Assembly: GCA_013140715.1 (NCBI GenBank)
Contig: JABFSG010000085.1
Location: 1 to 33,854 of the forward strand
DNA from: Nitrospiraceae bacterium
GTDB lineage: Bacteria > Nitrospirota > Nitrospiria > Nitrospirales > Nitrospiraceae
Direction of reading: 5' to 3'
Length of the DNA stretch: 33,854 bases
Shown: positions 1 through 33,854 of the stretch, one piece after another
Layout of the letters: each line of letters opens with the position of its first letter
Position numbering within the stretch: position 1 is the first letter of the stretch
Program-made: the position numbers and the translations under genes
The notes under the pieces: generated by a model
Seen by the model: only the letters and a program-made list of their open reading frames with translations
Databases searched by the model: none
Told to the model about the DNA's origin: nothing

Positions 1-872
1 AGGCTGACGAGGTTCGAATGGGCCAGAACCTGTTCAAGCATGGTGAAGAGAATCGGCGGAATCGGAGCGGCATGGGCATCGATCCATTCAGGAAGTCCTT
101 CTTCCCCCTTTGACTCACCGGCCGATTCATGACAGGCCAGCCCCGCCACATGGATTTCTACGACACGTTCCAGAGGAAATCCATCGAGAAATTCGTGGAC
201 GAATCGTTCGAGAGACACCCGTCGGCGCACGGCAGTATAGCGGTACACAGTCCAAAGATGCCCAATGTCCAGCACAAGACCGCAGGGCGCCGTGGCTGTA
301 ACAAACCGAAAAAAATCGGGAATCGGTATCGTGCCTGCAGAAAAATATGTGAGCGGCGGCATCTCCAAGAGGAAAAGCGGCGCAGTCCCGTCTGCCCGAA
401 CAGCCTGTCGATCCATCACCTGCTGAACCGCCGTGATATTGTCGGCCACTACTTGGGCACTCAGCTGCGTGTAGAGTGGGGGGACATAGGTGCCGAACGA
501 ATAACCCGCCATCTGCTTCATTGCACATTCATGGTTCAGCCAGAGACTCTGAAGACTGTTCAGTTGCATGACCATCTCATCGACATCCTGCTGAAAAAAC
601 GGAGATGCCTGCACATCCGGCTGAGTGATCCACAGGCCTTCCCCATGGTAGGCCAGCGGTATGTCCGGCAATGCACGTCGAACGGTTGTCAACGTGGACG
701 TCGTCGCCTTAAAGACTTCGAGATAGCCGGGCTGGAGCCCTCGCTCCCTAAGCCTGTTTACCAGCTCGAACAGATCGGGACTGTAGACGTCGACCGACAG
801 CCCCATCCCCTGGGCAGGAATTTCCCTGAGGCGTCGCCGAAAGTCTCGATGAGCAGAATCTGGCCCAACCAT
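1..872 (-). CDS. MNIO/DUF692-family multinuclear iron enzyme (3' end beyond window)
   Basis: About 290 codons are visible, read leftward from an ATG at 872 with an in-frame stop immediately upstream; the C-terminus lies outside the window. The protein resembles the DUF692 (MNIO) TIM-barrel family, whose members use two or three iron ions to modify Cys, Asp or C-terminal residues of ribosomal peptides (MbnB and BufB types). Candidate metal ligands occur in the family order: His76 (YHGEGL), His114-Glu115, Glu170 (LLEMPP), Asp202 and His205 (LVLDIGHLW), His241 (VEIHVAGL), and Asp265 and His267 (WIDAHAAPI). No signal peptide or membrane segment is seen, so it should be cytoplasmic. It is divergent from the CBS-domain gene and appears to be first in its transcription unit. 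No precursor peptide is visible upstream; any partner would lie left of the window. The family call is solid and the substrate unknown. Confidence 0.85.
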   Translation of the reverse strand, partial: MVGPDSAHRDFRRRLREIPAQGMGLSVDVYSPDLFELVNRLRERGLQPGYLEVFKATTSTLTTVRRALPDIPLAYHGEGLWITQPDVQASPFFQQDVDEMVMQLNSLQSLWLNHECAMKQMAGYSFGTYVPPLYTQLSAQVVADNITAVQQVMDRQAVRADGTAPLFLLEMPPLTYFSAGTIPIPDFFRFVTATAPCGLVLDIGHLWTVYRYTAVRRRVSLERFVHEFLDGFPLERVVEIHVAGLACHESAGESKGEEGLPEWIDAHAAPIPPILFTMLEQVLAHSNLVS

Positions 873-970
873 CTATCGCCCCTTGTGCTGCTCGAACAAT
901 TGGCCTAGTCTATTCGCCGAACCCCTTGTTTGACAAGGGAAGCCCCGGTAACGGACCAGGAAGCCCTATC

Positions 971-979
971 TGCTATACT
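971..979 (+). promoter_or_regulatory. Possible extended -10 promoter for the CBS-domain gene
   Basis: TGCTATACT matches an extended -10 element (TGn followed by TATACT, 5/6 to consensus). It would start a transcript about 60 bases before the ATG at 1049. A TTGACA at 930-935 is too far away (38 bases) to be its -35 partner. This is a pattern match only. Confidence 0.35.
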
Positions 980-1048
980 TGGCTTACGTCGCTGGAGGCG
1001 AAACCCTCACGAATCGTGCAGGCGCGACTCGATGGAGGTCTCGAACCC

Positions 1049-1825
1049 ATGCTGAACGACGAGGACAGGCCCTTCAAGACGACAGAACACCTACAGACTA
1101 TGGTTGCCCATATGATGACACCAGGGGTCGTGCAGGTTCCGGGAGACGTCTCCGTCAGTGAGGCAGCGCTGCTGCTCGAACGAGAACAGGCCCCCTGCCT
1201 GCTCGTCAAGGATACCGACAGCCGATTCGGCTTGATGACGCCGACCGACATCGTCAAGAAAGTCGTCGCTCAGGGGCTCGAACCGCATGATATCGAAGTC
1301 CGGGCGATCATGACGCGCCCGGTGCAGTTCATCGAGTACGATGAGGTCTTGGCAGAAGCCTCGACACTCATGGTGGCAACAGGGGCCTCTCTCCTGATTG
1401 TCACCAAACAAAACCAACCGGTTGGGGTACTCAGTGCGCAAAACTTAATGCTCGCTCCGGCCAGGCGTGACACGAAGATTCCGGTTGTCCTGAGCGTAGT
1501 CGGCCAGGCCTCGGCACAGGGACTGAACTTTAATGCGATGATTACCCAGCTCAACCACGTCGGCGCATTGGTCGAATCGGCAACGAAGCTTGCGCCGAAA
1601 TCCAACGTCGTCCTGGCGTTTTCCATCTCCGGTCAAAACACCCCCTTAACTATTCGAGGAAGGGTTCTAACCGGCGAAATTTCCGGAGCAGAACCGGATA
1701 AGACATCAAGCGGAGCCAGCACCTGGCATATCGATATTCAGTTCACGGACCTCTCATCAAGCGATCTTGCTCGTATCAGGGCCTGGGCGCTTCAAACAAT
1801 GCCTCCCCTGACCAATCACGCTTAA
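1049..1825 (+). CDS. CBS-domain pair with C-terminal PilZ-like domain
   Basis: The protein has 258 residues. The open frame extends upstream to 926, but the ATG at 1049 has a GGAGG about ten bases before it, so I place the start there. Residues roughly 15-130 hold two CBS motifs (VAHMMTPGVVQVP and VRAIMTRPVQFIEYDE are the starts of the two repeats), which usually bind adenosyl ligands such as AMP or ATP. After a short linker with RRDTK, the last ~110 residues have the beta-rich look of a PilZ domain and end in an amphipathic helix (DLARIRAWALQTM). The c-di-GMP signature (RxxxR then D/NxSxxG) is not intact: RRDTK and QLNHVGA are only loose matches. It is probably a cytoplasmic regulatory protein sensing nucleotides. 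The CBS call is firm; the PilZ call is moderate. Confidence 0.75.
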   Translation: MLNDEDRPFKTTEHLQTMVAHMMTPGVVQVPGDVSVSEAALLLEREQAPCLLVKDTDSRFGLMTPTDIVKKVVAQGLEPHDIEVRAIMTRPVQFIEYDEVLAEASTLMVATGASLLIVTKQNQPVGVLSAQNLMLAPARRDTKIPVVLSVVGQASAQGLNFNAMITQLNHVGALVESATKLAPKSNVVLAFSISGQNTPLTIRGRVLTGEISGAEPDKTSSGASTWHIDIQFTDLSSSDLARIRAWALQTMPPLTNHA

Positions 1826-1848
1826 CCACACCCCTATGCTGCGTTTTT

Positions 1849-1877
1849 TTGACCAACAGGCGATCAGCTGATAGAAT
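1849..1877 (+). promoter_or_regulatory. Sigma70-type promoter for the LOG-family gene
   Basis: TTGACC (1849-1854) and TAGAAT (1872-1877) are separated by exactly 17 bases, each 5/6 to consensus. Transcription would start near 1884, about 26 bases before the ATG at 1910. Confidence 0.6.
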
Positions 1878-1909
1878 TTTTTCTGTCTAGGGAATAACCG
1901 TCACCGAAC

Positions 1910-2971
1910 ATGGATAACCGAATGAAAACCTCCCAAACCCATTCCCAGTCCAGGCCCCTCCCCTCGAATGAGGAGCTACTCAACCAAGTTCGCCTCCTGC
2001 TGGACAGTCCGGAAGACGACCTGCAAGCTTCGATTATGAAGGAACTCCTGGCAGGAACGCTTCGGCTCCACGATCCTCATTTGGACATCCTGGACCTCAA
2101 GATCGTCAACCGTGCTGTCAAAGAACTGCGGCATGCCTTCCGCGTCTTTCATGACTATCGCGATAGACGTAAGATCAGCATCTTCGGTTCGGCCCGCACT
2201 GCTCCGGATGACTCAAACTACCGGATGGCCTTCCAGTTTTCCCGTCAGATCGTCGAGGAAGGATTTATGGTCATTACGGGGGGAGCGGACGGGATCATGC
2301 GCGCCTGCCAGGAAGGCGCCGGCCGCGAGAACAGTTTTGGGGTCAATATCATGTTGCCCTTCGAGCAGGGCCCGAATGCCACCATTGCCGATGATCCAAA
2401 ACTCGTCACGTTTAAATACTTCTTTACCCGCAAACTCATCTTTCAGAAAGAAGCCAACGCGATCGCCCTGTTCCCTGGCGGTTTCGGGACCCATGATGAA
2501 GGCTTTGAAATCTTGACCCTCGCCCAGACCGGCAAGAGCGATCCCCAGCCGATCGTCTGTCTTCAGGCTCCCGGTTGCGACTACTGGGACGAGTGGTACG
2601 CCTTCATAAAACGTCAACTCTTGGCCCGTCAATTGATCAACCCTGAAGATCTCAGCCTATTCAAAATCACCACGTCCGTAGATGAGGCGATCGATGAGAT
2701 CAGGAAGTTTTACCGCCGATTCCATTCCATTCGATATGTCGGCCGGCTCCTGGCCATACGGCTGAAAACGAGCATTACCCCCGAGCAGGTAAGCGGCCTG
2801 CATGAAATCTTTGGCGATCTATTATCCGAGGGCACCTTCGAGCTGCGCGGATCGCTCCCGGAAGAACTCGACGAGCCGGACCTGAAGAGCTTGCCCCGGC
2901 TGGCTTTTATCTCCAATCGCAAGAGCGCGAGCCGCTTACGCCAACTGATCGATCACCTCAACCTACTCTGA
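1910..2971 (+). CDS. LOG-family protein (nucleotide 5'-monophosphate nucleosidase-like)
   Basis: The protein has 353 residues, longer than the ~190-residue core of LOG/cytokinin-activating enzymes, with ~85 extra N-terminal and ~100 extra C-terminal residues. The core begins at KISIFGSAR and has a GG-type nucleotide-binding motif (ITGGADGIMRA) and the family signature PGGFGTHDE, which fits PGGxGTxxE. LOG enzymes cleave the ribosyl bond of nucleoside monophosphates, releasing base and ribose 5-phosphate; large bacterial members (PpnN type) act in purine salvage and the stringent response. The arginine and acidic residues of the active site appear present (FFTRKLIF and the final E of the signature). 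The start at 1910 follows a good promoter, but the Shine-Dalgarno is weak (AGGGA about 15 bases upstream); an ATG at 1922 is an alternative. The family is secure, the exact substrate is not. Confidence 0.85.
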   Translation: MDNRMKTSQTHSQSRPLPSNEELLNQVRLLLDSPEDDLQASIMKELLAGTLRLHDPHLDILDLKIVNRAVKELRHAFRVFHDYRDRRKISIFGSARTAPDDSNYRMAFQFSRQIVEEGFMVITGGADGIMRACQEGAGRENSFGVNIMLPFEQGPNATIADDPKLVTFKYFFTRKLIFQKEANAIALFPGGFGTHDEGFEILTLAQTGKSDPQPIVCLQAPGCDYWDEWYAFIKRQLLARQLINPEDLSLFKITTSVDEAIDEIRKFYRRFHSIRYVGRLLAIRLKTSITPEQVSGLHEIFGDLLSEGTFELRGSLPEELDEPDLKSLPRLAFISNRKSASRLRQLIDHLNLL

Positions 2972-2995
2972 CCTCTTCGCACAAAGAGGCTTTAG
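2972..2995 (+). terminator. Weak hairpin after the LOG-family gene
   Basis: CCTCTT (2972-2977) and AAGAGG (2984-2989) form a 6-bp stem with a 6-base loop directly after the stop codon, followed by CTTTAG. The stem and T-run are short, so termination is likely to be partial at best. Confidence 0.35.
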
Positions 2996-3010
2996 TCTCG
3001 GCGGAGCATC

Positions 3011-3910
3011 ATGGTATGCTCTGCCGTAATGAGTGAATCACGCTCACAGCATCCATTTTCTGAGCCCCCCACGGTCGTGCTCTATCACGCCGAATGTGCC
3101 GATGGATTCGGCGCCGCCTGGGCGCTATGGAGTCGATTTCCCACGGCTCGATTCATTCCTGTCAAGCACGGCAATCCCTCTCCCGAAGGACTGCAAGACC
3201 AACGAGTGGTCATCGTGGATTTCAGCTATGCCCGCGAGGCCCTGGAAACCATGGCTCTTCAGACGCAGGCCCTTCTCGTACTCGATCATCACATTACCGC
3301 AGAAAAAGCCCTCGCCGGCCTTCCCTATGCGTATTTCGACATGAAAAAGTCCGGCGCAGTCCTGGCCTGGGAATGGGCGCACGACGAGCCGGTTCCGTGG
3401 CTTCTCGACTATATCCAAGACAAAGACCTCTGGACTTGGGCTCTCCCCCTCAGTCGGGAAATCAATGCGGCTGTCGCCTCATATCCATTCGAGTATCATC
3501 GCTGGAGTCGTTTCACGCAAAAGGAATTGGAGCAGGAAGGCCGGGCTATCTTACGTTATGAAAACGAGCTCGTGAGCAAACTGGCGGCGCAGGCCATGTT
3601 GATCGACTTTCACGGAGCCGTCGTCCCATCGGTCCACAGCGCAATCTTGACGAGCCAGATCGGCGAACGCCTCTCCGCAGAGCACCCGTTCTGCGTCATG
3701 TGGCACGATCGCGATGGACGCCGCTATTACAGCATGCGCTCGAGAGAGGACGGGACGGACGTGGGAGCCATCGCCGCGTCTTTCGGCGGCGGGGGACATA
3801 CACATGCGGCAGGATTTTCGGTCCCTCTCGGACCTGACGGCTCCTTGCCGGACAACCCGACGCTTCCTCGATCGGTCATCGACCGCCGCCGTCCTCCCTC
3901 CCAGGGATGA
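3011..3910 (+). CDS. DHH/DHHA1-family phosphoesterase
   Basis: The protein has 299 residues and belongs to the DHH superfamily of metal-dependent phosphoesterases (RecJ, NrnA and pGpA/oligonucleotide hydrolases). Seen in order: HAECADGFGAAW (motif I), VVIVDFSY (motif II Asp), LVLDHH (the DHH motif), a later Asp in YIQDKDLW, and the C-terminal DHHA1 substrate-binding motif GGGGHTHAAGF. The short, two-domain form without OB-fold or CBS extensions fits a small-substrate phosphohydrolase rather than a RecJ exonuclease. A GGAG lies four bases before the ATG at 3011. An alternative start at 3029 sits eight bases after a TGGTATGCT extended -10 match and could be leaderless. The gene ends four bases before the rhomboid ATG, so the two are probably co-translated. 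The family is clear; the substrate is unknown. Confidence 0.85.
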   Translation: MVCSAVMSESRSQHPFSEPPTVVLYHAECADGFGAAWALWSRFPTARFIPVKHGNPSPEGLQDQRVVIVDFSYAREALETMALQTQALLVLDHHITAEKALAGLPYAYFDMKKSGAVLAWEWAHDEPVPWLLDYIQDKDLWTWALPLSREINAAVASYPFEYHRWSRFTQKELEQEGRAILRYENELVSKLAAQAMLIDFHGAVVPSVHSAILTSQIGERLSAEHPFCVMWHDRDGRRYYSMRSREDGTDVGAIAASFGGGGHTHAAGFSVPLGPDGSLPDNPTLPRSVIDRRRPPSQG

Positions 3911-3914
3911 CATC

Positions 3915-4619
3915 ATGATCCCTCTGCGCGACGATAATCCGACCGAACTGACACCGGTCGTCACGATCGGTTTTATCGTGACCTGCGTCCTCGTCTTTTT
4001 GTACCAGGCGAGCCTACCGGTCGGGCCGGATAATACATTCGTATTCCAGTATGGTGCGATTCCTGCCCTCCTGTTCGGAGAGGCCGACCCTTCCGAAACA
4101 GCCGTCCCCATTCCTGCCTACGCCACCTTGATCACGAGCATGTTCCTCCACGGTGGCTGGATGCACCTGATCGGAAATATGCTCTATCTATGGATCTTCG
4201 GAAACAACATCGAAGACGTCATGGGGCACGCAAAATTCGTCATGTTCTACCTCGCATGCGGGATCCTGGCCGCGTTGAGCCACGCCCTGACCGATCCATC
4301 GTCGGTTGTCCCCATGGTCGGAGCAAGCGGCGCCATTTCCGGTGTATTAGGTGCCTATCTGCTGTTGTTTCCACGAGCTACTGTGCTGGTTCTGATGCCG
4401 GGCTTCGGTGCCACGAGGGTTGCAGCCGGTGTTGTCCTCGGCATGTGGTTCGTCATGCAACTGTTGAGCGGGGGAATGAGCATCGGCAGAACCGGAGGAG
4501 GAGTCGCCTTCTTCGCCCATATCGGCGGGTTTGTGGCTGGGATGGCATTGATCGGTTTGTTCAAACGTGCAGACGTGCCCTACTTCGCCCCACGCCAAAG
4601 AGGCCGGTGGGACGGCTAG
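3915..4619 (+). CDS. Rhomboid-family intramembrane serine protease
   Basis: The protein has 234 residues with about six membrane helices. The catalytic pair is present: Ser138 in GASGAISG and His202 in FFAHIGGFVAGM, together with HGGWMHLIGNMLYLWIFG, which carries the conserved loop and helix-2 Asn88. Rhomboids cut transmembrane substrates within the lipid bilayer. The open frame extends back to 3714, but that part overlaps the DHH gene in another frame. The ATG at 3915 has AGGGA seven bases upstream (3903-3907) and starts four bases after the previous stop, pointing to translational coupling. The C-terminal tail is short and basic. Substrates cannot be read from the sequence. Confidence 0.92.
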   Translation: MIPLRDDNPTELTPVVTIGFIVTCVLVFLYQASLPVGPDNTFVFQYGAIPALLFGEADPSETAVPIPAYATLITSMFLHGGWMHLIGNMLYLWIFGNNIEDVMGHAKFVMFYLACGILAALSHALTDPSSVVPMVGASGAISGVLGAYLLLFPRATVLVLMPGFGATRVAAGVVLGMWFVMQLLSGGMSIGRTGGGVAFFAHIGGFVAGMALIGLFKRADVPYFAPRQRGRWDG

Positions 4620-4647
4620 CGCTCACCAAAGAACCTCCTGCAGTTCA

Positions 4648-6465
4648 TCATGTATCTAACAGCTCACGCACTTTCCCCACCAGCCCCGCCTGTCGATAGG
4701 GCCGCCTCAGGAGATACCGTGGGTTAAGGCGATGCAACACCATCGTTTCATCGTCATATCCAGAAACAAAGAGCGGCTTCATCGTGGGATGTTGTTTCAA
4801 CAGTCGCCTGGCTAAGTCGCGTCCACCGATTTCCGGCATCATGAGATCGCTCACGGTAACATGAACAGCTCCGGCATATTGCTGTGCGAGCAGCAATGCT
4901 TCAACGGGCGAACCGGCCTCCAAGACCTGATAGCGATGCCGTAACAACGTGGAGAGTGCCAGCTTGCGGTCGATTTCATTCGGTTCCACCAGTAGAACCG
5001 TTTCCTGGCCTTTGGCTGAGCCATTTCCCGGAATTGAAGGAGCAAGCGGATGACCTTGCCGTACAAGGGGAAGTGTCACCCGCACAACGGTGCCTTCGCC
5101 AGGCCGGCTGACAACCTCAACCTGCCCGGCACTCTGCTTCACAATGCCATAGACCGCGGTGAGTCCAAGTCCCACATTCATTTCCTTCGTGGAGAAAAAC
5201 GGTTCGAAGATACGAGACTGGGTCTCTAGGCTCATCCCGCCACCGGTATCGGTCACTTGAATCAGCATGCAGGATAGATGCCCACGGACCCCCTGCTTCG
5301 CTTCAATCCGGAGACGACCTCCATCCGGCATGGCATCCCGCGCGTTCACCGCAAGATGAAGCAGGACCTGTTCGAGCCCTTCACGATCGACCTCGACATC
5401 CATCGGTGCCTCGTCGATGGCCATGCTGAGATCAATGGAAGTGGGCAGAAGTCCTCTTATCACTCCATGCATTTCCTCCAGCACTGTCTTGACCGAAAGC
5501 ACCTGCCGAACTTGGCCATCCTGGAGACCCAACCCGGCCAATTGTGCCGTTAGAGCTGCAGCCTGCTCTCCGCTTCGGAATATATCGTCGACCGGCCCAT
5601 AGAGAGGGTCGTCAGATTTGAGGGAGGAGAGGGCCACACCGGTCTGCTTACCGATCACTGAAACCAGATGGCTCAGTTCCTGGGCTATCCCCCCGGCGAT
5701 CCGACTAATCGCTTCCATTTTCTGCGCCTCATGCAATTGCTGCTCGAGGCCTTGCCGTTCTTTCTTCTCCTGCCGTACATGCTCATTCACCCGTGCGAGA
5801 TCGCCTTTGAGACCCTTGATACGAACCTCTAACTGATCGCGCGATGCCTGCAGCCCCTGTTCAGTCTCTTTCAGGGCCTCAATATTCCCCAACAACACCG
5901 TTTTCTGTTGCCGTTCGGCTCCAATCGTTTGCAGCGCGAGTCCGTAGAATATGGCCATCACTAACAAGACCGGTACTCCCAGCAAATGCCCGGGCGACAT
6001 CGAGCCAGTCTGGACAACCCCCTCATAGAGAATGATGCCGTACCCGGTACAGAGCAAAAGAGATAACCCGATGACATGGGAAAGCCGACGCACTGAAGCC
6101 GCAATGAGCATGAGCACGAAATACGACAGGTAGAGATCGGACCGTGCGTTACCGGAAAGATAGATCGTCGCAGTCACGAGGAGTGTGTCGATCCCTACCA
6201 GAGTACCGCTGAACCACGCGGCCCGCAGAATCGACGTCGGCACATACCATAGGCAGAGGATCATCCCCAATAACCCGCCGATGATCACCACGCTCGTAGA
6301 AAGATTGGCCGTCAGTTCTGCTCCGGACAATAACTGATAGGCCAACATGACACCAACCAGCGACTGAAGCACAATATACCGGGGACGTGAAATTGTACTG
6401 TCGTGACCGGAGTCTGCAGTAGGAGATTCGGCAGAACTCTCAGAAGAGAGGGCAAGACTGCTCAT
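4648..6465 (-). CDS. Membrane hybrid sensor kinase-like protein lacking the phospho-acceptor histidine
   Basis: The protein has 605 residues. An ATG at 6489 lies eight codons upstream, but AGGAGG (6479-6474) sits eight bases before the ATG at 6465, so that start is preferred. Residues ~30-180 form about six membrane helices, ~190-250 a coiled coil, ~250-300 a HisKA-like segment, ~355-465 a HATPase domain and ~488-603 a receiver. The H-box reads RIAGGIAQELSHL: the invariant His of GIAHE/D is Gln262 (codon CAG, 5682-5680). The N box (NARDAMPDGG), G1 (DTGGGM), F box (FEPFFSTK) and G2 (VGLGLTAVYG) are intact. The receiver keeps Asp540 but has EPNE instead of the acidic DDE and Arg588 instead of the conserved Lys. 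It may bind ATP without classical autophosphorylation. It is convergent with the rhomboid gene, 28 bases away. Confidence 0.85.
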   Translation of the reverse strand: MSSLALSSESSAESPTADSGHDSTISRPRYIVLQSLVGVMLAYQLLSGAELTANLSTSVVIIGGLLGMILCLWYVPTSILRAAWFSGTLVGIDTLLVTATIYLSGNARSDLYLSYFVLMLIAASVRRLSHVIGLSLLLCTGYGIILYEGVVQTGSMSPGHLLGVPVLLVMAIFYGLALQTIGAERQQKTVLLGNIEALKETEQGLQASRDQLEVRIKGLKGDLARVNEHVRQEKKERQGLEQQLHEAQKMEAISRIAGGIAQELSHLVSVIGKQTGVALSSLKSDDPLYGPVDDIFRSGEQAAALTAQLAGLGLQDGQVRQVLSVKTVLEEMHGVIRGLLPTSIDLSMAIDEAPMDVEVDREGLEQVLLHLAVNARDAMPDGGRLRIEAKQGVRGHLSCMLIQVTDTGGGMSLETQSRIFEPFFSTKEMNVGLGLTAVYGIVKQSAGQVEVVSRPGEGTVVRVTLPLVRQGHPLAPSIPGNGSAKGQETVLLVEPNEIDRKLALSTLLRHRYQVLEAGSPVEALLLAQQYAGAVHVTVSDLMMPEIGGRDLARRLLKQHPTMKPLFVSGYDDETMVLHRLNPRYLLRRPYRQAGLVGKVRELLDT

Positions 6466-6678
6466 CCGTATGACCTCCTGTTCTGGCACCGAAGACGTTA
6501 GGAGTGGAGCAAGTCCTGTACCGATATCTTAGCGGGCGAAACCCTGTTTTTCCCGTAGGCTAGGCCCTGAGAAGTTGAATCATTCGGTCCATATCCCTAC
6601 AACAGGTCACAAAATAGAACGATGCAGCATCCTATCGGTTGATGTCGGAATAGGGACGAGAGGGATGAAGGCAGAAAG

Positions 6679-7857
6679 TTAGGCGGGCTGGGCGGGACCC
6701 TTTGCCAGGCCGTCACGAAATTGCCTGGCATGATTGAGAGCGAAGCTGAGCGACTCGCCAAGAAACGTCACATGTCCCATCTTGCGACGGGGACGAATCA
6801 CAGACTTGCCGTAGAGATGGAGTACCGCACCGGGAATATCCAACAGGGTGCGACAGCCTGCACCCTTCATAAGAACTGCAGCGTCCTCCCCAATGAGATT
6901 CACCATGACGGCTGGACTCAGCAGGCGCACTTCACCAAGCGGCATGCTGCTGGCCGCGCGAACCTGCTGCTCAAACTGGGATACGGTACAGGCATCAATC
7001 GTGTAATGGCCCGAGTTATGGGGCCTTGGTGCGATTTCGTTAATGAGTAACGATCCGCCCGAGAGCTGAAATAATTCGAGACAAAATACCCCGACTCCTT
7101 CCAACCGATGGACCACTTGACGTCCAAGCATGGCCGCTCGATCGGCCACAGCTGAAGATCCTGGGGCCGGCACCTTGCTGGTCCGAAGAATCCCCTCTTC
7201 ATGTTCATTCTCAGCCAAGGGGTACGTGCAACTCTGTCCGTCAGCTCCACGGACAACCAGGATCGAGAGTTCCCGTTCGAACGGTATCAAGGACTCTACG
7301 ATCCATCGCATGCCAGGGCGAGCGGATTCCGACAATGCCCGTTCCACTTCATGGACATCGGATTCTCGAAGGATTCGCCACTGTCCCTTGCCGTCATAAC
7401 CGGCCGTTGCCGTCTTACAGATGGCAGGGTAGCCGACTTGTGCAACGGCCATCGCCAATTGATCCGGAACGGTCAGGCCGGCGAAGGAGGAAACGGGAAA
7501 TCCATTGGAAGCCAAGAATCCCTTTTGTTCGAGACGATCCTGAATCACCCTCAGTACAGCACTCGACGGACGAACCGGCCTCTGCTGCTCCAAGGCTCGA
7601 CAGAGTTCCGCCGGAACGTTCTCCCACTCATAGGTCACGGCCCTGACCAGATCGGTAAACTGCGCAATCGTGTGTTGATCGTCGAATGGAAAGGGAAAGC
7701 TATACGTGGCAATACGATGGGCCGGCGCCTCCGGATCCGGATCCCAGACAGCAACATGGTACCCGAGACGGCGTGCTGCCAGGGTGAACATGGCGCCCAA
7801 TTGTCCGCCGCCCAGAACGCCCAGGACCGATCCCGGCTCAATGACTGGATCCTTCAC
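6679..7857 (-). CDS. purK: 5-(carboxyamino)imidazole ribonucleotide synthase
   Basis: The protein has 392 residues, the normal length for PurK, an ATP-grasp enzyme that carboxylates aminoimidazole ribonucleotide (AIR) with bicarbonate and ATP in de novo purine synthesis. Motifs seen: the N-terminal nucleotide-fold loop [19 protein letters not shown], the glycine-rich ATP lid YDGKGQWRI, the hinge [12 protein letters not shown], and the catalytic acidic segment [17 protein letters not shown]. The start is a GTG at 7857 that overlaps the purE stop in a GTGA arrangement, so translation is coupled and the two genes form one operon. It is cytosolic, and nothing is unusual except the GTG start. Confidence 0.95.
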
Positions 7858-8432
7858 GACTTGCGACTCAGTCTTCTGGCCCCCTTCACTCCGGCTACCA
7901 GGCCTTTCGCTTCAGAAGACTGGAGCACGCTATCCGTCTGTGTCTGACGGAATAGTTTGACGCTGGCGGCAATCTCCGGATACCGGCCAGCCAGAATTTG
8001 CGCGGCCAGCAAGCCGGCATTCTCCGCCCCTCCGATAGCCACCGTAGCGACGGGAATCCCTTTTGGCATCTGCACGATGGAAAGGAGCGAGTCGAGCCCA
8101 CGAAGATTCTCGGTCGGGATCGGAACACCGATGACGGGCAGGTGGGTCTTCGCAGCCAACATCCCGGGAAGATGAGCCGCCCCGCCGGCGCCGGCAATAA
8201 TGACTTCGATCCCCCGGCTGGGAGCTTGCTCCGCATAGGAGAACAAGCGATCAGGGGTTCGGTGCGCGGAGACGACCAACAATTCGTGCGGGATCCCGAG
8301 ATCTGCCAGAATTGCAACGGCCTTTTCTAAGATTGGGAAATCGGATTTGCTTCCACCCAACACTCCGACTAGAGGATGGGGACGATCCTCTCCCTGCCGT
8401 CGTGATCGTGGTCCTTTGCTGAAACGAGACAT
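7854..8432 (-). CDS. purE: 5-(carboxyamino)imidazole ribonucleotide mutase
   Basis: The protein has 192 residues and belongs to the class I PurE family, which moves the carboxylate of N5-CAIR to C4 of the imidazole ring, the step after PurK. Visible signatures are [12 protein letters not shown] (substrate phosphate loop), VSAHRTPDR with the catalytic His, and [17 protein letters not shown] ~20-residue basic N-terminal extension ([16 protein letters not shown]) precedes the usual start, and ~25 residues extend the C-terminus. AAGGA lies about 11 bases before the ATG, slightly far; an internal start is possible but none has a better site. It overlaps purK by four bases. Pairing with purK shows the organism uses the N5-CAIR route. 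Confidence 0.95.
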
Positions 8433-8537
8433 ATTCGCGCGAATCCTTCTTCCACGGCTCTCTGACTCATAACCCTCAACGCAGCCCCCACCTTATCGAT
8501 TCTCTGACGGATGGTCAAGCTCGCTGCAGCTGGAGTA

Positions 8538-8595
8538 CTAGGTTGAGGTCAAAGTTGAGCGAAGGCCTGCTTCCTTCACTTCAACCTTAACCTAG
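8538..8595. repeat. Imperfect long hairpin in the purE upstream gap
   Basis: The arm at 8538-8565 (starting CTAGGTTGAGGT and ending GAAGG) pairs imperfectly with the arm at 8573-8595 (starting CCTTCACTTCAACC and ending AACCTAG) around a 7-base loop. It lies in the 373-base gap 8433-8805, about 105 bases upstream of purE. Its GTTGAGGT/AACCTTAACC wording looks like a simple intergenic palindromic repeat rather than a terminator, as no T-run follows. Apart from this hairpin and the partial repeat at 8676-8753, I see nothing else in the gap. Confidence 0.6.
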
Positions 8596-8675
8596 GCCTA
8601 AACCTTCCCAATGGTGTGAGCTAGGAACCTGTCCAAGTAATTCTTCGTTGCGAGGCGAAGAAGCAGATGGTAGAT

Positions 8676-8753
8676 GCAAGGCCGCAGACTCGAAAAAACC
8701 GGAAGCGCATTCACTCAAATGCGTTGAGGATTTTCTCGAGCCGGGAACGGCGC
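8676..8753 (+). repeat. Degenerate partial copy of the MITE-like element found before nagZ
   Basis: This stretch shares its core with the element at 19178-19305: GCAAGGCCGCAG, then TCGAAA, CCGGA-GCG, a hairpin, GTTGAGGATTT, and GAGCCG-GAAC. The terminal inverted repeats are lost. The central hairpin is kept with a different sequence: CGCATT (8706-8711) pairs with AATGCG (8718-8723). The remnant lies about 50 bases beyond the 3' end of the receiver gene. Confidence 0.65.
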
Positions 8754-8805
8754 AGATCCCAACAGATCATTTGCCGCAGTAGAACGACCTTAATCGGACA
8801 GGCTC

Positions 8806-9177
8806 CTATGCCTGCAATTCAGCCTGAACGGCCTCGAGGAGGGCCTTCATTTCAAAGGGTTTCTGAAGCGTGCGATGGGCACCCAACATTTTTGCGACAT
8901 CGAGAAAATTGAGAATACCGATCATTTCACTGCTGCCGGTAATCGCGATGACTTTTACGTTCGGAAATTCCCGCCGCAACGTGGCAATGGTCTCCAATCC
9001 ATCCTGCTCCGGCATGAGAATGTCCATAATAACCACGTCGGCCGGCGCCAGCCGATACTGTTGGATGGCCTCCTTCCCATCACGCGCTTCTGTAACGTGG
9101 TAGCCAGATTGCTCCAATATTTCACGGATCAATTTGCGGAGCTGTTCTTCGTCGTCGACGACAAGAATGGACGACAT
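8806..9177 (-). CDS. Stand-alone CheY-like response regulator receiver
   Basis: The protein has 123 residues and is a single receiver domain without an output module. All key positions are intact: Asp8, Asp9 and Glu10 (VVDDEE), phospho-acceptor Asp52 (VIMDILMP), Thr80 (AITGSS) and Lys106 (LQKPF). Such proteins carry phosphoryl groups between kinases or bind motor, enzyme or anti-sigma partners. No kinase is adjacent in the same operon; the nearest genes are the LuxR regulator and large kinase 226 bases upstream on the same strand, so it could be an extra partner of that kinase or of the His-less hybrid sensor. A GAGG lies four bases before the ATG. The partner is unknown. Confidence 0.9.
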   Translation of the reverse strand: MSSILVVDDEEQLRKLIREILEQSGYHVTEARDGKEAIQQYRLAPADVVIMDILMPEQDGLETIATLRREFPNVKVIAITGSSEMIGILNFLDVAKMLGAHRTLQKPFEMKALLEAVQAELQA

Positions 9178-9317
9178 CGTGCCTCGGCTTCGGTGAATGG
9201 CTCAGGACTTCCGATCCTCACGCACTGGGCATGACCGAGAAGACTATGGGACAGTACCATCTCCTTGGTGCGAGGGCAAACAAACAATTCGTCCACAATA
9301 CCGGCATAACCGAGAAT

Positions 9318-9392
9318 GGTCTGTCCGATCTATCTTGTTCATCCGGTCTATCTGATGTCTTCAGTTATCCGACTCTGCCATCCGGACAGACC
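9318..9392. repeat. Spaced 9-bp inverted repeat downstream of the LuxR-type regulator
   Basis: GGTCTGTCC (9318-9326) and GGACAGACC (9384-9392) are perfect inverted copies 57 bases apart. The spacer contains further related words (GATCTATC, CCGGTCTATCTGATG). It lies 12 bases past the regulator's stop codon, so it could shape mRNA 3' structure or be another intergenic palindromic repeat. No T-run is present. Confidence 0.5.
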
Positions 9393-9403
9393 AGATCTAC
9401 CCT

Positions 9404-10054
9404 CTAGTGACGTGTGGCAAAGAAGGTGGCAGCTTGCGCGCGTCGTGAGATATGCAGTTTTTGAAATACGTTGGCGAGGTAGTTTTTGACCGTTTTATCG
9501 CTGAGCTGCATCGCAGCCCCAATTTCCTTGTTGGTCAATCCTTCCGCCACCAGCGCCAGCACACGTTCTTCTTGGGGAGAGAGGGATTTCCCCTGCACTG
9601 GTCCTGCTTGAGTCGGCCTGGCTCTGATCCAATCCAGCGCCCGTTGAGTGAGAGTGGGATCGAGAATCGATTGACCCTTGGAGACGGCACAAATCGACCG
9701 AATCAGCCTGGTAGAGTCGATATCCTTGAGCACATATCCCTGCGCGCCTGCCAGCACCGCCGCCAGGGAAGATTCATCGTCGGCATAGGATGTAAGAAAG
9801 ATGACTCGCGTGGTGGGATGGCGAGTGAGAATATCACGACAGGCTTCGACCCCGGAGCCATCCGGGAGTCGAACGTCCATCAAAACGATATCCGGCAGGA
9901 ATCGCTTAGCCGCCCGCAACGCGGCGGCCTTGGTCCCTGCTTCACCGACGACGATAATGCCATGACGATCGTGCAGCACGGTTCGCAGACCGACACGGAC
10001 CACTGCGTGGTCGTCGACCAACAGCAGGCGAATCTGCTTCTTAGACGCAGGCAT
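9404..10054 (-). CDS. NarL/LuxR-family response regulator
   Basis: The protein has 216 residues from the ATG at 10054. A longer frame to 10099 exists, but AGAGG lies about seven bases before 10054 and the family begins here (KKQIRLLLVDDHAVVR). It has an N-terminal receiver with Asp14-Asp15, phospho-acceptor Asp60 (VLMDVRLPDGSG), Thr88 and Lys110, and a LuxR/GerE helix-turn-helix at ~155-216 (LSPQEERVLALVAEGLTNKEIG, then KTVKNYLANVFQKL). Phosphorylation should trigger dimerisation and DNA binding. Its start codon lies inside the 3' end of the giant sensor kinase gene (14-base overlap), so the two are translationally coupled and form a two-component pair. Target genes are not evident. Confidence 0.92.
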   Translation of the reverse strand: MPASKKQIRLLLVDDHAVVRVGLRTVLHDRHGIIVVGEAGTKAAALRAAKRFLPDIVLMDVRLPDGSGVEACRDILTRHPTTRVIFLTSYADDESSLAAVLAGAQGYVLKDIDSTRLIRSICAVSKGQSILDPTLTQRALDWIRARPTQAGPVQGKSLSPQEERVLALVAEGLTNKEIGAAMQLSDKTVKNYLANVFQKLHISRRAQAATFFATRH

Positions 10055-13000
10055 AAGCGGCCTCTTTCGGCAGGTCGATTTCGATGCGCGTCCCCTCATT
10101 CACTTTTGACGTAATGGTGAATCGCCCTCCAATCCTCTTCGCACGGGCAGCCATATTCGTCAACCCATGCCCGGTCCGTCCGTGAGTCTTCAGTTTGAAT
10201 CCACTGCCGTTATCGCGAATGCTTAACCTGATACCCTGCTTCAGTATCTTGAGCGATATCCTAGCCTCTTGCGGGCGACCGTGCCGGATACAATTACTGA
10301 CCGCTTCCTGGATGATAAGGAGCAGTTGCAGGGACTGTTCAGTCGAGAGGGCCTGCACCGCACGGTCCTCGATCGCCAGGCGCACACGGATCGTCTGGTG
10401 CTGTGTCAGCGTATCCAGCATGCGCCGCAGCGCCGTCGGCAAGTCCATCCCTTTGAGCAGGTCTGAGCCTAGCCCCGCAATGAAATTCCGAACCTCGTGC
10501 ATGACACGGTTCAATTGATCGATGGCCTGATCGAGCGGTGCGCCGGACGTCTTACGTGTGCGCGGGGCCATCATCGATTTGGTCGTTTCGAGAGTGAGTC
10601 CCACGGCAAAGAGCGACTGTAGAATACCGTCATGCAGGTCTTGGCTGATCCGCTCCCGTTCATCGATCGCAGCGCGCAGATCGCGCTCTCGATGCCGTAG
10701 CGCATCTTCCATTCGCTTGCGGTCGGTAATATCCTCGCACGTCACCAACACGATGGTTTCTCCCGTAGAAGACTGACCCACACTGGCGGTCTCCCGCACC
10801 CAGATAATCTGTCCGTCCCTCCGCAGTTTCCGAAACTCCCAGTTACTGACTTTCTGCGGTGTTGCAAGACACCCGGACAGACAGGCGGCAACGGCTTGCT
10901 TATCCTCTTCGTGGAAGATCATGAGCACAGAATTCCCGATCAATTCCTCCGCCAAATACCCAAGCTGGTCCGCCCCGAAACGGTTGACGGAACGCACCGT
11001 CCCATCCGTTGCCAGCGTGAAGTACATCGTCGGAGTCTCGTCGTACAAAGTCCGATACCGTTCCTCGCTCTCACGCAGCGCCATTTCCACCCGCTTGCGT
11101 TCACCAATATCCCGCATGATGGCGCAGCTGTATTCTCTCCCCTCGTAGCCCAGATAGTTGACCGTGACTTCCACGTCTAGGACAAGGCCGGTCCTCGACC
11201 AGCATTTTGACTCGAACGTCATGGACCCCTTCCGCTTCAATTCTTTCCAATGGGCCGACCAGCGTTCCTGAGGAAAATTCGGGTCTATGTCGTGTATGGT
11301 CATGATCGCCAATTCGTCACGGGTATATTGCAGCATCCGACAGGCTGCATCATTGACGTCCAAGATCCTGGCATCGGACCTGATCCAGAAAAACCCTTCG
11401 ACCGCATGGTCGACGGAAAACTGAGTCAGTTTAAGGGCTTCCTGAGCCTGTCGCAGCGCTGACACGTCTTCATTCAGCACAATCGCGCCGACAATGACAC
11501 CGGTCTCGTCCCGAACGGGAGCGGTTGTGTTGCGAATGGTTTTCTTCGTTCCATCAAGGCATTCGAGGTTGAGCGTCTCGTCCAGCGAAGGGACACCGGT
11601 CGTGAGCGCATGGCTTAAGGCCCATCGATGCAGCTCACTTGAGGCGCCGATCGCCTCCCACCATCCGGAATCATCAGCGACAGTCTCGATCCCGACTCGT
11701 TTGATACCGGACCAAATCTGCTTGGCTGCGGGATTGGAAAGGACCGGTTTGCCTGATGGATCGGTAAACCAGACACCCACCGGCAACGCGTCCAGCACCG
11801 TGCGGAGCTGACGCTCGCTCCGGCGTAGTGCTTCTTCCGCCTGTTTGCGCTCAGTAATGTCTTGGCATGAGCCGGACATGCGACAGGGCTTTCCCTGCTC
11901 GTCCCATATCGCCTGCCCGCGCCCGCGGATCCAAAGATATTCGCCTTGATTGGTGCGCATCCGGTATTCAACATCGTACGGAGTTCGGTGTTCGATATGC
12001 GCAGTCAATTGGCCAAACACGCGATCCTTGTCATCAGGATGCAGCCTTATCACCCATTGTTCGAACGTCTCGAATGGCTCTGTCTCCTCCAAACCAAGAA
12101 ATTCACGGACTCGCGGCGACCACCAGATCGGTGTCTGTGGCGCATACCACGGTTCACCTGGAAGCCGGTGAGCATCCCACAGGATATCGCTGGATCCCTC
12201 TACAGCCAGCGCAAAGCGTTCTTCACTCACGCGCAGGGCCTCCAGATATGACTGACGATCAAGTTCACTGCCCAACCAACGAGCCATAAGTTGCAGGAAA
12301 TCCGTCTCCGCATCGCTGAATCGCTCTGAGCGAGGTTCCCCTCCCACGAAACAGATCATCCCATAGAGTTGATCAGGCCCCGTGAGTTTCACGCCGAGAT
12401 AACACTCGAATCCAAACTGAGCGTAGGCGGGATGATCGCGCCATTCCGACGCGACTGCATGTGCAAATTGAACCGGTTCCTCGGCATGGAGGGTGACTGA
12501 ACAGTAGGAGGTTTGGAGCGGAAGGAGCGTTCCCTTGTCAAGAGTGGTGCCGGGGGCCCACACATGGAGAAGTTCAAGCTGCCCGCCACGAAGTCGAGTC
12601 ACAAGTCCGATCGGAAGGTTGAACCGCCGACAACCTAATTGAAGAAGCCGTTCGATGCGTTCTTCGAACGTACATTCAGGCATGGAGGCAAGTTCATGTA
12701 GCGCTCGGATCGACTGTTCGCTGATCCGACGAGCCTCCTCTGCCCGCTTGTATTCGGTAATGTCCCGGGAAATACCAAAGAGGCCAGACACCATGCCCTG
12801 CTCATCGAACAGGGGGCCCTTGGTGGCAGAAAATGTTCTGCGGACGCCGTCTGCCGTGGTCAAATGCTCCTCGTAGGTGATGGCCTTGCCACCTACCATC
12901 ACCTCGCGGTCTCTCTCCATTACCACCTTTGCGTCGTCAGGCGGGAAGATAAAGGTGTCGTCGTGGCCGAGGACCTCGCCCGGGCTCTTGCCAACAAAGC

Positions 13001-15617
13001 GGCCAGCCGCATCATTGAAGAGGAGATATTGTCCCTGCAAGTCCTTGATAAACACGGCATCCGACGTTCCCTCCACAATGGCGTGCAACCGTTGACGGCT
13101 TTCGTGTAACGCTTCCTGCGTCCGCTTGCGAGCGGTGATATCGCGGAAACTCCAGACCCGGCCGACAATTTCCTCCTCCAGAATTTGTGGGGCCGAATAG
13201 CGCTCGAACGCCCGTCCATCCTTAAATGACAGCATGTCGAAACTTTCCTGTTCTGGATGCGCATACAACTCCCGCACCTTGGTCAGGAAGATCTCAGGCT
13301 CCTGAAGCTGTTCCAGCACAAAAGACAGCAGGACTTCGTCGATGCGGCATTCCGCAAGGTCTTGCGGAATCTGCCACAAATCCAAGAACCGCTGGTTTAC
13401 GCTGGTCACTTTTCCTTGACGATTGATGACCAGTAGACCATCTGCAGTAGAGTTGATGGTGGCCTGCAGCAGTGAATATGCCTGCTTGCGTTCGGTAATC
13501 ACCTCCGTGTACATCATGATGCCGCCGATTTCCCCGGTAATGTCGTGCCAGGGGCGTATTTCCCAGCGAAGCCAATCCTCTGATCCATCGGTACGAGTAA
13601 AATGATCCTCTTCGCACCGTTCTACAGCCCCTGCCAGACAACGTTGGTGGATCTCTTGCCACTCCTTCATATCTTTGATCTCAGGGAACACATCATAGTG
13701 ATGTCTACCGATCAATTGCTGGCATCCTAGTCGGTAGTCTTCCATCCAGCGCCGGCTGACCGCCACGTATCTGAGGTCTTTGTCCAACATTGCAACACCG
13801 GCAGGCGTGTGCTCGACGAAGGATTTCATGAGATCCCGGCTTCTAACCAGCGCCTCCTCCGCCCCCTTACGCGCAGTAATGTCCGTTTCCGATCCGGCCA
13901 TGCGGGTCGGCGTGCCATCTTCGGCCCAGAGGGCCACGCCCCGATCCAAGATCCACATATAGGACCCGTCTTTCCGCTGAACCCGGTATTCTTCGCAAAA
14001 CTCCGGAACTTGTTTGGCCATATAGGCGTCGAGACTCTGAAGCACTCGGTCGAGATCGTCGGGATGGATGCGGCTTTGCCATTCAGCGACATGGTTCGTG
14101 ATTTCATGGTCCTCAAACCCGCGCATCGCTTTCCATCGCGGAGAAAAAAAGACCTCGCCTGATTGGATGTTCCAATCCCAGATACCATCGTTACTGCCGC
14201 GCACGGCAAGCTGCCACCGTTCTTCGCTGACACGGAGTGCCTCTTCGACCCGTTTACGTTCCGTGATATCCTGAACAATCGCGATATGATGAACAGGCGT
14301 TTCGCCCAGTCGCCACAATGGCGACACGTTGAGGCTCACCCACACAATGGAGCCATCTTTGCGCACATAACGCTTTTCCATCATGAAAGAGGGTATCTCA
14401 CCGGAGAGGAGGCGTATCCGTCTCTCAAGATTCTCCTCCAAGTCATCAGGGTGGGTGATGGCTTGAACTGTGGTTGACAGCATCTCAGACTCCGTCAGGC
14501 CTACGACCTCACAGTAGCTGCGATTGACCTGCACAAACCGGCCCGTGTTCGAATCGACTTGAGCCACTCCTGCTCCCGCTTGTTCAAAAATAGCCCGGTA
14601 GTGCAGCTCGGCCTTGGACAAAGCTTCTTTCGCCCGCTTCTTCTCAGATACATCTCTCCCCACTCCAATAATACCAATGGACTCGCCGTGAGCATTCTTG
14701 AGGAGGGCGCCGGTCCAATGATAGGGAATGCGCCGGTGCTCTTTCGTCAACAGATGCCCCTCAAGTTCGGCATACCCTTCCGTGAAAGCCCGCTGAATCG
14801 CAGATGCAGTGTCGGCCCACTCTTCCAGAGGCACGAAGGCCAAGGCAGGCTTGTTCCACAGTTCTTCGGGACTGTATCCCGTGACTTCCTCGACACGACG
14901 ATTCCACTTCACCATGTTGCCTTGGGTGTCGAGGGTGAACAGAATGTCAGGAATCGTCTCCATGATGTTCTGGACGTCGTATAGAGACTGGGCACGTTCC
15001 TGCTCGACTCGCCTCCTCTCGAACTCTACGCCAACGCGCGGGGCGAAAACTCCAAGCAGGGACTTCAAATAGTCGCCCTGTTGCAACGGCTTTGTATCCA
15101 TCACGATAAGCAATCCCATGACGACTCCGCCCTTTGTTCGAAGCGGCACCGCGCAATAACTTTCGGCTCTAAAGTCTGCTAAACGATGGAACTGAGGGAA
15201 CATGGCCTGGACATCTCTGTCGAAATAGGCGAAGGATTGGGTCAGGGCAGTGGCACAGGGTGTATGAGCCAATTCATATTCAAAGTTGTCGACGAGAGTG
15301 CCTCCAGCCGAAACCGCGAGAGTACGGATCTTCTTAGGTTCACCTTCACAGACTTGACCGATCACCGCATATTGCACATGCAACGTCGAGGTCAAGTGCG
15401 TGACAAGAGCAGCAAAGAACTCATCCCCGGTCTCGGCCGCTGTGCCTTCGACGATCGTGTGCAGGAGCTGCGATTGCTCGCGGAGATCTTGCACCGTCTC
15501 TTCACAATGACGGCGTTGTACCCTCATCGCTTGGTCCCGCTCGGCAAGTTCGCGCGTAAGGTCTGCGACCTGCAATCGCAGAGATTCGAGTTCCAATGGA
15601 TGATCGGTGCTACTCAT
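10041..15617 (-). CDS. Giant multi-PAS/GAF sensor histidine kinase (NarX/DegS-type catalytic core)
   Basis: The protein has 1858 residues from the ATG at 15617, which has AGGAG seven bases upstream; an ATG at 15641 lacks a site. Order by eye: coiled coil ~10-55; GAF ~55-205; six PAS/PAC units ~215-965, each closing with a DITERK-like motif; second GAF ~975-1130; four more PAS/PAC units ~1135-1655; then a HisKA_3 dimerisation domain with the phospho-acceptor His near 1664 (ERISQDLHDGILQ) and a HATPase with N box QEAVSNCIRHG, G1 DNGSGF and G2 GHGLTNMAARA. No membrane segments are seen, so it is cytoplasmic and may sense several internal signals or redox state. Most PAS units are cofactor-ambiguous by eye. 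Its partner is the overlapping LuxR-type regulator. The length is far above the usual 400-1000 residues, and the frame is unbroken. Confidence 0.93.
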   Translation of the reverse strand: MSSTDHPLELESLRLQVADLTRELAERDQAMRVQRRHCEETVQDLREQSQLLHTIVEGTAAETGDEFFAALVTHLTSTLHVQYAVIGQVCEGEPKKIRTLAVSAGGTLVDNFEYELAHTPCATALTQSFAYFDRDVQAMFPQFHRLADFRAESYCAVPLRTKGGVVMGLLIVMDTKPLQQGDYLKSLLGVFAPRVGVEFERRRVEQERAQSLYDVQNIMETIPDILFTLDTQGNMVKWNRRVEEVTGYSPEELWNKPALAFVPLEEWADTASAIQRAFTEGYAELEGHLLTKEHRRIPYHWTGALLKNAHGESIGIIGVGRDVSEKKRAKEALSKAELHYRAIFEQAGAGVAQVDSNTGRFVQVNRSYCEVVGLTESEMLSTTVQAITHPDDLEENLERRIRLLSGEIPSFMMEKRYVRKDGSIVWVSLNVSPLWRLGETPVHHIAIVQDITERKRVEEALRVSEERWQLAVRGSNDGIWDWNIQSGEVFFSPRWKAMRGFEDHEITNHVAEWQSRIHPDDLDRVLQSLDAYMAKQVPEFCEEYRVQRKDGSYMWILDRGVALWAEDGTPTRMAGSETDITARKGAEEALVRSRDLMKSFVEHTPAGVAMLDKDLRYVAVSRRWMEDYRLGCQQLIGRHHYDVFPEIKDMKEWQEIHQRCLAGAVERCEEDHFTRTDGSEDWLRWEIRPWHDITGEIGGIMMYTEVITERKQAYSLLQATINSTADGLLVINRQGKVTSVNQRFLDLWQIPQDLAECRIDEVLLSFVLEQLQEPEIFLTKVRELYAHPEQESFDMLSFKDGRAFERYSAPQILEEEIVGRVWSFRDITARKRTQEALHESRQRLHAIVEGTSDAVFIKDLQGQYLLFNDAAGRFVGKSPGEVLGHDDTFIFPPDDAKVVMERDREVMVGGKAITYEEHLTTADGVRRTFSATKGPLFDEQGMVSGLFGISRDITEYKRAEEARRISEQSIRALHELASMPECTFEERIERLLQLGCRRFNLPIGLVTRLRGGQLELLHVWAPGTTLDKGTLLPLQTSYCSVTLHAEEPVQFAHAVASEWRDHPAYAQFGFECYLGVKLTGPDQLYGMICFVGGEPRSERFSDAETDFLQLMARWLGSELDRQSYLEALRVSEERFALAVEGSSDILWDAHRLPGEPWYAPQTPIWWSPRVREFLGLEETEPFETFEQWVIRLHPDDKDRVFGQLTAHIEHRTPYDVEYRMRTNQGEYLWIRGRGQAIWDEQGKPCRMSGSCQDITERKQAEEALRRSERQLRTVLDALPVGVWFTDPSGKPVLSNPAAKQIWSGIKRVGIETVADDSGWWEAIGASSELHRWALSHALTTGVPSLDETLNLECLDGTKKTIRNTTAPVRDETGVIVGAIVLNEDVSALRQAQEALKLTQFSVDHAVEGFFWIRSDARILDVNDAACRMLQYTRDELAIMTIHDIDPNFPQERWSAHWKELKRKGSMTFESKCWSRTGLVLDVEVTVNYLGYEGREYSCAIMRDIGERKRVEMALRESEERYRTLYDETPTMYFTLATDGTVRSVNRFGADQLGYLAEELIGNSVLMIFHEEDKQAVAACLSGCLATPQKVSNWEFRKLRRDGQIIWVRETASVGQSSTGETIVLVTCEDITDRKRMEDALRHRERDLRAAIDERERISQDLHDGILQSLFAVGLTLETTKSMMAPRTRKTSGAPLDQAIDQLNRVMHEVRNFIAGLGSDLLKGMDLPTALRRMLDTLTQHQTIRVRLAIEDRAVQALSTEQSLQLLLIIQEAVSNCIRHGRPQEARISLKILKQGIRLSIRDNGSGFKLKTHGRTGHGLTNMAARAKRIGGRFTITSKVNEGTRIEIDLPKEAAYACV

Positions 15618-15806
15618 GGGGTAACTCCTTGCCAGGTGCAATAACCACGTGGGATGACTGAGTATGGGTGTTGACGGAGAGAGTGGGGATAGGTCCTCAG
15701 ATGATGCATTGAGGATTCACAAAGCTATTGAGCCGCGAGGGAACAGTCACGTGCCATGCCGTTCCGAAAGCCTGATTAACGGGGGATGGGAATGGACTGC
15801 TGAATT

Positions 15807-15890
15807 TGGTGCCGAAGGCGGGACTTGAACCCGCACGGCTTGCGCCACACGCCCCTCAAACGTGCGTGTCTGCCATTTCACCACTTCGGC
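15807..15890 (-). tRNA. tRNA-Leu(GAG)
   Basis: The minus strand folds into a class II tRNA. The acceptor stem starts GCCGAAG and ends CTTCGGC followed by A and an encoded CCA. The D arm contains AAATGGCAGAC. The anticodon stem CACGT/GCGTG encloses loop TTGAGGG, giving anticodon GAG (reads CUC and CUU). A variable arm GGC-GCAA-GCC and a T arm with GGTTCAAGTCC complete it. The length of 84 with CCA fits bacterial tRNA-Leu. It stands alone, with the repeat at 15899-15967 close to its 5' side. Confidence 0.96.
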
Positions 15891-15898
15891 GACCGAAT

Positions 15899-15967
15899 CC
15901 GTGAAGCGTATCTCGTGAAGCGTCGTTCGCTTCCAGATTCAGACATTTCACCTATCACGCTTCACGA
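15899..15967. repeat. GTGAAGCG palindromic intergenic repeat, copy 1
   Basis: GTGAAGCGTATCTC (15901-15914) is followed at once by GTGAAGCG (15915-15922), and an inverted copy CGCTTCACG lies at 15958-15966. Related copies occur at 16798-16870, 17536-17628, ~20470-20490 and 21589-21608. Confidence 0.6.
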
Positions 15968-16018
15968 ACAATGCGTGACAATACGAGGGAGGCGCATTAT
16001 AGAAGTGGGCCAAAATCC

Positions 16019-16047
16019 TTGTCAATCAGCGGAGGGTCCAGTAGAAT
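16019..16047 (+). promoter_or_regulatory. Sigma70-type promoter for the HAD hydrolase
   Basis: TTGTCA (16019-16024) and TAGAAT (16042-16047) are 17 bases apart, each 5/6 to consensus. Transcription would begin near 16054, which argues against translation starting at the upstream ATG 15971. Confidence 0.5.
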
Positions 16048-16081
16048 CGGACCGCTCCTATTCACCGGGACATCAGATACT

Positions 16082-16795
16082 GTGCAGAGTCAACATATCC
16101 TTATCGCCCCGCTTCTCGATGATGTTGCTGGACGACAGGCCCAGGGATCCATCGCAGCTCTGTTCGACGTCGACAATACACTCCTGCCGGGAGAGGCCAG
16201 CGAGATAGGATTTTTCCGTTTTTTATGGCGGCGTGGCCTTGTGGGATGGGGCGAGCTGAGTCGGAGTATTGCCTGGCTGGCAGGGCACGTGCCTCCGTTC
16301 TCGCCGCACCATCTCCGGGAACGAAAAGTCTACCTGACCGGCAAATGCCCTTCGGACATCGAATCCTATGCACGGGAGTTCTGTCGAGCCGAGATGATCG
16401 ACAAACTGTCTCTCCAGGGCCGCGCGCGACTGGAAGAACATCGTCGTGCCGGTCACCAACTGATTCTTGTAACCGGCGCGCCGGAGTTCTTAATCGTGCC
16501 CCTTGCGGAATTCTTGGACGTACCCACGGTGTTTGCGGCAAGACCGGAGCAACGGGACTCAGTGTACACCGGTGCTTTGCTTCCCCCATTCCCCTATGGC
16601 CGTGGCAAACGGGAACTGATCGTCGCCCACGCTCAGGAAATGGGCCTCGATCTGGCCCGCTCCTATGCCTATGGCGACAGCCCGGGTGACCATGACATTC
16701 TTGAATTGGTGGGACACCCCCAGGTCGTCAATCCGATCCGAGGCATGGCTCGTACGGCGCAACAACGGGGCTGGCCGGTCGCGAGATGGGAATAA
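16082..16795 (+). CDS. HAD-superfamily subfamily IB hydrolase (phosphoserine phosphatase-like)
   Basis: The protein has about 237 residues if it starts at the GTG at 16082; the open frame reaches back to an ATG at 15971, but that precedes the likely promoter and encodes a non-conserved leader overlapping repeat DNA. HAD motif I is FDVDNTLL (nucleophile Asp29, acid Asp31), motif II is LILVTGAPEFL, Lys sits in GRGKRELIV, and motif III is YAYGDSPGDHDIL. The helical cap between motifs I and II (residues ~40-120) marks subfamily IB, which includes SerB-like phosphatases and enzymes acting on lipid or sugar phosphates. No membrane segments. The start lacks a clear Shine-Dalgarno and is uncertain. 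The substrate cannot be assigned. Confidence 0.82.
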   Translation: MQSQHILIAPLLDDVAGRQAQGSIAALFDVDNTLLPGEASEIGFFRFLWRRGLVGWGELSRSIAWLAGHVPPFSPHHLRERKVYLTGKCPSDIESYAREFCRAEMIDKLSLQGRARLEEHRRAGHQLILVTGAPEFLIVPLAEFLDVPTVFAARPEQRDSVYTGALLPPFPYGRGKRELIVAHAQEMGLDLARSYAYGDSPGDHDILELVGHPQVVNPIRGMARTAQQRGWPVARWE

Positions 16796-16797
16796 AA

Positions 16798-16870
16798 ACG
16801 TGAATCGTTCAATGTTAACCGACGGTTCAGCCGGACAGTACGTTTCCGATAGACGATTTACGCTTCACGT
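16798..16870. repeat. GTGAAGCG-type inverted repeat, copy 2
   Basis: ACGTGAA (16798-16804) and TTCACGT (16864-16870) form an inverted pair bracketing the gap between the HAD gene and queE. The right arm has the fuller family word CGCTTCACG. The left arm starts three bases after the HAD stop codon. Confidence 0.5.
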
Positions 16871-16878
16871 CTTAAGTC

Positions 16879-17514
16879 ATGCGCATCACTGAGATCTTTC
16901 ATAGTATTCAAGGCGAGTCGAGTTATGCCGGACAACCCTGTGTCTTCGTGCGATTGACTGGATGCCCGCTTCGCTGCACCTGGTGCGATACCGACTATGC
17001 CTTCTACGGAGGGCGCGAGTGTTCGATCGATGATGTCCTGGCGCAGGTGCAAGACTATGGGTGCCGCCTCGTGGAGGTCACGGGAGGGGAGCCGCTGGTC
17101 CAGGCTGAATGCCCTCCCTTCATGACCAGACTGTGTGATGCCGGCTACACAGTCCTCCTTGAAACCAGCGGCGCCGTCGATATCGCTCCGGTCGATCCCC
17201 GCGTGCATGTCATCCTGGACGTGAAGTGTCCGGGGAGCGGGATGGCAGAGCGCATGCACTGGCCGAATCTTTCTCGTCTGGCGCCAAAAGACGAGGTGAA
17301 GTTCGTCCTGGCCGACAAAGCCGATTACGACTGGGCTCGCGAGATTCTTGCCCAGTACGACTTAGCCGACCATTGTATGGTGCACTTCAGTCCAGTTTTC
17401 GGTTCGCTCGACCTTCGTGAGCTGGCAGAATGGATCCTAGCCGACAGGCTCCCGGTACGGTTCCAAATACAGTTACATAAATATATCTGGACACCCGACA
17501 TGCGAGGGGTGTGA
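16879..17514 (+). CDS. queE: 7-carboxy-7-deazaguanine synthase
   Basis: The protein has 211 residues, typical of QueE, the radical-SAM enzyme that converts 6-carboxytetrahydropterin to 7-carboxy-7-deazaguanine on the way to queuosine. The N-terminus MRITEIFHSIQGES is the family's substrate-binding opening. The iron-sulfur motif is CPLRCTWCD with Cys29, Cys33 and Cys36 (CxxxCxxC). TGGEPLVQ binds SAM, and the C-terminus has HKYIW, common in the family. The ATG at 16879 has no obvious Shine-Dalgarno and lies nine bases after a repeat arm. No other queuosine gene is nearby. Confidence 0.95.
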   Translation: MRITEIFHSIQGESSYAGQPCVFVRLTGCPLRCTWCDTDYAFYGGRECSIDDVLAQVQDYGCRLVEVTGGEPLVQAECPPFMTRLCDAGYTVLLETSGAVDIAPVDPRVHVILDVKCPGSGMAERMHWPNLSRLAPKDEVKFVLADKADYDWAREILAQYDLADHCMVHFSPVFGSLDLRELAEWILADRLPVRFQIQLHKYIWTPDMRGV

Positions 17515-17535
17515 GGAGAGGATCGCGCAGATTAC

Positions 17536-17628
17536 CGTATCTCGTGAAGCGCGAAGCGTATCTCGAGAATGACGAGCGACGTTTCTGAGCGCCAGAGCTC
17601 GCTTCGGAACGCAGGCGCTTCACGTACG
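17536..17628. repeat. GTGAAGCG palindromic intergenic repeat, copy 3
   Basis: CGTATCTCGTGAAGC (17536-17550) runs into GCGAAGCGTATCTCG (17551-17565), and an inverted CGCTTCACGTACG lies at 17616-17628. A further pair, GAGCGCCAGAGCTCGC, lies in the middle. The copy fills most of the queE-pepA gap. Confidence 0.6.
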
Positions 17629-17656
17629 ACGAAAGACGAAAATGGAGGGGTAGTGA

Positions 17657-19168
17657 ATGAAGATCATGCAAGTCACAGCCGAAGTTTCACGAGCGGAAAC
17701 CGCAACTGCCGAGGCCTTGGTCCTCACGCATTGTGAGGGAGAGGGATTAGCCGGACAGGACGCAGCCCTGATCGATCGCTCTCTTGGCGGCGCGTTGAGC
17801 AAGCTGGTGCAGTCCAAAGAATTCGAAGGCAAAGCCAACGAAGTATTGCTGTATCACACGCAGGGTACGGTGCCTGCGAAACGATTGATACTGGCCGGCT
17901 TGGGCAAGAAAAGCGAGGTCACGCTTGAAAAGATCCGGCAAGCGATGGGTTCAGCCTCGAAACGCGTCCGGCAGGCAAAGGTTGGATCCTTTACCGTGGC
18001 GCTTCCATCAATACCGCCTACCGGAGTGTCCTGGGTCGAGGTCGCGCAGGCCATGGTCGAAGGGGCGATCCTGGGGAATTATCGTTTCACCGTCTATCGG
18101 AGCGAGACTGCCTCCGAGCAAGACATCAAGGGAATGAAGATTCTCATCCCGCGGAAGGATCAGTTACAAGAAGTAACAGAAGGAATCAGGCGCGGTGTCG
18201 CGACGGCAGAGGCGACTGTCTTTGTCCGAGACCTCTGCAACCACCCCTCTAACGTCCTGACCCCGACGAAGGTCGCCGACGAAGCGAAAGCCGTCGCCAA
18301 GGCTGAAAAAATCTCGATTAAAATTCTCGATCAGAACGAGATGGAACGCTTGGGAATGGGGGCGCTGCTCGGTGTATCGCGCGGGAGCCAAGAGCCTCCC
18401 AAATTCATCATCCTTGAATACAACGGAACGAAGAAAAAGGACGAACGGCCGGTCGTATTGGTGGGGAAAACGATCACCTTCGATACTGGTGGGATTTCGC
18501 TGAAGCCTGCAGAAAATATGGAACATATGAAGGCCGATATGACCGGCGGGGCCGAAGTTTTGGCTTCAATCCGCGCGGCAGCCAGACTCAAGCTCCCTTT
18601 ACGCCTTATCAGTATCTTGCCCGTGGCGGAAAACATGCCGGGCGGCCGAGCGATGAAACCGGGCGATATCGTCACGACCCTGTCGGGAAAGACCGTCGAA
18701 GTGCAGAATACGGATGCGGAAGGCCGACTTATCCTGGCCGACGGCCTCGCCTACGCGATGCGCTATAAACCGGCGGCTTTGATCGACATCGCAACGCTCA
18801 CGGGAGCCTGCGTCGTGGCGCTCGGCCAATTTGCAATCGGGATGTTCGGAACTGATCAGACGCTCAAAGAGCAGGTCAGGAAGTCGGGGCTCACGGCCGG
18901 CGAGCGAGTGTGGGAAATGCCCCTGTGGGACGAGTATTTTGAACAACTCAAGAGCGATGTCGCCGATATGCGCAACATCGGTGGTCGTGGCGGCGGCATG
19001 ATCACCGCAGCGCTGTTTTTGAGCAAGTTCGTGGGAGACTGCCCCTGGGTGCATCTCGATATTGCCAGTACGGACTGGAGTGAACGGGACCGGGCCTACG
19101 TTCCAAAGGGCCCTACAGGGATCGGCACACGACTGCTATTGCAATATCTAATCGATCGAAGCTTATAA
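17657..19168 (+). CDS. pepA: Leucyl aminopeptidase (M17 family)
   Basis: The protein has 503 residues, the usual length. M17 enzymes are cytosolic hexamers with two metal ions that release N-terminal residues from peptides; some also act as DNA-binding regulators. The catalytic C-terminal domain shows VGKTITFDTGGISLKP (Lys and Asp ligands), MKADMTGGAEV (Lys and Asp), and the signature NTDAEGRL near residue 350 (Asp and Glu ligands plus catalytic Arg). The N-terminal ~160 residues form the macro-like regulatory domain. GGAGGGG lies six bases before the ATG. A MITE-like element separates it from nagZ downstream by only 148 bases, so both may share a transcript. Confidence 0.96.
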   Translation: MKIMQVTAEVSRAETATAEALVLTHCEGEGLAGQDAALIDRSLGGALSKLVQSKEFEGKANEVLLYHTQGTVPAKRLILAGLGKKSEVTLEKIRQAMGSASKRVRQAKVGSFTVALPSIPPTGVSWVEVAQAMVEGAILGNYRFTVYRSETASEQDIKGMKILIPRKDQLQEVTEGIRRGVATAEATVFVRDLCNHPSNVLTPTKVADEAKAVAKAEKISIKILDQNEMERLGMGALLGVSRGSQEPPKFIILEYNGTKKKDERPVVLVGKTITFDTGGISLKPAENMEHMKADMTGGAEVLASIRAAARLKLPLRLISILPVAENMPGGRAMKPGDIVTTLSGKTVEVQNTDAEGRLILADGLAYAMRYKPAALIDIATLTGACVVALGQFAIGMFGTDQTLKEQVRKSGLTAGERVWEMPLWDEYFEQLKSDVADMRNIGGRGGGMITAALFLSKFVGDCPWVHLDIASTDWSERDRAYVPKGPTGIGTRLLLQYLIDRSL

Positions 19169-19177
19169 GAATGGCCC

Positions 19178-19305
19178 GCAGGATGTTCAGAAAGGCCGTC
19201 CAGCAAGGCCGCAGGCGAGTCGAAACCGGAGGCGTACCCTTCTGGGGTACGTTGAGGATTTCAATGAGCCGAGAACGAAGCTGGAGGACTTTATCAACAG
19301 CCTGC
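19178..19305. mobile_element. 128-bp MITE-like palindromic element between pepA and nagZ
   Basis: The ends form ~26-bp imperfect terminal inverted repeats: the left begins GCAGGATGTTCAG and continues to GTCCAGC, and the right, read in reverse complement, begins GCAGGCTGTTGAT and continues to CTCCAGC. In the middle CGTACCC (19233-19239) pairs with GGGTACG (19245-19251) over a 5-base loop. No coding capacity is seen. It starts nine bases after the pepA stop and ends 11 bases before the nagZ ATG, so any pepA-nagZ transcript must carry this structure. A degenerate copy is at 8676-8753. No clear target-site duplication is visible. Confidence 0.75.
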
Positions 19306-19316
19306 AGAAGGATTTC

Positions 19317-20420
19317 ATGACCTCACGCGATAAGATCGGGCAGCTCTTCATGGTCGGATTTCTCGGCACGTCGGTCACGCCAGATCTGGCCTCATTCATC
19401 AAGAAATACAAGCCGGGCGGGGTCATTCTGTTCTCGCGGAATCTGGAATCCGTCGAGCAGATGGTTGACCTGACCAACGACTTGCAGGCCTGCAGCCCCC
19501 ACTCGCCGCTGACGATCTCGATTGATCAAGAAGGTGGGCGGGTCTCACGTCTGCCGAAAGGTTTTACAATCTTCCCTCCCTGCAGCCTATTGGGCCGTTC
19601 CAATTCAACCGAGTTGGCCTATGCCGCTGCAGCCACCATTGCCAAAGAGTTGAAGGCGGTCGGCGTGAACATGAATATGGCGCCGGTGCTGGACGTGAAC
19701 AGCAATCCGGACAATCCGGTTATCGGCGACCGTGCGTTCGGTACGACCCCCGATGTCGTCTGTGAGTTGGGGCTGGCGACAATCGCAGGGCTCCAGGACA
19801 ACCGGGTCGTGGCCTGCGGGAAACACTTTCCCGGTCATGGCGATACGAATACCGATTCCCACAAAGAGCTCCCCGTGGTTGAAGCACAGCGGGACCGCTT
19901 GGAAGCCGTCGAATTTCCCCCCTTCCGCCGTGCGATACAACGGGGCGTTGCATCGATGATGACCGCACATGTGCTCTACCGAGCCCTCGATCCAGAATTG
20001 CCTGCCACGCTCTCACCAACGATTATTACGGATCTCTTGCGCCGGGAACTGCAATACGACGGAGCGGTGTTGACGGACGACTTGGAAATGCTAGCGATCA
20101 TCGACCACTATGGCATCGAAGATGCTGCAGTTCGTGCGATCCTTGCGGGCTGCGATATCTTATTGATTTGTAAAGATCGTGACCGTGAAATCGCGGCGTT
20201 CGAGGCGGTGGAGAAGGCAGTGGAATCAGGCGCGATTTCGACCGAGCGGTTAGACCTCTCGATGGCTCGAATCGCCCGGCTGAAAGACCGGTTTGTGGCG
20301 CCCTATAAACCGGTGACAGTCTCCGATGCGAAGCTCATTGCCGGGTGCCGAACCCATCAAGCCTTGTTGCATTCGATTGAACGGATCCGGGAACAGCTAT
20401 CCCATCCGCAATATTCATGA
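19317..20420 (+). CDS. nagZ: Beta-N-acetylhexosaminidase (glycoside hydrolase family 3)
   Basis: The protein has 367 residues, the expected single-domain size. NagZ removes N-acetylglucosamine from muropeptides in cell-wall recycling. The family signature KHFPGHGDTNTDSH, holding the catalytic His and Asp, is intact near residue 170; the nucleophile Asp is in VLTDDLEM near residue 250; the substrate-binding Arg is in DQEGGRVSRL. There is no signal peptide, consistent with a cytoplasmic enzyme. AAGGA lies about five bases before the ATG, immediately after the right end of the MITE-like element, so the element may influence its translation. No ampG or anhydro-muramyl kinase gene is adjacent. Confidence 0.95.
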   Translation: MTSRDKIGQLFMVGFLGTSVTPDLASFIKKYKPGGVILFSRNLESVEQMVDLTNDLQACSPHSPLTISIDQEGGRVSRLPKGFTIFPPCSLLGRSNSTELAYAAAATIAKELKAVGVNMNMAPVLDVNSNPDNPVIGDRAFGTTPDVVCELGLATIAGLQDNRVVACGKHFPGHGDTNTDSHKELPVVEAQRDRLEAVEFPPFRRAIQRGVASMMTAHVLYRALDPELPATLSPTIITDLLRRELQYDGAVLTDDLEMLAIIDHYGIEDAAVRAILAGCDILLICKDRDREIAAFEAVEKAVESGAISTERLDLSMARIARLKDRFVAPYKPVTVSDAKLIAGCRTHQALLHSIERIREQLSHPQYS

Positions 20421-20749
20421 GCCCTCTCCGGCGATCGACGCGCCGCTACGATGAGAAACCTTCGTCCCTCGTCGTTCGCGAAGCGTGAAACGCCGGTGAC
20501 ATACGGGCGGCAGCTTGCCAGAGACAAAACCTGATTCTCCCACCGCCAGCCGGCTTGGCCATAATGGCGCTTTCACTACTTGCCACTTTCGCTATCGGTT
20601 TCTGCTATATTGCTCAAACCCAATCGGGGCAATAGGTCTGTATGAGTTCCGTGGCTACTCCTAGAGTTATAGCCATCATATCGATCATACAATCGCATTC
20701 ACGGGCTGAAAGACTGCCACCCGTAACCAGGCTAGATGAGGGCTGTTCG
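20421..20749 (+). other. Intergenic region nagZ to small membrane protein
   Basis: This gap of 329 bases holds a short GTGAAGCG-family fragment (GTTCGCGAAGCGTGAAA, ~20473-20489) and an extended -10 match, TGCTATATT (20603-20611), which could drive the next gene. An open frame from 20642 extends the next gene's frame upstream, but it lacks a ribosome site and looks non-coding. Confidence 0.4.
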
Positions 20750-21133
20750 ATGGAGACCGCGAAAAGAGATGTGCTGCTTGGAACGATCACCTGGTGGGGC
20801 TTTCACGGCCTCCTCCTTTGGTTGGGAGCCTCGCACTTTGTGAATGCGCAAGGGACCGAGGGGCAACTCCTATTGTCGGATCTATTTGCCGGCACCCTTA
20901 TAGGAGCCGCTGTGCTCTCCCTCCTTCGGTTGACTGCCGGGCGCATTCTGCTGCGTGCGGTTGGACTGGTCGGTATCGCCCTCGCCCTGCTTCCACTGTG
21001 GAAGGGAACGTTTCAATGGGGCAGCATCACCGATATTGCAATCTGGGCCTATACGTTCTTTTCCTTCGGACCCATGAGTTGGCGGCATGCCCTCTATACG
21101 CCGCTCGGTGTCTTTGAAAAACTAAAGACATAA
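20750..21133 (+). CDS. Small integral membrane protein, function unknown
   Basis: The protein has 127 residues. The frame is open from 20642, but the ATG at 20750 has GAGGG seven bases before it and begins a protein-like sequence (METAKRDVLLGTITWWGF). By eye there are four hydrophobic helices: ~10-28, ~42-62, ~68-88 and ~95-115. There is no signal peptide cleavage site or known motif. The polar ends and Trp-rich helix borders suit an inner-membrane protein. I do not recognise the family. The next gene is on the opposite strand. Confidence 0.7.
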   Translation: METAKRDVLLGTITWWGFHGLLLWLGASHFVNAQGTEGQLLLSDLFAGTLIGAAVLSLLRLTAGRILLRAVGLVGIALALLPLWKGTFQWGSITDIAIWAYTFFSFGPMSWRHALYTPLGVFEKLKT

Positions 21134-21178
21134 GGCACGGCCGCCCTATACCCTTCTATCGAACCGCCCATGCAGCTC

Positions 21179-21478
21179 CTATCGGCCTAACCCTGGGATG
21201 AGCTGCTTCAGGGATTCACCTTCTTTCTTGATAGCCTCCCCGCCAGCCGGCGACAGAGAAGCCAACTGATCTTTGGCCTGCTTGATCGTGGCCATGTTCT
21301 TTTGGAGCGCATCCACGTTCTTCTGCATCTCGACCAACGCACTCCCGATCTGGCTAATTGAAGTTTTTAGACCGAAGAGACCTTGAGCTGAGGCGACATG
21401 CAACGACACCCCTCCCAAGCCAAATCCGAGCAGGAACGCGGCAATCACAAAGATGTACGTCGTTCGTGTAGCGGTCAT
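21179..21478 (-). CDS. Small exported coiled-coil protein, function unknown
   Basis: The protein has 99 residues from the ATG at 21478, which has AAGGAGG six bases upstream; the frame extends further but without a site. Residues ~6-32 are a signal peptide or signal anchor (YIFVIAAFLLGFGLGGVSLHVASAQG), with a possible cleavage after ASA. The rest is a helical, Lys/Gln/Ala-rich region (ISQIGSALVEMQKNVDALQK) predicted to form a coiled coil, ending in a Pro-Gly tail. This layout suits a periplasmic or membrane-anchored structural protein. No family is recognised. It converges on the small membrane protein gene. Confidence 0.75.
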   Translation of the reverse strand: MTATRTTYIFVIAAFLLGFGLGGVSLHVASAQGLFGLKTSISQIGSALVEMQKNVDALQKNMATIKQAKDQLASLSPAGGEAIKKEGESLKQLIPGLGR

Positions 21479-21588
21479 AGATCCTCCTTGGTTATGTGTT
21501 TTGCCTACCTGCATAGGCGCGACGCGCGAAGATGAAACTTCAGACCAGTCCCGCGTCTCTCGCGCGTCTCACAAGTCCCGCGCGAATA

Positions 21589-21608
21589 GCGAGATACCCT
21601 TCACGAAG
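21589..21608 (-). repeat. GTGAAGCGTATCTCG-family fragment
   Basis: On the minus strand this reads CTTCGTGAAGGGTATCTCGC, matching the family word GTGAAGCGTATCTCG with one change. It lies between the coiled-coil protein gene and the HELGH gene. Confidence 0.5.
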
Positions 21609-21654
21609 AACGTTGTGCGGGCAATTCGAAATGAACCGACATGAATAATTGAGC

Positions 21655-21903
21655 TTAGGTCTTGGCCTTGCCGTTATCCAGATGCCGGTGTTGCCAGTCG
21701 AGCCAGGCATGGCCAAGTTCATGGGCGAGAATATAGCGTCGCCTGGTTACGGGCAAACGCTTGCGAAGGTAAATTGTCTTGGTGGCGTCATCCCAGATGC
21801 CGTCGGCATTCGGATCGCGACGGTCCATGTCCGTATCGGACAGCTGGCGAACGGAAATCCGATAACCGAACGGAAAGACGACTCGAGAAGGCATGCGCAA
21901 CAT
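21655..21903 (-). CDS. Mini metallopeptidase-like protein with HELGH motif
   Basis: The protein has 82 residues from the ATG at 21903, which has AGGAG eight bases upstream; upstream ATGs (21957, 22074) lack one. The C-terminal third has YILAHELGHAWLDWQH, an HExxH zinc motif in the style of ImmA/IrrE or SprT-like proteins. The preceding part, DGIWDDATKTIYLRK, resembles the strand just before the active helix in such enzymes. At 82 residues it is shorter than known catalytic members, and the third zinc ligand is not obvious (His17 residues later or Asp are possible). It might be a minimal peptidase, a binding module, or a remnant. There is no signal peptide. Confidence 0.7.
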   Translation of the reverse strand: MLRMPSRVVFPFGYRISVRQLSDTDMDRRDPNADGIWDDATKTIYLRKRLPVTRRRYILAHELGHAWLDWQHRHLDNGKAKT

Positions 21904-22067
21904 CACCGCTGCTCCTGTTCGGTTGTTAGCGTACCACAAAGTCCTACCTCGCTTCATGGGAGATGTGTTACATAAGATCAACGAGTTATGAATAATTTCT
22001 ACTCGGGGAAACCTCATACTTTGAACCTGCGCACACCTCGAAACTCTCGGGTGCCGATCTAGTTTTT

Positions 22068-22096
22068 TTCGCATCCTGCTTGTGCAGGAGTATACT
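22068..22096 (+). promoter_or_regulatory. Probable promoter of the lysine-type operon
   Basis: TTCGCA (22068-22073, 4/6) and TATACT (22091-22096, 5/6) are 17 bases apart. Transcription would start near 22103, leaving a ~14-base leader that contains GAGG before the ATG at 22117. Confidence 0.45.
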
Positions 22097-22116
22097 AATA
22101 CGTAGTGAGGTCGACG

Positions 22117-23205
22117 ATGTATCGTGTGCTCGTTCTCGGCGCTGGAAAGATCGGCTCTCTGATTGCCTGCCTCTTGTCAGAAAGCGGAGACTATGAGGTC
22201 TCCCTCGGTGACGTCAGCCACGATGCTTCCAAGCGGTTCGTCGAAGACCTGGGTCTCTCGCGAGTAACCCCCTTACTTCTCGACGCCCGACACCCAGATG
22301 CGATCAGCGCCCATCTGAAAGGGCATCGATTCGATGCGGTCCTGTCGGGCCTCCCCTATTTCTGCAACCCCGTCGTCGCTGGGTTGGCTCGGGAACATGG
22401 GCTGCACTATTTCGACCTGACGGAGGACGTCGAGGTCACCAACCAGGTCAAAGTCCTGAGCACCGACTCGCCGCAAGCCTTTGTCCCGCAATGCGGTCTG
22501 GCCCCCGGATTCATCAGTATCGCAGCGCACGACTTGATCACTCATTTCGATAGGGTGGATACGGTCAAAATGCGGGTCGGGGCCTTACCCGTTCATCCAA
22601 GCAATGCTCTCAAGTATTCGCTGACCTGGTCCACCGATGGGTTAATCAACGAGTACGGCAACATCTGTTATGGGATTGAGGGGGGAGAGAAGGTGCCGCT
22701 CCAGCCTCTCGAAGGGTATGAAACGATCGAGGTGGATGGGCTCCTGTACGAAGCGTTCAACACCTCCGGAGGATTGGGCACGTTGGCCGATACCTATGCG
22801 GGAAAAGTCCAGACCATGAACTACAAGACTCTCCGGTATCCCGGCCATTGCGAGAAAATCCATCTCTTAATGAAGGATCTCAAGCTGAATGAGGATCGTG
22901 AGACTCTCAAGAAAATTCTCGAACGGGCGGTTCCCCAGACATTACAAGACGTCGTGCTGATCTATGCCTCCGTGATGGGAACGAGAGAAGGCGCCCTGTT
23001 CGAAGAAAACTACGTGAAGAAGATCTATCCCCAATGCATTAAGAGAAAACTATGGTCGGCCATTCAAATGACAACTGCCTCAAGCCTCTGTGCGGTGGTG
23101 GATCTCGTGCTGGCAACGCCCGAACGGTACAAGGGGTTCGTGACTCAGGAATCGTTTCTGTTACAAGACGTGCTCAAGAATCGGTTTGGAGCCTGCTATC
23201 GATGA
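22117..23205 (+). CDS. Saccharopine dehydrogenase-family oxidoreductase
   Basis: The protein has 362 residues from the ATG at 22117 (GAGG six bases upstream); a GTG at 22105 is an unlikely alternative. The N-terminal Rossmann fold carries [17 protein letters not shown] and an acidic residue at the end of strand 2 (LGDVS). The middle and C-terminal parts are the saccharopine dehydrogenase catalytic fold: [31 protein letters not shown] and [12 protein letters not shown]. Saccharopine dehydrogenase oxidises saccharopine to glutamate plus alpha-aminoadipate semialdehyde. Related family members act on other amino acids, so the activity is inferred. Strong support comes from the next gene, an ALDH7-type enzyme that consumes this semialdehyde. 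The stop overlaps that gene's start (ATGA). Confidence 0.82.
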
Positions 23206-24728
23206 CGGCTGCCTCGGAAATTCTGAAGGGATTGGGCCTGAGCGATATTAACGCCGGTGGCAGCACCGGGACCCATTGGTGGGCTTCCGGCAAACAGACA
23301 CCACTATTGGAATCGGTGAATCCGGCGACCGGCGAAACCCTCGCGCAGATTCGTGCCTGTTCAACCGACGACTATGAGCAGATCCTACGGGAGTCTGTCG
23401 CAGCCTTTCAGCAATGGAGGCTCGTGCCGGCCCCCAAGAGAGGGGAACTTGTCCGCCTGATCGGCGTTGCGTTGCGGGAGCAGAAGGATTTACTTGGCTC
23501 GCTCGTGTCTCTCGAAGTCGGCAAAATCAAGGCGGAGGGGGACGGCGAAGTCCAGGAAATGATCGATATGGCGGACTTTGCCGTAGGCCAGTCGCGAATG
23601 TTGTATGGAACGACGATGCATTCCGAGAGGCCGCAACATCGGATGTCGGAGCAATGGCATCCGCTCGGACCGGTCGGCGTCATCACCGCCTTCAATTTTC
23701 CCGTCGCAGTCTGGGCCTGGAACGCCTTTCTGGCCGCAATCGCCGGAAATACGGTTGTGTGGAAGCCTTCGCCGAAAGCGCCGCTCTGTGCGATCGCGGT
23801 ACAGCGCCTCTGCAACCGAGTGATGGAGCAGCAGGGCTACCGGGGAATCTTCTCGCTGATCGTGACGGCCGAGAAGACCATGGCGGAGACGATGGTCCGG
23901 GACAATCGATTCCCATTGATCTCATTCACCGGGTCCGTACCGGTCGGTCGATCTGTGGCCTCGACCGTTGCGCAACGGCTGGGGCGAACACTTCTGGAAC
24001 TGAGCGGAAACAACGCCATCATCGTGGACCAGACAGCAGACCTCTCCCTGGCGATCCGCGCCATCGTATTCGGCGCAGTCGGCACAGCCGGCCAACGTTG
24101 TACTACGACCAGGCGGCTGTTCGTCCATAGGTCTCGTTACGATGAAGTGGTCGGAAAGTTGATCTCGGCCTACAAACAGATCCGCATCGGCAACCCGTTG
24201 GAGCCAGGAGTACTCATGGGCCCCCTGATCGATCACGGTGCAGTTGAGGGCTATCGGAAGGCTCTCGAAGAGGTGAAACAGGCGGGAGGGACAGTCCTCT
24301 ATGGCGGACAGGTACTGGATCGACCGGGAAATTTCGTGGAACCGGCCATCGTGAAAGCGGAGAACCAGTGGCCCGTCGTCCAGCGCGAGACCTTTGCCCC
24401 AATTCTCTATATCATGCCCTTCACGATGCTCGACGAGGCCATCGCCTTGCAGAATGCGGCCCCTCAAGGTTTGTCTTCGGCTATTTTTACGTCCGACGTG
24501 CGGAGCAGCGAGCGGTTCACCTCTACTGCCGGCAGCGACTGCGGGATCGCCAATGTGAACATCGGCACGTCCGGGGCGGAAATCGGCGGCGCCTTCGGTG
24601 GCGAGAAGGAAACAGGCGGTGGACGCGAAGCCGGATCGGATGCATGGAAAGCCTATATGCGGCGGCAGACGAACACAACCAATTGGGGTGACGGTTTGCC
24701 GTTGGCCCAAGGCATTCAGTTCGGCTGA
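23202..24728 (+). CDS. Alpha-aminoadipate semialdehyde dehydrogenase (ALDH7 family)
   Basis: The protein has 508 residues from the ATG at 23202, which overlaps the previous stop by four bases; the frame's extension to 23052 lies inside the previous gene. The ALDH catalytic set is present: Asn165 (TAFNFP), Lys188 (WKPSPKAP), Glu266 (LLELSGNN) and nucleophile Cys300. Antiquitin-specific segments, [43 protein letters not shown] and the C-terminal LPLAQGIQF, closely match my memory of human ALDH7A1. Such enzymes oxidise aminoadipate semialdehyde (or its cyclic form, piperideine-6-carboxylate) to alpha-aminoadipate with NAD. It is cytosolic. Its place after a saccharopine dehydrogenase supports lysine breakdown. 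Confidence 0.92.
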
Positions 24729-24763
24729 TCGTGTCCGTGCCTGAGCAACAAGGAGCGTGGATC

Positions 24764-25360
24764 ATGGAACCAGGTATTGAGTTGGATGCGTTGATCGCCA
24801 GAATGATTGAGGACTATGTATCAAAGAATCGGGCAGCCAAGGTGCTGCGGAGGTTGCTGGACGAGGCGGGTGTCGGTTTCTACCCGGTCGCAGACCACTT
24901 GACGCTACGGACCTTGGATATCGACCGGCGTGCTGAGGAATACACGAAGCTCGGGTATGAGTATGGTGAAACCATCGAGTACGAAGACTGGTACGCTAAG
25001 GTCTATCGGAAAGTCGGATATCCCGCGCTCTTCGTGGATCAAGCCTATCCCGACGATCGAGGCCGCACCAGCATTATCCCTGGTTGGGTCAAGACATTCG
25101 GCGACCGGGTGTTCCATCATGTGGCGGTGCGCGTGGAAGACATCGAGCAGGCGATTGAACGATTAAAGTCACAGGGGATAGTCTTCGCCGGTCAGATCGT
25201 CGGCGCCCGCGGCGGCCAGTTGCGGCAAATTTTCACGCTGCCGGAAATGATCGACGGCCAGGCATTTTCTGTACTGGAACTCGCGGAACGCCACCGCGGC
25301 TACCAGGGATTCTCTCCTCCTCAGGCCGATAGCCTGATGAAATCGACCCTAGTCAGATAA
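24764..25360 (+). CDS. VOC-fold, HPPD/HglS-like putative non-heme iron dioxygenase
   Basis: The protein has 198 residues from the ATG at 24764 (AAGGAG eight bases upstream); a GTG at 24731 is less likely. It resembles the metal-binding core of 4-hydroxyphenylpyruvate dioxygenase in a short form: FHHVAVRVEDIEQAIERL mirrors HPPD's HIA-DI segment, and RQIFTLP followed by FSVLELAER mirrors its QIFT...E metal-ligand segment. Candidate iron ligands are His45 (ADHLTLRT), His119 and Glu172. The only operon partners are the saccharopine dehydrogenase and the ALDH7 enzyme, 35 bases upstream. This suggests a role like HglS, which turns 2-oxoadipate into 2-hydroxyglutarate with decarboxylation. That function is a hypothesis; the fold call is moderate. 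Confidence 0.75.
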   Translation: MEPGIELDALIARMIEDYVSKNRAAKVLRRLLDEAGVGFYPVADHLTLRTLDIDRRAEEYTKLGYEYGETIEYEDWYAKVYRKVGYPALFVDQAYPDDRGRTSIIPGWVKTFGDRVFHHVAVRVEDIEQAIERLKSQGIVFAGQIVGARGGQLRQIFTLPEMIDGQAFSVLELAERHRGYQGFSPPQADSLMKSTLVR

Positions 25361-25496
25361 TCCTCTGCAAAAGATTGTTGAACCCTTTTATAACTCCGTG
25401 TCTCATACAGCCAGTCAGATGGCGACAGGCCATGTCAGCCTGGATAGCAGGTGAAGATCACTGTTTCCCAACCCCAACCGTAGGAGGTACGTTGTG

Positions 25497-26015
25497 ATGA
25501 AGAAAGGACTGCTCGCCGCCGTGGCGATTGCTATCATCGGATGTAGCGGAGTCGCGCCCCAGAAGGCTGTAAGCGGGGAGCCCACAAGCCCTGCCGTCGG
25601 ATATGAGCTGCATGTGCAGGCCCCCCACATGATGACGGACGGCACAGTGGGCGGCCCGTTCCATCATTACTGTAAGGGAATTTCCGACAAGATTCTTCAG
25701 TGCCTCTTGTTCGAATCGACTGATCCGAAGGCCCCATTGGTGGGGGTCGAGTATTTTGTCGCCAAAGACCTGACACGAAAGCTCCCCGCCATACAGTGGC
25801 ACCGGTATTTCCACGATCATAAAGTAGAAGTCGCGACGGGCCGTGTCCAAATCCTCGATATGCCGGCTGACCAGGCCGCTAAAGTGGCGGATATCGCAGC
25901 AGGGACAGACGGTGTGATCTATCACCTGTGGCCACATGGTCAGGAATTTCCTGACGGCACCGTGAGTATCCCGCAGTCCCTCGGACACAAGTTCACTGGG
26001 TATTCTGACAAGTAG
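25497..26015 (+). CDS. DUF1264-family lipoprotein
   Basis: The protein has 172 residues from the ATG at 25497 (AGGAGG nine bases upstream); an adjacent GTG at 25494 is an alternative. The N-terminus MKKGLLAAVAIAIIGCSG is a lipoprotein signal with lipobox IIGC, so the mature protein should be anchored in the envelope. The rest follows DUF1264, the family of plant oil-body-associated proteins: VGYELHVQAPHMM, FHHYCKGISDKILQCLLFES, LVGVEYFVAKDL, WHRYFHDHKVEV. The abundance of His and Cys in conserved places suggests metal or cofactor binding, but the biochemical role of the family is not known to me. The cytochrome c gene follows on the same strand. Confidence 0.85.
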   Translation: MKKGLLAAVAIAIIGCSGVAPQKAVSGEPTSPAVGYELHVQAPHMMTDGTVGGPFHHYCKGISDKILQCLLFESTDPKAPLVGVEYFVAKDLTRKLPAIQWHRYFHDHKVEVATGRVQILDMPADQAAKVADIAAGTDGVIYHLWPHGQEFPDGTVSIPQSLGHKFTGYSDK

Positions 26016-26109
26016 GATCAACAGGGGGCCAGCCTTGTCCTGGTTGGACCGGGTTGGTCCCTGCGTGTGGCCAGGGTCGATGACCGTTGCGAAATGCGAG
26101 GTGGAGCGA

Positions 26110-26562
26110 ATGCATCTATATGTCCTGTTCATGGTCTGCATGGCGGCAGCGCTCGGCCCATGGGGGCCTCCGGCTTTCGGGGCCGATGACGCGGTCCTCA
26201 GGCCACGGGTGCCGACCGACAAGATCGAAGAAGCCAAGACCTGGAGCAACCCCTTTGATGCCACGTCTGAGAATATCGAAAAGGGGAAAGCCATTTTTCA
26301 CGGAAAGGCCTTCTGCGCCACCTGCCATGGCAAGGACGGGAAGGGGCTCGGATCGGATATCGATCAGGGGAGCTTTAAAGGGCCCTTGCCGAGAAATTTC
26401 ACCGACAAGGAGTGGCAAGCGGCTCGGACCGATGGAGAGCTGTTCTGGATCTTGAAGCACGGCAGCAAGGGGACCGCGATGGCTTCCTTTATTCCCCTGA
26501 TCCTGACGGAAGAAGAAGCCTGGCAGGTACTGCGATACGTACGGTCGTTCGGTCAACCGTAG
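26110..26562 (+). CDS. Periplasmic monoheme c-type cytochrome
   Basis: The protein has 150 residues from the ATG at 26110; the frame opens earlier with a TTG but only this start leads directly into a signal peptide (residues 1-24, cleavage likely after AFGA). A GAGGTGGAG stretch precedes the ATG at short spacing. Heme attachment is at Cys69 and Cys72 with axial His73 (CATCH). Met124 in GTAMASF is the likely sixth ligand. The C-terminal helix AWQVLRYVRSF is typical of class I cytochromes c. It should carry electrons in the periplasm, possibly for the respiratory chain of a chemolithotroph. Redox partners are not adjacent. It converges on the peptidase gene 21 bases away. Confidence 0.92.
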   Translation: MHLYVLFMVCMAAALGPWGPPAFGADDAVLRPRVPTDKIEEAKTWSNPFDATSENIEKGKAIFHGKAFCATCHGKDGKGLGSDIDQGSFKGPLPRNFTDKEWQAARTDGELFWILKHGSKGTAMASFIPLILTEEEAWQVLRYVRSFGQP

Positions 26563-26583
26563 GAAACCCGTAGATATTTGGCG

Positions 26584-27780
26584 CTATTTATTTTCTACGG
26601 AGAGATGAATTGTGACCCGTCCATCCTTCTTCGCATCGATGAAGTACAGAGTCACCGCTGAACGAGTCCCGGGTTTCGATGCAGCAAACTTATCTGTCCT
26701 GGTATAGACCTCTGTTTCAGAATCCACATCAAGGTCCGTTCCGATCCAACCTTCAGGCAGGCTGTTCCGCAACCGATTCACGATATCCACAACCGCCTTA
26801 TCCGCTTCCAATCTGTCCGCAAACCTATAGGCACAACTCCACCTCGCTCCACCATGACCGTCTTTATCCCTCACCAGACATTGCTTGGCGCCGGAGAACA
26901 TAACGGTCGACTGCCATGTGGTCCCGGTCTCGACATCAACCGCTTTGTGTCCCGTTCTTAAATTTTTGAAGTCTTCGGAGGATTCAGCCAGAACGGTGTG
27001 AATCACCTCGCGGTCCCCCTTTCCGGCTGAGCCATCGGCAACTTGCTGGTTATCGGGCGGGCAACCGGCGCCTGCGCAGGTCATCCGGTACAGAGTCTGA
27101 GTCCACTTGAGCTTTGAACGAAAGGCTTCGTACCCGACCTGATATCGGCCATCGCCATCTTCTATTGCGTGTGCGGTGACATAGGGACTTCCGATCCAGA
27201 GAAAGACCATGTCTTCGAAGGGGAACGGATCGTTTACGGTGAGCATCAGGCCGTCGGAGCTCGTATCGTAACCGACGATGAGGGCCATATGTTGACGAAT
27301 CCCGTCCACCTTGAACCCTCTCGGTGACAGCCCGACAATAACGGGGCGGCCCTCATCGATTTCTTTTTTCACTTCTTCCTCGGTAAGGCTCCCATCCTTC
27401 AACTGCGCAGTCAGTACGATATCTCCGGCCTTACCCTCACGGGTGGCCATCACAGAATACTGTTGGAGCATGTTCACGACAGCGGCCTCATCAACAGCCG
27501 AAAGCTCGCAGTCCACGCAATCGGGTGTCCCCTTGCAGAGGTTTCCACTGTGCACGATCCCGCACTGATAGGCCGTCCGATGGAGAGCCGGAACATCGTA
27601 GTATTTGAAGACCATCTCTCCAACTGCTGCCCAACACCAACTCGGGCGTTCCTGAAACAGCGGAGGAATATGCAGCTGAACCTCGGCTGCCAGAGTCAGA
27701 TTAGCCGGCGCCAGCAGAAGAAGCATGAACCAGACTCCGAGTCTGGCCATCCTATGTTTCACTGATTTGCTCACCTGCAT
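26584..27780 (-). CDS. Exported papain-like (C39-type fold) cysteine peptidase
   Basis: The protein has 398 residues. A signal peptide covers residues ~1-32 (LGVWFMLLLLAPANLTLAA). The peptidase domain (~35-230) has oxyanion Gln43, nucleophile Cys49 in SWCWAAVGEM, catalytic His164 in RQHMALIVGYD and Asn183-Asp184 in VNDPFP. Extra cysteines (TPDCVDCE, CAGAGCPP) suggest disulfides, fitting export. The C-terminal ~150 residues are an unassigned domain with an alternating strand pattern and no known motif. It is neither an ABC-linked C39 bacteriocin leader peptidase nor fused to a transporter. AAGG abuts the ATG at 27780; the GTG at 27774 has AAGGA at better spacing and may be the true start. The substrate is unknown. 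Confidence 0.82.
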   Translation of the reverse strand: MQVSKSVKHRMARLGVWFMLLLLAPANLTLAAEVQLHIPPLFQERPSWCWAAVGEMVFKYYDVPALHRTAYQCGIVHSGNLCKGTPDCVDCELSAVDEAAVVNMLQQYSVMATREGKAGDIVLTAQLKDGSLTEEEVKKEIDEGRPVIVGLSPRGFKVDGIRQHMALIVGYDTSSDGLMLTVNDPFPFEDMVFLWIGSPYVTAHAIEDGDGRYQVGYEAFRSKLKWTQTLYRMTCAGAGCPPDNQQVADGSAGKGDREVIHTVLAESSEDFKNLRTGHKAVDVETGTTWQSTVMFSGAKQCLVRDKDGHGGARWSCAYRFADRLEADKAVVDIVNRLRNSLPEGWIGTDLDVDSETEVYTRTDKFAASKPGTRSAVTLYFIDAKKDGRVTIHLSVENK

Positions 27781-28178
27781 CCTTGATCTGTCTTCAACAA
27801 ACTCATCCCCACCTCAACCGACCCCATGGGCCATTCTTCTCGTTCCTGCGCCACCACCGCCGCTTCTTCATTTTATGGGGGCGGCATTGAGCGGTGCAAG
27901 AGCCAGGAGGGCACACCAAACCGCAGCGTTCCGTTCCGCCGACAGGGCAACAGGTCCGGAGAAGGCGGAAGTCTTCACGTTCGAAGACTCTACAGGGCAA
28001 TTTGAGCCTCTGGAGACGGCCTTGCAGAGAGAGGGGGCGCAGGGGTAGGCTGTTATCGGAGAAATAATAAAATCGACAGTGTTCTTGAAGGCTGTTGGAT
28101 GCATTGCGCCAGTCTTTTCCATAATCAATCGACGCCACGCGCTGGCATCAGCGGGGATAGTTTGAGGGGAGGACACGT
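27781..28178. other. 398-base region without a confident gene
   Basis: The gap lies between divergent genes. Open frames exist on both strands but none has a ribosome site or recognised family. The minus-strand frame at 27803-28138 (111 codons) contains a cysteine-rich stretch (RTCCPVGGTERCGLVC, then PPGSCTAQC) and a Lys/Arg/Trp-rich end; it is noted but not called. GTCTTC and GAAGAC near 27970-27988 form a 6-bp hairpin. No strong promoter was found. Confidence 0.4.
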
Positions 28179-28571
28179 ATGAGGAATCTATGGCATACGG
28201 CACATTCTCACAAGGTCAGATGGGGTGGTCTGATCGTTCTGTGTTTGCTCTCCGCTGCCGGGTGCGCGCAGCCAGTCGAAACGATTGAGATGAACTCCTT
28301 CGATCCATCGCAGGATCAGGCCGCGATCGTCGGTTACTACCGGAGTCAGATCGTGGATCTACGGGAGAAAGCTTCCGAGCATGCCGAAAGCGCTGTCCGG
28401 TATGAGCATCTCTTCGGCCCCGAATCGGACTGGGTCAGCGGAGCCAGAAAACTCTCTCAGTACTATGCGGAATCGGCTCAGGAACTAGAACGTCTGGCTG
28501 AAGCCCATGCGAAGGTCGCTCAGCCGGATCTACAGAAACGCCGCTGTCCGACAAGCGACTGCAGTCACTAG
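28179..28571 (+). CDS. Small lipoprotein with helical body, function unknown
   Basis: The protein has 130 residues. GGGGAGG lies seven bases before the ATG. The N-terminus has basic residues, a hydrophobic run (GLIVLCLLSAAGC) and lipobox SAAGC with Cys29, so the mature form is a lipoprotein. The remainder is mostly helical and charged (YYRSQIVDLREKASEHAESAV; ESAQELERLAEAHAKVAQ) and could form a coiled coil. The C-terminus has two cysteines (RRCPTSDC). It sits 35 bases before the Band 7 lipoprotein gene on the same strand, suggesting an operon and a joint envelope role. No family is recognised. Confidence 0.8.
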   Translation: MRNLWHTAHSHKVRWGGLIVLCLLSAAGCAQPVETIEMNSFDPSQDQAAIVGYYRSQIVDLREKASEHAESAVRYEHLFGPESDWVSGARKLSQYYAESAQELERLAEAHAKVAQPDLQKRRCPTSDCSH

Positions 28572-28606
28572 CGGAGAAAGACCGCCAACTATCATAAGGA
28601 GGGCCT

Positions 28607-29464
28607 ATGAAGCGATTAGCGTTTTATCACATGGTCGCCCTGGCGATACCGATGCTGTTATTGTTGAACGGGTGCGGGAGGACCATCGATCCGGGAATGA
28701 GAGGTCTCCGCTGGTATCCACTGTCGGGGGGGCTCGAGAAGGAATCGCTCAAGAACGGATTCTACTGGCGCGCACCGTGGAACGATGTGTTTGAGTACGA
28801 TGTCCGCTATCAGAGTTTTACTGAAAAGATCGATGCCTTGACCGCCGACGATCTCTCGGTGACCTTGCGGGTAGCGATCACCATGAGCCCCATCCCCGAT
28901 GAAGTTTATTTTCTCGCTCAGGAAGTGGGACACAATTGGTACCAGCAGCTTGTCAGGCCGCAATTTTTGTCGGCAGTGCGGGGCGTCGTCGCTCAATACA
29001 GTATGGTGACACTCCCGGAGCGAAGCAGTGAAATCGGAAACAAGATTGAAGCGGTGATGGTCGAATCGCTCAAGGGGCGGCACCTCAATACCTACAGTGT
29101 GGCCCTGTCCGAAATCGAGTTTTCAAAAATGGTGTTGCAAGCCATCGAGCACAAACAAGCAAAGGAGCAGGAAAAGGAACAAAAGGAATTTGAGATGATC
29201 ATTGCGGCCAAGGATGCCGAGATTGCCCGCACCAGGGCGAAAGGCGAGGGGGATGCGATCAAGATTCGAGCTGAGGGTGAAGCAGAGGGGCTTCGTATCC
29301 GGGCTATCGGACAGGCTCAGGCGCAGGAGACCATCACAAAAACCCTTACGCAGGACTATCTCAAATACAAGTTATACGACAGTCCCAACTCCAAGATGGT
29401 GATCGTGCCGGAGAAATCAAACGTGCCGATCATCGTAAACCCTGGTTCGGATCACATGCGTTAA
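28607..29464 (+). CDS. Band 7/SPFH-domain protein with lipoprotein signal
   Basis: The protein has 285 residues. AAGGAGG lies about five bases before the ATG. The N-terminus MKRLAFYHMVALAIPMLLLLNGCGR carries lipobox LNGC, so the protein is probably a lipoprotein rather than the single-pass inner-membrane protein usual for SPFH proteins. Residues ~30-190 are the Band 7 domain (GLRWYPLSGGLEKESLKNGFYW; LTADDLSVTLRVAITM). Residues ~190-245 form the charged helical arm typical of prohibitins and stomatins (AKDAEIARTRAKGEGDAIK). The C-terminus is a short beta-like tail. Family members form large ring assemblies that organise membranes or proteases. It probably forms an operon with the preceding lipoprotein gene. 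Confidence 0.88.
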   Translation: MKRLAFYHMVALAIPMLLLLNGCGRTIDPGMRGLRWYPLSGGLEKESLKNGFYWRAPWNDVFEYDVRYQSFTEKIDALTADDLSVTLRVAITMSPIPDEVYFLAQEVGHNWYQQLVRPQFLSAVRGVVAQYSMVTLPERSSEIGNKIEAVMVESLKGRHLNTYSVALSEIEFSKMVLQAIEHKQAKEQEKEQKEFEMIIAAKDAEIARTRAKGEGDAIKIRAEGEAEGLRIRAIGQAQAQETITKTLTQDYLKYKLYDSPNSKMVIVPEKSNVPIIVNPGSDHMR

Positions 29465-29474
29465 GTACCGAAAG

Positions 29475-29498
29475 GGGGGGGCCATACTGCGCCCCCCC
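29475..29498. terminator. Strong G/C hairpin between convergent genes
   Basis: GGGGGGGC (29475-29482) and GCCCCCCC (29491-29498) form an 8-bp stem with an 8-base loop, ten bases after the Band 7 gene stop and 25 bases from the stop of the convergent Sel1 gene. No T-run follows, so it may block transcription from both sides by structure alone or protect mRNA ends. Confidence 0.5.
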
Positions 29499-29523
29499 GA
29501 CGCAGGTGACTGCGGTCTCTTCC

Positions 29524-30021
29524 TTACTCGCACTCCTTGAACTTTGTGTCCTGACAGCGCCGTGCGATCTCCTGCGCCCTCTCGATCTGCGAAGCTGTCA
29601 TCTGTGAGGCGACGTAGTCTCGACGCTTCACGGCTACCTTCCCATCTTCGCCATTCAACGCTGCAGCAGCGACGCTGGACCACATGTGAGCGAGAACGAA
29701 ATCCTGCCTGGTGCCCCGTCCCCTCTCATACATCAGGCCCAAGTTGTCCTGCGCCGATGCATGACCCTGCTCCGACGCCCTATGAAACCACTTGAGCGCC
29801 GCTTGATAGTCCTGTGGAACACCCTGTCCCCTGGCATACATCACACCCAGGCTGAATTGCGCCGACGCAATTCCTTGCTCCGCAAATGGACGATAGAGTC
29901 GGGCTGCCTGTGTATAGTCACCGCGATCATAGGCAAATTCTGCCTCCTCAAGGGAGGCCGCTGATGCGACTGTTGCAAAAGCCATGACCAAGAATACCGC
30001 GAAACCCAAATACCGAATCAT
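29524..30021 (-). CDS. Exported Sel1-repeat (TPR-like) protein
   Basis: The protein has 165 residues from the ATG at 30021 (AAAGG seven bases upstream); the frame opens earlier without a site. Residues 1-22 are a signal peptide ending ASA (FAVFLVMAFATVASA). Two clear Sel1 repeats follow a first incomplete one: AQFSLGVMYARGQGVPQDY, KWFHRASEQGHASAQDNLGL and MYERGRGTRQD. Sel1 repeats form a superhelix for protein-protein contacts. The C-terminus is helical with one pair of cysteines. It should act in the periplasm as an adaptor; the partner is unknown. It converges on the Band 7 gene. Confidence 0.9.
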   Translation of the reverse strand: MIRYLGFAVFLVMAFATVASAASLEEAEFAYDRGDYTQAARLYRPFAEQGIASAQFSLGVMYARGQGVPQDYQAALKWFHRASEQGHASAQDNLGLMYERGRGTRQDFVLAHMWSSVAAAALNGEDGKVAVKRRDYVASQMTASQIERAQEIARRCQDTKFKECE

Positions 30022-30207
30022 CGATCGACCTTTCAACCCTATCGGTAGTACTGAGAGCAGGAGCGAGTGACTCCCGATCGCTATACGGCCATTTCTTCTG
30101 CTTCTGCTACTCCCATGCGGCATAAGAGGCGGGTTACTGTCCAAGCCCTGTTTGCCGTAAGCATGTTCGTTTCTATCACGAAAATCTCTCGTTTTGTTGG
30201 AAAGTCT

Positions 30208-30558
30208 TTAATTGCGTCCACGTTTCTGCAACAGGGACCGAAATTCTTCCGGGATGGGCATCGATTGAAAAGGAGGCACATGCGCCCCGCCGGTATTTCC
30301 CACCGGCACCCAGATCCGCGTGAAGCTCAAGGCCCCAAGAATCCTGAGAACCTGGCCGGTAATCTCTGTGAAGTCCCGGCGCTTCAAACCAACCTTCAGC
30401 ATCCACCAATGGGCTTTTGCATGAGGCAATGTGAACGATTGGCCGAGGATATGCGCCCGCTCGAGGTGAAAAAACGCTTTATCCAGATTATCCTCAGCGT
30501 AAGCCTCGCTCGCCGCCTTCATCTCCCTGTCATAGACCTGTCGTAGCTCTGCCTGCAT
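30208..30558 (-). CDS. DUF3703-family protein
   Basis: The protein has 116 residues from the ATG at 30558, which has AAGGA five bases upstream; the longer frame begins with TTG. The pattern AFFHLERAHILGQSFTLPHAKAHWWMLKVG and the closing RIWVPVGNTGG match DUF3703 as I remember it. This is a small helical family often found near metal-resistance or stress genes in proteobacteria. The conserved His and Trp residues (HLERAHILGQ, HAKAHWWM) might bind metal, but no function is established to my knowledge. There is no signal peptide. It lies upstream of the Sel1 gene on the same strand with a 186-base gap, so a shared transcript is uncertain. Confidence 0.8.
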   Translation of the reverse strand: MQAELRQVYDREMKAASEAYAEDNLDKAFFHLERAHILGQSFTLPHAKAHWWMLKVGLKRRDFTEITGQVLRILGALSFTRIWVPVGNTGGAHVPPFQSMPIPEEFRSLLQKRGRN

Positions 30559-30645
30559 GCTCGTCCTTGGCAACTGATTCTCTCAGGATATTTTTAACAC
30601 AGATCGCCTGCTAAGATTGAGCAGTATTCTACGTGCAAAGCATCC

Positions 30646-31632
30646 TCACCTTTGTCCCTGCACGAAGTCTATGATCCGATTTTCCGCCCAATAGGAATCT
30701 TCTCCGTTATCGCTCCTGTGAAAGAACCCGCAATGGCCCCCATAACGCGGCGCGAGCACACGAATCTTCGGATGTCGCTGAATCTGCGGCTCCGTAAACA
30801 TCCTGTAGGGAATGAAGGGATCGTCTTGGGCTGTGATAATGAGGGTGGGAACGGCAAGGGTATCGAGCACATGCTGCGCCCCGGTCCGAGCATAATAGTC
30901 GGTACTACCCGCATACCCTCCGTCTGGAGCGGTATACCGGTCATCGAAGTCCCTGAGCCGGTCGATGTTATCGAGGTCGGTGAGGTCCCACTTGCCGGGG
31001 AAAAACGCAGCTTTTCTCCGCAATCGGGCTTTCAATTCCACGAGAAAATGCCTGTGATAGATCCAATTGCGCGGCTCTTCCAAGGCCTCGACACATTTCG
31101 GGGGGTCGATATTTGGACAGACTGCAACCGTACCGGCCAAGGCGGATTCTGACCCACCTGCTTCTCCGGCTGCTTTCAGGATCAGGTTCCCTCCCATGGA
31201 ATAGCCGACCAACCAAATGCGATTGAGTCCATCCACATTCCCCAATTCCTGGACGATAGCGCGATAGTCCTGGCTCAAGCCGAGATTATAGAGAGTCGGC
31301 GTCAGGTGTTCGGTCCCGCCACAAGTCCGCTGATTCATCCGGATGACATTGCAACCGGCGCGAAAGGCCTTCGCCGCAATGCCACGCATATAGTGCGACT
31401 CGCAGCAGCCTTCCAGGCCGTGCACAAGCACCAGGGTCTGGCAAGCGGTGCGGTGGGGCTGCCAATGGCAGTAGCCGAGTAACTGGGTCTGAGGCTCGGT
31501 GGTAAATAATCGTGATTCGGTCGGGATGCCGGCAAGGAGGCCAGGGCGAGGCCAATAGCCCGGGAACACCGTCATGAAATGGGGATTACGAAGCCAGCTA
31601 GCCGGTATAAATTCTCTCCCCCCCTGTGACAT
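30646..31632 (-). CDS. YheT-type alpha/beta hydrolase
   Basis: The protein has 328 residues from the ATG at 31632. The open frame reaches 31686, but a TATAAT promoter element overlaps the other ATG (31641), so this start fits better and may be leaderless. The opening FIPASWLRNPHFMTVFPGYW, the oxyanion region LVLVHGLEG, nucleophile Ser in VGYSMGGN, Asp in TAQDDPFIP and His in GGHCGFF match the YheT/ABHD1-3 family. Such enzymes are presumed esterases or lipases; the natural substrate is unresolved. MNQRTCGGTEH is another family hallmark. It is predicted soluble. The HTTM-like gene lies 158 bases upstream on the same strand. Confidence 0.9.
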   Translation of the reverse strand: MSQGGREFIPASWLRNPHFMTVFPGYWPRPGLLAGIPTESRLFTTEPQTQLLGYCHWQPHRTACQTLVLVHGLEGCCESHYMRGIAAKAFRAGCNVIRMNQRTCGGTEHLTPTLYNLGLSQDYRAIVQELGNVDGLNRIWLVGYSMGGNLILKAAGEAGGSESALAGTVAVCPNIDPPKCVEALEEPRNWIYHRHFLVELKARLRRKAAFFPGKWDLTDLDNIDRLRDFDDRYTAPDGGYAGSTDYYARTGAQHVLDTLAVPTLIITAQDDPFIPYRMFTEPQIQRHPKIRVLAPRYGGHCGFFHRSDNGEDSYWAENRIIDFVQGQR

Positions 31633-31639
31633 GGAGGAC

Positions 31640-31645
31640 ATTATA
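31640..31645 (-). promoter_or_regulatory. Consensus -10 element before the YheT-type gene
   Basis: On the minus strand TATAAT (31645-31640) ends seven bases before the ATG at 31632. A start at the usual distance would fall on or next to that ATG, giving a leaderless mRNA. No good -35 at 17 bases is seen (CTGCAG). Confidence 0.4.
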
Positions 31646-31790
31646 AAGAACAGCTCAAGGCTCTGCAGTATGAACAGTCCTGACACGACAACGTCTCATC
31701 CCCCTACGCCCTGGAACCAGAACAAGCAGGCCAACCTCGACAAAGTAAGCATGACTCAGGATGGAACTAAGGCCGTCTCTGAAGTCATTC

Positions 31791-32966
31791 CTAGTTCGGT
31801 TCAGTCTTACATAAGGGGAAATCCTGGTGTGTTCTGTCGATGCTATAAAAAACCGGCAGGTCATAAATACGCAAGGTTGCCTGTCGCCGATCACTCAGAT
31901 AGGGACATAAGCCCTTCGCCCCCCGTTGAAATACGTACGACTCCGGATAGACGACAAGCCCAAACTCATGCGCCGTCCAGTCGACCAAGGATAGGGTCTG
32001 TGCACGGCCGACCAACGTCCCAAGATTATTCGGCAGGTGCGCCACATTTTCATCCTGAGCAAAAATTACTTCCGCTCTCTTGGTGTTCCCTGAATAGAGT
32101 TTAAAGGCCGGATATGAGTGCATCCAGCCGATAAGAGCAAAGGCAGGGGCGACGGTAAATAACGCAATCGTAGCAAGCGTGGGCATATCCAACCGGAACC
32201 GGATCCTATCATCGACTGCGGCAGGCTTGTAAAACAGCCTGAAGACGAGCAAGAAAAGGTAGACGTTCCATGGCCATACGATCAGGTTCCATGCCTCACG
32301 GTCCAGACCGAGACAGGCAAGTACCACCACAAGCATAGTGAGTGCCATCACTGTCGCGAGCCGCCTGTGACGAGGGAAAAACAACAACAGCCCAATTGCC
32401 GCCTCGAATAGAGGCACCAGAAAAATGGCGAGAGCGATCAAAGCGGCAACCAGAGACGGCTCGGTGGGAAATGTATAGAAGGGTTCAATCAACGAGGGAA
32501 AGGTCTTGAAAAAGAACGTCGCGTTGATCTTGTGAACCCCTCCCCACAGATAGACGCTGGCCACCATAATTTTCAGGGCGTTGAGGCTGCCCGATGAAAA
32601 AAATACCGCTACCACAATTGTGAAGACATACATGTATGTGTAGGGTTGAAAGCGCAGGAGATCTTGCAAGACCCAAAACGCTGTACAGGCCAAGACTCCC
32701 AAGGCCGGCGCTCGTTGCAACGGTGTCACAACCAGCCAGCATAAACACCCGACAGTCAGAATCAGTATAGACCAGTCAGCCCAGACGGGCGTTGAGCCCA
32801 GAGCGTCAATCACCGGCGACAATGCAAAAATTCTCAGGCTAGGAATATAGGCGCGCCACGAGAGGGCCAGAGAACACAGAAAAGCAATGGAGGCAACACG
32901 TACGATATTCGCACGGTCCCGAACAGATCCGCTGTCCCCCTCTTCTATTTCGAAAGCGCCACCCAT
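31791..32966 (-). CDS. HTTM-like polytopic membrane protein
   Basis: The protein has 391 residues. GGAG lies about nine bases before the ATG. It has about eight to nine hydrophobic helices in the first ~290 residues, then a soluble C-terminal ~100 residues. Helix segments such as VASVYLWGGVHKINATFF resemble the HTTM domain shared with vitamin K-dependent gamma-carboxylase, where the Lys-His pair in YxxGxHK lies near the active site. HTTM proteins in bacteria are mostly uncharacterised. The C-terminal part is rich in beta-strand pattern and includes LVVYPESYVFQRG. The family assignment is moderate, function unknown. The gene may be co-transcribed with the YheT-type gene downstream. Confidence 0.7.
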   Translation of the reverse strand: MGGAFEIEEGDSGSVRDRANIVRVASIAFLCSLALSWRAYIPSLRIFALSPVIDALGSTPVWADWSILILTVGCLCWLVVTPLQRAPALGVLACTAFWVLQDLLRFQPYTYMYVFTIVVAVFFSSGSLNALKIMVASVYLWGGVHKINATFFFKTFPSLIEPFYTFPTEPSLVAALIALAIFLVPLFEAAIGLLLFFPRHRRLATVMALTMLVVVLACLGLDREAWNLIVWPWNVYLFLLVFRLFYKPAAVDDRIRFRLDMPTLATIALFTVAPAFALIGWMHSYPAFKLYSGNTKRAEVIFAQDENVAHLPNNLGTLVGRAQTLSLVDWTAHEFGLVVYPESYVFQRGAKGLCPYLSDRRQATLRIYDLPVFYSIDRTHQDFPLCKTEPN

Positions 32967-33296
32967 GAGCCAGGCTCCAATATCGGCAGGCAGGTGACTG
33001 TAGCAGGCTGTGGAAGATATTTGCCTCTGGAACGAGGGCAGTACCTACGATTCTTCCAGCTAAATGTTCGGCAATACTATGCCAGCGCCGAGAGCGGGTG
33101 AAAGAGATGGAGCAGGCCTCGGACCTTACTGGCAGATTCTGATAAGCGAGGCCCCCTCTGTGGCCTCCTTTCCAGAAGCCGACAGGCCTCTTGCGAATAT
33201 GCCCTTTCGCGCATAGCATGGGCTGTGGGTGGACCGCTGCCCACGGATAAAAACGAAAGTCCGGTCGAGGCACAGAATATAACGAGAAGGTGACGT
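32967..33296. other. 330-base intergenic region with hairpins
   Basis: The gap lies between divergent genes. GAGGCC pairs with GGCCTC (~33149-33168) over an 8-base loop, and GTGGG pairs with CCCAC (~33229-33243). Minus-strand open frames here overlap the HTTM gene start or lack ribosome sites, and I do not call them. A small RNA is possible but unproven. Confidence 0.35.
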
Positions 33297-33428
33297 ATGG
33301 ATCTATTTGATAAGTCTAGAAATGATATGCAGACTGAATTCAAAACATCCTTCAAGTGGGTCGTATTAGCCGCTGTCCTTGGGCTCGTCGCGGTATTGAC
33401 GTATTATGTGCTGGTCGTAATGGCATAG
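33297..33428 (+). CDS. 43-residue single-pass membrane peptide
   Basis: The frame MDLFDKSRNDMQTEFKTSFK is followed by a ~22-residue hydrophobic helix (WVVLAAVLGLVAVLTYYVLV) and ends VMA before the TAG at 33426-33428. AAGG lies six bases before the ATG, at a normal distance. The charged N-terminus with a hydrophobic C-terminal helix suggests an N-in membrane peptide. It stands alone between two minus-strand genes. Its family is unknown; membrane peptides of this size often regulate enzymes or transporters or form respiratory-complex accessory subunits. Confidence 0.65.
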   Translation: MDLFDKSRNDMQTEFKTSFKWVVLAAVLGLVAVLTYYVLVVMA

Positions 33429-33513
33429 GCCGATACTGCGATATCGCCGTCAGATCTGACACCTTCATGACACCTGCCACTGATTCAGCAGCAAGCGTTT
33501 CTCTATCGGCACA

Positions 33514-33713
33514 TCACGAAAGAATGTAGCGCCCTGACTTTCTGGTTCCGACCCGTTGGATGAGGCCAGCTTCAAGCAAGGGCTTGAGTACATTCATTGC
33601 TCCTTGCTGCGACACCCCGTGCTGTCGCAGATTTCTTGCGGTGTCGGACTTTTCCGATCTCTCAGCAGACGGAGTAACTGCTCTTGTTTAGGGCGCAGTA
33701 CAATTTCTTCAGA
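33514..33713 (-). pseudogene. Frameshifted winged-helix DNA-binding fragment
   Basis: Read on the minus strand, the first part (SEEIVLRPKQEQLLRLLRD, then RKSPTPQEICDSTG) runs in one frame and the second (VSQQGAMNVLKPLLEAG, then LIQRVGTRKSGRYILS and a TGA at 33516-33514) in another. Together they give a continuous winged helix-turn-helix similar to MarR-like regulators or to C-terminal wHTH domains of larger proteins. The switch falls at the CCCC run at 33615-33618 and is repaired by a single-base change, so it is either a real frameshift or a sequencing error. No start codon with a ribosome site was found upstream. It follows the partial gene at the right edge by 18 bases and may once have been joined to it. 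Confidence 0.6.
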
Positions 33714-33730
33714 CCGGCACGTGCGTGTCG

Positions 33731-33854
33731 TCAGGCGAAGGCGATGGCGTTCTCGGTGGCTTTCACGCGATAGGCCAGATTGTGATCCGAGAGGCCCTTG
33801 AATCGTTCCATCCCGACAAGGACACAGGTATGGCCGGCTTCGATGGCGCGATCC
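33731..33854 (-). CDS. 3' end of an unidentified gene (starts beyond window)
   Basis: The last 40 codons are visible, ending AIEAGHTCVLVGMERFKGLS, then DHNLAYRVKATENAIAFA and a TGA at 33733-33731. Codon choice fits the neighbours, and the sequence looks like the end of a folded domain with alternating strand and helix. I do not recognise the family. It is followed by the frameshifted winged-helix fragment on the same strand. Confidence 0.5.
   Translation of the reverse strand, partial: DRAIEAGHTCVLVGMERFKGLSDHNLAYRVKATENAIAFA

Follow-up and report, generated by a model that had tools for sequence, protein, structure and literature searches.

Introduction

What is left for a hybrid histidine kinase to do when neither the phospho-acceptor His of its kinase part nor the chemistry of its attached receiver is kept? 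The question is raised by a gene on the reverse strand, at positions 4648..6465, of the window (i.e., the whole 33,854-nucleotide stretch of Nitrospiraceae DNA analysed here), encoding a protein of 605 aa which we call a pseudo-hybrid histidine kinase (PHK). Judging from the comparison of its orthologues, we consider it probable that PHK is a pseudo-hybrid histidine kinase throughout its family, in which the histidine-kinase and receiver folds would be kept with no phosphate relay, and whose output would be regulated protein-protein contact.

Results

The ORF starts at the ATG at 6465, where the block aligning in orthologues also begins; an alternative start, the GTG at 6489, would give 613 aa. 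From its N-terminus, the protein consists of a 6TM input module (residues 28-190, 5896..6384, with about six transmembrane helices within 28-175), a coiled coil, a HisKA-like DHp hairpin (residues 241-310, 5536..5745), a HATPase_c or ATP-binding (CA) domain (residues 360-468, 5062..5388; E = 6e-20) and a pseudo-receiver (residues 487-605, 4651..5007), all encoded on the minus strand. A long helix leads into the coiled coil and the DHp hairpin (helices 158-281 and 289-311). Even at E<=10, Pfam assigns the 6TM module to no family and gives no HisKA call for the DHp of the window protein; nor does it give a PAS match, the input being the 6TM module. An AlphaFold model (mean pLDDT 69, pTM 0.45, below 50 in the lid) served for the domain layout only.

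A profile search of 175 Nitrospiraceae genomes yielded 104 usable PHK orthologues in 8 genera, the genus of the window (assembly G000) being sampled by 32 species; orthology was based on position and sequence. The order purE > purK > PHK < rhomboid < DHH < SLOG < CBS is near-constant across 81 loci, the sole g21 locus being without the purE-purK-PHK-rhomboid-DHH order. In the window, the upstream synteny markers are purK (6679..7857, minus strand) and purE (7854..8432, minus strand), and the conserved neighbours on the other side are a rhomboid-family protein (3918..4619, plus strand), convergent with PHK, and a DHH-family phosphoesterase (3035..3910, plus strand). We rejected a functional link between PHK and the purine genes. 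Sixteen regions were inspected in genomes with no full-length PHK match, and in most of them purK abuts the rhomboid gene and PHK is cleanly missing; since this neighbourhood stays without PHK, the synteny is regional, is not evidence of common function and does not name a partner. In one genome (locus L265 of G193, 1246-4013) the slot between purK and rhomboid is filled not by PHK but by genes that look, by eye, trypsin-like and alpha/beta-hydrolase-like, and in another (L155 of G133) the rhomboid and DHH genes are doubled and flank PHK, by segmental duplication or as an assembly artefact. Elsewhere in the window, a LuxR-type response regulator and then a 1866-aa PAS/GAF kinase with HisKA_3 occupy 9404-15641 (minus strand), and a tRNA-Leu (gag) at 15807-15890 (minus strand) is the sole RNA gene found.

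Among the best non-orthologous homologues of PHK in other bacteria (L044-L119), the phospho-acceptor His is present in every match listed, and a GTGLGL-type lid together with an intact receiver in nearly all of them. In a paralogous family, that of intact hybrid kinases from 21 genomes of the window's genus, all catalytic residues are invariant (21/21), and the paralogues in the genome of the window (L031-L039) all carry an HD or HE box. Four proteins (L266, L279, L280 and L283) have the same 6TM-DHp-CA-receiver layout as PHK with His, Asp and Lys intact, and one genome (G068) encodes both an intact 6TM hybrid kinase and a PHK. In a quick tree rooted with 27 active kinases, all with His, Asp and Lys, the PHKs form one clade. 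On these comparisons, the most plausible origin of PHK is the duplication of a 6TM hybrid kinase, followed by an early loss of phosphotransfer. The 6TM module itself is present in 135 of 235 genomes of the order and is paired, at other loci, with other outputs (GGDEF, GGDEF-EAL, PAS-kinases and tandem-receiver kinases), with few and weak matches in the wider phylum; being reused across Nitrospirales with no Pfam match, it is a candidate new sensory domain.

The original prediction had the ATP-binding boxes intact, which is right for the N (VNARDAM), G1 (DTGGGM) and F (FEPFFSTK) boxes but not for the lid and G2 box, which are shortened and altered. Each of the invariant residues N374, D406, G408, G410 and G432 is found in 104/104 orthologues, and the site rates of the ATP-pocket positions fall mostly within the 0-20th percentile. 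The lid and G2 of the window protein read KE-MNVGLGL, two residues fewer than the KExGKGTGLGL of active relatives, the first Gly and the Thr of GTGLGL being absent. Compared with an active HisKA-type hybrid kinase, PHK has the N, G1 and F boxes but neither the GTGLGL G2 nor the full lid and, given these changes, nucleotide binding is predicted from the conservation of the pocket only. As for a possible c-di-GMP site, Tyr/Phe439 and Lys/Arg443 are kept and 448 is not Trp, so that PHK presumably has no equivalent of the Trp of the CckA site; no CckA-like site is claimed, the retained residues being generic to this HisKA class.

Invariant pocket residues beside a freely drifting acceptor could be accounted for if PHK were the asymmetric subunit of a heterodimer with an active HisKA-class kinase, its ATP site phosphorylating the partner's His in trans; its DHp and CA domains are, in addition, clearly related to those of active paralogues in the same genome. 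With the catalytic lid two residues short, the GT of GTGLGL missing in the main clade and a partner that is hypothetical, we nevertheless find this unlikely.

At the phospho-acceptor position, the predicted Gln was confirmed in the ORF: codon 262 is CAG (5682-5680, minus strand; listed as 5680..5682 in forward order), inside KMEAISRIAGGIAQELSHL. The idea of Gln262 as a residue selected for its own sake was not borne out, because the column drifts over 14 residues among the 104 orthologues (N26, G23, H17, K9, E7, D5, S5, Q3, V3, T2 and one each of A, R, Y and L) and its rate, at the 95th percentile, places it in the fastest-evolving 5% of PHK sites. The acceptor His is absent in 87/104 orthologues, as opposed to a background of 0.9% of HisKA domains (PMC12632262), a change beyond chance. 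Could PHK still be an enzyme, i.e., a kinase or phosphatase acting via His266 or Glu263, or a transmitter-phosphatase towards a separate regulator? E263, directly after the acceptor position, is retained in 100/104 orthologues, and His266 is found in 32/104, but the latter column elsewhere holds Q (24), A (17), E (13), S, K and others. Not being conserved, His266 was rejected as a substitute phospho-acceptor, and no other conserved residue stands in for His262. The Thr/Asn of transmitter-phosphatases at the His+4 position occurs in 6/104 orthologues only which, on top of the loss of His262, means that neither kinase nor phosphatase activity is expected. A remaining enzymatic role thus seems quite improbable.

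At the opposite end of the chain, the changes predicted for the window receiver are both there, namely EPNE at 494-497 (EP for ED in the acidic pair) and Arg588 in place of Lys (LLRRPY, versus QKPF in active relatives). Asp540, said to be kept, is indeed present in the window protein, as is Ser568, but it does not characterize the family: column 540 has Asp in only 25/104 orthologues (P38, H26, D25, G5, N3, E2 and others), most of the rest being Pro, His or Gly, and evolves at the 72nd percentile of site rates. Column 588 is just as mixed (Q44, R35, H16, K4, S2), whilst Ser568 is kept in 100/104. Co-occurrence of Gln262, EPNE and Arg588 was found in part. An acidic pair interrupted at 495, by Pro, Ala or Val, goes with Arg588 in the genus of the window and its sister genus g2 only; in the other genera the pair is EE and residue 588 is Gln, His or Lys, Arg and Ser being rare there, and Gln262 is not conserved. 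PHK therefore fails as an active receiver, for which acidic pair, phospho-Asp, Thr/Ser and Lys are needed. With its Response_reg match (2e-8) and missing active-site residues, it agrees with the definition of a pseudo-receiver, i.e., a receiver fold without at least one of five active-site residues (PMC12632262); receivers without the Asp have a background frequency of 2.0% in the same source. Not one of the orthologues (0/104) joins His262, Asp540 and Lys588.

In spite of all this, the pseudo-receiver is the slowest-evolving domain of PHK (mean site rate 0.63) and retains family-specific surface residues (H578, R579 and PYRQ at 589-592). The overall dN/dS of close PHK pairs is 0.05-0.22 and, with few exceptions, it is low in every domain; some 134 positions show 97% or higher invariance within the family. 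On the quick tree, the minimum number of changes is 27 for column 262, 13 for column 540, 9 for column 588 and 7 for the His/non-His distinction. A decaying, functionless gene whose catalytic residues went by neutral drift would fit the clean absence of PHK from most of the 16 regions inspected, the copy of G164 (L261), fragmented by an interruption of ~0.9 kb, and that of G134, with its in-frame TGA. Individual losses do occur, but the dN/dS values and site rates, a receiver that is the most conserved domain, the many near-invariant positions and the maintenance of PHK in 8 genera make decay highly improbable, and PHK as a pseudogene was rejected.

That codon 262 is a local point mutation or read error in an ordinary hybrid kinase can be practically dismissed: the nearest orthologue (L002, 94% identical) does have His (CAC), but the remaining same-genus orthologues carry N, E, D or S, mostly Asn, and the receiver changes and lid deletion are common to the whole genus. 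Orthologues with His had been named beforehand as a sign of such an error, and they exist, in L002 and in 16/27 members of the sister genus g26, whose receivers carry His or Gln for Asp540. The alternation of His and non-His is family-wide, however, and so speaks for an unconstrained position. The His of L002 is probably a reversal by drift, even if the change counts give no direction. As L002 and these g26 members keep His262, residual autophosphorylation is possible in them.

Discussion

At the level of sequence, the loss of the phospho-His and of receiver chemistry in almost every orthologue, the invariance of the ATP-pocket residues, strong purifying selection and a common descent with active 6TM hybrid kinases of like architecture are clear. 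Since both phosphotransfer ends have gone throughout the family and the gene is subject to purifying selection, the best reading is a non-phosphotransfer role, i.e., ATP binding and/or scaffolding. In this respect the original prediction, which saw both ends altered together and suggested ATP binding, allosteric control or a scaffold role, would be upheld for the family as a whole, though not for Gln262 itself. Selection has preserved the sensor, the transmitting helices, the nucleotide pocket and the surface of the receiver, a pattern consistent with an allosteric receptor that would bind nucleotide and act on partner proteins. In such a receptor, a signal at the 6TM module would move the long helix running from TM6 through the coiled coil to the DHp, ATP or ADP held in the CA domain would set the arrangement of CA, DHp and pseudo-receiver, and the output would be a regulated contact with another protein, e.g., an active kinase from its own HisKA class, or a response regulator, as between DivL and DivK/CckA or between NifL and NifA. 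A stand-alone CheY-like receiver just upstream of purE (8806-9177, minus strand), with DD/D/T/K intact, is a possible DivK-like partner; it lies near PHK in only part of the genus of the window.

It is tempting to go further and to speculate that a whole hybrid two-component chain was turned into a non-phosphorylating allosteric device, forming a core receptor class of Nitrospiraceae, in which the Bergerat pocket would serve as an adenine-nucleotide sensor or clamp, and the state of 6TM module and nucleotide would be read via the docking surface of the pseudo-receiver. The phospho-His site would then drift freely because no chemistry remains. We offer this bolder version tentatively, as it may well turn out otherwise.

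Whatever its exact mode of action, PHK makes testable what ATP-binding histidine kinases do without phosphotransfer. Its 104 orthologues amount to a natural experiment, where the ATP pocket, DHp, receiver surface and 6TM input stay under selection whilst the phospho-His and the receiver Asp and Lys do not, in a bacterial family, the Nitrospiraceae, that includes nitrite-oxidising and comammox Nitrospira. It also calls for caution in annotation, where ‘hybrid histidine kinases’ of this type should be left out of counts of phosphorelay proteins.

Among known systems, CckA (PDB 5idj, 5idm) is the nearest solved DHp-CA to PHK by both sequence and fold, and belongs to the same HisKA class; CckA is active and bifunctional, however, whereas PHK is without the His and has a shorter ATP lid. 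NifL controls its partner by protein contact without phosphotransfer. Its GHKL domain binds adenine nucleotide (ADP) and it acts on NifA (PMC8219145); PHK can be likened to it via the invariant pocket residues only, nucleotide binding by PHK being predicted, and differs in having a 6TM input and a pseudo-receiver with no nifA-like neighbour, NifL being soluble, with an FAD-PAS sensor and no receiver. RetS of P. aeruginosa, a hybrid kinase that has no kinase activity itself but controls a second kinase (PMC5992135), is a mirror image, with a degenerate HATPase, an intact H-box and an active receiver Asp (PMC5992135); in PHK it is the HATPase pocket that remains, whilst the His of the H-box and the chemistry of the receiver are gone. 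A RetS-type regulator, with degenerate HATPase and intact HExxT box, was considered and set aside on this reversed pattern. In ShkA and CikA, a receiver-like domain without key residues acts as a docking module on a histidine kinase that is active and gated by it (PMC12632262), whilst in PHK the acceptor of the kinase is lost as well.

Another close parallel is the Caulobacter pseudo-histidine kinase DivL, which acts on DivK/CckA, has no kinase or phosphatase activity and works by binding partners (PMC4211667). Its crystal structure (4q20) is among the Foldseek matches of PHK and, as in PHK, a histidine-kinase fold has its phospho-His replaced, a loss common to the orthologues (PMC4211667). 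DivL, for its part, has PAS domains as input, an almost invariable Tyr and weak TNP-ATP binding (57 uM), a receiver not being described (PMC4211667); in PHK the input is 6TM, residue 262 drifts, the ATP-pocket residues are invariant and a pseudo-receiver is present. With a 6TM input, no PAS match and no fixed Tyr at the His site, PHK was rejected as an orthologue of this alphaproteobacterial protein. By sequence, nevertheless, PHK would join DivL among the pseudo-histidine kinases, a known class, having the histidine-kinase fold without its catalytic residue and being conserved as such in its orthologues. Those described so far are mostly single proteins, whereas PHK appears as a lineage-wide family, a variant with both ends degenerate and the ATP pocket conserved.
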